A program made the position numbers and the translations under genes. From Vicinamibacteraceae bacterium (GTDB taxonomy: Bacteria; Planctomycetota; Phycisphaerae; Phycisphaerales; UBA5793): a stretch of 64,000 nt of DNA. The DNA is taken from contig WYBR01000090.1 of assembly GCA_011525805.1 (NCBI GenBank), positions 1-64,000 of the forward strand, given 5' to 3'. The notes below the pieces were generated by a model. That model saw only the letters and a list, made by a program, of their open reading frames with translations. It was not told the DNA's origin and did no database searches. Numbering within the stretch: the first letter of the stretch is position 1; every line of letters starts with the position of its first letter. This document shows, in pieces, positions 1 through 64,000 of this stretch.

Positions 1-973
1 CGGACGAGCCGCGACTGTGAAGGAGCGGGTCTCTATGCGCGAGGAACGGGTAGGAAGAACCCGCTTCCTCACGGGCGCGGCTCGTTGAGTCAACGAGACT
101 CGTCGAGTCAACATCCTCCTGCCACACCAGCGGCGCTGAATCCATCAGTGTGCCGAAGCTTGTCGCGATGCGCAGGTCGCCGCTTTCATCGACGCACAGC
201 GAATCGATGCCGTCGTAGGCGATGCGGATCTGATTCCAGTCCGCGCCCGGGGCGACGTGGAACTCATACTTGAGCACGCCGTCGTCGTTGCCGGCGATAG
301 TGAGGTCCACGCCGTCGTAGAGGTTCTCGTAGATGATCGCGCCGAACGACGGCACGTTGCTCGCCCACTTGCTCTCATCGTCACCGATGTAGTAGTTGAA
401 CTTCGCCTCCTGCGGCTGCGCGCCGCGCGGCGCCGCTGGATTGCTGCCGGGGAAGGTCACGGTGAGAGTGAGATGCTCGAACTCCACGGACTTGCCGGAC
501 GAGCCGCGCCCGTGAGGAAGCGGGTGAGAGTCATCAAACGAGAAGAAGCCTCGCTCAGGCTTCAGGCTCGCTTCGGGCACGGTTGCTGATTCGTACGGGC
601 GGGACACCCGTTCCACCACTTGATACTCGTACGGGCGGGACGCCCGTTCCACCACTTGATACTCGTACGGGCGGGACGCCCATGCTCCGTCCGTCGGATC
701 GACCACGACTGCGACGGGGACGTCGCGGCTCACCTCTCTGGAAAGGTGCATCGTGAAGGACGACTCGCGGAAGGCGATGTCGAGGCCGCGCGTCTTGAAG
801 CCGTACTCAACCGACGCATCGCTCCACTGCCCCTGGTTCTCGACGAAGTACACACCGCGCAGGCCGAGCGGCATGACCTCGGCGGCCGGCGCCTGCCGCG
901 CCTCGGCGAAAGCGGTGAGCGAAAGAACAGCAACGGCCGCGATTCCAACGATCCCGGTGCTGCGCAGCATCAT
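1..973 (-). CDS. Secreted protein with DUF7948/SBBP-type N-terminal domain, C-terminus beyond window
   Basis: The frame is open from an ATG at 973 (or 970), behind the ribosome-site-like GAGGAAGG, to the window edge, so the gene is partial. A hydrophobic leader (GIVGIAAVAVLSLTAFAEA) is followed by FVENQGQW, then after a linker NYYIGDDESKWASNVPSFG, YDGVDLTIAG and KYEFHVAPGADW. This order matches the N-terminal domain found ahead of SBBP beta-propeller repeats in secreted proteins. Short repeats interrupt the linker in frame: a 12-residue unit (RPYEYQVVERVS and variants) about 2.5 times, then PLPHGRGSSG, and after the VWQ motif a third segment ending HSRGSS. No function beyond export can be given. 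Family assignment is from remembered motifs. Confidence 0.75.
   Translation of the reverse strand, partial: MMLRSTGIVGIAAVAVLSLTAFAEARQAPAAEVMPLGLRGVYFVENQGQWSDASVEYGFKTRGLDIAFRESSFTMHLSREVSRDVPVAVVVDPTDGAWASRPYEYQVVERASRPYEYQVVERVSRPYESATVPEASLKPERGFFSFDDSHPLPHGRGSSGKSVEFEHLTLTVTFPGSNPAAPRGAQPQEAKFNYYIGDDESKWASNVPSFGAIIYENLYDGVDLTIAGNDDGVLKYEFHVAPGADWNQIRIAYDGIDSLCVDESGDLRIATSFGTLMDSAPLVWQEDVDSTSLVDSTSRAREEAGSSYPFLAHRDPLLHSRGSS
591..682 (+). repeat. 36-bp tandem repeat inside a coding frame
   Basis: Two full copies (591-626 and 627-662) and a partial third (663 to about 682) begin TCGTACGGGCGGGAC and end CCACCACTTGATAC. The copies differ at one base. On the minus strand they are read as a 12-residue unit within the secreted protein at 1-973, so the length keeps the frame open. 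Confidence 0.9.
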
Positions 974-1253
974 GGCGTCGATCCTTCCTCAGTTGTTCGC
1001 CCCTGTGCGGCGGGGCATCGAGCGTCGCCGGGCGGGCTGCCTTCGGACCGTGCGGCGACGCTCAGCGCAGAGTACCGCGCGTCGGGGACCAACGCAAGGA
1101 AAAAGACCCGGCAAGTTGGAAAAAATGCAAAATCAGGCAACACTCGCCGGCTGACCGGCCGGCGCCCGGCGGAGGGCAAGGACGCTCGAACTCCGCCGGG
1201 GCCGGTCGACGCGACTTGTGGAGGCCGTCGGAACCGCCTTCAGCGCCCGCGCG
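974..1253. other. Intergenic, no gene seen
   Basis: This gap lies between the stop of the TPR lipoprotein gene and the start of the partial secreted-protein gene; both are on the minus strand. It should carry the promoter of the latter, but no convincing -35/-10 pair was found, and no terminator hairpin with a T-run. Confidence 0.4.
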
Positions 1254-2936
1254 TCAAGGCTGGCAGTAGCACGACGAGGTGGGCTGAACGTCGGCACGGG
1301 TCCAGGCGGCGGCGAGTTTCGCGGCCGCTTCTTCCGCCGCCCGGTCCTTGCCTTGGGCCGCAAGGGCATTCTCGAGGCCGATGAGCGACCAGCCGTTGTT
1401 GCGGTGCTTTGCCAGGTCAGCGCGGTAGACCTCTTCGGCCTCGCTGAAGCGGCCGTCGGCCATGAGCAGCGCCCCGAGCGCGTGGCGCACCGGCTGCATC
1501 CAGCCCGGCGGTTCGTCGTAGACGAGTTCATCCTCCATCGCCACCGCTTCGCGCAGGAGCGCAAAGGCCCGTTCGCGTTGCCCTTCGCGGAAGAGCATCT
1601 CGCCGAGCATCATCTTGCGCGCCAGCGGGAGGATGACGCTCGCCGGGTTCTGGCCGATGAACCACTCGTCGCCGATCTTCGCGGCGATCTCGTCGAAGGC
1701 CTTGATCTCGCGCTCTGCCTCGGCGGTGCGGCCGAGGGCCGAGAGGGCGACGCAGCGCCCGTAGCGGCGCAAGGCGCGGCTCACGAGGCGAAAGTCCTCC
1801 GGCTCCCGCTCGCGGAGAATGTCATCCCACTTTCCGAATCGCACCATGACGTGAATCGCCGCCGGCATCAGCCCGTCGGCGATCACAGCGTAGTCGCGGA
1901 TGAACTCCTTCGGGACCTTCTCTTCCATGCGGCGCGCGGCGGCGATGGCCGTCTCGTAGCGCCCCTCCATCATCGCCGAGTAGGCGAGGAAGTGGATGTT
2001 GTGCGTGTAGTAGAGGACGTAGAAGCGCGGCGTCGGGGCGAGTTCAAAGTAGCGCTCGTCCGCGGCGATCGCCCGCTCGTTGGCGTCGGCCGAGTCGGCG
2101 TAGCGCCCCGTGCGGACGAAGATGTGCGAGGGCATGTGGACGAGATGCCCCGAGCCGGGCACGAGCGTGGTGAGGCGCTCGGCGGCGGCCGTCGCGCGGT
2201 CGGGATCGCGCGAGGCTTCGACGGCGTGAATGTAGAAGTGCGTCGCGCCGGGGTGGCTGGGGTTGATCTCGAGCACGCGCTCGAGGGCGGCGACGATGTC
2301 GAGCGTACGACCCTTGGGTTGGCCGTCGTTGGTCCAGAGGTCCCACGGCTGAAGGTTCATGAGCGACTCGGCGAAGAGGGCGCCGACATCCGCGTCGTTC
2401 GGATACGCCTTCCATGCCCTCTCCATCGCGGCGGCGTAGGCCTCGTCGAGGGGGCGGCGGCTCTCGGGCGCCGGCCACTCGTAGCGCTTCGCCAAGGCGT
2501 CGATGAGCGCCTGCTCGACGGGGGCGGCGAAGTGGCGGCGTTTGACCGCCTCCTGCGTCGCTTCGTAGGCGAGGCGGGACTGCTCCTCAGTCATGACGGG
2601 GTTGTTGATGTGCAGGCCGTAGGCGTAGCCGATGCCCCACCACGCCATGGCGCAGTCGGGATCGACCTCAGCGGCCTTGCGGAACGTGCGGATCGCCTCG
2701 TCGTGATTGAAGCCGTAGAGCAGTTGCAGGCCCTGGTCGAACCACTTCTGGGCCTCGGCTGAGGTGGTGCGGATCTCGCGGTGGTGTCCGGCGTAGCCCT
2801 CATAGAAGCGGGCATGCGCGGCAGTGAGTTCGTCGCCGGCCGGAGCGCTATTGGTTGTGGCGCATCCAGTTGCGAGCAGGGCGGCGACGGCGAGGGCCGC
2901 GCCGAAAAGAGGATGGCAATGTCTGATCATTCGCAT
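1254..2936 (-). CDS. TPR-repeat lipoprotein
   Basis: The predicted product is 560 residues. The start is the ATG at 2936, preceded by AAGGAGG eight bases upstream; the longer frame upstream has no such site. The N-terminus is a lipoprotein signal (AALAVAALLATGC), so the mature protein should be lipid-anchored at the cysteine near residue 25. The rest is alpha-helical TPR-like sequence: EAQKWFDQGLQLLYGFNHDEAIRTF, AEVDPDCAMAWWGIGYAYG, LEINPSHPGATHFYIHA and further units towards the C-terminus. Proteins of this layout are widespread conserved hypotheticals, and no enzymatic motif is visible. Likely a scaffolding or binding protein on the outer face of a membrane; partner unknown. Confidence 0.85.
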   Translation of the reverse strand: MRMIRHCHPLFGAALAVAALLATGCATTNSAPAGDELTAAHARFYEGYAGHHREIRTTSAEAQKWFDQGLQLLYGFNHDEAIRTFRKAAEVDPDCAMAWWGIGYAYGLHINNPVMTEEQSRLAYEATQEAVKRRHFAAPVEQALIDALAKRYEWPAPESRRPLDEAYAAAMERAWKAYPNDADVGALFAESLMNLQPWDLWTNDGQPKGRTLDIVAALERVLEINPSHPGATHFYIHAVEASRDPDRATAAAERLTTLVPGSGHLVHMPSHIFVRTGRYADSADANERAIAADERYFELAPTPRFYVLYYTHNIHFLAYSAMMEGRYETAIAAARRMEEKVPKEFIRDYAVIADGLMPAAIHVMVRFGKWDDILREREPEDFRLVSRALRRYGRCVALSALGRTAEAEREIKAFDEIAAKIGDEWFIGQNPASVILPLARKMMLGEMLFREGQRERAFALLREAVAMEDELVYDEPPGWMQPVRHALGALLMADGRFSEAEEVYRADLAKHRNNGWSLIGLENALAAQGKDRAAEEAAAKLAAAWTRADVQPTSSCYCQP

Positions 2937-3065
2937 CTCGGTTTCCTCCTTGCGTGTTGAGTGCCCCATTCTACCATGATTCGGATCGAGGCAAGTCCTC
3001 GCGCCGCGAAGGAAGGGAAATGGTGGTCCGCCCCCACTCACCGCCGCGCGCCCGCACGCGCCACG

Positions 3066-3536
3066 TCACAGCCCGCGGGTGACCGGAGCGGGGGCTGTGT
3101 TGATGATGAGCGTCACGGGGCCGTCGTTCACGAGTTCAACCGCCATCATGGCGCCGAACAGGCCCGTGCGCGTCGGCACTCCCTCAACTTCGCGCAGGCG
3201 GCTCACGAATCGTTCGTAGAGCGCCTCGGCCACGTCGGGCGGCGCGGCGCGGTCGAAACTCGGCCGATTGCCCTTGCGGCACTCGCCCGCGAGCGTGAAC
3301 TGGCTGACCACAAGCGCTTCGCCGCCGACGTCGATCACGGAGCGGTTCATCAAACCCGCCTCATCGCCGAAGATGCGCAGCCGGGCCACCTTGCCCGCGA
3401 GCCAGTCGGTCTGCGCGTCGCCGTCGCCCTTCTCGACGCCGAGCAGGATGAGCAGGCCCGGCCCGATCGCAGCGTGATGCGCCGGCTCAGCGACGGTGAC
3501 CGAGGCGCGGCTGACTCGCTGGACAACGGCGATCAT
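3066..3536 (-). CDS. dtd: D-aminoacyl-tRNA deacylase
   Basis: The product is 156 residues, normal for the DTD family. It cleaves D-amino acids (and glycine from tRNA-Ala) off mischarged tRNAs in the cytoplasm. Visible hallmarks are the N-terminal [15 protein letters not shown], the SQFTL motif at 78-82 with the catalytic threonine, GLFGAMM at 125-131, and the cross-subunit NDGPVT loop at 137-142, a variant of the usual cis Gly-Pro motif. The ATG at 3536 was chosen because family members begin with exactly this sequence; the frame runs further upstream without similarity. The gene stands alone, with the TPR gene downstream on the same strand. Confidence 0.95.
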
Positions 3537-3665
3537 GGCAGAGCGTATCGGAGAGGTCCCGGTTGTCCAGCGCGTTACCCGTTCCAACCTCCGCGGGGGT
3601 CATGGTCGAGCGCTTTGCGCGCCTATGCCTCGGGGTCAAGGTAGTTCGTTCCCGCCTGGTCGCAC

Positions 3666-3696
3666 GGCATGGCGACGCGAAGCGCGACGCCATGCC
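3666..3696 (-). repeat. 31-bp hairpin element, copy 1
   Basis: On the minus strand it reads GGCATGGC, GTC, GCGCTTCGC, GTC, GCCATGCC. The outer arms pair fully and the inner part forms a GCG/CGC stem with a three-base loop. It lies between the divergent dtd and aconitase-like genes. Five more copies are listed elsewhere. Confidence 0.85.
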
Positions 3697-3772
3697 ACAC
3701 CGGCCTTCATCCGACGCGCTGCCCTTCGCCGATCCTTCGGGTCGTGGCTGAACGCCGCTACGATTCACCGCC

Positions 3773-4930
3773 ATGACGCCCGCGCTCCGATCGCTGTTGT
3801 TTTCTGCGCCGCTTGACGCAAGCGGCGCCGCGATGTGGGTCGAGCCGGATGAGATCATCATCGACGACGTGCAGGGACCGGCAGCGCTGCGCCTGCTCGC
3901 CGGGCAATTTGGAGTCCGGGGCCGGGTCGCCCGCTCCGAGCGCGTTCGGGTGGTCTCGACCATCGACCTCGAAGGCGCGCTTCCCGACCGCCGCGCCGCG
4001 CACAACCTGCTGCGCGAGTTCGCCCGCGAGAGCGGTTCGCCGTTCATCCATGAGTCCTCCGCGTGCGAGCAGGGATGCAGCGCGTCGGTGGAGGCGGAGC
4101 CGGGCAGCCTCGTTGCCTCGGCGCGGCGGCCGGACGCCGGCGCCGCGGCCCGCGGCTGCATCACGATCGCCGCGCAGGCGCTCGACCTGGCGGGCGCGCT
4201 CGCGAGCGGGCGGATGTGGGCCGCACGGCCGCGCGTGCAGCGCCTCCGCCTCGAAGGCGCTTTGCGGGCCGGGCGCACGGCGCACGACCTCGCCATCGCC
4301 CTGCGGCCGCTCCTGTGCGCCGGCTCGTGGGCGGCGATCGACTGGCCCGACGGGCACGACGCCGCGGAAGCGAGGTCGCTCTGCGCCCTGCTGCTGGGCG
4401 ACTCGCCCGCCCAGTCCGTCTTCGTGCTGCGCGAGGCGATCGACGAGCCCTTCGATGTCGCGCTGCGGCTCGACGAGATCGAACCGATGCTCGGCGACGC
4501 GGAGCGAGCCCGTCCCGCGGCCGACGCGGAGCCAACCGACGTCGACCGCGTCTACATCGGTTCATGCACGACGGGCTCGGTCGCGGACCTTCGCCTCGCG
4601 GCCGAGGTGCTCGCGGGCGGGCGCGTTCACGTGCCGACGGTCATCGCGCCGGCCTCGGCGCGCGACGTTTCCCTTCTCAAGGAGGAGACGCTCGCCGACG
4701 GCGGACCGAGCCTGGCGAAGGTCTTCGAGCAGGCGGGATGCGATCTCGGCCTGCCGGGGTGCGCCGCGTGCGTCAACGCGCTGGGCGAGATGCAGCAGGA
4801 GGGGCGCAAGGGTGAGGCGCTCACCGTCGTCGCGACGGCCGCGGCAAACGTGAGCACGCGGCGCGTGGCGCGCGTCCTGACGGCCAGCCCGATTACGGCG
4901 GCGCAGATCGCGCTGCGCGGCCGGCTGTAG
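3773..4930 (+). CDS. Aconitase-superfamily protein lacking the DSHT active-site segment
   Basis: The product is 385 residues, shorter than LeuC (about 420-470). The C-terminal half holds the three iron-sulfur ligands in aconitase spacing: Cys265 in YIGSCTTGSVADLRLAAEVLAG and Cys330/Cys333 in GLPGCAACVNALGEM. The N-terminal half aligns loosely (ACEQGCSASVEAEPGSLVA, GRMWAARPRVQRLRLEGAL), but where aconitases have DSHT the sequence is SARRPDAGAAARG, near 116-128. It could keep a [4Fe-4S] cluster yet not use the usual substrate chemistry. Its neighbour 6 bp downstream is convergent, and no leuD-type small subunit is nearby. Role unknown; diverged isopropylmalate or homoaconitate dehydratase is the alternative. 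Confidence 0.7.
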   Translation: MTPALRSLLFSAPLDASGAAMWVEPDEIIIDDVQGPAALRLLAGQFGVRGRVARSERVRVVSTIDLEGALPDRRAAHNLLREFARESGSPFIHESSACEQGCSASVEAEPGSLVASARRPDAGAAARGCITIAAQALDLAGALASGRMWAARPRVQRLRLEGALRAGRTAHDLAIALRPLLCAGSWAAIDWPDGHDAAEARSLCALLLGDSPAQSVFVLREAIDEPFDVALRLDEIEPMLGDAERARPAADAEPTDVDRVYIGSCTTGSVADLRLAAEVLAGGRVHVPTVIAPASARDVSLLKEETLADGGPSLAKVFEQAGCDLGLPGCAACVNALGEMQQEGRKGEALTVVATAAANVSTRRVARVLTASPITAAQIALRGRL

Positions 4931-4936
4931 AGCGCC

Positions 4937-6451
4937 TCACTGCGGCAACTGCACGACATTGCTCGTCGGGCAGGGCCGGCCGACGGCGACGATGAGTTGC
5001 ACGTAGCCGCCGCAGACGTTCGTGCCGATCGTCGAGTCGACCTGCCCGCTTCCGCTGCCGCTGCTGATGACCTCCACGAGTTGGAGTTGGCTCGCGCCCA
5101 GGCCGAGGTAGGTCTCGCCGCAGGGGCCGCCGTTCGGGATGCGGAAATTGCCGGTGTTGCGCGCGTAGAGGATGCCCATCGGCCGGGCCGGGACCGCGTT
5201 GGCCCAGCGCAGGGTAACGCGGCCGGGGCAGTCGCCGACGATGACGAGAGTGAAGCCTTCGCCGACCTGACGCTCGTAGGCGCCCATGTCCACGATCGGC
5301 GGCGTGCCGCGTCCCGTGTCGGGCGCGGCGGGATCGTCGACGAAGCGCGGATTGCCGTCGAGATCAACTTCAACGCCCTGCGGCACGGCCTCGTTGTCGC
5401 CGGCGTCGATCGCGGGCGAGGCGGCGGCGAGCCGATAATCGTCGTTGACCTCATCGACGAAGCGCGGATCGTCGGAGCGGTTTCCCTCGCCGCCCCAGCC
5501 GCCGCGAACCGTGGTGTAGCGGATGACGGGCGATCCGCCCGCGACGTAGGTTTCATCGCCGAGGTTGTTCCAGAAGATGGAGTTCTCGACGGTGGTGTTG
5601 CCGTCGATGTAGATGCCGCCGCCGAAGTCCGCGGCGCTGTTGTTGGAGACCGTGCAGTTAACGATGCGCGTGGTGCTCAAAACCGACGAGATGCCGCCGC
5701 CGATGAAGGACGCGGTGTTGCGGTAAAAGAGGCTGTTGACGATGAGGCCTGTGGCGCCGCTCACAAGCACGCCGGAGCCGTTGCCGGAGAAACCAGACAC
5801 GTCGTTGTGATGGAAAGTACACGCCTCAATGTGAACATCGGCGCTGTCGGTGGCGGCGATTCCTCCCCCGCCGAAGAGATCCGTTCGGTTGCCGAAGAAA
5901 ACGCAGCGCTCGAAGGCGGCGCTGGCGCGCGCGATCGAAGCACCGGCGCCCACGCCCGCGAGGTTGTTGCTCAAAACGCAGTCGGCGACGAGGGGCGAAG
6001 CGCCGTCTTCCGCGAGGATGCCCCCTCCGTAGAGGCCGTTCCAGTTGTCGTCGATGATGCACCGGCGAATCGTTGGTCCCGAGCGGATGCACTGGATGGC
6101 GGAGCGTGAAGCGCCGCGCAGGGTGAAGGCTTCGAGGATCGAGTCCCGTCCCTCCCCGCTGATGAAGAGGAAGGCCGAGCCGCTGCGCAGCGCGTCGATG
6201 ATGCACGCGCCCGGGCCGTTGGCCGAGCGCACCGTGATCGCCTTGCCGCGGAAGGTGATGTTGGCGTTGCCGCGGCCGCTCCAGACGCCGTCGGCGACGA
6301 CGACGCTCTGGCCCGGCGCGGCGGCGTCAATCGCGGCCTGGATGTTCGGAGAGTCGCGCGGAACATGAATCTCCCCCGCCGGCGCCGACGAAACCAGGGC
6401 GGCAGAAACACCGAGGACCGCCAGACTTCGCCAATGTGTTGAATGCCGCAT
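4937..6451 (-). CDS. Secreted parallel beta-helix protein with 4-Cys C-terminal domain
   Basis: The product is 504 residues from the ATG at 6451, which follows GGGAGC. A signal peptide (SLAVLGVSAALVSSAPAG) leads into IHVPRDSPNIQAAIDAAAPGQSVVVADGVW, the usual opening of right-handed beta-helix proteins. Repeated turns with asparagine ladders (NNLAGVGAG, CTVSNNSAADFGGGI) follow. Around 340-400 there is a choice-of-anchor Q type segment (DPRFVDEVNDDYRLAAASPAIDAGD, DMGAYE). The last 105 residues start GDCPGRVTLRW, hold four cysteines and end TSNVVQLPQ; this is the domain shared with five other genes in the window. Likely exported and surface-held. No polysaccharide lyase residues were recognised. 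Confidence 0.85.
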   Translation of the reverse strand: MRHSTHWRSLAVLGVSAALVSSAPAGEIHVPRDSPNIQAAIDAAAPGQSVVVADGVWSGRGNANITFRGKAITVRSANGPGACIIDALRSGSAFLFISGEGRDSILEAFTLRGASRSAIQCIRSGPTIRRCIIDDNWNGLYGGGILAEDGASPLVADCVLSNNLAGVGAGASIARASAAFERCVFFGNRTDLFGGGGIAATDSADVHIEACTFHHNDVSGFSGNGSGVLVSGATGLIVNSLFYRNTASFIGGGISSVLSTTRIVNCTVSNNSAADFGGGIYIDGNTTVENSIFWNNLGDETYVAGGSPVIRYTTVRGGWGGEGNRSDDPRFVDEVNDDYRLAAASPAIDAGDNEAVPQGVEVDLDGNPRFVDDPAAPDTGRGTPPIVDMGAYERQVGEGFTLVIVGDCPGRVTLRWANAVPARPMGILYARNTGNFRIPNGGPCGETYLGLGASQLQLVEVISSGSGSGQVDSTIGTNVCGGYVQLIVAVGRPCPTSNVVQLPQ

Positions 6452-6494
6452 GACTTGCTCCCATCGCTGTGGATTGCAGCCAACCGCCCGATAC

Positions 6495-6523
6495 ATCGTA
6501 CAGCAGGAAGAAGGTCGCGCCAA
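6495..6523 (-). promoter_or_regulatory. Possible promoter of the beta-helix gene
   Basis: On the minus strand TTGGCG (6523-6518) and TACGAT (6500-6495) are separated by 17 bases. They lie about 45 bp upstream of the ATG at 6451. The -10 matches 4 of 6 consensus positions. Confidence 0.3.
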
Positions 6524-6696
6524 GGGCAATCCGCCAAGGTGATCGCGCTTTCCAATGGACCGCATCGCGCGTGGCAAGGGTTCCATGCGCGGACGGGGCA
6601 AGCGGAACGGTGGCGACGAAGCGAGTGAGCGCCGATTCGTCCTCGCTCGCGCGTCGGCCTGGTATCGGCCATCAGGGCCGGCCGCGGAAAACGGCA

Positions 6697-6725
6697 GGCC
6701 GCGGATCGTGGTACGATCCGCGGCC
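6697..6725 (-). terminator. Terminator-like hairpin after the B12-fold gene
   Basis: A perfect 13-bp inverted repeat (arms 6697-6709 and 6713-6725) with a three-base loop lies about 30 bp past the stop codon at 6755. On the minus strand it is followed a few bases later by GTTTTCC. The rest of the gap 6452-6754 shows no gene. Confidence 0.7.
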
Positions 6726-6754
6726 TGGAGAGGTGAGTCGATCGAACCGGTCGA

Positions 6755-7456
6755 TCAGGCGGCCTTGACGCGGCGCTTGCGGCCGACGGTGCGCTGGTCG
6801 CTCCGCGCCCGCTTGGTTTTCTGCTCGACGAGGAGGCACACGAGTTCGCGCAGGTCTGGAACGTAGAGGTCGGCGCCGATCTCCTCCGCCAGGCCCTCCG
6901 CGCGGCCGTAGACGCCTCCGCCGACGACGATCTGCATCTCGGGGCAGACGTTGACCTCGTGGAGTTCGTCGATGATGCGTCGGATCTCAGGCAGGTCCTT
7001 CGCGGCGGAACTGAACAGCAGCAGGATGTCGGGCCGGTCTTCGCCGACGCGGGCCATGATCTCGTCGAAGGGGACTCCTCCGCCGGCGAAGGCGACCTCA
7101 AAGCCTCCGGCTTCGATGAGATCGACCGCCATCGACGCGGCAAGTTCATCCTGCTCCGTCCCGCCGCAGGCGACAAGGATGCGCCGCCCGTTCGACGGGC
7201 GCATCGTCAGCCGCACCTGCGCCTGGTCCGCGAGCGAGCGCATGAGACGCGTGGCGAAGTGATGCGAGAGGGCGGAGAGTTGATCGGCGCGGAAGAGTTT
7301 CTGGACGAGATTGAGCGTCGGCCCGAAGATCTCCGAGAGGAGTTCCTCCGCGGGAACGCCCATCTCGATTGTCTCGTTCACGATGTTCCGCGCGCCGGCC
7401 CGGTCGCCGCAGATGAGGGCCTGAAAGAGCCGCTCCATCAAGACTTCCTTGTTCAC
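6755..7456 (-). CDS. Cobalamin-binding-fold protein without the usual axial histidine
   Basis: The product is 233 residues. It starts at a GTG (7456) eight bases after AGGAG. Residues 1-80 form the helical cap of B12-binding domains (EELLSEIFGPTLNLVQKLF, LSALSHHFATRLMRSL). Residues 92-210 form the Rossmann-like half (RRILVACGGTEQDELAASMAVDLIEAGGFEV, PDILLLFSSAAKD, QIVVGGGVYG). In CarH- and MetH-type proteins the first loop carries a histidine that ligates cobalt; here the loop is GTEQDEL. A basic tail (KTKRARSDQR) ends the protein. It may sense without B12, or bind it base-on. Regulatory or corrinoid-carrier role is inference; no methyltransferase is adjacent. Confidence 0.75.
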   Translation of the reverse strand: MNKEVLMERLFQALICGDRAGARNIVNETIEMGVPAEELLSEIFGPTLNLVQKLFRADQLSALSHHFATRLMRSLADQAQVRLTMRPSNGRRILVACGGTEQDELAASMAVDLIEAGGFEVAFAGGGVPFDEIMARVGEDRPDILLLFSSAAKDLPEIRRIIDELHEVNVCPEMQIVVGGGVYGRAEGLAEEIGADLYVPDLRELVCLLVEQKTKRARSDQRTVGRKRRVKAA

Positions 7457-7645
7457 TGCCGCATCTCCTGTGTAGAGGTGGCGCCCGCCCCACCGGCCTG
7501 GCGCTCCCGCCCCGCGGGCACCGGTCTCCTTCGTCCGATGCCGCGCCAGGCTGGAGCCTGGTTCATCGACCGGAGCGGCCGCCGCCCGCGACCGACGGGA
7601 AAAGTGTCCGGTAACGGGGCCGGGGCCGCCAGGCTGGGCCGCGCT

Positions 7646-8431
7646 TCAGTCCTCCTCGTCAACCCGTCCGAGGTAGGCCGTGCAGACCCCGAAGGTCATG
7701 GGATGGGCCTTGACGCCGGCGAAACCGGCGCTTTGCATCATCTCGACCATCCGTTCGGGCGTGACGAAGGTGTCCACGGAGCGCGGGAGGTACTTATAGG
7801 CCCCGGTCCGGTCGCGGCTGATCCACGTCGCGGTGCGCGGCATGACGGTGTGGGAATAGAAGCGGTAAAGCGCCCGCAGCAGCGCATTGGCGGGCGTCGT
7901 GAATTCGAGAATGACGAGCCGGCCTCCGCCGCGCAGGATTCGCCGGAATTCGCGCATCGCGCGCATCGGCTCGGCCACGTTGCGGATGCCGAAGGCGATG
8001 GAGACGATGTCGCAGCAGGCGTCGGGCAGGTCGAGATCCATGGCGTCGCCGACGCGGAACTCCGGCGCCGCGGCGAAGACGCACTTTGACGCCTTCTCCT
8101 GCGCCAGACGGATCATGCGCGGCACAAAATCGACACCGATCACCTTCCGTGCCCCGGCTCGCGCAAACGCGAGCGAGAGATCGCCCGTGCCGCACGCGAC
8201 ATCGACGACCACATCTTCGCCGGACCGGACCTGCGCGAATCGCACGGCCTTTCGCCGCCACGCCTGGTCGCGCCACAGGGAGTGGATCCGGTTGTTGAGA
8301 TCGTAACTCTCCGCGATGGCGTCAAACATCGCATTGACGCGCTGCGCCTTGTCCGCCTCGGAATGCGGATCGGCGAGGCGCGTCTTATCCCAGGCGAGCG
8401 GGCGGGAGGTTGTGTCGCGCGTCGAGGCCAC
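7646..8431 (-). CDS. menG: Demethylmenaquinone/ubiquinone C-methyltransferase
   Basis: The product is about 261 residues, usual for UbiE/MenG. It transfers a methyl group from S-adenosylmethionine to the quinone ring, the last step of menaquinone synthesis. Motifs: KAQRVNAMFDAIAESYDLNNRIHSLWRDQAWR near the N-terminus, the SAM loop VVDVACGTGDLSLAFA, IVSIAFGIRNV, LEFTTP, and the family signature YKYLPRSVDTF. The start is uncertain: a GTG at 8431 is given, and another GTG at 8485 is in frame; neither has a clear ribosome site. A UbiA-type prenyltransferase at 56415 could act in the same pathway. Divergent from the M48 peptidase gene, so about 100 bp hold both promoters. Confidence 0.9.
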   Translation of the reverse strand: MASTRDTTSRPLAWDKTRLADPHSEADKAQRVNAMFDAIAESYDLNNRIHSLWRDQAWRRKAVRFAQVRSGEDVVVDVACGTGDLSLAFARAGARKVIGVDFVPRMIRLAQEKASKCVFAAAPEFRVGDAMDLDLPDACCDIVSIAFGIRNVAEPMRAMREFRRILRGGGRLVILEFTTPANALLRALYRFYSHTVMPRTATWISRDRTGAYKYLPRSVDTFVTPERMVEMMQSAGFAGVKAHPMTFGVCTAYLGRVDEED

Positions 8432-8538
8432 GGATTCATCATAGTGACCGCCTGCGGCGACCGCGCCGCCGGCGGCAGCGACCACCCCGCGGCGGCGGCG
8501 CGCTTAGAATCGGGTGGACCCTTGCATGGGAGGATGTC

Positions 8539-9498
8539 ATGCGCCTTTCAACGCTCTCTGTTGTCGTTGCACTCGCGTGGGTCGCCGGCCTCGCCGGCTG
8601 CCGCACGAACGAAGCCACTGGCCGCTCGCAACTGATCGTCCTCTCCGCCGAGCAGGAGATCTCGCTGGGCGAGGAGGCGATGCCGGAACTCATCAAGGAA
8701 TACGGCGGGGAGGTCTCCGACACGGTGCTGCGCGAGTACGTGCGCGACATCGGCGAGAACCTCAAGCAGCACACCGAGGCGAAGAACCCGGACCTGCCGT
8801 GGAAGTTCACCCTCCTCGACAGCGACGTGATCAACGCCTTCGCGCTGCCGGGGGGCAAGGTCTTCATGTCGCGCGGCCTGATGACGCGCATGACCAACGA
8901 GGCGCAACTCGCCGGCGTCCTCGGACACGAGATCGGGCACGTGACCGCCCAGCACGTCAACGAGCGCATCAGCCAGGCGATCACGCTGCAGGCCGGCGTC
9001 GTCGCCGCGGGACTCGGCACGCGCAAGAGCGAGAGCCCGCTGGCGCGATACATCCCGCTCGTCGTCGGCGTCGGCGGGCAGGGCTTCCTGCTCAAGTTCA
9101 GCCGCGACCAGGAGAGCGAGGCGGACCACCTCGGCATGCGCTACATGGCCCGGGCGGGATATCACCCCCGCGCGCAGATGCAGGTCATGCAGATTCTCGA
9201 CGACGCGATGAAAGAGGCGGGCGGCGCCAAGGCGCCCGAGTTCCTCAGCACCCACCCCTATCCCGAGACGCGCATCGCGCGCATCCGCGACAATTTGCGC
9301 AACATCTACTCCAACGCCGACAGCAATCCCAATCTCGACTTCCACGAGGCGCGCTTCCAGCGCATCGCCCGTCCCCGCCTCGACGCGATCGAAGCGGAAA
9401 AGCGCAAGGCGATGGGAGATGAGGCCCGCGAGGATGTCCTGGTGGCGGCGCTGCTCGCCAATCCGCAGGTGTGGTGCGCCCATTGCCGCGCAGAATAG
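8539..9498 (+). CDS. M48-family metallopeptidase lipoprotein
   Basis: The product is 319 residues, from the ATG at 8539 behind GGGAGGA. It has a lipoprotein signal (VVVALAWVAGLAGC). The zinc motif HEIGH lies in GVLGHEIGHVTAQHVNERI and the third ligand in SRDQESEADHLGMRYM. AFALPGGKVFMSRGLM and FLSTHPYPETRIARI are typical of the LoiP/BepA (YfgC) branch. These act in the periplasm on misassembled outer-membrane proteins; that role here is inferred. The C-terminus (about 280-319) is specific and has no TPR. The downstream neighbour is convergent. Confidence 0.9.
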   Translation: MRLSTLSVVVALAWVAGLAGCRTNEATGRSQLIVLSAEQEISLGEEAMPELIKEYGGEVSDTVLREYVRDIGENLKQHTEAKNPDLPWKFTLLDSDVINAFALPGGKVFMSRGLMTRMTNEAQLAGVLGHEIGHVTAQHVNERISQAITLQAGVVAAGLGTRKSESPLARYIPLVVGVGGQGFLLKFSRDQESEADHLGMRYMARAGYHPRAQMQVMQILDDAMKEAGGAKAPEFLSTHPYPETRIARIRDNLRNIYSNADSNPNLDFHEARFQRIARPRLDAIEAEKRKAMGDEAREDVLVAALLANPQVWCAHCRAE

Positions 9499-9502
9499 GA
9501 CT

Positions 9503-9581
9503 GGGCGCGCCGCGTTGAGCGACGCCCGGCGGTAGTCGGGTAGGTCGGGCCCGCTGCATTGAGCGGGGCCCGGCAGTCGGG
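9503..9581. repeat. Two tandem hairpin repeats between convergent genes
   Basis: Copy 1 (9503-9540) and copy 2 (9547-9581) share the frame GGGC..CGC, TTGAGCG, GCCCGGC, AGTCGGG. Each folds on itself; in copy 2 GGGCCCGCT pairs with AGCGGGGCCC. They lie between the M48 gene (ends 9498) and the M19 gene (ends 9667), where a bidirectional terminator would be expected. Confidence 0.7.
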
Positions 9582-9666
9582 CGAGTGTTTGCGGTATCGA
9601 TTGGCGCCTCGCGCAGCGCACAGCGACCTCCGGGCCGGCGCAGAGCCGTGGCCCGACTGACCACGC

Positions 9667-10683
9667 TCACGCCTCTTGGGGAAGCGAGCGGCTGAGGTAG
9701 CGCATCCAGTTTTCGAAGCGGAACCCGGCCAACTGATCCTCGCTCCAGCCGCGCGCCCGCAGCGCTTCGATGAGGCGCGTCAGGTCGCGCGGCGCGTTGA
9801 TTCCCTCCGGCAGGCGGTCGGCGCCGAAGCCGCCGTCCATGTCGCTGCCCAGCGCCACCACGTCGGCGCGGCCGGCGATCTCGACGATGCGCTCGACGTG
9901 GGCGATCGTCTCGTCGATCGTGGCGCGGCGCGTCTCACCCTGCGGCGAAAGGAAGAGGCTGAAGAGGTTGAGGCCGATGACGCCCCCGCGCTCCGCTATG
10001 GCGCGAATGAGATCGTCGGGCAGGTTGCGCTGGCTGTGACCCAGCGCCAGCGCGCGGCAGTTCGAGTGGCTGGCCACCACCGGCCCGTACGCGAGGTCGA
10101 GGAGTTGCCACGCCGCCTCGTCGGCGAGGTGGGAGAGGTCGTGAATCATGCCGAGTTGATCGAGCACGCGGATGAGCGTTCGTCCGGCCTGTGTCAGCGG
10201 CCCGGGCGCCGCGTTGCCGCCGGCGTAGCGCGACCCGCGCGCCCACGTCAGGCCGACCACCCGCACACCCTGTTCGAACCACCATTCCGTTTCGTCGGGA
10301 GTGCGAATGGGATCGGCCCCCTCCATGAGGATGATCGCGGTGGCGCCGCTGCCCGCGGCCTGCAGTTCACCGCGCGTGCGCGCGAGGCGGAGATCGCCCG
10401 CGTCCGCGAGTCGGGCGTAGAGGCGGCGCTGGGCCAACGCAGAGTTGAGGGCGGCGTCGTCCTCAACCGTGGCGTAGCCGCAAGGGCCCGTGGTACCCAA
10501 GCCCGTATACAAGGTCGCGAGGAAGTGGCTGACCGCGCCCTCGCGCAGACTCGGAAGGGTGATCGAGGGGGGCTGGGGCGGGCCGGCGGCCTTCGCCAGA
10601 GGCGAGCGCAAGTCGCGCCCTTCCAACGCCATGCACGCGAGATCGAGGTGGCCGTCAAACCAGGAGGGGGACGTCTCGGGCAT
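9667..10683 (-). CDS. Membrane dipeptidase (peptidase M19 family)
   Basis: The product is 338 residues from the ATG at 10683; the frame extends upstream, but M19 similarity begins here. Zinc ligands are visible as DGHLDL near the N-terminus, the bridging glutamate in ILMEGADPI, a histidine in DLSHLADEAAWQLLDL and another in VVASHSNCRAL, followed by DVVALGSDMDGGFG. The family hydrolyses dipeptides, including D-configured ones. No signal peptide is seen in the short leader, so it is probably cytoplasmic. The 5' end faces the candidate RNA and rny on the other strand. Confidence 0.9.
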   Translation of the reverse strand: MPETSPSWFDGHLDLACMALEGRDLRSPLAKAAGPPQPPSITLPSLREGAVSHFLATLYTGLGTTGPCGYATVEDDAALNSALAQRRLYARLADAGDLRLARTRGELQAAGSGATAIILMEGADPIRTPDETEWWFEQGVRVVGLTWARGSRYAGGNAAPGPLTQAGRTLIRVLDQLGMIHDLSHLADEAAWQLLDLAYGPVVASHSNCRALALGHSQRNLPDDLIRAIAERGGVIGLNLFSLFLSPQGETRRATIDETIAHVERIVEIAGRADVVALGSDMDGGFGADRLPEGINAPRDLTRLIEALRARGWSEDQLAGFRFENWMRYLSRSLPQEA

Positions 10684-10759
10684 GGGGGTCGGGTCGGCGG
10701 AGGGGGGGAAAGAGACCAGACGGGTCGCTGACAACCATAGAACCTGTTGCGAACGAAAG

Positions 10760-10788
10760 TTGCCGATTTCGGGGAGATGGCCTAGATT
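10760..10788 (+). promoter_or_regulatory. Sigma-70-like promoter upstream of candidate RNA
   Basis: TTGCCG (10760-10765), a 17-base spacer and TAGATT (10783-10788). A start near 10794 would put transcription just before a run of hairpins, with no reading frame before the terminator. Confidence 0.5.
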
Positions 10789-10793
10789 TAGGG

Positions 10794-10986
10794 ACAAGGG
10801 TCGATGTGAGCGTGGGAAGGACGCTCGACCCGCAACCAGGCACTTCGCCTGGTGGTCAAGTTACTGTGTGACGGCTGGTTGTGCTCTTCGCCGCAGTGTT
10901 GGCAGTCTGCGGCGGACGGCCCCCGCCTGATGAATCCTGGTGCAGCGGGAGCGCCGGCCGCGTCACGTTCAGCGGCGCTCCCTTTT
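10794..10986 (+). ncRNA. Candidate structured RNA or long attenuated leader ahead of rny
   Basis: Between the M19 gene and rny (10684-11206) there is no plausible coding frame, but four hairpins follow each other: 10798-10831 (GGGTC/GACCC with GAGCGT/ACGCTC), 10836-10852 (CCAGGC/GCCTGG), 10889-10914 (CGCCGCAG/CTGCGGCG) and a terminator at 10947-10986. A promoter-like pair lies just upstream. The length is about 190 nt. It was compared from memory with the 6S, tmRNA, RNase P, SRP, TPP, B12 and c-di-GMP motifs and fits none. It may be a free small RNA, or a leader that controls rny, whose start is 220 bp further on. Confidence 0.45.
10947..10986 (+). terminator. Rho-independent-type terminator
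   Basis: A 10-bp stem (GGGAGCGCCG at 10947-10956, CGGCGCTCCC at 10973-10982) is followed directly by TTTT. No coding gene on the plus strand ends before it, which is why an RNA gene or attenuator is proposed. Confidence 0.7.
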
Positions 10987-11206
10987 CCCCGACGATGATC
11001 CGTTTCGACGAGATGGTTCTGAATGAGGGTCCGCGAGACAGACTGAGATGAGCCCGCCGTTCGGGGCCCAACCGATTCTCGTCAATCTGCACAGGTCGTT
11101 TTGTCAGGCGACCGAAGACCAGTCCCACCTGTGACCACCGGGCGTCATTCCGGCGCGCTGTCGTTCGCCCCTGCCGGCGGCGACACGCCGGCTGAAAGGA
11201 CTCACG

Positions 11207-12799
11207 GTGGCACTCATCACCTGGACACTGGCGGAGATCGGCGCCGGGACGCTCATCGGCAGCGCCCTCGCCGCCCTCATCGCGGGGATCGGACTCGGCG
11301 TCGCCGCGATCCAGATCTTCACCCGCAACACCATCCGCGCCGCGCGAGACGAGGCCCGGCGAATCGCCGAGAACGCCCAGCGCGAGGCGGAAACGGCCAG
11401 AGAGAAGATCATCCTCGATGCCGAGCGCAAGACCATCGAGCGCCGCCAGCAACTGGATGCCGAATCCAACAAGACCCGCGAGGAACTCCGCGAGCAGGAG
11501 CGGCGCCTCGCCAAGCGCGAAGACCTCCTCGACCGCAAACTGGAGACCCTTGACGTCAAGGAGCGCCACCTCGACGAGCGGGCCAAGGCGATCGACCGGC
11601 AGGAGAAGGCCGCGGCAGAGACGGTCCGGCGGACCGAGGAGGTTCTCGAAGAGCAGAAGAACGTCCTCTCCCAGGTTTCCGGCCTGTCGCGCGAGCAGGC
11701 CAAGGAGATGCTCCTCCAGCGGATCGAGGATGAGTGCCGTCAGGAAGTCAACCAGATCGCGCTGAAGCGTTACGCGGAACTCGAAGAGGGGGCGCGGTCC
11801 AAGGCGCAGGAAGTGCTCCTCATGGCCATCCAGCGCTACGCGGGGGAATTCGCAACCGAGACGACGGTGCGCAGCGTCGCCATTCCCTCGGACGACATGA
11901 AGGGCCGCATCATCGGCCGCGAGGGCCGCAACATCCGCGCCATCGAGCGGGCCACGGGGGTGGACGTGCTCGTCGACGATACGCCGGGCGTGATCAGCGT
12001 CTCGTGCTTCGACAAGGTTCGCCAGACCATCGCGGTCGAATCGCTCCAGAAACTGCTCGAAGACGGCCGCATCCACCCGACGCGCATCGACGAGATCGTC
12101 GCCTCCGTGCAGAAGGACGTCGAGGAGCGCATCGTCCGCTACGGTCGGGATGCGGTGAACGAAGTCAAACTCGGCGGGCTGCATCCCAAGATCGTCGAGG
12201 CGATGGGTAAACTGCACTTCCGCACGTCGTACGGGCAGAACATGCTTCGGCACTCGATCGAGGTCGCGTTCCTCTGCCAGATCATCGCGGACCAACTCGG
12301 CCTCGACGGCGAGGCGGCGCGCCGGGCCGGATTCCTCCACGACATCGGCAAGGCGATGGACCACGAGCAGCAGGGCACGCACCCCAAACTCGGCATGGAC
12401 TTCTGCCGCAAGTACGGCGAGCGCGAGGAGGTGCTCAACGCGGTGGGCGGGCACCACGGCGACATCCCCGCCACCACACCCTATACGCCGATCGTCATGG
12501 CCGCCGACGCCGTGAGCGGCGCCCGCCCCGGCGCGCGGCGCGACTCGATGGAGCAGTACATCCAGCGCCTCGTGCAACTTGAGGAGATCGCCAAGGAGAA
12601 CGAAGGCGTAGCGGAGGCGTACGCCATCCAGGCCGGCCGCGAGGTGCGCGTCATCGTCGATGCGCAGAGGGTGAGCGACGCGGACGCCTTCGGGATCGCG
12701 CGGAACATCGCCCACCGCGTCTCCGCCGAGATGACCTTCCCCGGCGAGATCAAGGTGACGGTCCTGCGCGAGACGCGCGCGATCGAGTACGCGACGTAA
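11207..12799 (+). CDS. rny: Ribonuclease Y
   Basis: The product is 530 residues, normal for RNase Y, the membrane-bound endoribonuclease that starts mRNA decay. It begins at a GTG (11207) after GAAAGGA. Order: an N-terminal membrane helix (ALAALIAGIGLGVAAIQIF), a long charged coiled coil to about residue 200, a KH RNA-binding domain (IPSDDMKGRIIGREGRNIRAIE, near 225-245) and an HD metal phosphodiesterase domain (LRHSIEVAFLCQIIADQL, RAGFLHDIGKAMDHE). The C-terminal segment FPGEIKVTVLRETRAIEYA is characteristic. Upstream lies the candidate RNA; downstream a DUF1294 gene begins 47 bp later. Confidence 0.97.
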   Translation: MALITWTLAEIGAGTLIGSALAALIAGIGLGVAAIQIFTRNTIRAARDEARRIAENAQREAETAREKIILDAERKTIERRQQLDAESNKTREELREQERRLAKREDLLDRKLETLDVKERHLDERAKAIDRQEKAAAETVRRTEEVLEEQKNVLSQVSGLSREQAKEMLLQRIEDECRQEVNQIALKRYAELEEGARSKAQEVLLMAIQRYAGEFATETTVRSVAIPSDDMKGRIIGREGRNIRAIERATGVDVLVDDTPGVISVSCFDKVRQTIAVESLQKLLEDGRIHPTRIDEIVASVQKDVEERIVRYGRDAVNEVKLGGLHPKIVEAMGKLHFRTSYGQNMLRHSIEVAFLCQIIADQLGLDGEAARRAGFLHDIGKAMDHEQQGTHPKLGMDFCRKYGEREEVLNAVGGHHGDIPATTPYTPIVMAADAVSGARPGARRDSMEQYIQRLVQLEEIAKENEGVAEAYAIQAGREVRVIVDAQRVSDADAFGIARNIAHRVSAEMTFPGEIKVTVLRETRAIEYAT

Positions 12800-12846
12800 G
12801 ATGCTCTCGCACGGCGCGGGCCGCTTGCCCGCGAGAAGGGCGCTTG

Positions 12847-13236
12847 ATGCGGCTCATCGAACGGCATCGGAAGGCGGCGATCTGGGCGGGCGGGCTGACC
12901 CTGTTCGCCCTGGCGGCCTCGATCACGCTGCACTTCCTTCCGCCCGAGGCGCCGGCCCTGCTCGTGTGGTTCATCGCCGTCAACGTCGTCGCCGCCGGCG
13001 CGTTCATCTACGACAAGCAGGCGAGCCGCCGCAACGATCCGGGGCGCCGCATCCCCGAACTCGCACTTCTCTGGATGTGCCTCATCGGCGGGAGCGTCGG
13101 CGGAATCGTGGTGATGCTCGGCCGTCGGCACAAGACCATCGATCCCCAGTTCCGTTTCGTCCTGGGCATCATCGTCGGCATTCAGATCGGAGCGTTTCTC
13201 TTCTGGCTCTGGAGCCGGCTCACCGGCGCGTCGTAG
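12847..13236 (+). CDS. DUF1294 membrane protein
   Basis: The product is 129 residues with three or four hydrophobic segments (AAIWAGGLTLFALAASITL, ALLVWFIAVNVVAAGAFIY, LLWMCLIGGSVGGIVVML, FVLGIIVGIQIGAFLFWLW). The family pattern YDKQAS, RIPELALL, LIGGSVGG and RRHKT with a following F is visible. Function of the family is unknown. An in-frame TTG sits just upstream at 12844; ATG was preferred. It lies between rny and the DinB gene on the same strand and may be cotranscribed. Confidence 0.85.
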   Translation: MRLIERHRKAAIWAGGLTLFALAASITLHFLPPEAPALLVWFIAVNVVAAGAFIYDKQASRRNDPGRRIPELALLWMCLIGGSVGGIVVMLGRRHKTIDPQFRFVLGIIVGIQIGAFLFWLWSRLTGAS

Positions 13237-13256
13237 CCGCGCAGGAGGACTTCGCC

Positions 13257-13814
13257 ATGAACACCACCGCCGCCGCCTCAGCCCAGCCGCGCCTCGAACT
13301 CGCCGACCCCCAGGCCTACATCCGGCGCCAGGTCGGGTTGGTCGGCGATCGCAATCCACTGGAGATCCTCGCGCAGACGCCCGACACAATCGATCGGCTC
13401 ATTGAAGGCCGCGACGCGACGTTGCTCCAGCGCCGCCCCTTTGAGGGCAAGTGGACACCCGGCGAGGTCATCGGCCACCTCATCGACGTCGAATGGACCT
13501 ACGGCTTCCGGGCCCGCATGATCGTCGCGCACGACCGTCCGGCGCTGCTGGGCATGGACCAGGACCTCTGGGTGGCGGCGCAGCGCTACAGCGCCCGCTG
13601 TGCCGCGGACCTCGCGAAGTCCTTCCGCGCGATGCGCGGCGTCAACCTCGACTTCTGGCGAGCGCTCACGGAAACAGAGCTCGATCGCTTCGGAGAGCAC
13701 GCGGAGCGCGGGCACGAATCGCTGCGCCACATCCGCGTGCTCCTCGCGGGCCACGACCTGTGGCACCTCGACCAGTTGAAGCGATACGTTGAGGCGGCGG
13801 CGAAAATGGACTGA
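13257..13814 (+). CDS. DinB/YfiT-family putative metalloenzyme
   Basis: The product is 185 residues from an ATG eight bases after AGGAGG. The fold is a four-helix bundle with a three-histidine metal site: one in GEVIGHLIDVEWTYGFRARM and two in LLAGHDLWHLDQLKRYV. KWTPGEVIGHL matches the usual N-terminal part. Members include thiol-dependent S-transferases (bacillithiol, mycothiol) and many of unknown substrate. No thiol-biosynthesis genes are adjacent, so the substrate is open. Confidence 0.85.
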   Translation: MNTTAAASAQPRLELADPQAYIRRQVGLVGDRNPLEILAQTPDTIDRLIEGRDATLLQRRPFEGKWTPGEVIGHLIDVEWTYGFRARMIVAHDRPALLGMDQDLWVAAQRYSARCAADLAKSFRAMRGVNLDFWRALTETELDRFGEHAERGHESLRHIRVLLAGHDLWHLDQLKRYVEAAAKMD

Positions 13815-13881
13815 GATCGGGCCTCGGGCGCCGGCGCGAGGGGTCGATACCACGTCGCCAAGCCGTGAGCGGCAACGCCGC

Positions 13882-14523
13882 TTACTCGTCCACGTACTCC
13901 CACACCACGACGTCGACGCGCTTGCGCCCCCACTGCCGCGCGACCTCGTGCGTCGGGTAGAGGACGTCGAGGCGGTTGCCCTTGATGGCCCCGCCGCGAT
14001 CGAGCACGGGCGTGGGCAGGTTGTCGTTGTAGCCCGGCACGCTCAGCAGCGTGCCGAACTTGAACCGCTTGTCCGCGGCGACGAGTTTCCCGCCGTTGGT
14101 CATGACGGAATACCCGCTCGCGGTGATGCCGTCGTCGAAGGGGGCGCAACTGCGCCAGTCGGGGCTGTAAGCGGTCACGATCATGCTGATGGTCTTGACG
14201 GGGCGGATGGGGCGACCGTCGAAGTAACGGATGTCCGAGGGCCGGGCGTCGACCGGCCGCTCCTCAATCACGGTGAGTTCAGGCGCGGGAGCCGACTCAA
14301 CGCGCGTGGCGGGCGTCGTCACTGGTGCTGCCGCGGCAGGAATTGCATTCCCGGAGCGCGCCACCTGGAGCAGGCCGGTGTGCGAGTGAGCCTGACCATC
14401 CTGAAATACGAGCAGGCCCGCGCCGACGCCGACAAAAGCGGTCAGAGCGCAGATCGCGGGAAGCACGACTCCCGCGGCATGAGTGGACTGACGGCGCAGC
14501 CAGGGCTTGAGACGAGTCTTCAC
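13882..14523 (-). CDS. 3D-domain protein, putative cell-wall lytic enzyme
   Basis: The product is 213 residues. An N-terminal membrane anchor or signal (AAGVVLPAICALTAFVGVGAGLLVF) is followed by a low-complexity proline/alanine linker and a 3D domain: TAYSPDWRSCAPFDDGITASG, KLVAADKRFKFGTLLSVPGY and PVLDRGGAIKGNRLDV, with the three conserved aspartates. The fold is shared with MltA-type lytic transglycosylases and YuiC, which cleave peptidoglycan glycan strands. Likely periplasmic. Convergent with the DinB gene. Confidence 0.88.
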   Translation of the reverse strand: MKTRLKPWLRRQSTHAAGVVLPAICALTAFVGVGAGLLVFQDGQAHSHTGLLQVARSGNAIPAAAAPVTTPATRVESAPAPELTVIEERPVDARPSDIRYFDGRPIRPVKTISMIVTAYSPDWRSCAPFDDGITASGYSVMTNGGKLVAADKRFKFGTLLSVPGYNDNLPTPVLDRGGAIKGNRLDVLYPTHEVARQWGRKRVDVVVWEYVDE

Positions 14524-14909
14524 TTGTTGTCACTCCGTATGCCAACCAGCGGTCAGGGCCGATCCCATCCCTGGGCGGCGAGAACCACACCGGTCCGTCG
14601 GTGAGTGACCAAGACTACCACCACACGATCAACAGGCCAGAAAACAGGGGTGAATCCACGTTCGATGAGGGCCGGCTGAAGCGCCTGCAACGACTTTAAC
14701 GATTGGGAAATGTACCGCCGGACCGGGCCAGAGGCAAGCGGTCACTTCCGGCAGACGGCCCGAACGTTATCGGAGCCGGCCCGAACCCGGCTCCGTGGCG
14801 CTCGAATCGACACAAAGTCGGCCCCGCGCGAGTCATCGCGGGCGGAAGTCGATCCGGCGCGTCCGGTGGGCGTTTGGCCTCCACACGTCCGGAGAGCACG
14901 CGTCCGGCG
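14524..14909. other. Intergenic; one short hairpin, no gene seen
   Basis: The gap separates the 3D-domain gene from the M14 peptidase gene, both on the minus strand. It contains an 8-bp stem (14772-14779 with 14787-14794, loop 7) that could end the M14 transcript, though no T-run follows. Nothing else was identified. Confidence 0.4.
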
Positions 14910-17555
14910 TCACTGCACCACCGTCCGCACAACATTGCTCGTGCGACCCTGCTGGGCGGCCTGGAAGAAGACCGTCACGTCGTGAACGTTGGGAATCGGC
15001 AGGCTCCATCGCGCCACGCCCTGGCTGGACGCGCGGACCGCGTTGCCGGCCTGCACGGGCTGGGCGAGATCGAGCGTGATCCCCAGCGGCGGCACGATCG
15101 TCGTCCCGTAGCCGCGCAGGCTGTAGACGAGGTACGTCAGGCCTCCGGGCGTGGCGCGCATCACCTCGAACTCGCCGCGCTCGCCGCCCGCGAGCGGGCC
15201 GACCGCGAGGATCGGGAACGGATCGCATCGCGCCGCCTCAATGACCACGCCGTCCACACCCGCCTCGACGATGCTCTGCGGATTGGCGTCGTTGGCGGTG
15301 AAGCGGATCGCCATGGTCGAGGTCATGTTGATTCCGGCAGCGTCGAGGTCGGCCTGGGTGATCGTGTGCGTCCTCCAGGCGAGCCCGCCATTGCTCGCAT
15401 GGCGGATGACTTCCCGCCACGGCCCTTCGAGTCCGCTGCTGCTCATCTCGACGAGGAGCATGTCGGCGCCGCTCTCGTTCGTGAGGTTGAGGTAGTAGAA
15501 GTACGAGACGCTCGCCCCTCCGCTCGAAAGGTCGAAGATCGGCGAAGTGAGCGTGACGGAGCCGTTGTCCACGTCGGTGTTGCCGGGTTCATTCTGGGTG
15601 AGGAAGGCCCGGCCGCTTCCGTCGCCGTCTGTTTCAGGGTCGTAGGCCCAGTTCGGATCGTTGACGGGCGCGCCGCGCTGCCACTGCCCGCCGGTGGCGC
15701 CGTTGATCGACGTCGTCCAGCCGTGATCGGTCTCGAAGTTGTCGGCGAAGACGGTTGAGACGCCGGTCGCGGAAAGGGCCGAGTAGGTGTCAACAGGCGC
15801 GCCGGGCGGGCTGACCACCTCGACGCCGTTGATGTCCTCCGCGCTGAGCCAGAACGCCACGCGCTCGCCGCACTCGGTGAGCGGAAAGACGGCGAGATAC
15901 CCTTCAGAGCCGAGGCGAACGAGCGGGCTGATCTCGTAGGGTCCGCCGATCGGACCGTAGTGCAGCATGGCCGTCTCGGGCCGCAGCGCGCCGGGCTCAA
16001 GTTCGCGAATGGTCAGCGCAAAGCGGTCCAGGCGGGGATGGATCACCGAGGGCAGTCCGCCGGGAAACTCGAACGCGATGAGAGTGCGGCTGAGCGCAAC
16101 GTCGACGACGGTCGGCGAGCCGTTTACGACCGTCACGGGCACGACGCGGCCCTGGTGCCCGGGCGCTTCGAAGAGCACGTCGTAGGTTCCGCCGGGCCAC
16201 GGAGCGTAATAGCGGCCGGTGTCGGGATTGGAAGAGTTCGTCTCGCCGAGCGAGTAGTGGACGCCCAGCGGCGTGATCGTCGCCTCCAGCGGGTTGCCGG
16301 TGCCCGCCTGCGTAACGCGGCCGGTGAGGGGCAGATGATGCTCGAGCATCCACACGATGCCCGGCCAGACGCGCTGCGCTTCAAGCACCGCGCTCTCGTA
16401 GGTCGGCTGAAACTCGCTGTGCGTCTCAATGAGGAACGCGTGCGTGCCGAGCGCGCCGGCCTGCCACTGGTAGTGCTCGCCCTCGGCGCTGGGCGCCCGG
16501 GCGTCGGTGTAGCCCGAGGCTCGGGTCAGGGCGTCCGCCTCGGCCGCGAGGTAACTCTGGAACGGATGATCGTTGCAGTTGTAAGCGTAGAGCGTCTCGC
16601 GCCCCGTCGAGTGGTAGTCGATCAGTTTGGCGAATCGCTCCGCCTGCGACCACATCATCATCGTGATCGTCTCGGCTTCGGACGCGGGGGTTGGGCCCTT
16701 GTAGGTCTCGTTGCTCGGATTGCTGCTGCCCGAGCAGGTCGCCTCCCAGCCGAGCGCGTAGTTGCGGTTCTGGTCGCAACCGACGCCTCCCTGGAAGACG
16801 CGGCGGTTTTTGCGCCACATGTTGTTCACCGTGAACACGTGGTTGTATCCGTCCGGGTTCCACACCGGCGCGATCCAGATCTCATGCGAGTCGACCAGCG
16901 CGCGGATGTTGGGATCGGCCGCGTAGCCGTTGAGCAGGTTGTCCATCGCCAGCAGGGCGATGACGGGGGTGACGAGTTCGCGCGCGTGGTGGGCGCCGAC
17001 GATCTGCACCGCCGGCTCATCTTCATCCACGCTCACGTTGTCGGAGATCTTGACGGCGTAAAGATGCCGCCCCTCGAAGGTCGGCGGGGCGCCGTAGCGG
17101 TCGTTGAGATCGACGAACTCGCAGATGGCGGGGAAGGCCGCCGCGGCGTCCTGCATCTGCGCGATCACTTCGGCGAGGTCGGGGTAGTCCGGCCCGTTGT
17201 CGCGTTGCCCGCGCCGCTGAGCGATGATGTCGCGCATCGGGCGGCCGTGCTCGATCAACGCCACGGCGCACCCCAGGCGCTCCATCTCGCGCCACTGCGC
17301 GGGGGTGATGATGAGTTCGGCGCTGCGGCCTTCGATGAGCGTCTCCTGCTCGTCAAAGCCCATCTCCCGGACGATCGCCTCCATCATCTCGGGCGAGGGG
17401 GCGGTGATGCGGACGCGGCTGAGTTCAACCTCCGGCCCAGGCGGCCCGCCGAACGCTCGTTGCGGCATCGCGAGGACTGCCGCCGCGCTCAACGCAGCGA
17501 GCACAATGGCACGAACAAACCCCAACGCCCGGCCGTCCCCTGCTGATCCCGCCAC
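14910..17555 (-). CDS. Secreted M14 zinc carboxypeptidase with multidomain tail
   Basis: The product is about 881 residues. A GTG at 17555 has AGGAG six bases upstream; an ATG at 17576 is in frame but lacks a ribosome site. A signal peptide (VLAALSAAAVLAMPQRAFG) is followed by a propeptide-like region and the catalytic domain: zinc ligands in GAHHARELVTP and IDYHSTGRETLYAY, substrate residues in WNPDGYNH and MWRKNRR, then CDQNRNYALGWEATCSGSSNPSNETYKG, and the catalytic glutamate in LIETHSEF. After about residue 400 come a carboxypeptidase-regulatory-like beta-sandwich (LTGRVTQAGTGNPLEATI), a domain with VFADNFETDHGW, and a C-terminal piece ending TSNVVRTVVQ. It should remove C-terminal residues from peptides outside the cytoplasm. 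Confidence 0.92.
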   Translation of the reverse strand: MAGSAGDGRALGFVRAIVLAALSAAAVLAMPQRAFGGPPGPEVELSRVRITAPSPEMMEAIVREMGFDEQETLIEGRSAELIITPAQWREMERLGCAVALIEHGRPMRDIIAQRRGQRDNGPDYPDLAEVIAQMQDAAAAFPAICEFVDLNDRYGAPPTFEGRHLYAVKISDNVSVDEDEPAVQIVGAHHARELVTPVIALLAMDNLLNGYAADPNIRALVDSHEIWIAPVWNPDGYNHVFTVNNMWRKNRRVFQGGVGCDQNRNYALGWEATCSGSSNPSNETYKGPTPASEAETITMMMWSQAERFAKLIDYHSTGRETLYAYNCNDHPFQSYLAAEADALTRASGYTDARAPSAEGEHYQWQAGALGTHAFLIETHSEFQPTYESAVLEAQRVWPGIVWMLEHHLPLTGRVTQAGTGNPLEATITPLGVHYSLGETNSSNPDTGRYYAPWPGGTYDVLFEAPGHQGRVVPVTVVNGSPTVVDVALSRTLIAFEFPGGLPSVIHPRLDRFALTIRELEPGALRPETAMLHYGPIGGPYEISPLVRLGSEGYLAVFPLTECGERVAFWLSAEDINGVEVVSPPGAPVDTYSALSATGVSTVFADNFETDHGWTTSINGATGGQWQRGAPVNDPNWAYDPETDGDGSGRAFLTQNEPGNTDVDNGSVTLTSPIFDLSSGGASVSYFYYLNLTNESGADMLLVEMSSSGLEGPWREVIRHASNGGLAWRTHTITQADLDAAGINMTSTMAIRFTANDANPQSIVEAGVDGVVIEAARCDPFPILAVGPLAGGERGEFEVMRATPGGLTYLVYSLRGYGTTIVPPLGITLDLAQPVQAGNAVRASSQGVARWSLPIPNVHDVTVFFQAAQQGRTSNVVRTVVQ

Positions 17556-17711
17556 GATGACTCCTGCCTTTCCCATGAGGACTCGGGCGAGCGTCGCCCC
17601 CGCTCCGGATTGGACTGTCCAACTTAAACCGGCGAAGCGGCCCGGCGATTCCCGCGTTTCCGTGTTGCTGAGCCTCCACCGCCGACCAGTCCAAAACGCC
17701 GGGCCTGCGGC

Positions 17712-18071
17712 TCAGATCCGCTCAAGCCTCTCGATGGTGTGTTCGTTGCGCTGCTCGCCGGTGTTGAGTGTCTCGGCCGGCTCGAAGAGCATGAGCCACG
17801 CCTCGCGTTCGGCCACGGGCTGATGCTCGACGCCGCGCGGCACGATGAAGAGGTCCCCCTCGCTCAGCACCACCTCGCGGTCGCGCAGGCGGATCGTCAG
17901 CGAGCCGCGCACGACAAAGAAGAGTTCATCCGCCTCGTCGTGCCGGTGCCAGATGAACTCGCCGAGGACTTTGGAGATGCGCACGTGCTGGCCGTTGAGT
18001 TCGCCGACGACGCGCGGCCGCCAGTGGTCGTGAATGAGGTCGAACTTGTCGAGCAGAGTGATCTTGTCCAT
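17712..18071 (-). CDS. Small cupin-domain protein
   Basis: The product is 119 residues, a single beta-barrel. The two cupin motifs are clear: GEFIWHRHDEADELFFVVRGSL (two histidines and a glutamate as metal ligands) and LSEGDLFIVPRGVEHQPVA (fourth ligand histidine). The ATG at 18071 was chosen because the upstream extension overlaps the end of the Uma2 gene and lacks similarity. The substrate cannot be told from sequence. It follows the Uma2 gene by 38 bp on the same strand. Confidence 0.85.
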   Translation of the reverse strand: MDKITLLDKFDLIHDHWRPRVVGELNGQHVRISKVLGEFIWHRHDEADELFFVVRGSLTIRLRDREVVLSEGDLFIVPRGVEHQPVAEREAWLMLFEPAETLNTGEQRNEHTIERLERI

Positions 18072-18109
18072 GGGAACTGTCTCGAGCGGACCCCACGGCC
18101 TGAGGCGCC

Positions 18110-18658
18110 TCAATCGGCGAAGACCTCCGACACAGGCAAAGCAAAACCGGGCAGGAGCGACTCATCAACCAGCGTCTCGCCCGCGCGCCAAACGCGAACG
18201 GGCCCGTCCTTGCGATGCACAGTGATTGTGCATCGATGCGGATCAGCGACCCACACGCTCTCACACCCCGCGTCCAGCCACTGCTGCACCTTTTCGAGGA
18301 CCTTGCCGGCCCCGTCTCCCGGCGAGAGAACCTCGACTGCGAGATCGGGCGGACCCGGGAAGAAGCCCTCGCGCGTATCGAGATGCACCCGCGACGCGCG
18401 AACAAAGGCCACGTCAGGGGCGCGCACGGTGTCCGGATTGCGCTCGAGAATGAAGCCCGTCTCGGCTGCCTTGATCTTCCCCTGTCCGGTCGCCCGGGCG
18501 TGGAGAGTGAGGTGAAAGGCGAGGCTGTTGGCGATGTCGCCATGACGCGACCCGGAGGGACTCATCATTACGAGTTCTCCACGGAGCAATTCACATCGGC
18601 CGATATCTCCCCTCCGTTCCAACTGCTCAGCCGTCATGATGTGATTCGGGACGATCAT
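18110..18658 (-). CDS. Uma2 (DUF820) family putative endonuclease
   Basis: The product is 182 residues. It starts MIVPNHIMTAEQLERRGDIGRCELLRGELV, the usual Uma2 opening, and carries the PD-(D/E)XK-like core PDVAFVRASRV, PPDLAVEVLSPGD and KVQQWLDAGCESVWVADP. These proteins are abundant in cyanobacteria and planctomycetes; nuclease activity is predicted from the fold and is not tested for most. The ATG at 18658 has no strong ribosome site; an alternative ATG is at 18637. Divergent from the FkbM gene. Confidence 0.85.
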   Translation of the reverse strand: MIVPNHIMTAEQLERRGDIGRCELLRGELVMMSPSGSRHGDIANSLAFHLTLHARATGQGKIKAAETGFILERNPDTVRAPDVAFVRASRVHLDTREGFFPGPPDLAVEVLSPGDGAGKVLEKVQQWLDAGCESVWVADPHRCTITVHRKDGPVRVWRAGETLVDESLLPGFALPVSEVFAD

Positions 18659-18810
18659 GCAGGGAATGATAGTCTCGGATGGAACGACCCTCCGTGCCAG
18701 GGCGAGGCGGCTTGGCAAGTGAATCAGCGCCTGCCCGAGCGCGGCTACGGCGCGTCTCCCTACAATCGCTGTCCGTTCCCCGCACCGCGCCGCTCGCGCC
18801 GGAGCCGCTG

Positions 18811-19533
18811 ATGGCCTTTGATCGCCTGCGTCTGATCCAACGCGCCTGGCGCTACCGTCTGCGGCACGATCCGGCGGAGATCCGCTTCCTCCTCGACACG
18901 CTTCACCCAGGCGACGCGGCCATCGACGTCGGCGCGCACAAGGGGGCGTACACCTGGTGGATGGCCCGCGCCGTCGGACGAAACGGACGCGTCTTCGCCT
19001 TCGAGCCGCAGCCCGAACTCGCGGACCGCCTGCGCCGCCAGTTGACCGGCCCGCGCTGGGCGCACGTCTCGATCGAGGCCGCCGCCGTCTCGGAGCAGGC
19101 CGGCCAACTCGACCTCTACGTGCCCGACGACTCGCCCTCGCCCGGCGCTTCACTCGAAGCCGCGCGCTCCGCCGGCGCGAAACGCACGCACCGCGTCCGC
19201 GTCGTCTCACTCGACGGCCGCATCCCGGCGGAGGTTCGCGTGCGCTTGATCAAGGTGGATGTGGAGGGGCACGAACTCAGCGTCTTCCGCGGAGCGCAGC
19301 GCCTGCTCACGACCGACCGGCCGGCGCTGCTCTTCGAGTGCGAGGCGCGGCACCACGGGGGCCGCGCGATCGAGAGTGTCTTCGACCACCTCCGCGGCCT
19401 GGGCTACGAAGGTTCGTTCTTCTGGCGCGGCCGGCGCCTGCCGCTCGAGCAATTCCGCGCCGACTCCCACCAGGTCGAAGGCCGCGAACCCTACGCCAAC
19501 AACTTCGCTTTCACCCACCCCGGCGGCGGCTGA
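18811..19533 (+). CDS. FkbM-family methyltransferase
   Basis: The product is 240 residues. The SAM-binding loop is IDVGAHKGAYTWWMARAVG, with the acidic ribose contact in VFAFEPQPELADRL; IKVDVEGHELSVFRGAQRLL and LLFECEARH complete the FkbM pattern. Members O-methylate small molecules or sugars; the acceptor is unknown. The start at 18811 gives the normal family N-terminus; earlier in-frame codons overlap the divergent promoter region. It ends 6 bp before the convergent secreted-protein gene. Confidence 0.88.
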   Translation: MAFDRLRLIQRAWRYRLRHDPAEIRFLLDTLHPGDAAIDVGAHKGAYTWWMARAVGRNGRVFAFEPQPELADRLRRQLTGPRWAHVSIEAAAVSEQAGQLDLYVPDDSPSPGASLEAARSAGAKRTHRVRVVSLDGRIPAEVRVRLIKVDVEGHELSVFRGAQRLLTTDRPALLFECEARHHGGRAIESVFDHLRGLGYEGSFFWRGRRLPLEQFRADSHQVEGREPYANNFAFTHPGGG

Positions 19534-19539
19534 GGCGGC

Positions 19540-21225
19540 TCACTGCTCTTCCACGACCACATTGAGAACCTCGGAAGTGTTCTCATACTCCGCGGCCTGG
19601 AGACGCGCCGGCCCGAACGGAAAGTCGTTGGGAACCGTGAAACTCTTCGTCGCTGTTCCGTTCGCCTCCGCGGTGCTCGTGCCGATCAGCACGGCATTCT
19701 CGATGTTGAGCGTTACGTTGAGCGGAAGGATGTACGTCGAGCCGCAGTTCTCCGCGAGGGAGTAGTACCAGCGCACCTGATTGCCCGGCCCCGCGCCCAC
19801 AACGGTCAGGGTGACGTACGTGCCTCTCGTCAGGGGAGTCGAGGCCAGTGCGATTGACAGCGGGAGAGAGTGACTTACATCGGTCCGCGCGACCCGCGTT
19901 TTGCGCGTCTCCGTGCCCGCGAACCACATCAGGTGGCTCCACATCACCCCGGGCTCCTCCGGGTCTTCATCCATCTCCGTGTAGTCCGCCCACTGCCCGA
20001 GTCCGCTCGGCGAAGACTCGCTCTGGACGAGGACCAGCGGCGTGCGAAGCGTGCCGGGGTCATCGTAGTACTTTCGGATCGACCGTTGAATCGAAACGTG
20101 CGCGGACCCAGAGCACTGATTCCACGCGATGGCCATGTTCTCGTTTTCGTCCACGTGGAGCGTCGGGTAGAAGGCGCTGATGCCGCTGCCGGGGTTGATG
20201 GTCCCGCTCTGTGCAACTTCGGGATCGTTCTGGCTGCCCGGCCAGCCGTTGAGGTCGATCTGCATCCAGCGCACCTTCGCCGTCTTGGGCTCCTGGCTCG
20301 GTTCGTCCGGCCCGATCGTGAGCGCCGCCCACGCCGATCCATTGCGGATCACGGGGCGTTTGCTGACGTTCCAAAAGCAGGTAACTTCGGCGTTGCCCGG
20401 CAACGCCACCTTCTCGGGGGCGCCCCAGTACGGGTCAACCTCAAGGTCGAATTCGGCAAGCGACGGCGTGCCGCTCGTGTTCACCGCGTACAGGCGCACT
20501 TTGTCGCTCTGCTGCTCCGCAAGGCGCAACTCCGTCATGAAATACGCCCGCGGCGCGATCTCATCGTACGAATGGCAGGCTGCGATGGCGCGAATCGGAC
20601 CATTCACGTAGGTGTCGTCCTCATCGATCTCGAACCAGGCCGCGGTTGTCTGCTCGCCATCGAGCAGGCCGGCCTTCGGCGCAAAGCCGATCACAGCGCG
20701 ACCGACGGGAGTGCCCGTGAGCGCGAAACTCGCGAAAACGTGACTCTCGCCGACGCTGAGGTCAGGGTAGTCGGCGTTGTCGTTGGTCGGAGGATCCCAC
20801 TGGTAGAAGTGCCAGTTCGCTGGGTTGAGATCAGGCGTCGACGTCTTTGACACGGCGAGACGGAGATCGCCGACATAGAGCGCCAGCAGGAAGAAGCGGT
20901 TCGTGAGGCGATCAAAGACGCAAACAGTGTCGACGGCCCCGAACTCGCCAAAGCAGTCCGCATGGAGAGTGTGATCGTCGAGCTCATTCCCTTCCCTGTC
21001 GAACAGCCACAGCCCATCGTTCGTAGTGACGAGGATGCCTGCGTCCCCGACTGCGATTGCGCAGTCCGCTGCACCCGTCTCCGTCGACGACTGCACCTCG
21101 AATCCGAAGTCGACCAATTCTGCACAGTCCTGCCCTCGAGTGCTTGTAGATATAGCGGACAAGGTCATCGCACCGGCGAGCAAGGTCGTCGGCACACTGG
21201 CGCGTTTGCACTGCATCCGCCGCAT
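19540..21225 (-). CDS. Secreted protein of unknown function with divergent C-terminal domain
   Basis: The product is 561 residues. The ATG at 21225 follows GGGAGGG. A signal peptide (TTLLAGAMTLSAISTSTRGQ) opens the protein. The central part has the look of a beta-propeller, with repeated segments such as DGLWLFDREGNEL, YPDLSVGESHVFASF and FYPTLHVDENENMAIAW. Near 440 there is VMWSHLMWFAGTETRKTRVAR. The last 85 residues begin VVGAGPGNQVRWYYS and end TSEVLNVVVEEQ, which resembles the exported-protein tail seen elsewhere in the window but lacks its cysteines. No catalytic motif was recognised. Confidence 0.75.
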   Translation of the reverse strand: MRRMQCKRASVPTTLLAGAMTLSAISTSTRGQDCAELVDFGFEVQSSTETGAADCAIAVGDAGILVTTNDGLWLFDREGNELDDHTLHADCFGEFGAVDTVCVFDRLTNRFFLLALYVGDLRLAVSKTSTPDLNPANWHFYQWDPPTNDNADYPDLSVGESHVFASFALTGTPVGRAVIGFAPKAGLLDGEQTTAAWFEIDEDDTYVNGPIRAIAACHSYDEIAPRAYFMTELRLAEQQSDKVRLYAVNTSGTPSLAEFDLEVDPYWGAPEKVALPGNAEVTCFWNVSKRPVIRNGSAWAALTIGPDEPSQEPKTAKVRWMQIDLNGWPGSQNDPEVAQSGTINPGSGISAFYPTLHVDENENMAIAWNQCSGSAHVSIQRSIRKYYDDPGTLRTPLVLVQSESSPSGLGQWADYTEMDEDPEEPGVMWSHLMWFAGTETRKTRVARTDVSHSLPLSIALASTPLTRGTYVTLTVVGAGPGNQVRWYYSLAENCGSTYILPLNVTLNIENAVLIGTSTAEANGTATKSFTVPNDFPFGPARLQAAEYENTSEVLNVVVEEQ

Positions 21226-21244
21226 GATCCACCCTCCCTCCTGG

Positions 21245-21646
21245 CTAGTCGGGAATTCGAACCACGTTGCTTGTTTCACAGCTCGCGTCCGGGTAGTTCA
21301 GAGTCTGCAGATACCCGCCGCAAGCGAGCGGGCCCGCATTGCCTTCAAAAAAGGCGAAACCGTTCTCATCGGCCCGCGCCGCGGCGGCAATCCGCAGGCC
21401 TCGCCAATTCAAACCGAGCCTTGTCCCTCCACACCAGTGGTGGTACGGAAGCGTGTAGGAGCCTTGATTCGGTGCAAACAGCAGGAGAATCGATCGGCTT
21501 GGCCGCGCGCCACTCACCTCCGCGCGCATGAACCCCGGGCACGACCCTTCGAGCATCAGCACCGGCTGCGCCAGCGCGGGCGCGGCCCAAAGCGCCGCAG
21601 CGGCCACGCCCCACAGGGCGAGCCTGACTGATCGACTTGCATTCAT
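21245..21646 (-). CDS. Small secreted protein made of signal peptide plus 4-Cys C-terminal domain
   Basis: The product is 133 residues. The ATG at 21646 lies seven bases after AAAGGAGA, and an ATTGTA-type -10 (TACAAT on the minus strand, 21682-21677) is 31 bp upstream. The signal peptide ends ALWAAPALAQ. The remaining 105 residues are the shared domain on its own: MLEGSCPGFMRAEV, then HHWCGGTRLGL, LACGGYLQTL, and the end CETSNVVRIPD. All four cysteines are kept. It sits 19 bp downstream of the start of the neighbouring secreted-protein gene and reads in the same direction. Confidence 0.8.
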   Translation of the reverse strand: MNASRSVRLALWGVAAAALWAAPALAQPVLMLEGSCPGFMRAEVSGARPSRSILLLFAPNQGSYTLPYHHWCGGTRLGLNWRGLRIAAAARADENGFAFFEGNAGPLACGGYLQTLNYPDASCETSNVVRIPD

Positions 21647-21994
21647 GACCGTCTCCTTTCCGCCCCCGTCGCTGAGATTGTACACTGTCGCCCCTGCCTC
21701 ACCCCGGCCGTCCATCAGGGATTTGACTCTGTTTCGCACTATCACGCGGAAGTCGCCAGAACGAATCAGCCCCCTGGCTGCCGCACGACTGCGACATCCC
21801 GAGCGGCCTGAGGAAAGGCACGCGGAAGGCCTCATGCGTCCCAAAGACGCTCTGCAGGAGCCGGATTTCGCGGCCGTTGCCGATCGCGAACTCGGACTTC
21901 CAAGCGAGCAATTGCTCAATCCGTAAAGCAACCGCCCCCGCTCGGCAAGAGCGGGGGCGGGGTGCGACGACAGTCGTCGGCTGAGGTCGATCGG
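21647..21994. other. Intergenic; holds a promoter-like -10 and a terminator
   Basis: The part next to 21646 holds the likely -10 of the small secreted gene and the part near 21932-21960 the terminator of the thioredoxin-fold gene. The middle shows nothing recognisable. Confidence 0.4.
21932..21960 (-). terminator. Terminator hairpin of the thioredoxin-fold gene
   Basis: A perfect 12-bp stem (21932-21943 with 21949-21960, loop GGCAA) lies 35 bp past the stop at 21995. On the minus strand it is followed by TTGCTTTA. Confidence 0.75.
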
Positions 21995-22654
21995 TTATCT
22001 TTTGCCCTTGTACTTCACGTTGCAGCCGTAAGGCTGGGTCTTCTCGGGCACGACAGTCTCGCCGGCGAGGATCTGCCGCAGGGCGTTGACGGCGTAGTTA
22101 ATACGCTCGCTCTTGCGGCCGCTCGGATCGTCATCAAAGGCGCCGCTGTAGCGCAGGACCCCCTTGGCGTCGATGACGAAGATGTGAGGCGTGGTCTTCG
22201 CGCCGTAGAGGCGGCCGACTTCGCCCGCGCTGTCGTCGAGCGCGACGACGTCTTCGAGTTTGTTCGCCTTGAGGTACTCGACGCTGTCCTCGGCGGTCAT
22301 GTTGTGCGTGCTGTTAATTGCGACGTGCACGACGTCCTTGTCGAGGGCCTTGAGTTCCTTGCGCATCTGTTCGACGAGGCCGCTCGAAGAGACGCGGGCG
22401 CAGACGGGGCATTGCGGGTTGATCCACTGAAGGACGACGTGCTTGCCCTTGTAGTCGCTGAGTTTGTACTCTTTGCCATCCACGTCTTTGAGGGTGAAGT
22501 CGGGGGCGGCCTTGCCGATTTCGGCCTTGGCGTCCTGCTCGGCCTTTCCCGGCGCACCGCGCTGCGCCGGCGGGCTCATGAGCGCCGCGCTCACACCGAG
22601 CACCGCCACCAGGCCAAGACTCGTGAGAAGGCTGAATCGATTCCGCGTCTTCAT
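21995..22654 (-). CDS. Exported AhpC/TlpA-type thioredoxin-fold protein
   Basis: The product is 219 residues from an ATG (22654) behind GGAGGAG. A signal peptide or anchor (LTSLGLVAVLGVSAALM) precedes the thioredoxin fold: IGKAAPDFTLKDVDGKEYKLSDYKGKHVVLQWINPQ in outline, then a CPVC redox pair, and TPHIFVIDAKGVLRY with the cis-proline. The motif order and AGEVGRLYGAKTTPHIF match a common planctomycete redoxin. It likely performs periplasmic disulfide or peroxide chemistry. Monocistronic, with its own terminator. Confidence 0.88.
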   Translation of the reverse strand: MKTRNRFSLLTSLGLVAVLGVSAALMSPPAQRGAPGKAEQDAKAEIGKAAPDFTLKDVDGKEYKLSDYKGKHVVLQWINPQCPVCARVSSSGLVEQMRKELKALDKDVVHVAINSTHNMTAEDSVEYLKANKLEDVVALDDSAGEVGRLYGAKTTPHIFVIDAKGVLRYSGAFDDDPSGRKSERINYAVNALRQILAGETVVPEKTQPYGCNVKYKGKR

Positions 22655-22914
22655 GTGACTCCTCCAAAAGGTTCTGACTGTGTCCGGGTTGGGCCGCGCG
22701 ACGGGCGTCGCGGGCGCGGCCATCCAGCGACCGGGTCAAACAACCCCGGCGCCGATGTCTCCGCAGCACTTGTACCGGCGAGAGGACGGATCGGATCGAA
22801 AGAATCCATCCCGGCGTGGGAAATCAGCCCTAACTTCCGGTCGCCGCACGCCACCTGAACATAGCGTAACTAATTGAAAACAATGATGTTGCGCGCCTCG
22901 GCCGCCCCCTTCGA

Positions 22915-23199
22915 TCAGGCGGGCGCCGCATGATCCACGGCGGGGCCGTCGAGTACCTCAACGCGGCTGAGGCGATCCAAACTGCACACCACGACCTCCC
23001 CGTCATCGAGTTTCAACTCGAGGCGGTCGAGCCAGAGGCGATCGTCCTTTGAGTGGGCAAACCATGAGCCCGTCTTCGCCTGGCGAAGCGCCACGACCAG
23101 GCCCTCGACGGTGGTGGTCCACGTCTCGGTTCCTCCCGCGATCTGCTGGGTGACGCGGACTCGCTGGCCGGGCTGGATGTCGGGCGTGGCAGTGGGCAT
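22915..23199 (-). CDS. Small conserved protein of unknown function
   Basis: The product is 94 residues, from the ATG at 23199. It is a compact beta-rich protein: IQPGQRVRVTQQIAGG, TWTTTVEGLVVALRQAKTGSW, FAHSKDDRLWLDRLELKLDDGEV and SRVEVLDG. It looks like a small SH3- or RNA-binding-like barrel, which is inference. The frame continues upstream into aroC antisense, but similarity and codon pattern support the start given. Divergent from aroC, 78 bp apart. Confidence 0.65.
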   Translation of the reverse strand: MPTATPDIQPGQRVRVTQQIAGGTETWTTTVEGLVVALRQAKTGSWFAHSKDDRLWLDRLELKLDDGEVVVCSLDRLSRVEVLDGPAVDHAAPA

Positions 23200-23277
23200 G
23201 GGGAATGCTAAGTCGATCGGGCCGCGGCCGCCATCCGCTCCGCACGCCGCGCCGCGACGCCCGCCTATGCTCCCCGC

Positions 23278-24450
23278 ATGGCTGACCTCACCTGCCAGAC
23301 CGCGGGAGAATCGCACGGCCCGGCCCTCACGGCGCTCATCAACGGACTGCCCGCCGGGCTGGCCGTCGATGTCGAGTTCATCAACGCCGAGTTGCGCCGG
23401 CGGCAGGGCGGCTATGGTCGCGGTGCACGGCAACGCATTGAGTCGGATGCGATCACCCTCCTCGCCGGCGTGCGCCGCGGCCTCACGACCGGTGCACCCG
23501 TCGTCATGCAGATCGCCAACCGTGATGCGCGCCTCGATGATGAAGTCAAGACCCCGGCGGTGCATCGACCGCGCCCAGGACACGCCGATCTCGCCGGCAG
23601 CGTCAAGTGGCTCACCACCGACTGCCGCGACACGCTCGAACGCGCCAGCGCCCGCGAGACGGCGTCGCGCGTCGCGGCCGGGGCGCTGGCGCGCTGCCTG
23701 CTGCGCGAGTTCGGCATCGAGACCTTCGGCTTTGTCCGTTCCATTCACGAAGTCGCGACCGCAGCCACGATCGACGGCGAGCAACTCGATCAATGGCGAC
23801 AACGCCGCGACGCCAGCGAGGTCTACTGCCCCGACGAGGCCGCGAGCAAGGCGATGATCGAAGTCATCCACCGCGCCAAGACGGAGAAGGACACCGTCGG
23901 CGGCGTCGTCGAGGCGCACGTCTTCGGCTGCGCCATCGGCCTCGGCTCGTGCATGAACTGGCAGGAGAAACTCGACGCCCGCCTCGCCGGCGCGGTGATG
24001 GGCATTCAGGCGTTCAAGGGCGTCGAGATCGGCCTGGGCTTCGAGGCGACGCGGCGCTTCGGCTCGCAGGTACACGATCCGATCCACTTCGACGCCTCGC
24101 GCCGGGCGCTGCCCTCGCTGGGATTCACCCGTCCGACCAACAACGCCGGCGGTCTCGAAGGCGGCATGACCAACGGCATGCCCATCGTCGTCCGCGGCGC
24201 CATGAAGCCCATCAGCACGCTCCTCAAGGGCCTGCCCAGCGTCGATCTCAACACCAGGCAGCCTGAGATGAGCCAGTACGAGCGCTCCGACATCTGCGCC
24301 GTCAGCGCTGCGAGCGTGGTGATGGAGCACGTCGTGGCGTTCGAGGTGGCGCGGGCGCTGCGCGAGAAACTCGGCGGCGACACAATGATCGAGATGCGCA
24401 CAAACTTCGACGCGTTCCTCGACCACGCGCGGCGGCTGCCGTTGAGGTAG
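23278..24450 (+). CDS. aroC: Chorismate synthase
   Basis: The product is 390 residues, normal for the family. It converts 5-enolpyruvylshikimate-3-phosphate to chorismate using reduced FMN, the last step of the shikimate pathway. Motifs: GESHGPALTALINGLPAGL at the N-terminus, RRQGGYGRGARQRIESD, GGLEGGMTNGMPIVVRGAMKPIST, and RSDICAVSAASVVMEHVVAFEVA near the C-terminus. No other aro gene is nearby. The 3' flank holds two hairpin repeats. Confidence 0.97.
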   Translation: MADLTCQTAGESHGPALTALINGLPAGLAVDVEFINAELRRRQGGYGRGARQRIESDAITLLAGVRRGLTTGAPVVMQIANRDARLDDEVKTPAVHRPRPGHADLAGSVKWLTTDCRDTLERASARETASRVAAGALARCLLREFGIETFGFVRSIHEVATAATIDGEQLDQWRQRRDASEVYCPDEAASKAMIEVIHRAKTEKDTVGGVVEAHVFGCAIGLGSCMNWQEKLDARLAGAVMGIQAFKGVEIGLGFEATRRFGSQVHDPIHFDASRRALPSLGFTRPTNNAGGLEGGMTNGMPIVVRGAMKPISTLLKGLPSVDLNTRQPEMSQYERSDICAVSAASVVMEHVVAFEVARALREKLGGDTMIEMRTNFDAFLDHARRLPLR

Positions 24451-24520
24451 ACTCAAGCAGCGTGCCGTGGCTGATGGGCGCCGTGATCCCAAGGGCTACG
24501 CCGTGGCGCGAGAATGGTGT

Positions 24521-24551
24521 GGCATGGCGTCGCGCTTCGCGTCGCTATGCC
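24521..24551 (+). repeat. 31-bp hairpin element, copy 2
   Basis: Reads GGCATGGC, GTC, GCGCTTCGC, GTC, GCTATGCC. It lies between aroC (ends 24450) and the HAAS-protein gene (ends 24682), convergent genes, so it could help stop transcription. Confidence 0.85.
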
Positions 24552-24588
24552 CGAGCGTGGAAGCGCGATCGGGTTTCCCTGCACGTTC

Positions 24589-24619
24589 GGCATAGCCAGG
24601 CGAAGCGCCAGGCCATGCC
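24589..24619 (-). repeat. 31-bp hairpin element, copy 3
   Basis: On the minus strand it reads GGCATGGC, CTG, GCGCTTCGC, CTG, GCTATGCC. Compared with copy 2, both inner triplets have changed together from GTC to CTG. It lies 37 bp from copy 2 in the opposite orientation. Confidence 0.85.
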
Positions 24620-24681
24620 ACCCAACGCGCATTCGCGTGGCCTGCGCTCCCAGAACATCGCTCGACCACGGCGCCTGGGCA

Positions 24682-26571
24682 TCAAGGCGCGTCCGTCGCA
24701 CTTTGCCTGCGCCCATCCCAGAGGATCCAGTCGGCGTTCATCGGGTCGGCAGGAATCCTGAACCAGTACGGCGCAACGCGCTGTGCATCCTCTTCATTGA
24801 CTGGCGCAGCGCCGCCATCGTCGATCCTGTCCGCGCCGACGGAGTAGAGCAGCGGGCCGTCGTCGGTGAGAAGATATCGAAGCGGCTGACCATCGAATCG
24901 ATCGATCGGCAGCGCCGGCAGGAAGTTCGGCACGAGATCGTCGAGTCGCGCCGGGTACCGGCCGTGCCGACGACGATGGAGTTCCAGTGCGATGGCTGTC
25001 AGCGCCGCATCGCGCCGCTGCGTGGCGCTTTCCGCGACCATGGCGGAACGACCGATGGCGGGCAGCATGACGAAGAGCGGGAGATAGCGCCGGTAGTAGG
25101 CCGGCGATGCGACTTGATTCTCATAGGTTGTTCCCGGAATCTCCTTCCACAGCCACCTCGGTTCCGCGGCCTGCCGCTCCATGAGCGACAGTTGCCGTTC
25201 AAACTCCTCGCTGACCTCGCGCCGCCCGCCGATGAGCTGCGCGGCGAGGGGGCCTTTGAGCCACTCGAAGCGCACCGGTTCGTCCCCCACACCCATGAGC
25301 GGCACATCCGGCCCCATCGATCGCAGCATCTCGATCCCTTCGCTCGTCAACCGCCCATCGCCTTCGCCATCGTCGGTGTAGAGGCGCTGAAGGAAATCGG
25401 CGAAGTACATCCGCTGGACGTCAAATCGAATCTGGATCGGCCCGCCGCCGGCATAGGCGCTGAGGCGATGCGCCAGGCCCACCAGTTGCTCGTCGTCGAG
25501 CGCGGCGGGCGATCGCGCCAGCGCTTCAGCGATGAGTCGGGCCGTCGTGTTGAGCAGATGGAGCGAGTAGATCTGGTCGATGAACAGGGTTTCGCCATTG
25601 TGCTGATCGGCGAGACCGATGATGGTCAGAAGGTCGGTGAAGAGCCGCCCGCCGTCCTCGTCAAGGAGCGCCAGCCTGGCGTCGGCCGCAATGAGCATTC
25701 CTGCGCCGCGAAGGTACTGCCAGCGCATGCCGCCGGTGTTGTAGATCGGTCCTGTGGTGCTCTCTCGCATCTCAATTTCTCTCGCAGGGAAGTGAACGAG
25801 GGACTGGAGATGAAGATCGACCTCGGGGTCAACCTGAGGGATGAGCGGGAAGCCCATCTGCGGCCGGCCGGCGCCGCGGCGGATGAGCTCGAGCGATGCC
25901 TGATTCGCCGCAATCACGCGCCGCGCTTCAACCCACTGCGGCACATCCGCGGGAAGCAGCGGCCATTGATTCACCTCCGAAGCCGGCAGCGGCGAGACCT
26001 CCAGCGCCAGCAGCGCCTCACGGTAGAGCGGCCAGGCGCGCTGCTCCTCCGGGACCGCGAGGATCGTCGCGTTGACTTCCGCCGTGTAGTTCCGCGCGAT
26101 AACGGGCGAGCCGGAGAAGTAGCGGGCGATGAGCACGCCATAGAACGCGACCGAGAGGCACAGCGCCGCGGCCGCCGCGTGCAGCGTGCGGCGCCAGGCG
26201 TGCCAGATGAGCGGGCGGTTGCGCTTCTTGGCGCGTCGGATGAGTTTCGCCGCCTGCCGCGCCTCGCCGAAGTCGCTCAGCGCTTGCACGGGATCGCCTT
26301 CGCCCTTGATCGCATCCTCGAAGTGTGCAATCAACTCGCGCGCCACATCCACCTTCTCCCGCCTCCACAGGCGCGTGCGACGGACCACTTCGACAATCAG
26401 CGGCGTCACCTCGGCGGGCAACGTCGATGCAGCGATCAACTCGCCCGCCGACCAGCGGCGCGGCAGCCATCGGCGCAACGAAAGCCTCCGGCCCACGATC
26501 AATCGCGGCCCCACCGGCGTGAAGAGGACTCTCCACAGCATGGAGTCCGTCGAGCCGGGGAGGGCGTTCAT
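24682..26571 (-). CDS. HAAS-domain membrane-associated protein coupled to PadR
   Basis: The product is 629 residues. Its ATG (26571) shares one base with the TGA of the PadR gene, so translation is coupled. An N-terminal HAAS-like helical domain (VDVARELIAHFEDAIKGEGDPVQALSDFGEA, near 75-110) is typical of proteins paired with PadR. A membrane helix follows (AAAAALCLSVAFYGVLIARYF, near 130-150), then a large exported region of unknown fold. Near the C-terminus ALELHRRRHGRYPARLDDLVP, PIDRFDGQPLRYL and LLYSVGADRIDDGG resemble the tail of pseudopilin-like planctomycete proteins. Function unknown. Confidence 0.75.
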   Translation of the reverse strand: MNALPGSTDSMLWRVLFTPVGPRLIVGRRLSLRRWLPRRWSAGELIAASTLPAEVTPLIVEVVRRTRLWRREKVDVARELIAHFEDAIKGEGDPVQALSDFGEARQAAKLIRRAKKRNRPLIWHAWRRTLHAAAAALCLSVAFYGVLIARYFSGSPVIARNYTAEVNATILAVPEEQRAWPLYREALLALEVSPLPASEVNQWPLLPADVPQWVEARRVIAANQASLELIRRGAGRPQMGFPLIPQVDPEVDLHLQSLVHFPAREIEMRESTTGPIYNTGGMRWQYLRGAGMLIAADARLALLDEDGGRLFTDLLTIIGLADQHNGETLFIDQIYSLHLLNTTARLIAEALARSPAALDDEQLVGLAHRLSAYAGGGPIQIRFDVQRMYFADFLQRLYTDDGEGDGRLTSEGIEMLRSMGPDVPLMGVGDEPVRFEWLKGPLAAQLIGGRREVSEEFERQLSLMERQAAEPRWLWKEIPGTTYENQVASPAYYRRYLPLFVMLPAIGRSAMVAESATQRRDAALTAIALELHRRRHGRYPARLDDLVPNFLPALPIDRFDGQPLRYLLTDDGPLLYSVGADRIDDGGAAPVNEEDAQRVAPYWFRIPADPMNADWILWDGRRQSATDAP

Positions 26572-26921
26572 CACCGCACCTCCGGGCTCGGGTTGGCCGT
26601 GATGCCCAGCGCCTGCATCGCCGTGCTCAGGGCGCTCCACTGCTTCGTGTCGTGCGCGAGGCGCCTGCGGCCCTTGCCGGTGAGGCGGTAGTACTTGCGG
26701 TTGCGCCCCGATTCCGCCTCGCGCCACTCGCCGACGATCAGCCCCTTGGCCTCGAGGTTGTACAGGAGCGGATACAAGGTGGACTGCCCCATGTCGAGCA
26801 CACCCTCAGTCCGCTGCGCGAGGGCTTCGATGAGTTCGTAGCCGTACATGGCGCGGCGTTCGAGGAGTTTGAGGACCGCGACGGGCCCGGCGCCTCGCAT
26901 CAATTCCGTCTCGATCCGCAT
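26571..26921 (-). CDS. PadR-family transcriptional regulator
   Basis: The product is 116 residues: a winged helix (GPVAVLKLLERRAMYGYELIEALAQ, GQSTLYPLLYNLEAKGLI, RNRKYYRLTGKGRRRLAHD) with a short C-terminal helix. The start is the ATG at 26921 after GGAGGT. PadR proteins repress their own operon through inverted or direct AT-rich sites; such sites lie directly in the promoter here. The gene downstream is translationally coupled, so the regulator and the HAAS protein form one unit. Confidence 0.92.
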   Translation of the reverse strand: MRIETELMRGAGPVAVLKLLERRAMYGYELIEALAQRTEGVLDMGQSTLYPLLYNLEAKGLIVGEWREAESGRNRKYYRLTGKGRRRLAHDTKQWSALSTAMQALGITANPSPEVR

Positions 26922-26944
26922 GGCGACCTCCGTACTGTCTGCTG

Positions 26945-26989
26945 CATAGTATGCCAGACATAGTATATGCGCCGGATTGGACCTGTCAA
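26945..26989 (-). promoter_or_regulatory. Near-consensus promoter with PadR operator-like repeats
   Basis: On the minus strand TTGACA (26989-26984), 16 bases and TATACT (26967-26962). This is the strongest promoter match in the window. CATAGTAT occurs twice on the plus strand (26945-26952 and 26959-26966), 14 bp apart, and the second lies in the palindrome CATAGTATATG (26959-26969) over the -10. These are plausible sites for autoregulation by PadR. Confidence 0.7.
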
Positions 26990-27030
26990 GAGGCTCCCGT
27001 CCTCCTGCGACCGGCCTGAGGGGGTTGGAG

Positions 27031-28365
27031 TCATTCGATCGCCGTATCGAGCAGCAGGCGGGTCGGGAGGAGCACCGACGCCGCGCCGGAGAGGGCGAGC
27101 ATCGCCGCGACCGCGAGGAACGCCCCGCCGAGGCCCAGCGCCGCGATGAAACCCTGCGCCAGCAGCGGGCCGCTCGCCGCGAAGACCCACGCGCCCCCCA
27201 TCATCAGGCTCGAAGCGAAACTCGTGCGGTGCGGCAGGAGGCGCTGCGCCACCGCGATCGAGACGGGCGTGGCCGAGGCGAAGCCCACCCCCGCGAGCAT
27301 CGCCAGGGCGACGGCCGCCCACGGACCGGCGAGGGGAAAGAGGACGATCGCCGGCACGCCGATCACCGCCGAGCCGATGAGGACGCGCTTCTCGCGCCCC
27401 GGCCGCACCAGCGTGCCGCCGAGCAGGCCGCCGACGCCCATCCCGATCGCCATCGCCGCCTGCATGCGCCCGTTGAGGATCGAGGAGGACTCCCGCAAAG
27501 CCGTGGTGAACTCCGTTGAACCGGCCGCGTTGAGCGTCGCCGCCTCCGCCCAGCGCACCACGAGCACGACGATCGCCTGGTTGACGGTGAAGCGCAGAAT
27601 GTTGCCGGCGTAGAGAATGCCCACCGACCACCAGCGGCGGCGGACCTCGGCGGGCGTGAGGGCGGCGGCGCGGCTGACCGCCTCGACGTGGCGGTGCGGA
27701 ATCGAGCCGATCGCCATCCACAGCGCCAGCGCCCCGAAGATGCCGGGCACGATGAACCAGACGAGCGAGCGCAGCCCCCATGCCTCGTTCATCGCGGGCA
27801 CGAGGAGGCTGCCGAGCGTCGAGCCGACCATGCCGCCGGTGAAGAAGACGGCGACGCCGATGGATCGGCGGCGGCCGGAGATCTGCCCCATCGCCGAGGC
27901 GCCGACGGGGTGAAAGGCGCCGATGCCAGCCGTCGCAATTGCCTGGAGGAGCAGCAACTGCGAATAGGTGCTCACGAAGCCCAGCATCGAAAGCGCCAGC
28001 GCCGCCGCGAGCAGGCCAAGCGGGCCGAAGAGGCGCGTGTTCCAGCGATCGCTCGCCGCCGCGACGACGGGCTGAATCAGCCCGCTGCACAGCGATCCGA
28101 CGGCGAGGAGCATCGCGCCCTGCGGCTGCGTGATGGTGATGCGCCCCTCGAGAACGGTGAGCAGAGGGACCACGGTCATGGAGAAGCAGTCCACGATGAC
28201 GTGGGCGGTCACGAGCGTGGCGAGGCGCGGGCCCACATGGCTGACTGCTGCGGCGCGGGCCGGCGCGATCACGGTCTGCTCACGCGCCAGCATCTCCGCC
28301 GCGGGCAGAGTGGGCTGCGTCGATGCAGTCGAAGGCGGCGGAGCAAGCGTGGCCGGCTGCGGCAT
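27031..28365 (-). CDS. MFS transporter, fosmidomycin-resistance-like
   Basis: The product is 444 residues from the ATG at 28365. It has about twelve hydrophobic segments. VDCFSMTVVPLLTVL, GSLCSGLIQPVVAAASDR, GIGAFHPVGASAMGQISGRRRSI and ASATPVSIAVAQRLLPHRTSFASSLMMGGAW match the FSR subgroup of the major facilitator superfamily. These are usually drug or small-molecule exporters. It starts 65 bp after the histidine kinase gene on the same strand and may be controlled by that pair. Confidence 0.85.
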   Translation of the reverse strand: MPQPATLAPPPSTASTQPTLPAAEMLAREQTVIAPARAAAVSHVGPRLATLVTAHVIVDCFSMTVVPLLTVLEGRITITQPQGAMLLAVGSLCSGLIQPVVAAASDRWNTRLFGPLGLLAAALALSMLGFVSTYSQLLLLQAIATAGIGAFHPVGASAMGQISGRRRSIGVAVFFTGGMVGSTLGSLLVPAMNEAWGLRSLVWFIVPGIFGALALWMAIGSIPHRHVEAVSRAAALTPAEVRRRWWSVGILYAGNILRFTVNQAIVVLVVRWAEAATLNAAGSTEFTTALRESSSILNGRMQAAMAIGMGVGGLLGGTLVRPGREKRVLIGSAVIGVPAIVLFPLAGPWAAVALAMLAGVGFASATPVSIAVAQRLLPHRTSFASSLMMGGAWVFAASGPLLAQGFIAALGLGGAFLAVAAMLALSGAASVLLPTRLLLDTAIE

Positions 28366-28430
28366 GGACGATGGTAGCGATGGCCATCCCGCGCCGGCCG
28401 GTGCGGTCAGCACCCGAATCGCACCGCGGT

Positions 28431-30311
28431 TCAGGCCGAGTCGCGGCCGCGCGGCTCGATGGGCAGTTCGAGGATGAAGCAGGCGCCGCGCTGACCGGCG
28501 GGAAGGGTCGCCAGCCGCAGATCGCCGCCCATGTCGCGCGCCAACGAGCGGCACAACGCCAGGCCCAGACCCACGCCGGACGCGGCCTCCTTCGACGCGC
28601 TGCGGCCGCGGCGGAACGGGGCAAAGAGCGTCCGCGCCGCGTCCGCCGCGACGCCCGGCCCGTGGTCGCGCACGGCCAGATGCACGCGGGCGCCGGCGCG
28701 GCTGAGGCTGACCTCAATCGTCCGCTCCGCCGCGGCGCTCGCGTACTTGCACGCGTTGTCAACGAGGTTGGTGAGGATGCGGCTGACGCTGTCGCGATCA
28801 ACGCAGACGCACTCGGCCGCGCCGAGGGGATTGTCGAGGCGCAGGGTCATGCCGTGGTCCGCCGCCTGCCGCTCCAGCGCCGGCCGGGCCTCCTCAATGA
28901 GGTCGCCGACGGCCACGCGCCGCGGCGAGGTGTGCTGCCGTCCCTCCTCCAACCGGGCGTACGCCAGCACATTCTCGACAAGGCGCGCCAGGCGCGAAGA
29001 CTCGGTGCGCAGCGTTTCGAGATACTCGCGCTTGCGCCCCGGCTCGGGAATCATGTCGTCCGCGAGCATCTCGGAGTAGAGGCGGAACGTGGTGAGCGGC
29101 GTGCGCAATTCGTGGGTGACGGCGGAAGCGAAGTCGCTGCGCCGCTGCCCATAGAGCAGGCTGGCGCGGAGCATCGTGCCCCCCGCCCCCAGCGCGACGA
29201 GCACCACGCCCCACACAATGAGCAGCGCCAGGCGCGTCGGCGTCAGGCCCGCAATCGAGGCGCTCAGCGGCGGCAACCCCTTCACGCACGCGGGAACGGT
29301 CGCCAGATTGATCGGCGCCGCAGCGCCGTTGCCTCCCGCAGCAGCCAGGCGCGGAATGAGATCGGCCTCGGGCATCAGGTCCGACACCTCTTCGATAAGC
29401 GTTGCGCGCAGCCGCGGCCAGTCGACGAGGAATCCCTGAAGGCGATGACTCTTGCCCATGCGGATCTGCCGGAGGTAGACGAGTTTGAGTTGTTCGTCGC
29501 CATCGCTCACCCATAGGGGCACGAAGGGCCCGACATGAACGGCATCCGTGCGATTCGCGGCGAGGTCAACGCCATCGGGCTGAACGTCGAACTGCTGGCC
29601 CTTCTCTTCATACTCGAGCATCTGCTGCGAAGGCGCCTCGAACCGCTCGGCGTTGCGAGCCATGCGCTTGGTCTGCTCGATCATCGTCCACGCGGTCTGG
29701 GACTTCTGGTAGTCGCCGGAGATCTCCTGCTGCTGGCGAGCCTGCTGCGGCGGCGCCAGCGAGGCCGGTGTCATGGCGAGGCGCTGCTCCTCCTCGATCA
29801 CCTGCGCCCGGATCGCCTCCACGTCGATGAGCGATTCGATGCGCTCGAGGACGATGTTGCATCCGCGGATCGTCTCGCCGCTGAGCACGGTCGATTCCGC
29901 GAGGTCGCGGTGATTGCTCGTGGGGACCTGCGGCGAACTGAGGCGGCCCGACTCATCCACCTGAAAGTGGAGCGTGATGAAAGGCTCGCGGAACGTGAGC
30001 AGAGGCGACGGCGTGAGGATCGCGCCCTCTTCGATGGGGGTGAGCATGCGCGTGTAGGCGCGCTCCTGCGGGTAATAGGAGAGGTACTCGAAGTAAGGCC
30101 GGGCCGACTCGCGCGCCAGGCGCGGCGCCAGCCAGGAGTCCATGCGCCACAGCGCCAGGCGCAGCACCTCCTGCCGCCGGGCGTCGGCGCGGGCGGCCCA
30201 CTCGGAGCGTTCGAGATCGAGCACGGCCGAGGTCACCCACGCGAGCGCGAGGATCACCAGCGCTGCGCCGAGCGCGAACCACTTCCACCAGGTGCGGCTC
30301 GCGCGGTTCAT
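28431..30311 (-). CDS. Membrane sensor histidine kinase
   Basis: The product is 626 residues. The first membrane helix is at about 11-32 (FALGAALVILALAWVTSAVL) and the second near 365-385 (ALLIVWGVVLVALGAGGTM); between them lies a periplasmic sensor of about 330 residues with a glutamine-rich helical stretch. The cytoplasmic part has the phospho-acceptor box SAVTHELRTPLTTFRLY, N box NLVDNACKYA, G1 DHGPGV and G2 GVGLGLAL. The ATG overlaps the stop of the response regulator gene by four bases (ATGA), so the two are produced together. The signal is unknown. Confidence 0.93.
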   Translation of the reverse strand: MNRASRTWWKWFALGAALVILALAWVTSAVLDLERSEWAARADARRQEVLRLALWRMDSWLAPRLARESARPYFEYLSYYPQERAYTRMLTPIEEGAILTPSPLLTFREPFITLHFQVDESGRLSSPQVPTSNHRDLAESTVLSGETIRGCNIVLERIESLIDVEAIRAQVIEEEQRLAMTPASLAPPQQARQQQEISGDYQKSQTAWTMIEQTKRMARNAERFEAPSQQMLEYEEKGQQFDVQPDGVDLAANRTDAVHVGPFVPLWVSDGDEQLKLVYLRQIRMGKSHRLQGFLVDWPRLRATLIEEVSDLMPEADLIPRLAAAGGNGAAAPINLATVPACVKGLPPLSASIAGLTPTRLALLIVWGVVLVALGAGGTMLRASLLYGQRRSDFASAVTHELRTPLTTFRLYSEMLADDMIPEPGRKREYLETLRTESSRLARLVENVLAYARLEEGRQHTSPRRVAVGDLIEEARPALERQAADHGMTLRLDNPLGAAECVCVDRDSVSRILTNLVDNACKYASAAAERTIEVSLSRAGARVHLAVRDHGPGVAADAARTLFAPFRRGRSASKEAASGVGLGLALCRSLARDMGGDLRLATLPAGQRGACFILELPIEPRGRDSA

Positions 30312-31024
30312 GGAGGAACGACCTCCACGGCGGAGGCGAGCATGTAGCCCTTGCCGCGCACCGTCTGGATGAACTCGTCCTCGTCGCCTGCGCTGACGGC
30401 GAGTTTGTCGCGCAGGCGGGCGACGTGCATGTCCACGGTTCGCGTCTCGACGCCGCGCGGGTCGATGCCCCAGACGCGGTGAAGGAGTTCATCGCGCGCG
30501 ATGGCCCGGCCGGCGTTGGCGGCGAGGTAGCGCAGGATGCCGCACTCACGCTGCGAGAGCGTGGCGCGGGCGGCGCCGCCCTCGACGATCTCGCCGCGAT
30601 CGAGCCGCACGATCGTGTTGCCGAGGCGAAGCGACCGCACGTCGCTGGGTCGCTCGGGGCTGCGCCTCAGCACCGCCTCGACGCGCGCGAGCAGTTCGCG
30701 GGCGCTGAAGGGCTTGATGACGTAGTCGTCGGCGCCGCTGACCAGGCCGCGCACGCGGTCATCCTCCCCGCCGCGCGCCGTGACCATGATGACCGGCAGC
30801 GTCGGCCGGGCGCGGCGCAGATCGTCGAGGATGCTGAATCCGTCGCGTCCCGGCAGCATGACGTCGAGCAGAACCAGGTCGATCGTCGCTTCGATCGCCA
30901 GGGTCGCGCCGTTGCGCCCGTCGGCCGCCTCAAGCACGGCGTACCCGGCGTACTGAAGCGCATCGACCAGTCCGCGCCGGATCGCGGTGTCATCTTCAAT
31001 CACCAGCACCGTGGGATGGGACAC
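30308..31024 (-). CDS. OmpR/PhoB-type response regulator
   Basis: The product is 238 residues. A GTG at 31024, seven bases after GGAGA, is preferred over a TTG further upstream (31066). Receiver domain: acidic pair VIEDD, phosphorylation aspartate in LVLLDVMLPGRDG, VTARGGEDD and the lysine in DYVIKPFSARELLARV. The C-terminal winged helix contains LSQRECGILRYLAANAGRAIARDELLHRVWG and TVDMHVARLRDKL. Partner of the kinase encoded immediately downstream. Its targets are unknown; the MFS gene is the nearest candidate. Confidence 0.95.
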   Translation of the reverse strand: MSHPTVLVIEDDTAIRRGLVDALQYAGYAVLEAADGRNGATLAIEATIDLVLLDVMLPGRDGFSILDDLRRARPTLPVIMVTARGGEDDRVRGLVSGADDYVIKPFSARELLARVEAVLRRSPERPSDVRSLRLGNTIVRLDRGEIVEGGAARATLSQRECGILRYLAANAGRAIARDELLHRVWGIDPRGVETRTVDMHVARLRDKLAVSAGDEDEFIQTVRGKGYMLASAVEVVPP

Positions 31025-31091
31025 GAACAGGTCTCCGTGGAGTATTGGATCATACGGTGTTGGCAAGGGAGCGAGGCGCCGTGACCTTTTC

Positions 31092-31114
31092 GCCGCGACC
31101 CGGAGGCTCTGCGC
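31092..31114 (+). repeat. Dispersed repeat GCCGCGACCCGGAGGCTC, copy 1
   Basis: The sequence GCCGCGAC, C, CGGAGGCTCTGCGC lies between the VWA gene and the response regulator gene. Close copies are at 37606-37628 and 53194-53215, with a degenerate one at 37670-37700. Confidence 0.75.
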
Positions 31115-31184
31115 AGGGGAGCGCGCCGGACGTCGGGGGGCGCATCCGGCGCGCGGGCGGACTCGTCGTTGATCCCTCGCTCCC

Positions 31185-32687
31185 TCAACAGTCGAACGTG
31201 AGGCAGATCAGTTTGCCATCGAGGCGCACGATCAAGCCTCCGCCCCAGTAACTCAGCATCAGCATCTGATCGATGATGGCCTGCGCAGCCTTCCGCTGGG
31301 ACTCACTGAGCCGCGCGAGGAGCGCTTCGCGCCCTGCGGGCGTGTTCGGGACCGTCTCGTCGAACGTGGGCCTCTCACTCTTCGCGGCGAGTGCATCGTA
31401 CTCGTCCACATACGAAGCATCGACCCACCAGTCGCCGCGCTGCACGAAAGCGATCGGCCCCGCCTCGTTCACCGGCGGCTGAACCTTGAACTCAAACCCC
31501 TTGCTCATCGCCTGGGCGCGGATGGCCTGGCGGAGCGCCGCGTCAAAGGAGCGGTCGGCGCCGCTCTGTTGTTTCTTCATCTCCTCGTTGACGTACGCCT
31601 GGCGCTTGGCGCTGTAGTCGGCGATCTCCTTCTGGATCGCCTCGCGCTTGCCCGCCATTTCGGCGATGATGGCCTGCTTCTGCTCGAGCGTCTTGCCGCG
31701 CATCGACTCGGGCAGGTCCTCATCCTTCACGTCGGCGAGTTTGAAGGATTCCTGTTTGCACGCGTCGACCAGATCCCAGTGCTCATTCGAGTAGAGGACG
31801 CCGCCCTTGGTGGAGCAGCGCGCGGCGACGACGGCGGAACTGAGCGTCTGCGCGTTGGCGTCCTGCTGAACCTGGTTGGCGGCGCCCCATGCGCCCTTCT
31901 CGCCGTAGGCGAGGTAGGTCGTGTTAATCGCGCTGCTCAGTTCGGCCAGTTTGTCGTCGAAGGGCGACGCGATGACGATGTTGCCGTTGTTGTGGTCGAT
32001 GGCGGCGTAGTGGCCGTCGGCGAGGAGCGCCACCTCGCGCCAGCCCGGAGCGATTTCGTCTGCGGGGTTGCCGCAGTAGATCGCGTTGACCATGATGCCG
32101 CGCGAGATCAGACCCTTGCAGACGTCGGCGTAGCGGAAAGTCTGGTCCTGGTCAGCGCTCTCGTTGCCGGCGACGACGACGAGTTTGAGGGCGTGGTCCG
32201 AGGCCGTCCACTCGAGTTGCTCGCCCGCCTCGCGCAGTACGCGGCCGACGAACTCTGTCCCGCCGTTCGTACGAAGCGCGAAGAGTTGGCGCGAGATCTC
32301 GTCGAGGTCTTCGGTGAAGGATGAGTCGACGCGCACCCACCCATCCTCAGCGACGTGCCCGTCGTTTCCGAAGGTCAGCAGGGCGACGCGAAGGCGCGGC
32401 GTCGGGGTGGCGAGGGCGAGGTCGTTGACGATGTCCCAGAGTTTGAGTTTCGCCGCTTCGATCAGGCCGTCCATGCTCCCGCTCGTGTCAAGGCAGATGG
32501 CCAGTTCGACGGTGCGCCGGAGCGCGGCGTCGGGAAGGCGGCCCGTGGGCGGGAAGACGCTCAGCCCGTGCAGGCGGGGAATCGCATTCCGCCCCCGCTC
32601 GGCGGTCTGCGGCGGAGGCGAGGCGGCCCCGGCTGCAAGGGCGCCGGCGGTGAGAAGCATCAGTGCGGTGGTCCGGAAGGCGTTCAT
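31185..32687 (-). CDS. Secreted von Willebrand factor A domain protein
   Basis: The product is 500 residues from the ATG at 32687 behind AGGAGA. A signal peptide (TTALMLLTAGALAAGAA) is followed by a VWA domain with the metal-ion site DTSGSMDG (near 75), and then RVALLTFGNDGHVAEDGW, TNGGTEFVGRVL and VVVAGNESADQDQTF. The C-terminal half is charged and helical (KTLEQKQAIIAEMAGKREAIQKEI) and ends in a cysteine. VWA domains mediate protein-protein binding. It starts 50 bp after the VIT/VWA gene and is probably in its operon. Confidence 0.88.
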   Translation of the reverse strand: MNAFRTTALMLLTAGALAAGAASPPPQTAERGRNAIPRLHGLSVFPPTGRLPDAALRRTVELAICLDTSGSMDGLIEAAKLKLWDIVNDLALATPTPRLRVALLTFGNDGHVAEDGWVRVDSSFTEDLDEISRQLFALRTNGGTEFVGRVLREAGEQLEWTASDHALKLVVVAGNESADQDQTFRYADVCKGLISRGIMVNAIYCGNPADEIAPGWREVALLADGHYAAIDHNNGNIVIASPFDDKLAELSSAINTTYLAYGEKGAWGAANQVQQDANAQTLSSAVVAARCSTKGGVLYSNEHWDLVDACKQESFKLADVKDEDLPESMRGKTLEQKQAIIAEMAGKREAIQKEIADYSAKRQAYVNEEMKKQQSGADRSFDAALRQAIRAQAMSKGFEFKVQPPVNEAGPIAFVQRGDWWVDASYVDEYDALAAKSERPTFDETVPNTPAGREALLARLSESQRKAAQAIIDQMLMLSYWGGGLIVRLDGKLICLTFDC

Positions 32688-32737
32688 GGTGGTCTCCTGA
32701 AAGGAATCCAGTTGAGTTGCGAGTGCAAGGCGCCGCG

Positions 32738-35116
32738 CTACGGCGTCGGCGTCGTGTTGCGGATGAGGATGTTGCGGCGGTCGAAGCGCAGCATGATGTC
32801 GCCGCTCAGCGAGAGCACGCCCTGGCGGTTCTGCTCGATGAGGCGGTGAAGGATCGCGATGTGCTCGGCGCTGCCGAACTCGATCGTCTCGTCGGGCTCG
32901 ATCGCTTCGCTCTGCGCAGCCGTCTCGGTCACAAGTTGCGAGTCGATCCACTGAGCCCCGCGCTTGAAGAAGGCGCGGTCGCAGACCTGCTGGACGGAGG
33001 CGATCTCGACGCGGTTGAGTTTCTCATCCACGAATGCGTTCTGATAGTTGACCTTGCTCTGGACTTTCTGCTCGTTGAAGTTGACGCCCTGGTTGACGGC
33101 GCCCATTCCCCAGCGCTCCTGCACGGCCCGCCCGTCGAGGATCGAGTTGCACGTGGCCTGCAGGCTGTTCCAGTCGGAGAGGTTCGTTCCCTCCGTGGCG
33201 AGGAACGCGGTGTATTCGGTGAGGATGCCGAACTCCGTCGAGAGGCGGAGAATCTCTTCCGCCAGTTCGCGGTAGCGCGGGTCATCGAAGATCGGCGCAT
33301 TGGCGACGTGGGGCGCCGCGCCCGACGCCGCCCCCGCCTGGCGGATCTGATCGACGAGGTAGGCGATGCGCCGGCTCGCCCACAGGCGCGGCACAAAGGC
33401 GTTGCGCGTCGTCGCAGACTCGAGATCAAACTCAAACTCGAAGACCTTTTCCTCGCCGAGGAACTCGCCCGCGAGGCGGAAGCGGATCGGCGCATGGCCG
33501 CCCTCGCCACCGCCGTTGCGATACTGCCCGAGGACGATGAGTTGATCGCCGTCGAAGAGGTCGGGCAGGGCGGAGGGAATGAGTTCGCGCACGGCGGCGC
33601 CGGTCGCGACCTCACCCTGCGCATCGATCGTGTCGAGCGCGGCGTTGGCGAGAATCGGCCCGGAGAGGCGGCGGAACGTCTGCGCCACTTTGAGTTCGAC
33701 GTCTTCCTCGGGGTTGACGTAGACGGAGACGGCCCGCGTCGCGTCGGAAAGGCGGTCGAGCAGGGGCACGTTGACATCGTGCCCCACGCCGAAGGTGAAG
33801 ATGCGGCGCCCCTGCGGATTGCCCTTCTCGACCAGTTCGCGGATGTCCACCTCGGACGTGCGGCCGACGGTCGGCAGGCCGTCGGTCAGGAAGAGCACGA
33901 GAGGCAGACGGCCCTCGGTTGTTTCGTGCACCTTGAGCGCTTCGACGAGGGCGTCGTGAATGTTCGTTCCCCCGCCGGCGCGCATCATGTCGAGGTACAC
34001 TCTCGCCGCGGCGGCGCTCTTGCTGTTCTTCTCCACCGGTTTGGCGGCGAGCATCGAAACGGTGGTGGAGAAGTCGATGATGTTGAACGCTTCACCCTCG
34101 TCGAGACCTTCGAGCACCTGGAGCGCGGCGGCCTTCGCCTGATCCATCTTTACGCCAGCCATGCTGCCGCTGCGGTCGATGACGAGCGTCACTTCGCGCT
34201 TGACGCCGCGAGCTGCGACGTCTTCATCGCGCGCCTTCACCGCATCTGCGGGCAGGCCCGCCACGAGCAGGAAGTATCCTCCCTCGATCTTCGGGTCCGG
34301 GTAGGCGTAGAGCGAGGCCGTAACGCCATGGCGCTCGCGCAGGTACGAGAGGCGAAACGAGCCGGGATCGAGCCGCGAACTCTCCGCGATGCGGATGCTC
34401 AAGTGGTTCGGTGAGCGGCGCTCGGTTTCGAGCGTGTGGCTCGGGGAGTAGACTGTCGAAACCGGCTCCTTGCTCTGCACATCGACTTCGACGTGCCAGG
34501 GGGCGCGCCGATCGAGCGATTCGCTGCGCGGCAGGAGGTAATCGACGCGGTCGCCATCGACGGGGAGCAGGTGCTCATAGGTGAGGCGGATCTTCTGCGT
34601 GCCGGCCGCCTCGATGGGAAAGACGCTCGAACGGATGAGGTTGTACCCCGCGAACTCGAGCAGCGCCGGGTCGCGCACCTTGGCGACGATGGCGTCGTAG
34701 AGGCGGCGCGCCTCATCGCGCCGCATGACCTGGGCCGTCGGCTCGGCCGACGCCCCCTCGAAAAGAAACGACCCGACGACCGCTCCGTCCGGAACGGGCA
34801 GAAGGAGCACCGCCTCGGCCTGACGCGGCGAAGCGTTGCGGAGCGACACTTCCAGCGTGGTCGTCGCCGTGGCGTCGAGGATGCGCACCCGCCCCTCGAC
34901 CTTCTCGATGACGACCGCCTCGCCGCGGCCCTCGATGGTGAAACTCCGTGTCTGCGGCATGACGACCTGCGTCGCGCTGCCGAGGTTGGATCGGATGATG
35001 ATCTCGATCTGGTCCTGGGCGCGAGCGCCCGCGGCGATCAGGGCGAGCATCAGGAACACGCCGGACATCAGGCGCGAGGGGCTTGGCCGCGAGGGCAGGC
35101 GTGGGTGAGCGTGCAT
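32738..35116 (-). CDS. Secreted VIT and VWA domain protein (inter-alpha-trypsin-inhibitor-like)
   Basis: The product is 792 residues, from the ATG at 35116 behind AAGGAGAA. A signal peptide (GVFLMLALIAAGARAQ) leads into a VIT domain (EVSLRNASPRQAEAVLLLPVPDGAVVGSF, DEARRLYDAIVAKVRDPALLE) at about 90-230. A VWA domain follows near 310-480, with the metal site VIDRSGSMAG, GTNIHDAL and LVLFLTDGLPTVG. The C-terminal region resembles the tail of marine-proteobacterial and planctomycete VIT/VWA proteins. Binding or matrix role is inferred. First gene of a minus-strand cluster. Confidence 0.92.
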   Translation of the reverse strand: MHAHPRLPSRPSPSRLMSGVFLMLALIAAGARAQDQIEIIIRSNLGSATQVVMPQTRSFTIEGRGEAVVIEKVEGRVRILDATATTTLEVSLRNASPRQAEAVLLLPVPDGAVVGSFLFEGASAEPTAQVMRRDEARRLYDAIVAKVRDPALLEFAGYNLIRSSVFPIEAAGTQKIRLTYEHLLPVDGDRVDYLLPRSESLDRRAPWHVEVDVQSKEPVSTVYSPSHTLETERRSPNHLSIRIAESSRLDPGSFRLSYLRERHGVTASLYAYPDPKIEGGYFLLVAGLPADAVKARDEDVAARGVKREVTLVIDRSGSMAGVKMDQAKAAALQVLEGLDEGEAFNIIDFSTTVSMLAAKPVEKNSKSAAAARVYLDMMRAGGGTNIHDALVEALKVHETTEGRLPLVLFLTDGLPTVGRTSEVDIRELVEKGNPQGRRIFTFGVGHDVNVPLLDRLSDATRAVSVYVNPEEDVELKVAQTFRRLSGPILANAALDTIDAQGEVATGAAVRELIPSALPDLFDGDQLIVLGQYRNGGGEGGHAPIRFRLAGEFLGEEKVFEFEFDLESATTRNAFVPRLWASRRIAYLVDQIRQAGAASGAAPHVANAPIFDDPRYRELAEEILRLSTEFGILTEYTAFLATEGTNLSDWNSLQATCNSILDGRAVQERWGMGAVNQGVNFNEQKVQSKVNYQNAFVDEKLNRVEIASVQQVCDRAFFKRGAQWIDSQLVTETAAQSEAIEPDETIEFGSAEHIAILHRLIEQNRQGVLSLSGDIMLRFDRRNILIRNTTPTP

Positions 35117-35256
35117 GCGTCATTCTCCTTGCGGCGGGACGAATCCCTCGCCCGCCACAGGAGATATACGCTCGACCAGGCCCCTTCCGCGCAACAGGGG
35201 CGCAACGAGTCGAGGGTGAATCGTCGATCGCCTCGCGGCTTTTTTGGAAACCGGCC

Positions 35257-35286
35257 TTGACCGCGGCGGGTTCGATCCGTTATCCT
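35257..35286 (+). promoter_or_regulatory. Possible promoter of the secreted-protein gene at 35495
   Basis: TTGACC (35257-35262), 18 bases, TATCCT (35281-35286). This would give an untranslated leader of about 200 bases before the ATG at 35495. Confidence 0.4.
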
Positions 35287-35494
35287 GCACAAGACGACCT
35301 GCGGACGAAGCGTGGTCGCTGCCGCCCGGACGTGGCTGTCAAGGCGGCCGGCGGGGGAGTACTCGCGAGCGAACGATCGTCCCGCAGTCGTCGCAACGCC
35401 GGCAAAGTGGTTGAGTTCGTCGGCTTCTGTTCGTGGTTCGAGGGCGGGCGCCTTCGGCGCGGGAGCCGCGTGGCACGTTTGGAAGGAGAATGAA

Positions 35495-36355
35495 ATGAAA
35501 CGTATCGGTTTGGCGGCCGCGGCGATCTGCTGCGCCATGGGCGCTGCCGCCTTCGGGCAGTGCGATGACAGCGTCACTTCAACATTCGCGGAGGGCAACG
35601 GCCACCGCGGCGCAATGTGGGATCTCACCTGCCTCAATCCCGACGGGATCACCATCACGTCCTTCGACTTCAACGCGCGAAGCGGAACCTCCGGCCCGGC
35701 TTCCATCGAAGTCTGGTACGTGACCGACCACACGACCTACGTCGGCAAGAACACGAATCAGTCGCTCTGGACGCTGCTGGGCAGCGCGAACTTGCCCAAC
35801 ATCAACCCGACGGGAACGCCGACCAACGTGCCCATCGGGGGCCTGACCATCAACTTCGGCGAGACGTGCGGCCTGTACTTCACCCGCACTGACGGCGTCA
35901 GCATCGGCTACACCAACGGGCCGCTCGGCACGTTCGAGAACGCCGACGTGCGCTGGGAAGACCGCGGCATGGGAGGCGAGTATCCCTTCCAGGTGACCTT
36001 CAACAACCGCGTCTTCAACGGCACGGTCTACTACGAGTGCGGCGGAGGCGGCGGATTCCGCATCACCCTCACCGGCGACTGCCCCGGCCGCAAGACGCTC
36101 GCGTGGAGCGGCGCCGGCTCGGGCCAGATGGGCATCCTCCTGGGCAACAACCAGGGAACGTTCACCATCCCCGGCGGACCATGCCAGGGAACGCAACTGG
36201 GCATCTCCGGCGGGATCACACTCTACACCGTCATCGGGACCATGGGCGGCGAAGGGCAGGTGAGCGCCACCGTCGGCACCGGCGCCTGCGGCAAGTTCGT
36301 CCAGTGCATCAAGACCAATGACTGCACGACGAGCAACGTCGCCGGTCCGATCTAA
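35495..36355 (+). CDS. Secreted protein with 4-Cys C-terminal domain
   Basis: The product is 286 residues from the ATG at 35495 behind GGAAGGAGA. A signal peptide (GLAAAAICCAMGAAAFGQ) precedes a beta-sandwich-like region (CLNPDGITITSFDFNARSG, IEVWYVTDHTTYVG, GLTINFGETCGLYFTRTDG) similar to planctomycete proteins of unknown function. A glycine linker (CGGGGGF) leads to the shared domain: LTGDCPGRKTLAWSGAG, FTIPGGPCQGTQLGI, GACGKFVQ, and the end TTSNVAGPI. Its own promoter and terminator are visible. Confidence 0.82.
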   Translation: MKRIGLAAAAICCAMGAAAFGQCDDSVTSTFAEGNGHRGAMWDLTCLNPDGITITSFDFNARSGTSGPASIEVWYVTDHTTYVGKNTNQSLWTLLGSANLPNINPTGTPTNVPIGGLTINFGETCGLYFTRTDGVSIGYTNGPLGTFENADVRWEDRGMGGEYPFQVTFNNRVFNGTVYYECGGGGGFRITLTGDCPGRKTLAWSGAGSGQMGILLGNNQGTFTIPGGPCQGTQLGISGGITLYTVIGTMGGEGQVSATVGTGACGKFVQCIKTNDCTTSNVAGPI

Positions 36356-36398
36356 CGCGCAGCGCGCGTACTGAACCTCTGGCCGCATCGGAATCTCA

Positions 36399-36428
36399 CG
36401 CCTCACCCCCGTGCGGGGTGAGGCGTTT
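36399..36428 (+). terminator. Terminator of the secreted-protein gene
   Basis: Perfect 11-bp stem: CGCCTCACCCC (36399-36409) and GGGGTGAGGCG (36415-36425), loop CGTGC, then TTT. It lies 44 bp past the stop. Confidence 0.8.
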
Positions 36429-36470
36429 CACTTGGCATCGGACATGGCGCGCAGCACCGGCACGCGGCTT

Positions 36471-36501
36471 GGCATGGCCGGGCGCTTCGCCTGGCTATAC
36501 C
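36471..36501 (+). repeat. 31-bp hairpin element, copy 4
   Basis: Reads GGCATGGC, CGG, GCGCTTCGC, CTG, GCTATACC. The inner triplets pair as C-G, G-U, G-C. Confidence 0.8.
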
Positions 36502-36526
36502 GAGCAGACGGGGGCGCTTGAGGTGT

Positions 36527-36557
36527 GGCATGGTCTCGCGCTTCGCGTGACTATGCC
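36527..36557 (+). repeat. 31-bp hairpin element, copy 5
   Basis: Reads GGCATGGT, CTC, GCGCTTCGC, GTG, ACTATGCC. The changed T at arm position 8 is matched by an A in the other arm, and CTC/GTG keeps the outer two pairs of the triplet. It lies 25 bp from copy 4. Confidence 0.85.
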
Positions 36558-36665
36558 GAACGGTCAGATGCGCTCGATCACGCTTGCCGCGCCGGCAGAG
36601 CGACCCGCGTTCGACACACTCAGGCCAGGGACGTGCGACGCCACGTCAACCGCCGCGGCCGACGG

Positions 36666-37562
36666 TCAGATCTGCCCCGTCCAGCCGTGGTCGTGCCGGC
36701 GGAACAACTCGCGCAGGGCCGCGACCTGCTCGGGCGGAAACGGGCCTTTACGGAGCAGGTCGATGTTGCGGCGGAAGTGCTCGACGCGGCGCGTGCCGAT
36801 GATGATGCTGCACACGCCGGTCTGAAAGGCGGCGAAGCGCAGGAACAACTCGTCCCACAGCAGCGGATCGGGCTTGAGGTTCATCGTCTTCGCCCGCACC
36901 CAGTATTCCTCGCAATACTCGCCGCGCGGCCGGTCGGCGAAGCGCCAGAAGGCGTTGGCGAGCGGCCGCTTGACGATCACGCCCAGGCCGTTGAGATGGC
37001 AGTGCGGCAGGGCGCGGTCGAGGCAGCGCTGATCGCAGACGCTCAGCGAGGTCTGGATGCTCGCGAAGTGTCCGGACTCGACGGCCCAGAGGAGTTCCTC
37101 GTTGTCGCCGCTGTACGCCGCGTGGCCCACCTTGCCAGCCTGGACGGCCTTGTGCAGGGCCGCGATCGCCTCGCCCTTGCGCAGCACCGCCATGTCGCAC
37201 GAGTGCAGGTGCACGATGTCGATGCGATCGGTCTTCAGGTACTTGAGCGAGCGGTCGATGCCGGCTGTGATCGCCTCGGCGGACCAGTCTTCGTTCCCGT
37301 CGCGGTCGAAGCCGCACTTGGAGGAGAGGACGAACTCGTTGCGCCGCCCGGAGATGGCGCGTCCGATGCGCTCCTCCGAGAGGCCGTACATTCCCGCGGT
37401 GTCGATGAGCGTGACGCCGGAGTCGAGCATGGCGTTGAGGAGGGCGTCGACTTCGTCGTCGCTCACGCCGCCCTTCTCGCCGGGGGCGTGCCAGATCGCC
37501 GCACCGCCGAAACCGATGGCGGAGACGGTCAGCCCGGTCTTGCCGAATGGTCGCTGCTCCAT
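36666..37562 (-). CDS. Aldo/keto reductase
   Basis: The product is 298 residues, a TIM-barrel NADPH-dependent oxidoreductase. It starts EQRPFGKTGLTVSAIGFGGAAIW. The catalytic tetrad is visible as the aspartate in LIDTAGMYG with its tyrosine, the lysine in VLSSKCGFD, and the histidine in IVHLHSCD. The C-terminal SIIIGTRRVEHFRRNI binds cofactor. It has several extra cysteines (DQRCLDRALPHCH), but no ferredoxin-like cluster motif is clear. Substrate unknown. Confidence 0.92.
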   Translation of the reverse strand: MEQRPFGKTGLTVSAIGFGGAAIWHAPGEKGGVSDDEVDALLNAMLDSGVTLIDTAGMYGLSEERIGRAISGRRNEFVLSSKCGFDRDGNEDWSAEAITAGIDRSLKYLKTDRIDIVHLHSCDMAVLRKGEAIAALHKAVQAGKVGHAAYSGDNEELLWAVESGHFASIQTSLSVCDQRCLDRALPHCHLNGLGVIVKRPLANAFWRFADRPRGEYCEEYWVRAKTMNLKPDPLLWDELFLRFAAFQTGVCSIIIGTRRVEHFRRNIDLLRKGPFPPEQVAALRELFRRHDHGWTGQI

Positions 37563-37605
37563 GGCGTTTCCCCCCTCGCGTGGTCGAGTGCGCTGCTTAA
37601 GGTTA

Positions 37606-37628
37606 GCCGCGACGCGGAGGCTCTGCGC
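37606..37628 (+). repeat. Dispersed repeat GCCGCGACGCGGAGGCTC, copy 2
   Basis: GCCGCGAC, G, CGGAGGCTCTGCGC preceded by GGTTA. A second, degenerate copy with the same GGTTAGCCGCGACGCG opening follows at about 37665-37700. Both lie between the aldo/keto reductase and hrpA start sites. Confidence 0.75.
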
Positions 37629-37762
37629 CGGAAAGCGTCGAGGGCTCAGCGCGCCAGGAGTCTTGGTTAGCCGCGACGCGATGGCTTCGAAGCGGAGCGC
37701 TTCGAGCGGGCACCCGTTTCCTCCATCCCTTACAATCTGCGGCCACTTTGCGAACGCGATCC

Positions 37763-41662
<3,900 letters not shown>

Positions 41663-41668
41663 GGGAGA

Positions 41669-41700
41669 GTCCCACCACGGAGTCACGGAGGGCACGGAGA
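41669..41700 (+). repeat. Single-arm CCACGGAG/CCACAGAG repeat
   Basis: The sequence CCACCACGGAGTCACGGAG, GGCACGGAGA lies just past the hrpA stop, between convergent genes. It matches one arm of the inverted elements at 50214-50378 and 51955-52153; no second arm was seen. Confidence 0.65.
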
Positions 41701-41728
41701 GAGTCGGCTGAGTCGCTTGAGGCGCCGT

Positions 41729-42118
41729 CTACGTCGGCGTATCCCGAAACGGCACCGCCGCAATCTGGTGATCATCTTCGTAAACGATGATGCCTGGCCG
41801 ATCGCATCGGATGATGTGGGTCGCTATGCCATACTTGTCGAGCAGAATGCACAGTTGGTGCATGCGCTGGACATGGTCGTGGGCGGACTGGCGATACCAC
41901 GAGATCGCCTTGGGAGCCGCGCTGGACTTCCGAGACCGCGAGAAGCGATCCGGCGCCTCCAGGTGCTCCTTGAACCAGTCGAGCACGGCACGCATGGCCT
42001 CTCGATCCGTCGATTCGATCACGGCATCTGACGTGAGCAGCTCGTACGCCGCCTGGAAGACGCCGACGCGACGGTGGGAGTCTTCATCGACACGGGCGCA
42101 GACGAAGCGGAGGTACAT
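41729..42118 (-). CDS. Conserved hypothetical protein
   Basis: The product is 129 residues from an ATG at 42118. It starts MYLRFVCARVDEDSHRRVGVFQAAYEL and later has DREAMRAVLDWFKEHLEAPDRFSR, AISWYRQSAHDHVQRMHQL, and RPGIIVYEDDHQIAAVPF. The pattern is familiar from small conserved bacterial proteins of unknown role. An AGGA is present but only a base or two from the ATG, so the start or mode of initiation is uncertain. Convergent with hrpA. Confidence 0.7.
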   Translation of the reverse strand: MYLRFVCARVDEDSHRRVGVFQAAYELLTSDAVIESTDREAMRAVLDWFKEHLEAPDRFSRSRKSSAAPKAISWYRQSAHDHVQRMHQLCILLDKYGIATHIIRCDRPGIIVYEDDHQIAAVPFRDTPT

Positions 42119-42210
42119 CTTCCTAGACCTCGACCGCTCTTACGGAATCGAACACGCCATGCCGCTTCCCCAGGGGCGCGGCGCGTCCGGGCCATGCGAC
42201 TCGTGCCGCC

Positions 42211-44289
42211 TCACTTCTTCATCCACCTCCCCCACCACTCGCTGATCTGGCGCAGGCGATGCAGGCGCATGTCCGGCGGGCCGCCTCGGCTCAGGCCGTG
42301 GCTGGTCGAGCGCGGGTAGCGCACAAATCGCGCCGGCACGTTCTGCAACTTCAACGCGGTGAAGACCTGCTCGGCCTGTTCGATGTTGCAGCGCAGGTCG
42401 CCTTCGCTGTGGATGATGAGCGTCGGCGTCTTGACGCCCTTGAAGTATTTGATCGGACTGCTGTTCCACCGCGCCTCGGGCCGGTCCCACGCGTTGCCTT
42501 CCCAGTAGCGGTCGGGCAGTTCCATGTAGTCGCTGTTGCCGAACATACTCACGAGATTCGACACGCAGCGGTCGGTGATGGCGGCGCGGAACTCGTCGCA
42601 GTGCCCGATGGCCCAGTTGGTCATGTATCCGCCGTAACTGCCGCCCATGATGCCGATGCGCTTGCTGTCAATGCTCCGGTGCTTTTTCATGAACTGGTGT
42701 ACGGCCTGGATGTCCACCCAGTCGGCCCCGCCCCAACTGCCGCGGATCGCCGCGGTGTGTTCGCGGCCGTAGCCCTTGCTCCCGCGCGGGTTGGAGAAGA
42801 CGACGATGTAGCCCTGGGCCGCGAGCATCTGAAACTCGTGGAAAAAGCCCACGCCGTACTGTCCGTGCGGTCCGCCGTGCACTTCGAGAATGGCGGGGTA
42901 CTTGCGGTTGGCCTTCGCGTCGGGCGGCATCATCACCCACGTGTGCACCTTCGTGTCGTCGGGCGTCTTGATCCAGTGTTCGCGGATGTCGGCGAGTTTG
43001 AGTTGATCGAGCAAAGGCTTATTGAGATTGGTGAGTGGAGTGAGGCCAAACTGAGCGGCATTGACCGTCGCGACGGCGATCTCATCGAGCGTCATCGTCG
43101 TGCCGCGCACGATCGCCATGCGCCGCCCGTCGGCGCTGAGGTTGCCGAGTTGGTGGGAGGCTACGCCTTTCGTGTGAAAGTCGATTTTCCCGCCGCGACG
43201 CGCGACGGAGGCGATGTGCGTCTGCCCGTGCCAGCCGATCTGCATGTAAAGGCGCCGGCTGTCGGGCGACCAGCGCAGTTTGGGCGCAAACTCCGCCTCG
43301 GAAGTGTCGCCGATCGACACCGCCATAAGGCAGTAGTCTTCGCCCTCCGTCAGGCTCCGCGCCTCGCCCTTGACGGGATCGCAGATGAACAGTTCGAGAT
43401 TCTCCGTGCTGTAGGAATCGTCCATGCCAATCCGCCCCGCGTAGGCGAGGAGCATCCCGTCCGGCGACCAGGCCACGCTGCCTTTCGGCCCTTCGGGGAG
43501 GTTGCGCACCGGCGTGATGCGGCGCGTGGCGAGATTGATGCGGACGATCTCATCCTTCCACGGCCGCGAGCCGGCGAGGCGGTCGCGATTGCGCGTCACG
43601 GCCAGTTGTTTCGAATCGGGGGAGAAGTCGTAGGAGAAGAAGCCGGTCGCGTCGTGCGTTTCGATGGCGCGCGCTTCTCCGGAGGCGACGTCGATGAGAT
43701 GCAGGCGGTAGCGCTGGGCGTTGAAGTAGCCGTCGCCGTCGAGGCGGTACCAGGGTTCGTCGATGACGCGCGGGCAATCGGAGTGCCCCGCCTCCTCGCG
43801 CTTCTTCTTGGCCTCGGTCGTCCAATCGGCGTCCTGCGGCCTGAAACTCGCGGCGATGGTGCGGCCGTCGGGCGACCACTTGAAGTCGCGCAGGGAGCCT
43901 TCGGGAAAGCGCGTCAGGTCGCGCGCCTCGCCGCCGGCGGCGCTGATGAGCGCGATCTGCGGACGCTCCTTGTTGCGGCCGCTGATGAAGGCGATGGTCG
44001 AGCCGTCCGGCGACCAGCGAGGATGGCGGTCGCGGTTGCCGCTGGTGAATTGGCGCGGCGGCGACCACTTGCCGCCGGCTTCGCTGACGATCCAGAGATT
44101 CTGCGCGTAGGCGTTTTTCTCACCGACGGTCTTGCAGACGAAGACGACGTGCCGGCCGTCGGGCGAAATCTGCGGATCGGAAAGCCAGCGGAACTGGAGC
44201 AGGTCTTCAGCGGTGATGAGGCGCTTTCGAGGCGTGCGCGCCGTGGCGGTGCGGCGGCGAGGCTTGCGGCGTGGACGTGATCGCGGCAT
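42211..44289 (-). CDS. S9-family serine peptidase (prolyl oligopeptidase-like)
   Basis: The product is 692 residues. Residues 25-420 form a WD40-like beta-propeller (FRWLSDPQISPDGRHVVFV, PRWSPDGSTIAFISG, DFKWSPDGRTIAASF). The C-terminal alpha/beta hydrolase domain has EVHGGPHGQYG, the nucleophile serine in GIMGGSYGGYMTNWAIGH, TLIIHSEGDLRCNIEQAEQVF with the acidic residue, and the histidine in STSHGLSRGG. It resembles dipeptidyl or acylaminoacyl peptidases. The N-terminus is arginine-rich with no signal peptide, so it is likely cytoplasmic. Confidence 0.95.
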   Translation of the reverse strand: MPRSRPRRKPRRRTATARTPRKRLITAEDLLQFRWLSDPQISPDGRHVVFVCKTVGEKNAYAQNLWIVSEAGGKWSPPRQFTSGNRDRHPRWSPDGSTIAFISGRNKERPQIALISAAGGEARDLTRFPEGSLRDFKWSPDGRTIAASFRPQDADWTTEAKKKREEAGHSDCPRVIDEPWYRLDGDGYFNAQRYRLHLIDVASGEARAIETHDATGFFSYDFSPDSKQLAVTRNRDRLAGSRPWKDEIVRINLATRRITPVRNLPEGPKGSVAWSPDGMLLAYAGRIGMDDSYSTENLELFICDPVKGEARSLTEGEDYCLMAVSIGDTSEAEFAPKLRWSPDSRRLYMQIGWHGQTHIASVARRGGKIDFHTKGVASHQLGNLSADGRRMAIVRGTTMTLDEIAVATVNAAQFGLTPLTNLNKPLLDQLKLADIREHWIKTPDDTKVHTWVMMPPDAKANRKYPAILEVHGGPHGQYGVGFFHEFQMLAAQGYIVVFSNPRGSKGYGREHTAAIRGSWGGADWVDIQAVHQFMKKHRSIDSKRIGIMGGSYGGYMTNWAIGHCDEFRAAITDRCVSNLVSMFGNSDYMELPDRYWEGNAWDRPEARWNSSPIKYFKGVKTPTLIIHSEGDLRCNIEQAEQVFTALKLQNVPARFVRYPRSTSHGLSRGGPPDMRLHRLRQISEWWGRWMKK

Positions 44290-44367
44290 GGGCGGGAGTT
44301 CTCAAAAAGGAATGTTCGGAACAGGCGGGATGCTACGCCGCGCCGGCGGCCGCTTCAGGACTGACGA

Positions 44368-44397
44368 AAAACCCAGGCAGCGGACTGCCTGGGCTTT
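44368..44397 (-). terminator. Terminator of the secreted-protein gene at 44440
   Basis: On the minus strand a 9-bp stem (CCCAGGCAG with CTGCCTGGG, arms 44372-44380 and 44385-44393, loop of four) is followed by TTTTTCG. The stem sequence recurs upstream at 45521-45548. Confidence 0.85.
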
Positions 44398-44439
44398 GGA
44401 TTGAACCTGTCGAGCGCTTCGCGCGAGTCGAGCGGGTCA

Positions 44440-45429
44440 TTACGGAATCTGCACGACGTTGCTCGCGTCGCAGGGGCTGCCGTCGGCGACGATCATCTGG
44501 AGGAACTTGCGGCAGGCGTTGGTGCCGGCGGTGGTGGACACGTCGCCCGAGCCGTTGGCGCCGGTGTTGCCCTGGTAGACGAGTTGGAGGCCGCTGCTGC
44601 TCAGACCCGTCTGTGTTCCGGCGCAGGCGCCGCCCGGGATGACGAAGTTGCCCGTGCCGTTGGCGAAGGCGATGCCCATGGGTCGGCTCGGCGTGGCGTT
44701 GGACCACAAAACGGTGACGCGGCCGGGGCAGGCGCCGCTGAGGCTCAAAGTCAGTCCGCCGCTGCCGCCCGATCCGAGCCATTGCGCGACGTTGGCCGTG
44801 AAGCGGGCGCCGTCGAGGCGGCCCCAGCGGTCATCCTCAAAGACGTTGACGTCGAGCATGGTGAGGACGTTGTCGGCCCCGTTGCCCGACCAGAGCGTCG
44901 CGGTGTTGATGGTGAAGATGTTCGTTCCGCCGGAGGCGATGCCGCCGTTGGGAATCTCGACGGAGGTGACGCCGTCGGTGAGGATCGGAATCTGGTTGGC
45001 GACGGTGTAGACGCCGTTGGACTCCTGATTGGTGGCGGTGCCGCCGGCGACGGTGCAGAGATCGACGTTCCACTGATACCACAGGCTCGGATTCTCGCCG
45101 ATCATGAGAACGCGCCGCCCGGTGGCGATGTACTGCGTGAGGTTGGTCTTCTCCGTCGGCGTGAGCACGGCGCCCCAGGTCCGCAGTTGCACCATCACCG
45201 CGTCGTACTGGAGCATGAGCGACAGGTCTTCAAGATTCGGCGCGATGTCCACGGCGGTGAACCACCGATCGATCTCCGCCGAGAAGTTGTCGTAGCGCGT
45301 ATCGCCATAGCCGAATCCGAAGCCGTGCGTCTCCTGGGAGGCCAGGAGTCGCGGCTGGGCCAAGGCTACGGACGCGGCAAGGAGCGGCGCGACGAAGGCG
45401 ATTGAACCGGCGATTCTCGTTGCTGACAT
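44440..45429 (-). CDS. Secreted protein with class-I-amidotransferase-like fold and 4-Cys C-terminal domain
   Basis: The product is 329 residues from the ATG at 45429 behind GAGGAG. A signal peptide (SIAFVAPLLAASVALAQ) leads to a Rossmann-like region (YDAVMVQLRTWGAVLTPTEKTNLTQYIATGRRVLMIGE) of the type seen in DUF4350/ThuA-like proteins; no catalytic triad was identified. The last 105 residues are the shared domain: SGACPGRVTVLWSNATPSRP, FVIPGGACAGTQTGL, NACRKFLQM, and the end CDASNVVQIP. First of three adjacent genes with this tail, all on the minus strand, each with its own ribosome site. Confidence 0.82.
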   Translation of the reverse strand: MSATRIAGSIAFVAPLLAASVALAQPRLLASQETHGFGFGYGDTRYDNFSAEIDRWFTAVDIAPNLEDLSLMLQYDAVMVQLRTWGAVLTPTEKTNLTQYIATGRRVLMIGENPSLWYQWNVDLCTVAGGTATNQESNGVYTVANQIPILTDGVTSVEIPNGGIASGGTNIFTINTATLWSGNGADNVLTMLDVNVFEDDRWGRLDGARFTANVAQWLGSGGSGGLTLSLSGACPGRVTVLWSNATPSRPMGIAFANGTGNFVIPGGACAGTQTGLSSSGLQLVYQGNTGANGSGDVSTTAGTNACRKFLQMIVADGSPCDASNVVQIP

Positions 45430-45488
45430 GATGGAACTCCTCTTGCTGGCGAATGGCGATGTGCTGGAGGCGTGATCCGAAAGTGCGA

Positions 45489-45548
45489 GAGCCCAGGCAC
45501 GGCTGTGCCCGAAAGTGCCAAAGCCCAGGCACGGCTGTGCCTGGGCTT
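45489..45548. repeat. CCCAGGCAC hairpin repeats
   Basis: GCCCAGGCACGGCTGTGCC occurs twice (about 45491-45509 and 45523-45541) with CGAAAGTGCC between. The second copy forms a perfect 12-bp stem, AAGCCCAGGCAC (45521-45532) with GTGCCTGGGCTT (45537-45548). It lies downstream of the gene at 45583 and resembles the terminator at 44368-44397, so it likely ends that transcript. Confidence 0.8.
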
Positions 45549-45582
45549 TGGATTGATGTCATTCAACGTGGTGAGACGCCGA

Positions 45583-46389
45583 TCACGGAATCTGCACGAC
45601 GTTGGTGGTGTCGCACGGGCTGCCGTCGACAATGACCATCTGGAGGTACTTGCGGCAGGCGGCCGTTCCGGCGTTGCTGCTCACCTGGCCGGAGCCGCTG
45701 GCGCCGGTGTTGCCGGTGTAGACCAGTTGCAGGCCGCCGGCGATTCCCAGTTGCGTGCCGGCGCAGGGGCCGCCGGGGATGTTGAACGAGCCGGTGCCGT
45801 TGCCGAGAACGATGCCCATCGGGCGGCTCGGGGTCGCGTTCGACCACGACACGGTCACCTGGCCGGGGCACTGGCCGCTGATGCGGAGCGTCGAGCCGGC
45901 GGCGCCGCTGGTCGTGCGGAAGGTGTAGTCAAACGAAGGGAAGGAGCCGAAGCCCGGGTTGGCGTAGACCTGCCCGAAGGGGTAGGGGTTGTTCACGTCG
46001 CCGGAGATGCCGAGCGTCGAGTTGCCGTGGAAGTGAAGGTAGTAGGTCGTGTTGGCCTGAATGGCGACGGGAGTCCAAGTGACGTCGACCCACTGACCCT
46101 GCGTGCCCTGCGCGGAGCCGGAGGCGAGCATCTGGCCGCCGCCGTTGGGCAGCGTGGTCCAGAGGTCGATGGTCACGTTGTCCGTGCCGCCGATGCCGGG
46201 CTGAAGGAAGATGCCCGCGCCGCAGATGCTGTTGGCGACCTGGTGCTGGAAGGACTGCGCCAGGTCGGTCTGCGAAAACGCGGCCATGTACACGAACGCG
46301 TTGGGCTGGTTCTGATCGATGTTGCACTGCGCGAAGGCCGCTCCGGTGGAGGCAGCGACGATGGCGGCGGACAGGATGGCGATTCTCAT
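45583..46389 (-). CDS. Secreted protein, tandem paralogue 1, with 4-Cys C-terminal domain
   Basis: The product is 268 residues from the ATG at 46389 behind GAGGAGAG. A signal peptide (ILSAAIVAASTGAAFAQ) is followed by CNIDQNQPNAFVYMAAFSQ, then ICGAGIFLQPGIGGTDNV, GTQGQWVDV and TTYYLHFHGNSTLGISGDV: a beta-sandwich-like domain of the choice-of-anchor kind. The last 100 residues are the shared domain (SGQCPGQVTVSWSNATPSRP, FNIPGGPCAGTQLGI, ACRKYLQM, end CDTTNVVQIP). Most of its N-terminal domain is identical to the next gene. Confidence 0.85.
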   Translation of the reverse strand: MRIAILSAAIVAASTGAAFAQCNIDQNQPNAFVYMAAFSQTDLAQSFQHQVANSICGAGIFLQPGIGGTDNVTIDLWTTLPNGGGQMLASGSAQGTQGQWVDVTWTPVAIQANTTYYLHFHGNSTLGISGDVNNPYPFGQVYANPGFGSFPSFDYTFRTTSGAAGSTLRISGQCPGQVTVSWSNATPSRPMGIVLGNGTGSFNIPGGPCAGTQLGIAGGLQLVYTGNTGASGSGQVSSNAGTAACRKYLQMVIVDGSPCDTTNVVQIP

Positions 46390-46460
46390 CTGTTTCTCTC
46401 CTCAAGACATGAAATCACTCACAGAAGTTCGGCGGCGTCAAACGCTGACGCACAGTTGAA

Positions 46461-46488
46461 AGCATACATGCGCCCGGGTATCGATCAA
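46461..46488 (-). promoter_or_regulatory. Possible promoter of tandem paralogue 1
   Basis: On the minus strand TTGATC (46488-46483), 16 bases, TATGCT (46466-46461), about 70 bp upstream of the ATG at 46389. Confidence 0.4.
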
Positions 46489-46699
46489 GCGCCGCGGGCG
46501 GCAATTCAGACCTTCCCGGTCAATTCACTCACCGATGCGCGGGGTGCGGCGGATTCGCCTGCCGCCACTGTCGCTGCGCGCCGACAAACCGATAACCAGC
46601 GCGACTCGATGACCTGATCGGGGCAGGTACGAACATTGGAACGGTCTGCTTCGCCTCGGCACTCACCTCGTTATGAGTGCCTGACAAATGCGGAAGGCA

Positions 46700-46724
46700 G
46701 CCTCACTCCGCTGGAGAGTGAGGC
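46700..46724 (-). terminator. Hairpin downstream of tandem paralogue 2
   Basis: A 9-bp stem, GCCTCACTC (46700-46708) with GAGTGAGGC (46716-46724). It is almost the same stem as the terminator at 36399-36428, which also follows a gene with the shared domain. No strong T-run is present. Confidence 0.55.
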
Positions 46725-46787
46725 CGCCTCGCAGGGCCGATCGGTTCGGTTCAATCCTGACACCGTCCGAACGGGAAGCGATCATCA

Positions 46788-47600
46788 TCACGGAAGCTGG
46801 CCCACGTTGGTCGTCGAGCACGGATTGCCGTCGGCGATGATCATCTGCACGAAGCCGCCGCAGGCGCACGCCGGCACTTCACCGCGCGTTTCGCCCGAAC
46901 CGTCCGGGCCCGTGGTGCCGGTGTAGACGACGCGCAGTCCGCCGCTTCCGAGACCGAGTTCGGTTCCCGCGCAGGGTCCGCCGGGGATGACGAAACTGCC
47001 GGTGCTGTAGGCGAAAGCGATCGCCATCTGCTGATTGGGCGGGCAATCAGCCCAGAAGACGCCGACGACGCCGGGGCAGTCACCGACGAGGCGGATCGTC
47101 GGATTGCTCTGCTGGCTGCTGTAGGTGCGGAACGTGTAGTCGAAACTGGGGAAAGACCCGAATCCCGGATTGGCGTACACCTGTCCGTGCGGATAGGGGT
47201 TGTTCACATCGCCGGAGATGCCCAGCGTCGTGTTGCCGTCGAACACGAGATAGTACGTGGTGTTGAGGCTGATGTTGACGGCGCTCCAGAAGACATCAAC
47301 CCATTGGCCCTGCGTGCCTTGGGCCGATGCCTCCGCCAGCATGTTCCCACCCTGGTTCGGCAGCGCATCCCAGAGGGAGATGCGGACATTGTCCGTGCCG
47401 CCGATGCCCGGTTGCAGGAAGATGCCGGCGCCGCAGATGTTGTCGCCCGTCTGATGCTGGAAAGACTGGGCCAGGTCCGTCTGGGAGAATGCTGCCATGT
47501 AGACGAAGGCGTTGGGCTGGTTCTGATCGATGTTGCACTGTCCGAGCGCCGCGCCCGAGGTCGCCGCCGCGAACGCCACACACACGAGAACACGTTTCAT
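46788..47600 (-). CDS. Secreted protein, tandem paralogue 2, with 4-Cys C-terminal domain
   Basis: The product is 270 residues from the ATG at 47600 behind GAGGAGGG. It has the same build as the preceding paralogue: a signal peptide ending GAALGQ, CNIDQNQPNAFVYMAAFSQ, ICGAGIFLQPGIGGTDNV, GISGDVNNPYPHGQVYANPG, then the shared C-terminal domain (VGDCPGVVGVFWADCPPN, FVIPGGPCAGTELGL, CACGGFVQM, end CSTTNVGQLP). The N-terminal domain is far better conserved between the two copies than the tail, which carries extra cysteines (ADCPP, ACACGG). A tandem duplication with a diverged tail. Confidence 0.85.
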   Translation of the reverse strand: MKRVLVCVAFAAATSGAALGQCNIDQNQPNAFVYMAAFSQTDLAQSFQHQTGDNICGAGIFLQPGIGGTDNVRISLWDALPNQGGNMLAEASAQGTQGQWVDVFWSAVNISLNTTYYLVFDGNTTLGISGDVNNPYPHGQVYANPGFGSFPSFDYTFRTYSSQQSNPTIRLVGDCPGVVGVFWADCPPNQQMAIAFAYSTGSFVIPGGPCAGTELGLGSGGLRVVYTGTTGPDGSGETRGEVPACACGGFVQMIIADGNPCSTTNVGQLP

Positions 47601-47792
47601 CTGATTCCCTCCTCTTTTTCCAAAATGCGCCAGATTCCGGACGCATCAAGCCGCCAACCGCTGGCGGACCTGCCGCGCAGAACTGGACTTCACTGTCAAC
47701 CGGCCCCCGGCCGACGCTATTCCCGCCTGCCGAGAGAATTGTGATAGTTGCACCTTCCCGCTTGCCGTGCGCCCTGTGTGCCGGCGGCCACC

Positions 47793-49223
47793 TCAAGGGG
47801 GTTGCAGGGCGATCGTGAGGCGGTGGCTGGCCCCCTCTGCGGGATACGAAAGGTCGATGCGCCCGTTGAGTTCGGTGCTCACCAGGCCGGTGAGAAGGCT
47901 CGTTCCGGCGCCCAAGCGGGGCGATCGGTCGGGAGACGGGCCGCCGTGCTCGCGCCAGCACATCTCGAGCGGTCCCAGCGCCGGCGGGGAGATCTCGATC
48001 CGCTGCCAGTCGACCGCCACCCGCCCCTGTGCGACGCTCAGCGAACCGTACTTCATGCTGTTGAAGAACAACTCCTGGAGGACCATCGCCAGCGCGACCG
48101 CCTGCCGGGGATTCAATCGGACCGCCGGCCCGGTCGCATCGACGCGGGCCGCCAGGTCGGGCGGCGTGATAGCGCGCACGAGGTCCGAAAGGCGGGCGCT
48201 GCTCCCGTGCGACCGTGAGAGGAGCGTGTGAACGCTCGCCATCGCCTGGACGCGCGAGCGAAGCAGGGCGGCGAACGACTCGACGCTCCGCCCCTCCTCC
48301 TGCACGGTCAGGTCGATGAGCGACACGAGCGAAGCGAGGTTGTTGCGCAGGCGGTGGTCGAGTTCGCTGAGGATGAGCCGCTGTCGTTCGAGCGCTTCCA
48401 GGTAGGCCTGCTGGGCGCGCTTGCGGTGCGTGATGTCGCGCACGATCGAGAGGACGCGGTCGGCGCCGCAGGGAACCATGCGGACTTCGTAGTGCCGCAG
48501 GTCTTCCGCCGGACCGATCTCGTACTCGTACATCTGCATTTGGCCGGTTTCGAAGGTGCGCTCGCGCAAGCGCTCGTGGAGACTCACATCCACGCCCTGG
48601 AACACCTCGCGCACGCGCCGGCCGAGGAACTCCTCCGGCGGGACGTAGAGGCGTGCGCCGGGGGCGGCGTGGTAGTCGAGGTAGCGCCCCTCGCGATCGA
48701 GCAGAAAGATGAGGTCGGGCAGCGCGGCGATGAGGGCGCTGTTGCGCTCCTCGCTGTGGCGCGCCACCTCTTCCGTCTCGCGGGCGCGCGTTACGTCCTC
48801 AAGCGTGCCCGCGAGGGACTTTGCCCCTCCGGCCGAGGCGACTTCGATGGCGCGATCCTCCAGCCAGACCCACGAGCCGTCGGGGCGGCCAACGCGGTAT
48901 CGCTGCACGAGCATTCCGACGCCGCCCGCCTCGCGCCACGACCGCAGCCGCGCGCCGACCGAGCGCGCGTCATCGGGGTGGATGAGCGCGTCGTACCGGC
49001 CGGGCTCGGCGGCGAGATGATCGGCCGCCACGCCGATCAGCGCCTCGATTCCGGTCGAGAACCACGCCGTCCGCTCGCATCGCCGGTAGAGCGCCAGGCC
49101 GTGCAGCCGCTCGATGAGCCATTCGATCCCGGCCGCCGGCTGCGAGCCGCGGTCGGCGGCGCAGAAAGCGGAGAGGTCGGCGAGCGCCGCCGGTTCAGTG
49201 GAGTCGGGGACAGGGCCGGACAT
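47793..49223 (-). CDS. PAS-domain HWE-type sensor histidine kinase
   Basis: The product is 476 residues, without a membrane helix. Two PAS regions are seen: near 60-150 (AWFSTGIEALIGVAADHL, GSWVWLEDRAIEVAS) and near 165-280 (LPDLIFLLDREGRYLDYHA, FLGRRVREVF). The kinase part has the H box LSELDHRLRNNLASLVSL, N box VLQELFFNSMKYGSL and the W-x-E motif CWREHGGP that names the HWE family, then GAGTSLLTGLVSTELNG. No response regulator gene is adjacent, so it is an orphan. The signal is unknown, and no flavin-binding LOV cysteine motif was recognised. Confidence 0.88.
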   Translation of the reverse strand: MSGPVPDSTEPAALADLSAFCAADRGSQPAAGIEWLIERLHGLALYRRCERTAWFSTGIEALIGVAADHLAAEPGRYDALIHPDDARSVGARLRSWREAGGVGMLVQRYRVGRPDGSWVWLEDRAIEVASAGGAKSLAGTLEDVTRARETEEVARHSEERNSALIAALPDLIFLLDREGRYLDYHAAPGARLYVPPEEFLGRRVREVFQGVDVSLHERLRERTFETGQMQMYEYEIGPAEDLRHYEVRMVPCGADRVLSIVRDITHRKRAQQAYLEALERQRLILSELDHRLRNNLASLVSLIDLTVQEEGRSVESFAALLRSRVQAMASVHTLLSRSHGSSARLSDLVRAITPPDLAARVDATGPAVRLNPRQAVALAMVLQELFFNSMKYGSLSVAQGRVAVDWQRIEISPPALGPLEMCWREHGGPSPDRSPRLGAGTSLLTGLVSTELNGRIDLSYPAEGASHRLTIALQPP

Positions 49224-49426
49224 GGCCTAATCGTATGAGAACCGAGCGTCCACGCGAAGCGGAAACCGCCGCACCGCTGATAATCGTGGGTTGCTTTCAC
49301 GCCATTGACGCAGCCCCGCCCTCCGGCGCGAGGCGCTGGGGCCGGGGACCGTGCGCCCCGCGGCGCGGGCTAGGATTCGCCTTGATCGCGATCTCTCGTC
49401 GCCAGGCGCTGACTGCGGATCAGACC

Positions 49427-50194
49427 TTGACTCAGCCCCTTCGCATCCTGATCACCGGCGCGTCGAGCGGCATCGGCCGCGCGCTGGCGGAGCACTACGC
49501 CGCGCCGGGCCACGTCGTCGGCGCTGTGGCGCGTCGCGGCGACCTGCTCGATGATCTGGCGCGCGACCATCCTTCCGTCGCGCCCCTGACCGGCGATGTG
49601 ACGGACTCGGGGGCAACCGCACGCCTCATCGATCGCTTCGCGGCGGAGCACGGCGGGATCGACCTCCTCTACGTCAATGCCGGCGTCGGCCAGCGGAGTT
49701 GCGAGGAAGGGTGGGATCCCGATCGCACCGCGAAGATCGAAGCGGTCAACATCCGCGGCGCACTCCACGCCATCACCGCCGCGGTCCCGATCATGCTTCG
49801 GCAAGGGTCGGGCCGCATCGTCGGCATTTCGTCGCTGGCGGGCGTCGTGCCGCTGCCCAGCGCCGCGGCCTATGGCGCGAGCAAGGCGTGGTTGGCGTTC
49901 TACCTCGACTCTCTCGACATGGACCTCGCGCCGCGGGGCGTGCGATGCAGCGTCGTCATGCCCGGCCATGTCGCCACGCCCATGGTCGATGGGGCCGCGT
50001 CGGCGCTCGTTACCCCCGGCGCGCGGCGGGCCGCGGCACTCATCGCTCAGCGCGTGGCGCGGGGCGATCGAATCATCCGCTTTCCGCGCCGGGTGGCGCT
50101 GCTCACCTCCATCGCCGCGCTCGCGCCGCGCTGGCTGCGCATCTCGATCCAGAACCGCCGGCTCGCGAAGCGCAAAGGGCGGCGAGGATTGTGA
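49427..50194 (+). CDS. Short-chain dehydrogenase/reductase
   Basis: The product is about 255 residues. The dinucleotide loop is ITGASSGIGRALAEHYA, with LYVNAGVG and the catalytic serine and tyrosine/lysine in GISSLAGVVPLPSAAAYGASK. The C-terminal tail is basic and hydrophobic (RWLRISIQNRRLAKRKG). No ATG is available; a TTG at 49427 leaves the normal seven residues before the fold, and another TTG lies at 49382. Substrate unknown. Confidence 0.85.
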   Translation: MTQPLRILITGASSGIGRALAEHYAAPGHVVGAVARRGDLLDDLARDHPSVAPLTGDVTDSGATARLIDRFAAEHGGIDLLYVNAGVGQRSCEEGWDPDRTAKIEAVNIRGALHAITAAVPIMLRQGSGRIVGISSLAGVVPLPSAAAYGASKAWLAFYLDSLDMDLAPRGVRCSVVMPGHVATPMVDGAASALVTPGARRAAALIAQRVARGDRIIRFPRRVALLTSIAALAPRWLRISIQNRRLAKRKGRRGL

Positions 50195-50213
50195 AATGCT
50201 CTCCAAAGGCAAG

Positions 50214-50378
50214 GCCAACCACAGAGACCCTGAGGACGCACAAAACGCACGGAAAGCGGTGCCGCGAGCCCGGCAGGGGGACCGGGAGACGAGACATTCG
50301 GCGCCTGGAGTCGCTGACTCCCCATTCCTTTCCGACTCTGTGCATCCTCTGTGCCCTCTGCGTTTCTGTCGTTGGCTC
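50214..50378. repeat. Inverted-repeat element of the CCACAGAG family, copy 1
   Basis: The left arm (GCCAACCACAGAGACCC and on to about 50252) and the right arm (about 50334-50378, ending CTGTCGTTGGC) are imperfect inverted repeats around some 80 bases. It fills the gap between the SDR gene and the sulfotransferase gene, reaching to 15 bp from the latter's ATG. Confidence 0.7.
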
Positions 50379-50392
50379 CCGGGTTTCGGATC

Positions 50393-51187
50393 ATGATTGA
50401 AACTGCGGAGAGACCCATCGTCGTCGCCTCGTTCCCGCGCTCGGGAACGCATCTGACCATCGACGGTCTGCGGCACTTCTTCGTCGAGACGTATCGGCGC
50501 CAGGGTTTCAACCAGGCGGTGCACAGTCTCTACATGAACCTCGACCGCCTCGACCCGCAACATCCCTTCGCGCTCCAGCCCGACAAGGCCCGCGAGATGC
50601 TGCGCCGGTGCCCCAAGCGCGTCATCATCAAGACGCATTGCTCCGTCGAGATCGACCAGGCCGGCGAGGCGAATCGCGGCCTGGCGCGCGAGATCATCGA
50701 TGCGTCCGACGTCGTGTACGTGGTGCGGGACGTGCGACCGGTCATGGCGTCCTTCATGGCGCTGCGGCCGCTGAAGTTTCCCGACTCGCCGCGCGAAATC
50801 GGCGCGTTCCTGCGCACGCCGATGGACGGGGGCGAAGGGCCGGCGGCGAACTGGGCGCGACACGTCGCCGGCTGGCTCGATCACCCCGGCGTGCATCTCA
50901 TCCGCTTCGAGTCGATGCGCGAGAACTACGTCAGCGCGATCGAATCGCTCGGCAAGGACCTCGGACTGACGTGGAACAAGTACCCCATTCGACTCTTCCC
51001 CAAGCCGCGCACGATGTTTGAGAACAGGGTGCGCCGCTGGCTGGGGATCCAGAACTGCTCCGCGATCGACAACCTGCGCATGGCCTTTGACACGCCGGAC
51101 TGGAAGCAGGTCATGTCCCGGGCGGATCTCGCTCTCATCCGCGAACAGGCCGGCGCGGTGATGGAGCGGCTCGGCTACCGGATGTGA
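50393..51187 (+). CDS. Sulfotransferase-domain protein
   Basis: The product is 264 residues from the ATG at 50393. The phosphosulfate-binding loop is VASFPRSGTHLTIDGL and the 3'-phosphate site VVYVVRDVRPVMASFMAL. Other family features are KTHCSVE and the tail AGAVMERLGY. It transfers sulfate from PAPS to an unknown acceptor, for example a glycan or lipid; sulfatases and sulfotransferases are common in planctomycetes. The repeat directly upstream may contain its promoter. Confidence 0.88.
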   Translation: MIETAERPIVVASFPRSGTHLTIDGLRHFFVETYRRQGFNQAVHSLYMNLDRLDPQHPFALQPDKAREMLRRCPKRVIIKTHCSVEIDQAGEANRGLAREIIDASDVVYVVRDVRPVMASFMALRPLKFPDSPREIGAFLRTPMDGGEGPAANWARHVAGWLDHPGVHLIRFESMRENYVSAIESLGKDLGLTWNKYPIRLFPKPRTMFENRVRRWLGIQNCSAIDNLRMAFDTPDWKQVMSRADLALIREQAGAVMERLGYRM

Positions 51188-51200
51188 GTCGGGTTGGGGT

Positions 51201-51231
51201 GGCATGGCCTGGGGCTTCGCCTGGCTATGCC
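51201..51231 (+). repeat. 31-bp hairpin element, copy 6
   Basis: Reads GGCATGGC, CTG, GGGCTTCGC, CTG, GCTATGCC. It lies 13 bp past the sulfotransferase stop. The rest of the gap to 51433 shows nothing recognisable. Confidence 0.85.
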
Positions 51232-51433
51232 GTGTGCGCAACCACGCACGAACGCGTCTCGACGCTCGGCAGTACGACGCGCCTAGGCAGGCTCTGGCCG
51301 GGGAAGCGCGACGCCGCGCCACAGTGCATTTTGAGGGCTCAACTCGTACCACGCTCCCGCTCCAACTCAACTGACGACCTGCAAGCGCCGACAATGACCC
51401 CATCACCTTCGATTCTCGGACGATGGAGTCAAC

Positions 51434-51940
51434 ATGGCCTCGACCACCCAGCCGCGATCCACCGTCCAACTGCGCAGCGACGTGAGAATCACCGCCTGCG
51501 CCGCGATCGTCGAATTTGATCACATTCTCCTCGTGCAGCGGGGACGCGGGCCATCGGCGGGCCGCTGGATGCTTCCGGGAGGCCGGCTCGATGCCGGAGA
51601 GACGCTCGTCGAGGCGGCGGCGCGCGAAGCGCTCGAAGAGACCGGGCTGCGCGTCGAGATCGACGCGCTCGTCGGCGTCTACACCTGCCGCGGCCGCTGC
51701 GGGCGCGACCGGAGCCGCTTCTGTTTCAGCGCCAAGACCGCAGGCGGGCGACCGCGCTTCGACGGCCGGAATGTCCGCGACCTGCGCTGGTTCCACTTCG
51801 AGCAGTTGCCGCTCGTACACGACTCTCGGCTTTGGAAACCTCCCGTTTTGCGCGCGATGCTGCGCGACATCGAACGAGGCCAGCGCCTGCCGCTCGACCT
51901 GCTGCGCAACTTCGACCGCGCGCTGCGCGCCGCCGCCTGA
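51434..51940 (+). CDS. NUDIX hydrolase
   Basis: The product is 168 residues. The Nudix box is intact: GGRLDAGETLVEAAAREALEE and TGL, with the glycine, arginine and glutamates in place. ACAAIVEFDHILLVQRGRGPSAGRWMLPG precedes it. The family hydrolyses nucleoside diphosphates linked to another group; the substrate cannot be told. It ends just before an inverted-repeat element. Confidence 0.92.
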   Translation: MASTTQPRSTVQLRSDVRITACAAIVEFDHILLVQRGRGPSAGRWMLPGGRLDAGETLVEAAAREALEETGLRVEIDALVGVYTCRGRCGRDRSRFCFSAKTAGGRPRFDGRNVRDLRWFHFEQLPLVHDSRLWKPPVLRAMLRDIERGQRLPLDLLRNFDRALRAAA

Positions 51941-51954
51941 AGGCGTCGAAGATT

Positions 51955-52153
51955 CACCACAGAGAACACAGAGGGCACTGAGCGCGCCCGGAGGGGGAGC
52001 AGAATCGCGGGAACGCTGCTGCATCGCAGGGTCAGTGCACCGCCGCCGACGCCTCGCGTCCCTTCCGCTTCAATTTGCCTTGCTGCCCTCTCCTGCTCCT
52101 GATCCTCTCTCTCCTCCTCTGTGCGCCCTCAGTGCCCTCTGTGTCTCTGTGGT
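51955..52153. repeat. Inverted-repeat element of the CCACAGAG family, copy 2
   Basis: The left arm (51955-51982, ACCACAGAGAACACAGAG, GGCACTGAG) and right arm (52128-52153, CTCAGTGCC, CTCTGTGTCTCTGTGGT) pair over about 26 bp with one extra base. Some 145 bases lie between, rich in CTCCT. It sits between the convergent NUDIX and DHS-like genes, 11 bp from the latter's stop. Confidence 0.85.
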
Positions 52154-52164
52154 TGGCTTTCCAA

Positions 52165-53142
52165 TCACCAGCCGAGGACGTAGGCGAAGATGAGCGGCGC
52201 GACGATGGTGGCGTCGGACTCGATGACGAACCTGGGCGTCTTCTCGCCAAGTTTGCCCCAGGTGATCTTCTCGTTGGGCACCGCGCCGCTGTAGGAGCCA
52301 AAACTCGTCGTCGAATCGCTGATTTGGCAGAAGTAGCCCCAGAGCGGAACGCTCGTGCGGCCGAGGTCCTGGTGGAGCATCGGCACGACGCAGATGGGAA
52401 AGTCCCCCGCGATGCCGCCGCCGATCTGAAAGAACCCCAGCGAGTGCTGTTTCGTGAGTTCGGTGTACCAGTTGGCGAGTTCGATCATGTAGTCGATCCC
52501 GCCGCGCATCGTCGTCGAGTTTCTGATCTCGCCGGAAATGACGTGCGAGGCAAAGATGTTGCCCAGCGTCGAGTCCTCCCACCCGGGCACGAAGACGGGC
52601 AGTTTGTTCTTCGCCGCGGCGAGGAGCCAGGAGTTCTTCGGATCGATCTGGTAGAACTTCTCGAGCGCGCCGCTGAGCAGTACCTCGTAGAAGAACTCGT
52701 GCGGGAACATCCGCCGCCCCGCCTGGTCGGATTTCATCCAGTGTTCGAGCACCGCGCCTTCGAGACGGCGGATCGCCTCCTCTTCCGGAATGCACGTGTC
52801 CGTCACCCGGTTGAGGTGCTTGCTCAGAAGTCTCTGCTCGTCGGCGGGAGTGAGTTCGCGCCAGTTGGGGATGCGGACGTAGTGCTCGTGCGCGACGAGG
52901 TTGAAGATGTCCTCTTCGAGATTGGCGCCGGTGCAGCAGATGCCGTGGACCTTGTCACGGCGGATCATCTCGGCGAGGGAGACGCCCAGTTCGGCCGTGC
53001 TCATCGCGCCGGCGAGCGTGATGAACATCTTTCCGCCGGCGTCGAGGTGCCTGCGGTACGCCTCGGCGGCGTCGACGAGCGTCGCGGCGTTGAAGTGGCG
53101 GTAGTGGGTGCGGATGAAATCGGTGATCGGCGTCGTGCTCAT
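52165..53142 (-). CDS. Deoxyhypusine-synthase-family protein
   Basis: The product is 325 residues from the ATG at 53142. The deoxyhypusine synthase fold is clear from FITLAGAMSTAELGVSLAEMI, GICCTGANLEEDIFNLVAH, PGWEDSTLGNIFASHVI, GFFQIGGGIAGDFPICVVPML, and the active-site lysine motif NEKITWGKLG. Bacteria do not make hypusine in eIF5A; related bacterial enzymes transfer aminobutyl groups between polyamines (homospermidine-synthase-like). NAD is the expected cofactor. No polyamine genes are adjacent. Confidence 0.88.
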   Translation of the reverse strand: MSTTPITDFIRTHYRHFNAATLVDAAEAYRRHLDAGGKMFITLAGAMSTAELGVSLAEMIRRDKVHGICCTGANLEEDIFNLVAHEHYVRIPNWRELTPADEQRLLSKHLNRVTDTCIPEEEAIRRLEGAVLEHWMKSDQAGRRMFPHEFFYEVLLSGALEKFYQIDPKNSWLLAAAKNKLPVFVPGWEDSTLGNIFASHVISGEIRNSTTMRGGIDYMIELANWYTELTKQHSLGFFQIGGGIAGDFPICVVPMLHQDLGRTSVPLWGYFCQISDSTTSFGSYSGAVPNEKITWGKLGEKTPRFVIESDATIVAPLIFAYVLGW

Positions 53143-53193
53143 GGGGAAAGGGTATGAGGCGTGCACGCGCCGGGCGAAACACTCTCACGTTTG

Positions 53194-53215
53194 GCCGCGA
53201 CCCGGAGGCTCTGCG
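53194..53215 (+). repeat. Dispersed repeat GCCGCGACCCGGAGGCTC, copy 3
   Basis: GCCGCGAC, C, CGGAGGCTCTGCG preceded by GTTTG, downstream of the type III polyketide synthase gene. Confidence 0.75.
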
Positions 53216-53259
53216 GAGAGGAGCGCTGCGCCGGTTTCGCGCCGGCAAGCCACTGACCG

Positions 53260-54402
53260 CTACCCCACCAGCGCCGCCTCGATCGTCAGCCCCGGCCCGA
53301 AGGCGATCGCCGCGATCGGCCTCGGCGCCCCACGCCGCAGCAACTCGTCGAGAATGAACAGCACGGTCGGCGAGGACATGTTCCCGAATCGCGACAGCAC
53401 CTCCCGCGACACATCCAGCGCGCCGCGATCGAGGCGCAACGCCTCGGCAAGCGCATCGAGGATGCGGGGCCCGCCTGGATGCACGGCCCATGATCCCATC
53501 TGGTCAATGCCCAGGCCGCGACCACCGAGCCACTCGCCGATCCAGGGCCGGAGCATTCCGCGAATGCGGTCCGGCACGTCGGGCGAAAGACTCATCTCAA
53601 AGCCATGGTCTCCGACGCACCACGTCATGCATTCGAGCGACTCGGGCGCGACGAATGAGGCGAAGTGGCCGAGCGCCGGGTCATCTCGTCCTGAAGCGCG
53701 GCGGCACGAAACGACCGCCGCCGCCGATCCGTCACCGAAGAGGGCGTTGGCGAGGAGGCGATCACCTTCTCCGCGATACTGAAAGTGCACGCTGCACAGT
53801 TCCACGCACGCGACCAGCGCGAGCGCTTCCGGATCGGCAAGACATGCGTCGCAGGCGAGGCGCAGCGCGTTGATCGCGCCGTGACAGCCCATGAAGCCGA
53901 CGTGCGCCCGCCGCACTTCGCGCGGCAGGCCCAGCGACGCCATGATCGCCACGTCCACTCCCGGCGCGCGCAACCCCGTGCACGACACGGTGAAGAGGTG
54001 AGTCACGTGATCCGGCCGGCAGTCCGCGCTCGCCAGAGCCGCCGCGGCCGCTTCGTGCGCCAGACTCGCCGCCCACTCGTCGTAGACGGCGAGGCGCTGC
54101 GCCGTCGTCGGACCACGATCCTCACCACTGACGCGCGGAAGAAAAAAGGGAACCGCCGCCTCCGGCACATGCCCGACGCCGTCCGCTCCGCCGGGCGCAT
54201 CGCGCGTCTCTGATGGATCGCTCGGCCGGCGCGCGACGACGAACCGCCGCGTCCGCACGCCGCTTCGGTGAAAGAGGCGGCGGAGGCGATCGACCTCCTC
54301 GGCCGACTCGGCGCAGCACTGCTCGGCAAGGCGCAGCGCCTCCTCCTGCCCGAGCGCCACGGGAGGGGCCGACCGCCCGATACCGATGATCGTGGGCTTC
54401 AC
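53260..54402 (-). CDS. Type III polyketide synthase
   Basis: The product is 380 residues, usual for the chalcone-synthase family. The catalytic triad is visible: Cys173 in HVGFMGCHGAINAL, His308 in GSWAVHPGGPRIL and Asn341 in FGNMSSPTVLFILDELL; the C-terminal signature is GPGLTIEAAL. Such enzymes extend an acyl-CoA with malonyl units and cyclise the product to resorcinols or pyrones. It starts at a GTG (54402) that overlaps the stop of the FAD gene by four bases. Third gene of a coupled operon with an oxidoreductase and a methyltransferase. An alkylresorcinol product is inferred by comparison with the srsABC operon. Confidence 0.93.
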   Translation of the reverse strand: MKPTIIGIGRSAPPVALGQEEALRLAEQCCAESAEEVDRLRRLFHRSGVRTRRFVVARRPSDPSETRDAPGGADGVGHVPEAAVPFFLPRVSGEDRGPTTAQRLAVYDEWAASLAHEAAAAALASADCRPDHVTHLFTVSCTGLRAPGVDVAIMASLGLPREVRRAHVGFMGCHGAINALRLACDACLADPEALALVACVELCSVHFQYRGEGDRLLANALFGDGSAAAVVSCRRASGRDDPALGHFASFVAPESLECMTWCVGDHGFEMSLSPDVPDRIRGMLRPWIGEWLGGRGLGIDQMGSWAVHPGGPRILDALAEALRLDRGALDVSREVLSRFGNMSSPTVLFILDELLRRGAPRPIAAIAFGPGLTIEAALVG

Positions 54403-55637
54403 GCGTCACCCCGAAGCGCGACCCCGCGCCCGGACCCCATGCCCGGGATGATCGCATCCGGCGCCTGCATGGAGTGGATCAGGCGTCGCGCCAGGGTCGG
54501 CGCCCAGCCCCCCGCGACCATGCAGGCGCGGCGGACGGCCGGGTGTCGCAGCGCTTCGGCAATCAACCGGCAGCGCGCCTGTTGAGCCCGCACAAGCCGG
54601 CGATGGGTGCGCCCCCACTCGCGCTCGACGGCGCCGCTCCACGGCGCGCCGCGGCGACGCAGGACGCGCTCCGCGAGCAGCGCGGCGCTGACGCCGGTTC
54701 GTATGGCCCAAGTGATGCCTTCACCGGTGAACGGCTCGACGAACCCCGCCGCATCGCCGGCGGCGAGCACGCGCTCCGACGCCGGGTGAAGAGGCCGGCG
54801 CGTCAGGTGCGGTACGGCGAGCCACCGAGCCTCGCCGATCTCGCCAGGAACGTCCTGACCGGCTTCCTCGAGCATCTGCGCCGCCGCCGGGCCAAGCCCA
54901 CCGCACTCGCGCACGTGCGCGGCGTCAAAGGCGCCGCCGACGGCCACGCGGCCGTCCTCGACCCGCGCGAATCCGACGTAGCCGCGATCCGCCACGATCA
55001 TCCGCACCGTCTGAGCCGGCAGGTCCAGTCCACGCGCGGCAACGATCACCGCGCCCCCGAGATGCGAGCGGCTCCAGCGCCGCTCGGCCCGCGCCGCGTC
55101 CGGTGCGGGCGCGTTGATTGGAAATCCCAGGCCCCCGGCCGCGATGACAACGCGCACGCGCACTTCGGCCGCATCGTCCCCGGAGCGGAGGCGCACGACT
55201 CGCGTCCGATCCTCCGCGCGGCCGAGGCGCGCGATGCAATCGGGCAGGGAAGCGGCGCCGTGGGCGATCGCGTTGCATAGAAGCGCCGCATCGAGCGCCC
55301 GGCGCGAGCAGATGCGCCCCGCGCTGACCGGAACCTCCAGGCGGCGACCCGCCATCCACAGGTCGAGTCGGCGCATGTGCTCGGCGCCTTGGCGGTCGAG
55401 CAGATCGCCCGCGCCGAGTTCCCCCAGCGCCTGCACAGCCGCGGGCGCGAGGCAGCAGCCGCAAGCCTTGTCGCGAGGAAAGGTCGCGCGATCGACGACG
55501 AGCACGCGCCGTCCTTGCCTCGCCAGGACCACCGCCGCCGCGCTCCCCGCCGGACCCGCGCCGATGACCAGCGCCTCCCACCGGTGCGAACGGGCCTCGT
55601 CGAGCGAGATTGACGTCGGCACGGGCGCTGCGCTCAT
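54399..55637 (-). CDS. FAD-dependent oxidoreductase, geranylgeranyl-reductase/hydroxylase-like
   Basis: The product is 412 residues. FAD motifs: VIGAGPAGSAAAVVLARQGRRVLVVDRATFPRDKACGCC in outline near 24-62, a second region VVIAAGGLGFPI, and GDAAGFVEPFTGEGITWAIRTG near 290. This matches the group-A flavin monooxygenase and geranylgeranyl reductase group. Its ATG overlaps the methyltransferase stop (ATGA). In the srs operon a flavoprotein hydroxylates the resorcinol ring; the same step is proposed here. Reduction of a lipid side chain is the alternative. Confidence 0.88.
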   Translation of the reverse strand: MSAAPVPTSISLDEARSHRWEALVIGAGPAGSAAAVVLARQGRRVLVVDRATFPRDKACGCCLAPAAVQALGELGAGDLLDRQGAEHMRRLDLWMAGRRLEVPVSAGRICSRRALDAALLCNAIAHGAASLPDCIARLGRAEDRTRVVRLRSGDDAAEVRVRVVIAAGGLGFPINAPAPDAARAERRWSRSHLGGAVIVAARGLDLPAQTVRMIVADRGYVGFARVEDGRVAVGGAFDAAHVRECGGLGPAAAQMLEEAGQDVPGEIGEARWLAVPHLTRRPLHPASERVLAAGDAAGFVEPFTGEGITWAIRTGVSAALLAERVLRRRGAPWSGAVEREWGRTHRRLVRAQQARCRLIAEALRHPAVRRACMVAGGWAPTLARRLIHSMQAPDAIIPGMGSGRGVALRGDA

Positions 55638-56362
55638 GACACGCCCCTGTCAGTCGAAAGGAGAAAGCGAAAGGGCCAAACCGGCTGGATCCGGAACGGC
55701 GCCCATCCCGCCCGCCGCGCGAGGGATGCGGCTTCGTCCAGCGTGAAAGCGCCGCGCACCGACCGGGCTCCATCGAGGCGCACAACCGGCGAGGTGGTGA
55801 GCAGCCGTGCTGCAAGGTGCGTCAGCCAGAGTCCCGCGACGCTGCGACGCAAATCGCTCACCAGCACCAGCCGATTCGACGCCGCATGCATCCGTTCGAG
55901 CAGTCGCAGCGCCTGTGTTTCGTCGAGGTGATGCAGGAAGAGCGAGCACATGGCGACGTCGCAACCGCCGCCCGGCAAGTCGTCGCTGAGCACATCGCAT
56001 TGACGAAAGTCAACGGCGGCGCCGGACGACCGCGCCCGCCGCCGAGCGAAATCGACGGCGCGGGGGCTGAGGTCGACGCCCGTGAACTCGACGCGGAGCC
56101 CGTGCCGTTTCGCCCGCCGCCACAGCGCGATCGGCACGTCGCCCGCGCCGGCCGCCAGATCGAGCACGCGAATCGGCCGTTCCGGCAGAGAGGCCGCCAG
56201 GTCTTGAATCGCCGGCCAGAGCATGCGATCGGCGCCCGCCCAGCGGTTGAGGCGCGCCAGCGACGCCAGCGCCCGCTCGTGGAGGGCGGGATCGAGATCG
56301 GGACGATCCATCCACTCCGGCTCCCGGCGGCGCTGACGCAGATTGAACGTGCCCGCGCTCAC
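55634..56362 (-). CDS. SAM-dependent methyltransferase of the polyketide operon
   Basis: The product is 242 residues, starting at a GTG (56362) without a clear ribosome site. The SAM loop is IRVLDLAAGAGDVPIALWRRA, with EFTGVDLSPRAVDFARRRA, FRQCDVLSDDLP, and MCSLFLHHLDETQALRLLERM. The N-terminal half resembles small-molecule O- or C-methyltransferases. First gene of the operon; the divergent UbiA gene begins 53 bp away, so the two promoters overlap. Predicted to methylate the phenolic or quinone product. Confidence 0.85.
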   Translation of the reverse strand: MSAGTFNLRQRRREPEWMDRPDLDPALHERALASLARLNRWAGADRMLWPAIQDLAASLPERPIRVLDLAAGAGDVPIALWRRAKRHGLRVEFTGVDLSPRAVDFARRRARSSGAAVDFRQCDVLSDDLPGGGCDVAMCSLFLHHLDETQALRLLERMHAASNRLVLVSDLRRSVAGLWLTHLAARLLTTSPVVRLDGARSVRGAFTLDEAASLARRAGWAPFRIQPVWPFRFLLSTDRGVS

Positions 56363-56414
56363 TCACGGATAGTAGGTGGACCGCGCGATGGGGCGTTGCG
56401 GCTACGATAGACGC

Positions 56415-57353
56415 ATGAACACGGCGGCCCCGAGTCCGACGACGCTGCCCTGCGAACCAGCGCCGATGGGGCCGGTCGCGGCGCTGGCGCGCGACATCAA
56501 GATCAGCCACAGCCTCTTCGCCCTGCCGTTCGCCGTACTCGCGTCGTTCATGGCCCGGCCAGCGAGCGAGTCGTGGGGAAGATTCGCGGCGCAGATGGTG
56601 CTGATTCTCATCTGCATGGTCAGCGCCCGCACGTTCGCCATGCTCGCCAATCGCATCGTCGACCGCGATTTTGATGCGCTCAACCCGCGCACTCGAGGCC
56701 GCGCGCTGCCCAGCGGGCGCGTGGCGCTGCGGCACGCGCTTTTCGCGCTGCTGTGGTCGGCCGGACTCTTCATCGTCTGCTGCGTCGGATTCGGTTTCGC
56801 CTTTGACAACTGGTGGCCGACCCTGCTCTCGGCGCCGGTGCTCGCGTGGATCGGGGCCTACGGGTGGATGAAGCGGTGGACGGCGATGTGTCATCTCTTT
56901 CTCGGTTCGTCGCTGGCGATCTCGCCCCTCGCCGCGGCGCTGGCGGTCAATCCCGAAGCGCTGGCGCAGCAGCCCGCGCTCTGGCTGCTGAGCCTCAGTG
57001 TGCTCTGCTGGGTCGCCGGGTTTGACATCATCTATGCGCTTCAGGACGTCGAGGTCGATCGGCAGCAATCGTTGCACAGCCTGCCGAGCCGTCTCGGCGT
57101 CGGCCGCGCGCTGTGGGTCAGCCGGGCGCTGCACGCCGTCAGCGTCGGCTGCCTCGGCGCCGTCGTGCTCATCGACCATCGCTTCGACTCGCTCTTCGCA
57201 GCCGGCGTCGGTCTGGTGGCCGCGCTGCTCGTCGTCGAGCACGCCGTCACGGCCGGGGGCGCGACCGCGCGGATCCAACTCGCTTTCTTCACCCTCAACG
57301 GCGTGATCAGTTGCCTGCTCGGCGTGCTGGGGGTCGTGAGCGTGGCCGTCTAG
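56415..57353 (+). CDS. UbiA-family prenyltransferase (MqnP/UbiA-like)
   Basis: The product is 312 residues with eight or nine membrane segments. The first aspartate-rich motif is NRIVDRDFDALNPRTRGRALPSG in outline (near 85-105), and the second is DIIYALQDVEVDRQQSLHSLPSRLG. IKISHSLFALPFAVLASFMA opens the family. It attaches a polyprenyl chain to an aromatic acid or futalosine-route intermediate in the membrane. The YALQD form fits the UbiA-like proteins of the futalosine menaquinone pathway. Starts at ATG 56415, divergent from the polyketide operon. Confidence 0.9.
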   Translation: MNTAAPSPTTLPCEPAPMGPVAALARDIKISHSLFALPFAVLASFMARPASESWGRFAAQMVLILICMVSARTFAMLANRIVDRDFDALNPRTRGRALPSGRVALRHALFALLWSAGLFIVCCVGFGFAFDNWWPTLLSAPVLAWIGAYGWMKRWTAMCHLFLGSSLAISPLAAALAVNPEALAQQPALWLLSLSVLCWVAGFDIIYALQDVEVDRQQSLHSLPSRLGVGRALWVSRALHAVSVGCLGAVVLIDHRFDSLFAAGVGLVAALLVVEHAVTAGGATARIQLAFFTLNGVISCLLGVLGVVSVAV

Positions 57354-57430
57354 CGCCGCACGCGAGCGCTCCCCGGCGCCAGACCCTCGGGTTGCGGCCA
57401 AACTGCGGCCCGCGCCGCCTATCGTCGATC

Positions 57431-58297
57431 ATGCCTTCGATCACGACCTGGACGATTCCCGGATGGCGCGACCTGCCGATCTACGGCAACGCGCACCTTC
57501 CCGACGCAGGCCGGAGGCCGCGCGGCGTCATTGTCCTCGTCCACGGCTTTATGGGCTACAAGGACTACGGCCTGTTCCCCTTCATCGCGCAGCGCTTCGC
57601 CGAGGCGGGTCTGATCGCCCACCGCTTCAACCTCACGACCTCCGGCATCACGGAGAACTTCGCGACGTTCGAGCGGCCGGACCTCTTCGAACTCGGCACC
57701 TGGAACAACAACGTCATCGACATCGACGCGGTGATCGATGCGGTTGACCGCGGAGCGTTGCCCGGCGGCGGCCTGCCGCTGCTGGTCATGGGACACAGCC
57801 GCGGCGGCGTGGGCGTGTTGCTCGCCGCCGGCCGGCGGTTCATGTGCGGCCGCAGACCGCTTCCCGCAGGCGTCATCTCCGCCTCGGCGCCGAGCCGGCC
57901 ATGGCGCTTCGCCGAGTCGCAGAAACGGCAGATTCTCGAGCGAGGCTATCTCGAGGTGAAAAGCGGCCGCACGGGTCAGGACCTCCGCGTCGGCCGGCGG
58001 TTCCTTGAAGAGCAACTCGCCGACCCGCAAGGACACGATATCGCCCGCCACGTCGCCGCGCTGCGCTGCCCCCTGCTCATCGTGCATGGAACGGTTGATC
58101 CGACCGTCCCGTCGCGGGAGGCGGAAGAGATCGCGGCGATGGCCGGCGAAGCCGTCCGACGCCGCCTCGTCCTTGTCGACGGGGGCGACCACGTATTCAA
58201 CACTCCCAACCCGTTCCCGATCGATGGTGCGCCCTCGCCTCAGTTGCAGGCTCACGTGGAGGCGCTTCTCGCGTTCTGCGATGAGGCGCTGGGGTAG
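57431..58297 (+). CDS. Alpha/beta hydrolase
   Basis: The product is 288 residues from the ATG at 57431. The oxyanion region is VIVLVHGFMGYKDYG, the nucleophile elbow VMGHSRGGVG, the acidic residue lies in IVHGTVDPTVPS, and the histidine in VDGGDHVFN. It resembles carboxyesterases and acyl hydrolases of the BAAT/YqiA kind. No signal peptide. Substrate unknown. It follows the ubiA gene by 77 bp on the same strand. Confidence 0.88.
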   Translation: MPSITTWTIPGWRDLPIYGNAHLPDAGRRPRGVIVLVHGFMGYKDYGLFPFIAQRFAEAGLIAHRFNLTTSGITENFATFERPDLFELGTWNNNVIDIDAVIDAVDRGALPGGGLPLLVMGHSRGGVGVLLAAGRRFMCGRRPLPAGVISASAPSRPWRFAESQKRQILERGYLEVKSGRTGQDLRVGRRFLEEQLADPQGHDIARHVAALRCPLLIVHGTVDPTVPSREAEEIAAMAGEAVRRRLVLVDGGDHVFNTPNPFPIDGAPSPQLQAHVEALLAFCDEALG

Positions 58298-58395
58298 TTG
58301 GGCGGCGCGCCCCTGCAGGGATCGGGCCGACCCCCTACAGTTGTCCCGATCGGGCGCTGCGCGGCTCCGACGCGCCAGGGAGTTGGCCGACGACG

Positions 58396-59364
58396 ATGAA
58401 CAAGTCGCACCACCGCACCTTCACCGGTGACTTCAAAGTCTTCTTCCTCCGAGGGTTGGCGATCCTGCTGCCCTCGGTGCTGACAATCTGGATCGTCGTC
58501 TACGCCTACCAGTTCGTGGACACGCGCATCGCGCAGCCGATCAACAGCATCTCGCGCCTGGCGGTGATCAAGGCGATTCCGCTGATCTACCGCACGCCGC
58601 GCGATCTGGAGGGCGAGGCGCTCGATCAGTGGGCGAAGAAGACCCATCCGGACTGGTACTACGTCTCTCCGGCGGAGAAGCAGGCGGAGCACGATCGTCG
58701 CGCTCTCGAAAAACTGCCCAAGGTGAGCGACGCCACGGCCGTCTTCGACATCCGGACCCGGTCGTTCAAGGCGTGGTGGGACCAGCACCGGTGGCTCGAC
58801 GCCATCGGGCTGATCCTGGCAATTCTGCTCTTCTACCTCGCGGGCCGGATCTTCGGGAGTTTTCTCGGCCGGCGGATCGCGGCGCGGCTCGAACGGCTCG
58901 TCGCCAGCGTGCCCGTCTTCAAGCAGGTCTATCCCTACGTCAAACAGCTCGTCGACTTCATGCTCGGCGAGAAGAAGCTCGAGTTTGACCGCGTGGTGGC
59001 CGTCGAGTATCCCCGCAAGGGGATCTGGTCCATCGGCTTCCTCACCGGGCACTCGATCAACGACGTGGCGCGGGTGGCGGGGGTCGATCCCGTGCGGATG
59101 GTCACGGTCTTCATCCCCAGTTCGCCGACGCCCTTCACGGGATACACGATCACCGTGTTTCGCGACGAGATCTACCCCGTTGGGATTACGGTCGAGGAGG
59201 CGCTGCGTTTTGTGGTAAGCGGAGGCGTGCTGGTGCCGGACCGCCAAAGCGTGCCCGGAACGGCCGGCGCGCTGGAAATCGCCCCGCTTCCGTCGGAAAG
59301 CGGTTCGGTCTCGCCGGCGCTTCGGGGCGGATCGGGGACGCCGCCTGCCGCCCGCGGCAGTTGA
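58396..59364 (+). CDS. DUF502 family membrane protein
   Basis: The product is 322 residues. It has two membrane helices (FFLRGLAILLPSVLTIWIVVYAY near 15-40 and AIGLILAILLFYLAGRIFGSFLG near 137-160). The family signature VFKQVYPYVKQLVDFML, with VVAVEYPRKGIWSIGFLTG and VFIPSSPTPFTGYT, follows. An insertion of about 60 residues between the helices (DLEGEALDQWAKKTHPDWYY) and a long polar tail are extra to most members. Function unknown. Its stop overlaps a TTGACA that could be the -35 of the hpf gene. Confidence 0.9.
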   Translation: MNKSHHRTFTGDFKVFFLRGLAILLPSVLTIWIVVYAYQFVDTRIAQPINSISRLAVIKAIPLIYRTPRDLEGEALDQWAKKTHPDWYYVSPAEKQAEHDRRALEKLPKVSDATAVFDIRTRSFKAWWDQHRWLDAIGLILAILLFYLAGRIFGSFLGRRIAARLERLVASVPVFKQVYPYVKQLVDFMLGEKKLEFDRVVAVEYPRKGIWSIGFLTGHSINDVARVAGVDPVRMVTVFIPSSPTPFTGYTITVFRDEIYPVGITVEEALRFVVSGGVLVPDRQSVPGTAGALEIAPLPSESGSVSPALRGGSGTPPAARGS

Positions 59365-59397
59365 CAAAGGCCTCGAATTGGTGCTAAGGATTCACCC

Positions 59398-59700
59398 ATG
59401 CAGATCACGGTGACGGGCAAGCATCTCGACATCAGCGCCGCCATGGAGGAGTACGCGCTCAGGAAGTGCGAGCGCCTTCCGCGGTTTTACGACCGGATCC
59501 AGAAGGTCGATGTCGTCATTGACCGACCGGGTCGCGAGTTTGAGGTTGAGATCATCGCCCACGTCGACCGGCATGATCCGTTCATCGGCCGGGACCGGGC
59601 GATGGACTATCATGCCTGCCTGGACAGCGTCGTCGACAAGTTGAGCCGGCAACTGGCGGAGTACAAAGAGATGACGCGCAACCGCAAGCATCCCGGCTGA
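59398..59700 (+). CDS. hpf: Short ribosome hibernation promoting factor
   Basis: The product is 100 residues, the short form. It starts at ATG 59398 after AAGGAT. MQITVTGKHLDISAAMEEYALRKCERLPRF and the following basic helix match the HPF/RaiA fold that binds the 30S decoding centre and inactivates ribosomes in stationary phase. Followed 33 bp later by ptsN and then an HPr gene, an order reminiscent of the proteobacterial rpoN-hpf-ptsN-rapZ-npr cluster. A TTGACA at 59361-59366 lies upstream. Confidence 0.93.
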   Translation: MQITVTGKHLDISAAMEEYALRKCERLPRFYDRIQKVDVVIDRPGREFEVEIIAHVDRHDPFIGRDRAMDYHACLDSVVDKLSRQLAEYKEMTRNRKHPG

Positions 59701-59733
59701 CTCGCCGGCGTCGGGATCGGAGTAGAATCGCGT

Positions 59734-60204
59734 ATGAAACTGCAAGAGATCATGGTGGAGTCGGCCTTGGTGCCCTCCCTCGGGGCGGTCACGCGCGACG
59801 AGGTTGTCGCGGAACTGGTGGACGCCCTCCTGGGCGCCGGAATCGTCGAAAAGGCCCACCGAGACGACATCATCGAGGCCATCCTCGAGCGGGAGCGCCG
59901 CGGCTCCACGGGCTTCGGCAAGGGCGTCGCCGTCCCCCACGTCAAGCACCCCTCCGTCAAGCGCATGGCTGCGACGATCGGCGTCAGCCCGAAGGGGGTG
60001 GACTTCAACGCCCTCGACCGCCAGCCGGTCTACTCCGTCGTCCTCCTGCTCAGCCCTGGCGACCAGCCCGAGGATCACCTCCGCGCGATGGAGATCATCT
60101 TCCAGAACCTCAGCCAGGACACCTTCCGGCGCTTCCTGCGGCAGGTCTCGACCGTGGACGACATCATCACGCTGATTCGCGAAGCGGACAGCCAGCAGTT
60201 GTGA
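59734..60204 (+). CDS. ptsN: PTS EIIA-Ntr type protein
   Basis: The product is 156 residues. The phosphorylatable histidine lies in GFGKGVAVPHVKHPSV, with ILERERRGSTGFGKG before it and VSPKGVDFNALDRQPVYSVVLLLSP after it, the EIIA-Ntr/fructose fold. The C-terminus contains LSQDTFRRFLRQV. In other bacteria it works in a regulatory phosphorelay, not sugar transport. The HPr gene is 122 bp downstream; no EI or EIIBC gene is in the window. Confidence 0.92.
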   Translation: MKLQEIMVESALVPSLGAVTRDEVVAELVDALLGAGIVEKAHRDDIIEAILERERRGSTGFGKGVAVPHVKHPSVKRMAATIGVSPKGVDFNALDRQPVYSVVLLLSPGDQPEDHLRAMEIIFQNLSQDTFRRFLRQVSTVDDIITLIREADSQQL

Positions 60205-60326
60205 GTTCCAGGACTTGTGGCTTGTGACTTGGGACTCGGAACCGGAGGTTGAGCAGCGGCGACCCAGACGGCTGGCCCCACGCCCCAAGCCTCAAGCCCC
60301 AGGCCCTCTTGCGGAGACTTCGGCGC

Positions 60327-60602
60327 TTGCCCACGAATGCCACCGCCAGGGTGACCATCCGCAACCGTCTGGGCCTGCACGCCCGGCCGGCGATGTCCTT
60401 TGTCGAGACCGCGTGTAACTACCAGTCCAGCCTCACGGTCAGCCGCGAGAGCCAGAAGGTGGACGGCAAGTCGATCATGCAGATGATGATGCTCGCCGCC
60501 ACCAAGGGCACCGAACTGCTCCTCGAAGCCGCCGGCCCCGACGCCCGCGAAATGCTCGATGCCCTCATCGACCTCGTCGATCGCGGGTTTGATGAGGAGT
60601 GA
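60327..60602 (+). CDS. HPr-type phosphocarrier protein
   Basis: The product is about 91 residues. The histidine site is in IRNRLGLHARPAMSFVE and the serine regulatory site in KVDGKSIMQMMMLAATKG, so both phosphorylation sites are kept. No ATG is available; a TTG at 60327 gives a normal N-terminus, and GGAG lies ten bases upstream. The 5' flank (60205-60300) carries a low-complexity repeat of ACTTG and CCAAGCC units. The Npr-like role is inferred from context. Confidence 0.9.
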   Translation: MPTNATARVTIRNRLGLHARPAMSFVETACNYQSSLTVSRESQKVDGKSIMQMMMLAATKGTELLLEAAGPDAREMLDALIDLVDRGFDEE

Positions 60603-60611
60603 GCGCCAGCG

Positions 60612-61940
60612 TCAGCGCGGCGCGGCGACGCGCGCGGATGCGTCAGCGGCGACCTCTTCTTCATCGACGCGCTCGATCGCCGCGCCGAGTTGTCTGAGCC
60701 GTTCCTCCATGCGCTGGTAGCCGCGATCGAGGTGGTAGACGCGGTTAATAATGGTGCGGCCCTGGGCCGCGAGGCCGGCGAGCACCAGGCACGCCGAGGC
60801 GCGCAGGTCGCTCGCCATCACCGGCGCGCCGACGAGTTTCGGCACGCCGGAGACGACGACCGTCGGCCCCTGCCGGTGCAGAACGGCGCCCATGCGCCCC
60901 AGTTCCGCCACGTGCAGGAAGCGCTGCTCGTAGATGCGCTCGGTGATGATGCTGTTGCCGTCGGCAAGGCACAACAGGGCCATGATCTGCGCCTGGAGGT
61001 CCGTCGGAAAGCCGGGGTGCGGCTGCGTCGTAACCTGCACGGGGTTGAGTCGCCGGCTCGACTCGACCATCACAGTGCAGCGGTCGGCCCCCTGCGCACG
61101 ATCGGTGCGCGTCACACCGACGCCGACCTCGTCGAGGCGGTCGAGCAGGGCGAGGAGCGCGTCGAGGGGGCAGTTGTCGATCGTCACCTGGCCGTTGGTG
61201 ATGGCGGAGGCGAGCATGTAGGTGCCCGCCTCGATGCGGTCGGGCATGATGCGGACTTCGGCGGGGCCGAGTTCTCGCACGCCGTGGATGGTGATGCGCG
61301 GCGTGCCGGCGCCCTCGATGCGCGCGCCCATGGCGGTGAGGGTCTCGGCGAGGTTGACGATCTCGGGTTCGCAAGCGGCGCACTCGATGACCGTCGTGCC
61401 CCGCGCCAGCGTGGCGGCGGACATGACGTTGGCGGTCCCGAGAACCGTCGAGCCGGCCGGCCCGCCGAGGAAGATCGTCGTGCCGGTGAGTTCGTCGGCC
61501 TGAGCGATGATGTCGCCGCCGTCGAGACGGATATCGGCCCCGAGCGCCCGCAGGCCGCGCAGGTGCAGGTCCACCGGCCGGTCGCCGATGGCGCAGCCCC
61601 CGGGCATGGAGATCCGCGCCCGCTTGCGCCGCGCGAGCATGGGTCCGAGTATGCAGATGCTCGCGCGCATGGTTCGGACGATTTCGTAGCGCGCGTGGCT
61701 GGCGGACTCATCGACGACCTGGAGGCGGGTGAGGTTGCCTTCGTACTGGACGTCGCAGCCGAGTTCGCCCAATAACCCGCGCATGTTGGCGAGGTCGCGC
61801 AGGTCCGGCACGTCGTGGAGGGTGAGGGGCTGGTCGGTGAGCAGGGCCGCGGCCATGATCGGCAGGGACGCGTTCTTGGACCCGCTGACGGTGAGGCGAC
61901 CCTTGAGGCGCCGTCCGCCGTCGATGACAAACGTATCCAT
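60612..61940 (-). CDS. murA: UDP-N-acetylglucosamine 1-carboxyvinyltransferase
   Basis: The product is 442 residues. It adds enolpyruvate to UDP-GlcNAc, the first committed step of peptidoglycan synthesis. The lysine/asparagine of [10 protein letters not shown] (22-23) and the active-site Cys116 in [16 protein letters not shown] are present; the cysteine predicts fosfomycin sensitivity. Later motifs [11 protein letters not shown] and [15 protein letters not shown] are intact. The tail after 420 ([14 protein letters not shown]) is a short extension. Convergent with the HPr gene, 9 bp apart. Confidence 0.96.
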
Positions 61941-62206
61941 GACTCTCCTCTTTCCGGCGCCGCACGGCGTGCAGTGAAGTGTAGTGGGCCGGTCCGGAAA
62001 TGGATCGTCCGATGCAGCGCCGGGGCTTCAGGAATCGTCGGAATCTTCCCCAGGCGTTACGGTCGGCAGGGCTTCACGCCGCTCGCCGCCTTTCTGATCT
62101 TCGCGCCGGCACGGAGCAGGGGTGAATTGTACATTGGGGGGTGCCGGATTGAGAAGGCCTCCGTCAAAGCCTTGCAGTCTGATCTGTTGTTGGAAGGAAG
62201 GGAATC

Positions 62207-63079
62207 ATGAAACGCAAGCAAGCCTTGTTCGCGATCGTGGGAATGGGCCTTCTCGCGCCGAGCGGCGCGGCCCTGGCGGCTGATCCGCCTCCGAGCACGC
62301 TCGAACTGACCGGCGTGGTCCGCGACTTCATCGAGCGGAGCAAGGCCAATGGCCATACTGACATGGAGCGCCGGCCGGTGAACGGCTTCGGCCAATACAT
62401 GGGCAACGTCGGCCCGATGCTGGACTCGCAGCGCAAGCCCGTCTTCGTCGGCGGAGGCCGCAAGGTCCTCAGCCAGTGGAAGAACTCGTCGGGGCAGGCG
62501 ATTCACCCCTCGCTGTACGACCCGTCGAAGGGCGACCAGGCGGGCAGCCTGAGTTCCTACACCGACAGCGGCGCCATCACCTCGGCGGACTCCTTCGCCC
62601 AGTGGTACCGCGACGTGCCGGGGATAAACCTCAGTCAGCCGCTCACGCTCACGCTCACCCGGTCGGGCGGCACCGACGAGATGCCGATCTACACGTATCA
62701 GAACACCGCCTTTTTCCCGATCGACGGGCAGATGCTCGGCAACTCGGGAGGAACGCCGGACCACAACTTCCACTTCACCCTGGAACTCCGCACGCAGTTC
62801 ACCTACCGCGAGGGGATGGGGCAGGTCTTCTCCTTCTACGGGGACGACGACGTGTGGGTGTTCATCAACGGCGAAATGGTGATCGACATCGGCGGCGTAC
62901 ACGGCAAGGTGTCGCAGATGGTCGAACTCGACCGCCTCGACCTGACCGACGGCCAGGTCTGCACCCTCGACTTCTTCTTCGCGGAGCGGCATCGCACCGA
63001 GTCGAACTTCCGCATCGACACGACGCTTCGCCTCGAGCCCGACCCGGTCATGCCGACCGTGAGCGCCCTGTACGACTGA
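62207..63079 (+). CDS. Secreted fibro-slime domain protein
   Basis: The product is 290 residues from the ATG at 62207, after GGAAGGAAGGG. A signal peptide (LFAIVGMGLLAPSGAALA) precedes VVRDFIERSKANGHTDMER. The core of the fibro-slime domain is FSFYGDDDVWVFINGEMVIDIGGVHGKVSQMVEL with LDFFFAERHRTESNFRIDT, a PA14-related calcium- or sugar-binding fold. Likely surface or matrix protein; binding of carbohydrate is inferred. It does not carry the shared 4-Cys tail. Its terminator follows. Confidence 0.92.
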   Translation: MKRKQALFAIVGMGLLAPSGAALAADPPPSTLELTGVVRDFIERSKANGHTDMERRPVNGFGQYMGNVGPMLDSQRKPVFVGGGRKVLSQWKNSSGQAIHPSLYDPSKGDQAGSLSSYTDSGAITSADSFAQWYRDVPGINLSQPLTLTLTRSGGTDEMPIYTYQNTAFFPIDGQMLGNSGGTPDHNFHFTLELRTQFTYREGMGQVFSFYGDDDVWVFINGEMVIDIGGVHGKVSQMVELDRLDLTDGQVCTLDFFFAERHRTESNFRIDTTLRLEPDPVMPTVSALYD

Positions 63080-63144
63080 CGCACCCCTCAGCCCAGCCGC
63101 GCCCGCCTTCGGGCGCTGCCGGCTGAGCAGTGCACCACGAACCG

Positions 63145-63178
63145 CAGCGCCCCGGACCCTGTTCCGGGGCGCTGTTCA
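63145..63178 (+). terminator. Terminator of the fibro-slime gene
   Basis: A perfect 12-bp stem (63145-63156 with 63163-63174, loop CCCTGT) is followed by TTCACTTT. It lies 66 bp past the stop. Confidence 0.75.
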
Positions 63179-63205
63179 CTTTGCGTCGGCGCGGCGCATC
63201 GAGAC

Positions 63206-64000
63206 TCAACCAGTCGCTTCACGCTCGCCCGCGAACAGAGGCGTGCTCAGGTAGCGCTCGCCAAAACTGCACGCGAAGGTCACGATCCGCCGGCCGCGCA
63301 TCTCCGGCCGGGCCGCGACGCGCAGGGCCGCACACACGTTGGCGCCGGTGCTGATGCCGCCGAGGATCCCCTCCTCCCGCGCCAGCCGACGGGCCCACTC
63401 AAACGCCTCGTCGTTCGTCACGGTGAGCGTCCCGTTGAGCAAGGTCGTGTCGAGGTTGCGCGGAACAAAGCCCGCGCCGATGCCCTGGATCTTGTGAAGA
63501 CCAGGCTTGCCGCCGGAGATCACCGGCGAATCGGCCGGCTCGACCGCGATCGCTCTGAATTCGGGATTGTGCCGGCGGATGAAGCGCGTCACGCCGGTGA
63601 TCGTCCCGCCCGTTCCCACCCCCGCGACGATGGCGTCGATGCGGTGGCCGGCATCCTCCCAGATCTCCGGCCCGGTGGTGGCTTCGTGGATCGCGGGGTT
63701 GGCCGGGTTGTCGAACTGTTGCGGCATGAAGGCGTTGGCGTCCGCGTCCACAAGTTCACGGGCCCGCGCGATCGCCCCGCCCATGCCCTGCGTAGCCGGT
63801 GTCAGGACGATCGAAGCGCCGAGGTGGCGCAGCATCGCCCGCCGCTCGAGACTCATCGACTCGGGCATGGCAAGCGTCAGCCGATAGCCGCGGGCGGCGC
63901 AGACGAAGGCGAGGGCGATGCCGGTGTTGCCGCTGGTCGGCTCGATGATGTGCGTCTCGGGGTTGATCCGCCCGTCGCGCTCGCCCGCTTCGATCATCGC
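63206..64000 (-). CDS. cysK: Cysteine synthase, N-terminus beyond window
   Basis: At least 264 residues are present and the frame is open at the right edge. PLP-binding and substrate motifs: [45 protein letters not shown] for the phosphate loop, and [16 protein letters not shown]. The PLP lysine should lie beyond the edge. O-acetylserine plus sulfide gives cysteine; cystathionine beta-synthase-like activity is the alternative. Convergent with the fibro-slime gene. Confidence 0.92.

Follow-up and report, generated by a model that had tools for sequence, protein, structure and literature searches.

The window, the whole 64,000-nt stretch of DNA that was analysed, starts at a contig end: C72 breaks off there within a repeat whose bases recur on contigs C12 and C14. 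The gene at this end encodes an exported protein of the DUF7948 family (E = 1.1e-46, in two stretches; Pfam), and its 3′ half, which reads as a beta-propeller-like repeat protein, is found on C12 or C14. Alignment of 12 DUF7948 paralogues showed conserved blocks parted by two variable linkers. In the window gene these linkers hold three copies of a 27-bp element A, 2.5 copies of a 36-bp element B and a fragment of a third element, D, and one stop-free frame on the minus strand (973..2) contains all repeat segments of the window's left end (Table 1).

Table 1. Features of the window gene and its repeats, and the transposase domain within valS of the same genome (G000)
Feature	Position	Strand	Basis or remark
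DUF7948 exported-protein gene, 5′ part, 324 aa	2..973	-	truncated at contig end
Putative signal peptide, residues 1–25	899..973	-	read from sequence alone
Linker 1, residues 81–164, with B, D and A segments	482..733	-	paralogue alignment
Linker 2, residues 286–324, truncated by contig end, with A inverted pair	2..118	-	paralogue alignment
Element A, diverged (4 mismatches), in-frame peptide DPLLHSRGSS, other half of inverted pair	4..30	+	
Element A, exact consensus, in-frame peptide TSRAREEAG, outer half of inverted pair	59..85	-	
Palindromic A doublet, 82 bp, spacer 28 nt	4..85	.	
Element A, exact consensus, in-frame peptide PLPHGRGSS	499..525	+	pattern search
Element D fragment GCCTCGCTCAGGCTTCAGGCTCGC	548..571	+	paralogue C92 has it in linker 1 too
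Element B array, 36-bp units at 591, 627 and 663 (last partial)	591..684	+	
Y1/HUH transposase domain in valS	G000 C60, locus L085:572-1549	-	

The first-pass annotation had described repeat units inserted in frame in this gene, among them a 36-bp unit present about 2.5 times, in linkers between conserved blocks. The observation of in-frame repeats is confirmed, as are the placement in linkers, seen in the paralogue alignment, and the 36-bp unit (591–626, 627–662 and 663–681 or so). A second repeat that it had placed near 1–30, 57–90 and 495–525 does correspond to three copies of A, but 4–85 is one inverted pair. The strand of the gene, the end of the contig within a repeat and element D are additions to that reading. 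The copies of A at 59–85 and 499–525 are perfect complements across 27 bp (consensus ACGAGCCGCGCCCGTGAGGAAGCGGGT), and element B, with the core ACGGGCGGGACGCCCGTTCCACC, forms a perfect 7-bp hairpin with a 3-nt loop and reads in frame as VERASRPYEYQ. Chance expectations in the window are 0.02 for A at up to 3 mismatches and 0.01 for B. As single-stranded DNA, the A doublet folds with −30.6 kcal/mol (z = −5.9 against shuffles); an A unit on its own gives a weak hairpin (z = −1.1).

To count sites of A and B across the genome, which is incomplete (138 contigs), we used pattern searches and read the stretches around the matches. For the 17-nt core of A there are 15 perfect matches, rising to 24 when one mismatch is allowed, and for the core of B 6, rising to 17; reversed-pattern controls at the loosest threshold gave 4 matches for A and 0 for B. 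Element D has eight copies at up to 2 mismatches. About 15 physical sites of A were distinguished (16 listed, the end of C72 being the same place as that of C12 or C14), and 11 of them lie in frame in recognised genes. Units of A and B turn up within unrelated genes as well as between genes, in either orientation and in several frames. A search of the genome for the same units, which the first-pass annotation had put forward as a check, found them in coding and intergenic sites alike. An A palindrome is common to the ends of C72, C12 and C14, C51 and C89 end in B, and C82 starts in A; because these contig ends fall inside repeats, A and B appear to be behind the contig breaks. Genes that carry element A in frame include nrdJ (class II ribonucleotide reductase), mnmA, proS and valS, all identified by NCBIfam, and a GNAT gene (Pfam). 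Element B is in frame in valS and, with hosts identified by reading only, in leuS and in genes for an aldehyde dehydrogenase, an oxidase and a glycosyltransferase. The suggestion that exported proteins tolerate mobile repeats thus holds as to tolerance, but not as something special to them, since cytosolic essential enzymes carry the repeats too.

Homologues without the insertions, the other check that had been named, were also found. Linker 2 spans 8 aa in paralogue C92b and 9–10 aa in several congener genes, compared with 35–82 aa where repeat peptides are present. Over a gap-free 407 nt, the DUF7948 genes of C72 and C82 share 94.3% identity; they then split at linker 2 (A versus B), as replacement of a mobile repeat or independent insertion would predict. 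Exact empty sites exist in nrdJ, proS and mnmA of congeners. For nrdJ, G003 is empty (GVPQ-GDG-TTGPEK), and the same site holds an A doublet in G004 (+96 nt), an A doublet plus one A in this genome (+135 nt), a B doublet in G001 (+69 nt) and another repeat in G002 (+78 nt), every length being a multiple of 3. The proS insertion adds 33 nt relative to three empty congeners, and mnmA holds repeats in this genome and G004 and is empty in G001–G003. The G002 insert in nrdJ (locus L355), a different repeat at the shared site (CCCTCACCCCAACCCTCTCCCGCGGGGAGAGGG), suggests yet another repeat family. Read as DEPRPSGSG, the A consensus hits TGA, and the three copies in that frame (valS loop 2, mnmA and the GNAT gene) have TCA instead. 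The repeats would be open, or mutable to open, in several reading frames, and insertions of multiple-of-3 length would therefore survive.

One of these hosts also contains a transposase. In valS on C60, the frame runs through five tandem copies of A (39-bp period) and then through the whole of a Y1 domain and a sixth A before it returns to the synthetase, at a place equivalent to about residues 365–376 of Thermus ValRS. The embedded domain has no start codon of its own, matches PF01797 and carries HVH and Y----Q, the latter being the mark of class 3 TnpA-Y1 (PMC6006769). For a structural model of the domain (pLDDT 85), the top 30 PDB matches were all IS200/REP transposases (Foldseek E = 5e-4 to 0.08), including 4er8, a REP-hairpin-bound structure. 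A free relative on C86, a class-3 REP-associated transposase (RAYT), has a sister element, C, on either side. An assembly chimera at valS was rejected on the basis of the single-contig genomes G032 and G060, which show the same arrangement, and no intein/Hint splicing-domain model of Pfam or NCBIfam matched the embedded valS and alaS genes. A RAYT-like gene on C101 beside a weak A-like match (7 mismatches) has Y---Q and was set aside as an ordinary IS200-like gene. No cognate transposase for B was found in this incomplete genome.

We surveyed 301 genomes of the order. At least 38 of them have a RAYT in frame inside valS at the same loop, with class-3 domains in at least 16 and a second RAYT type in at least 22; these and the rdgB counts given below are lower bounds, as weaker matches were left unread and the queries held a valS stretch, which favoured valS. 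Among the carriers are the two single-contig genomes. In the congener G001, a second-type RAYT sits in valS between B peptides (GGTAVSAV ... NGRDARSTG), and in G005 and G060, as in G001, the second type has B-type repeats around it. Judged from these arrangements, the genus has in valS a candidate cognate transposase for each of the two repeats in the window gene, A and B.

Several features bear on whether the residents are maintained. Among the 16 class-3 residents of valS, 13 have no ATG, GTG or TTG within 25 upstream codons, and in two of the other three the start codon is far upstream (22–23 codons); all nine free relatives have a start codon. The HUH motif is intact in 51 of 51 RAYTs, the catalytic tyrosine is invariant in the class-3 alignment, and, as to the class 3 motif, Y----Q/E is present in 19 of 21. 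Element C has a CCGA foot, and of the A copies only some have the foot. Five measurable pairs gave dN/dS of 0.10–0.24, indicating purifying selection, and two further pairs were saturated. In trees, valS residents group apart from free RAYTs, with weak support. Taken together, the missing starts, the HUH motif, dN/dS and the trees favour maintained transposases that would be expressed by their hosts, although dN/dS would also be low if selection kept the domain folded and harmless. For the class-3 residents, RAYT versus host identity gave no support for simple vertical inheritance (Mantel r = 0.08, P = 0.31), and for the second type it pointed to vertical inheritance in part (r = 0.34, P = 0.0005).

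We consider A and B to be non-autonomous mobile repeats of the REP kind, sitting in frame in tolerant linkers, translated there and most likely spread by Y1/HUH RAYTs, and we put the probability of this reading at roughly 0.8. Excision and insertion by Y1 enzymes require single-stranded DNA, as in IS200/IS605 biology, and TnpA-Y1 would mobilise A and B as single strands. The REP-like palindromic repeats would enter tolerant protein linkers in frame, with out-of-frame insertions removed by selection, and those that stay would be translated together with the protein that houses them. The probable spreaders are the class-3-like enzyme (Y----Q) between A copies in this genome's valS, as the candidate for A, and the enzyme between B copies in a congener's valS, as the candidate for B. 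We infer that A and B are substrates which these RAYTs cut and move, that fusion proteins are produced and that the essential host gene gives protection, residence in such a gene being expected to shield the transposase from loss. A RAYT flanked by its repeat is found three times, with A at the C60 valS, C at C86 and B at the G001 valS.

Some points weigh against this reading. The genomes compared yielded neither a directly seen insertion event nor a target-site rule, the hairpin of a single A is weak and without the GTAG of classical REPs, this genome, incomplete as it is, yielded no transposase cognate to B, and some segments in the DUF7948 paralogues could stem from gene conversion without transposition. 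Like REPs, A and B are short palindromic repeats (27 bp and a 36-bp unit) with tens of copies and inverted dimers; A starts with (G/A)ACGAGCC, has GACG, the complement of CGTC, in some copies only, and is not mainly intergenic. A wider proposal, towards which we lean by a narrow measure, is that an HUH lineage lives as start-less in-frame domains of essential or conserved genes and spreads protein-compatible repeats into the linkers of other proteins. The host genes (valS, alaS, rdgB and a DUF1156 methylase) would supply expression and guard against loss of frame.

Among other explanations, the elements might have been moved in trans by a different transposase, such as a DDE enzyme working on a 90-bp form of B with terminal inverted repeats, leaving the RAYTs as passengers with a cellular role. 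The MITE-like 10-bp inverted repeats of that form fit this idea, and RAYTs are called domesticated in the abstract of PMC8266576, but we regard it as unlikely given the cognate pairing of A with this genome's valS RAYT, of B-type repeats with the second type (G001, G005 and G060) and of C with the C86 enzyme. It is highly improbable that the repeats were selected as functional peptide modules, such as binding or flexible arms, instead of being tolerated insertions: many paralogues and species do have them at the same linkers, but the same DNA in different frames gives unrelated peptides, unrelated repeat families share one site, and empty sites exist. Low-complexity linkers grown by replication slippage, together with DUF7948 gene conversion and no mobile element, would suit the tandem B array of the window and the near-identical, multicopy DUF7948 genes, in which conversion is plausible, but this account has very little to recommend it and its slippage part was rejected, because the same DNA units stand in unrelated genes and between genes, in both orientations and several frames, and the exact empty orthologous sites of nrdJ, proS and mnmA contradict it.

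To our knowledge, no transposase has been linked to the Rickettsia palindromic elements, and for that reason the entry of palindromic repeats into proteins has long been an open question. Spread by RAYTs, the reading we prefer, would bear on this question: the repeat, a candidate transposase and sister species whose sites are empty are all available, so that the insertion step becomes testable. According to Ogata (2000, 2002), reviewed in PMC2229807, the Rickettsia elements are palindromic repeats that lie in frame and are translated in conserved proteins, with further copies in intergenic sites, and A and B resemble them in both respects; the nrdJ, proS and mnmA sites likewise hold in-frame insertions absent from orthologues. 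The resemblance to Rickettsia elements noted in the first-pass annotation is therefore one of behaviour: RPE-1 measures 105–146 bp in Rickettsia compared with 27 and 36 bp here (same source), candidate cognate transposases are identifiable here, and, judged by host alone, a repeat of a Phycisphaerales planctomycete falls outside a Rickettsia-restricted family.

Intragenic REPs have been catalogued by Di Nocera (2013; PMC3733652), with Opitutus terrae and R. conorii holding the most. As here, singles, dimers and clusters lie inside ORFs, including those of DNA-repair genes and tRNA synthetases, and some ORFs are hit twice; unlike A, whose sites are mostly coding, those REPs are tagged with GTAG/CGTC and mostly intergenic, and a transposase within the decorated genes is unreported in the sections consulted. 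The class 3 TnpA-Y1 proteins of Planctomycetes and Acidobacteria (PMC6006769) share with the residents Y----Q, the HUH motif and flanking multicopy atypical palindromes, and the CCGA start of element C compares with their CnGA foot. They are, however, separate genes, whereas the domain here is start-less and within valS or alaS, and in the case reported there the nesting is the other way round, with REPs inside tnpA genes. Inteins and group I introns also place a mobile nuclease at a conserved position of an essential gene, but here the protein appears to keep the insert, which sits in a tolerant loop; by analogy, host use would be similar to that of an intein-housed homing endonuclease, without splicing.

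In-frame palindromic repeats are thus already known, from Rickettsia (PMC2229807) and from Opitutus and others (PMC3733652). As far as the literature searched shows, candidate transposases in frame in essential genes are new, as are exact empty or differently filled sites in congeners; we found no report of transposases inside tRNA synthetases in a search outside which most subscription papers and preprints lay. If borne out, complete transposase domains in aminoacyl-tRNA synthetases would be a new lifestyle of mobile elements, and protein insertions as well as annotation errors would arise from them naturally.

Residents occur in other hosts and loci as well. Besides the C60 domain in valS, relatives are at loci L106-L111, L201-L219 and L230-L259, and two distinct RAYT types occupy the same valS loop. 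The second RAYT type is found in rdgB (XTP/dITP diphosphatase; host by reading) in at least eight genomes, between ARFVC and GTFEGRIG (L246, L249, L250, L251, L253, L254, L258 and L259). Among 80 named loci, class-3 RAYTs stand in frame in alaS at two different loops (L268, L274, L282, L283, L291, L299, L304, L309, L326, L328 and L331), the host being model-confirmed for L283 and L326 and identified by reading for the others; L326 has two Y1 stretches within one alaS frame. The same 80 include class-3 RAYTs in frame in DUF1156 methylase-like genes (L293, L294, L295, L306, L311 and L324), with residents also in Chloroflexi and Deltaproteobacteria bins, and the L295 family is anti-phage-associated.

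Other repeats were seen in this genome. The long, MITE-like form of B (~90 bp; 10-bp terminal inverted repeats GTTTCACAAC/GTTGTGAAAC) occurs at C1:42587, C20:46101, C77:83763, C77:152126, C79:9679, C86:66704 and C96:7583, and none of these located sites was found inside a recognised gene. Element C (CCGAGCCCCGACCGTGAGGGAGCGGTC) occurs at C1:62508-62900, C101:21325-21765 and C86:1-700, arrayed in tandem (~46 bp) and beside a free class-3 RAYT. Within the window, 45477-45541 holds two copies of a 32-bp repeat (GCCCAGGCACGGCTGTGC) and an inverted partner, apparently at a gene end, and a few more diverged copies lie elsewhere in the genome.
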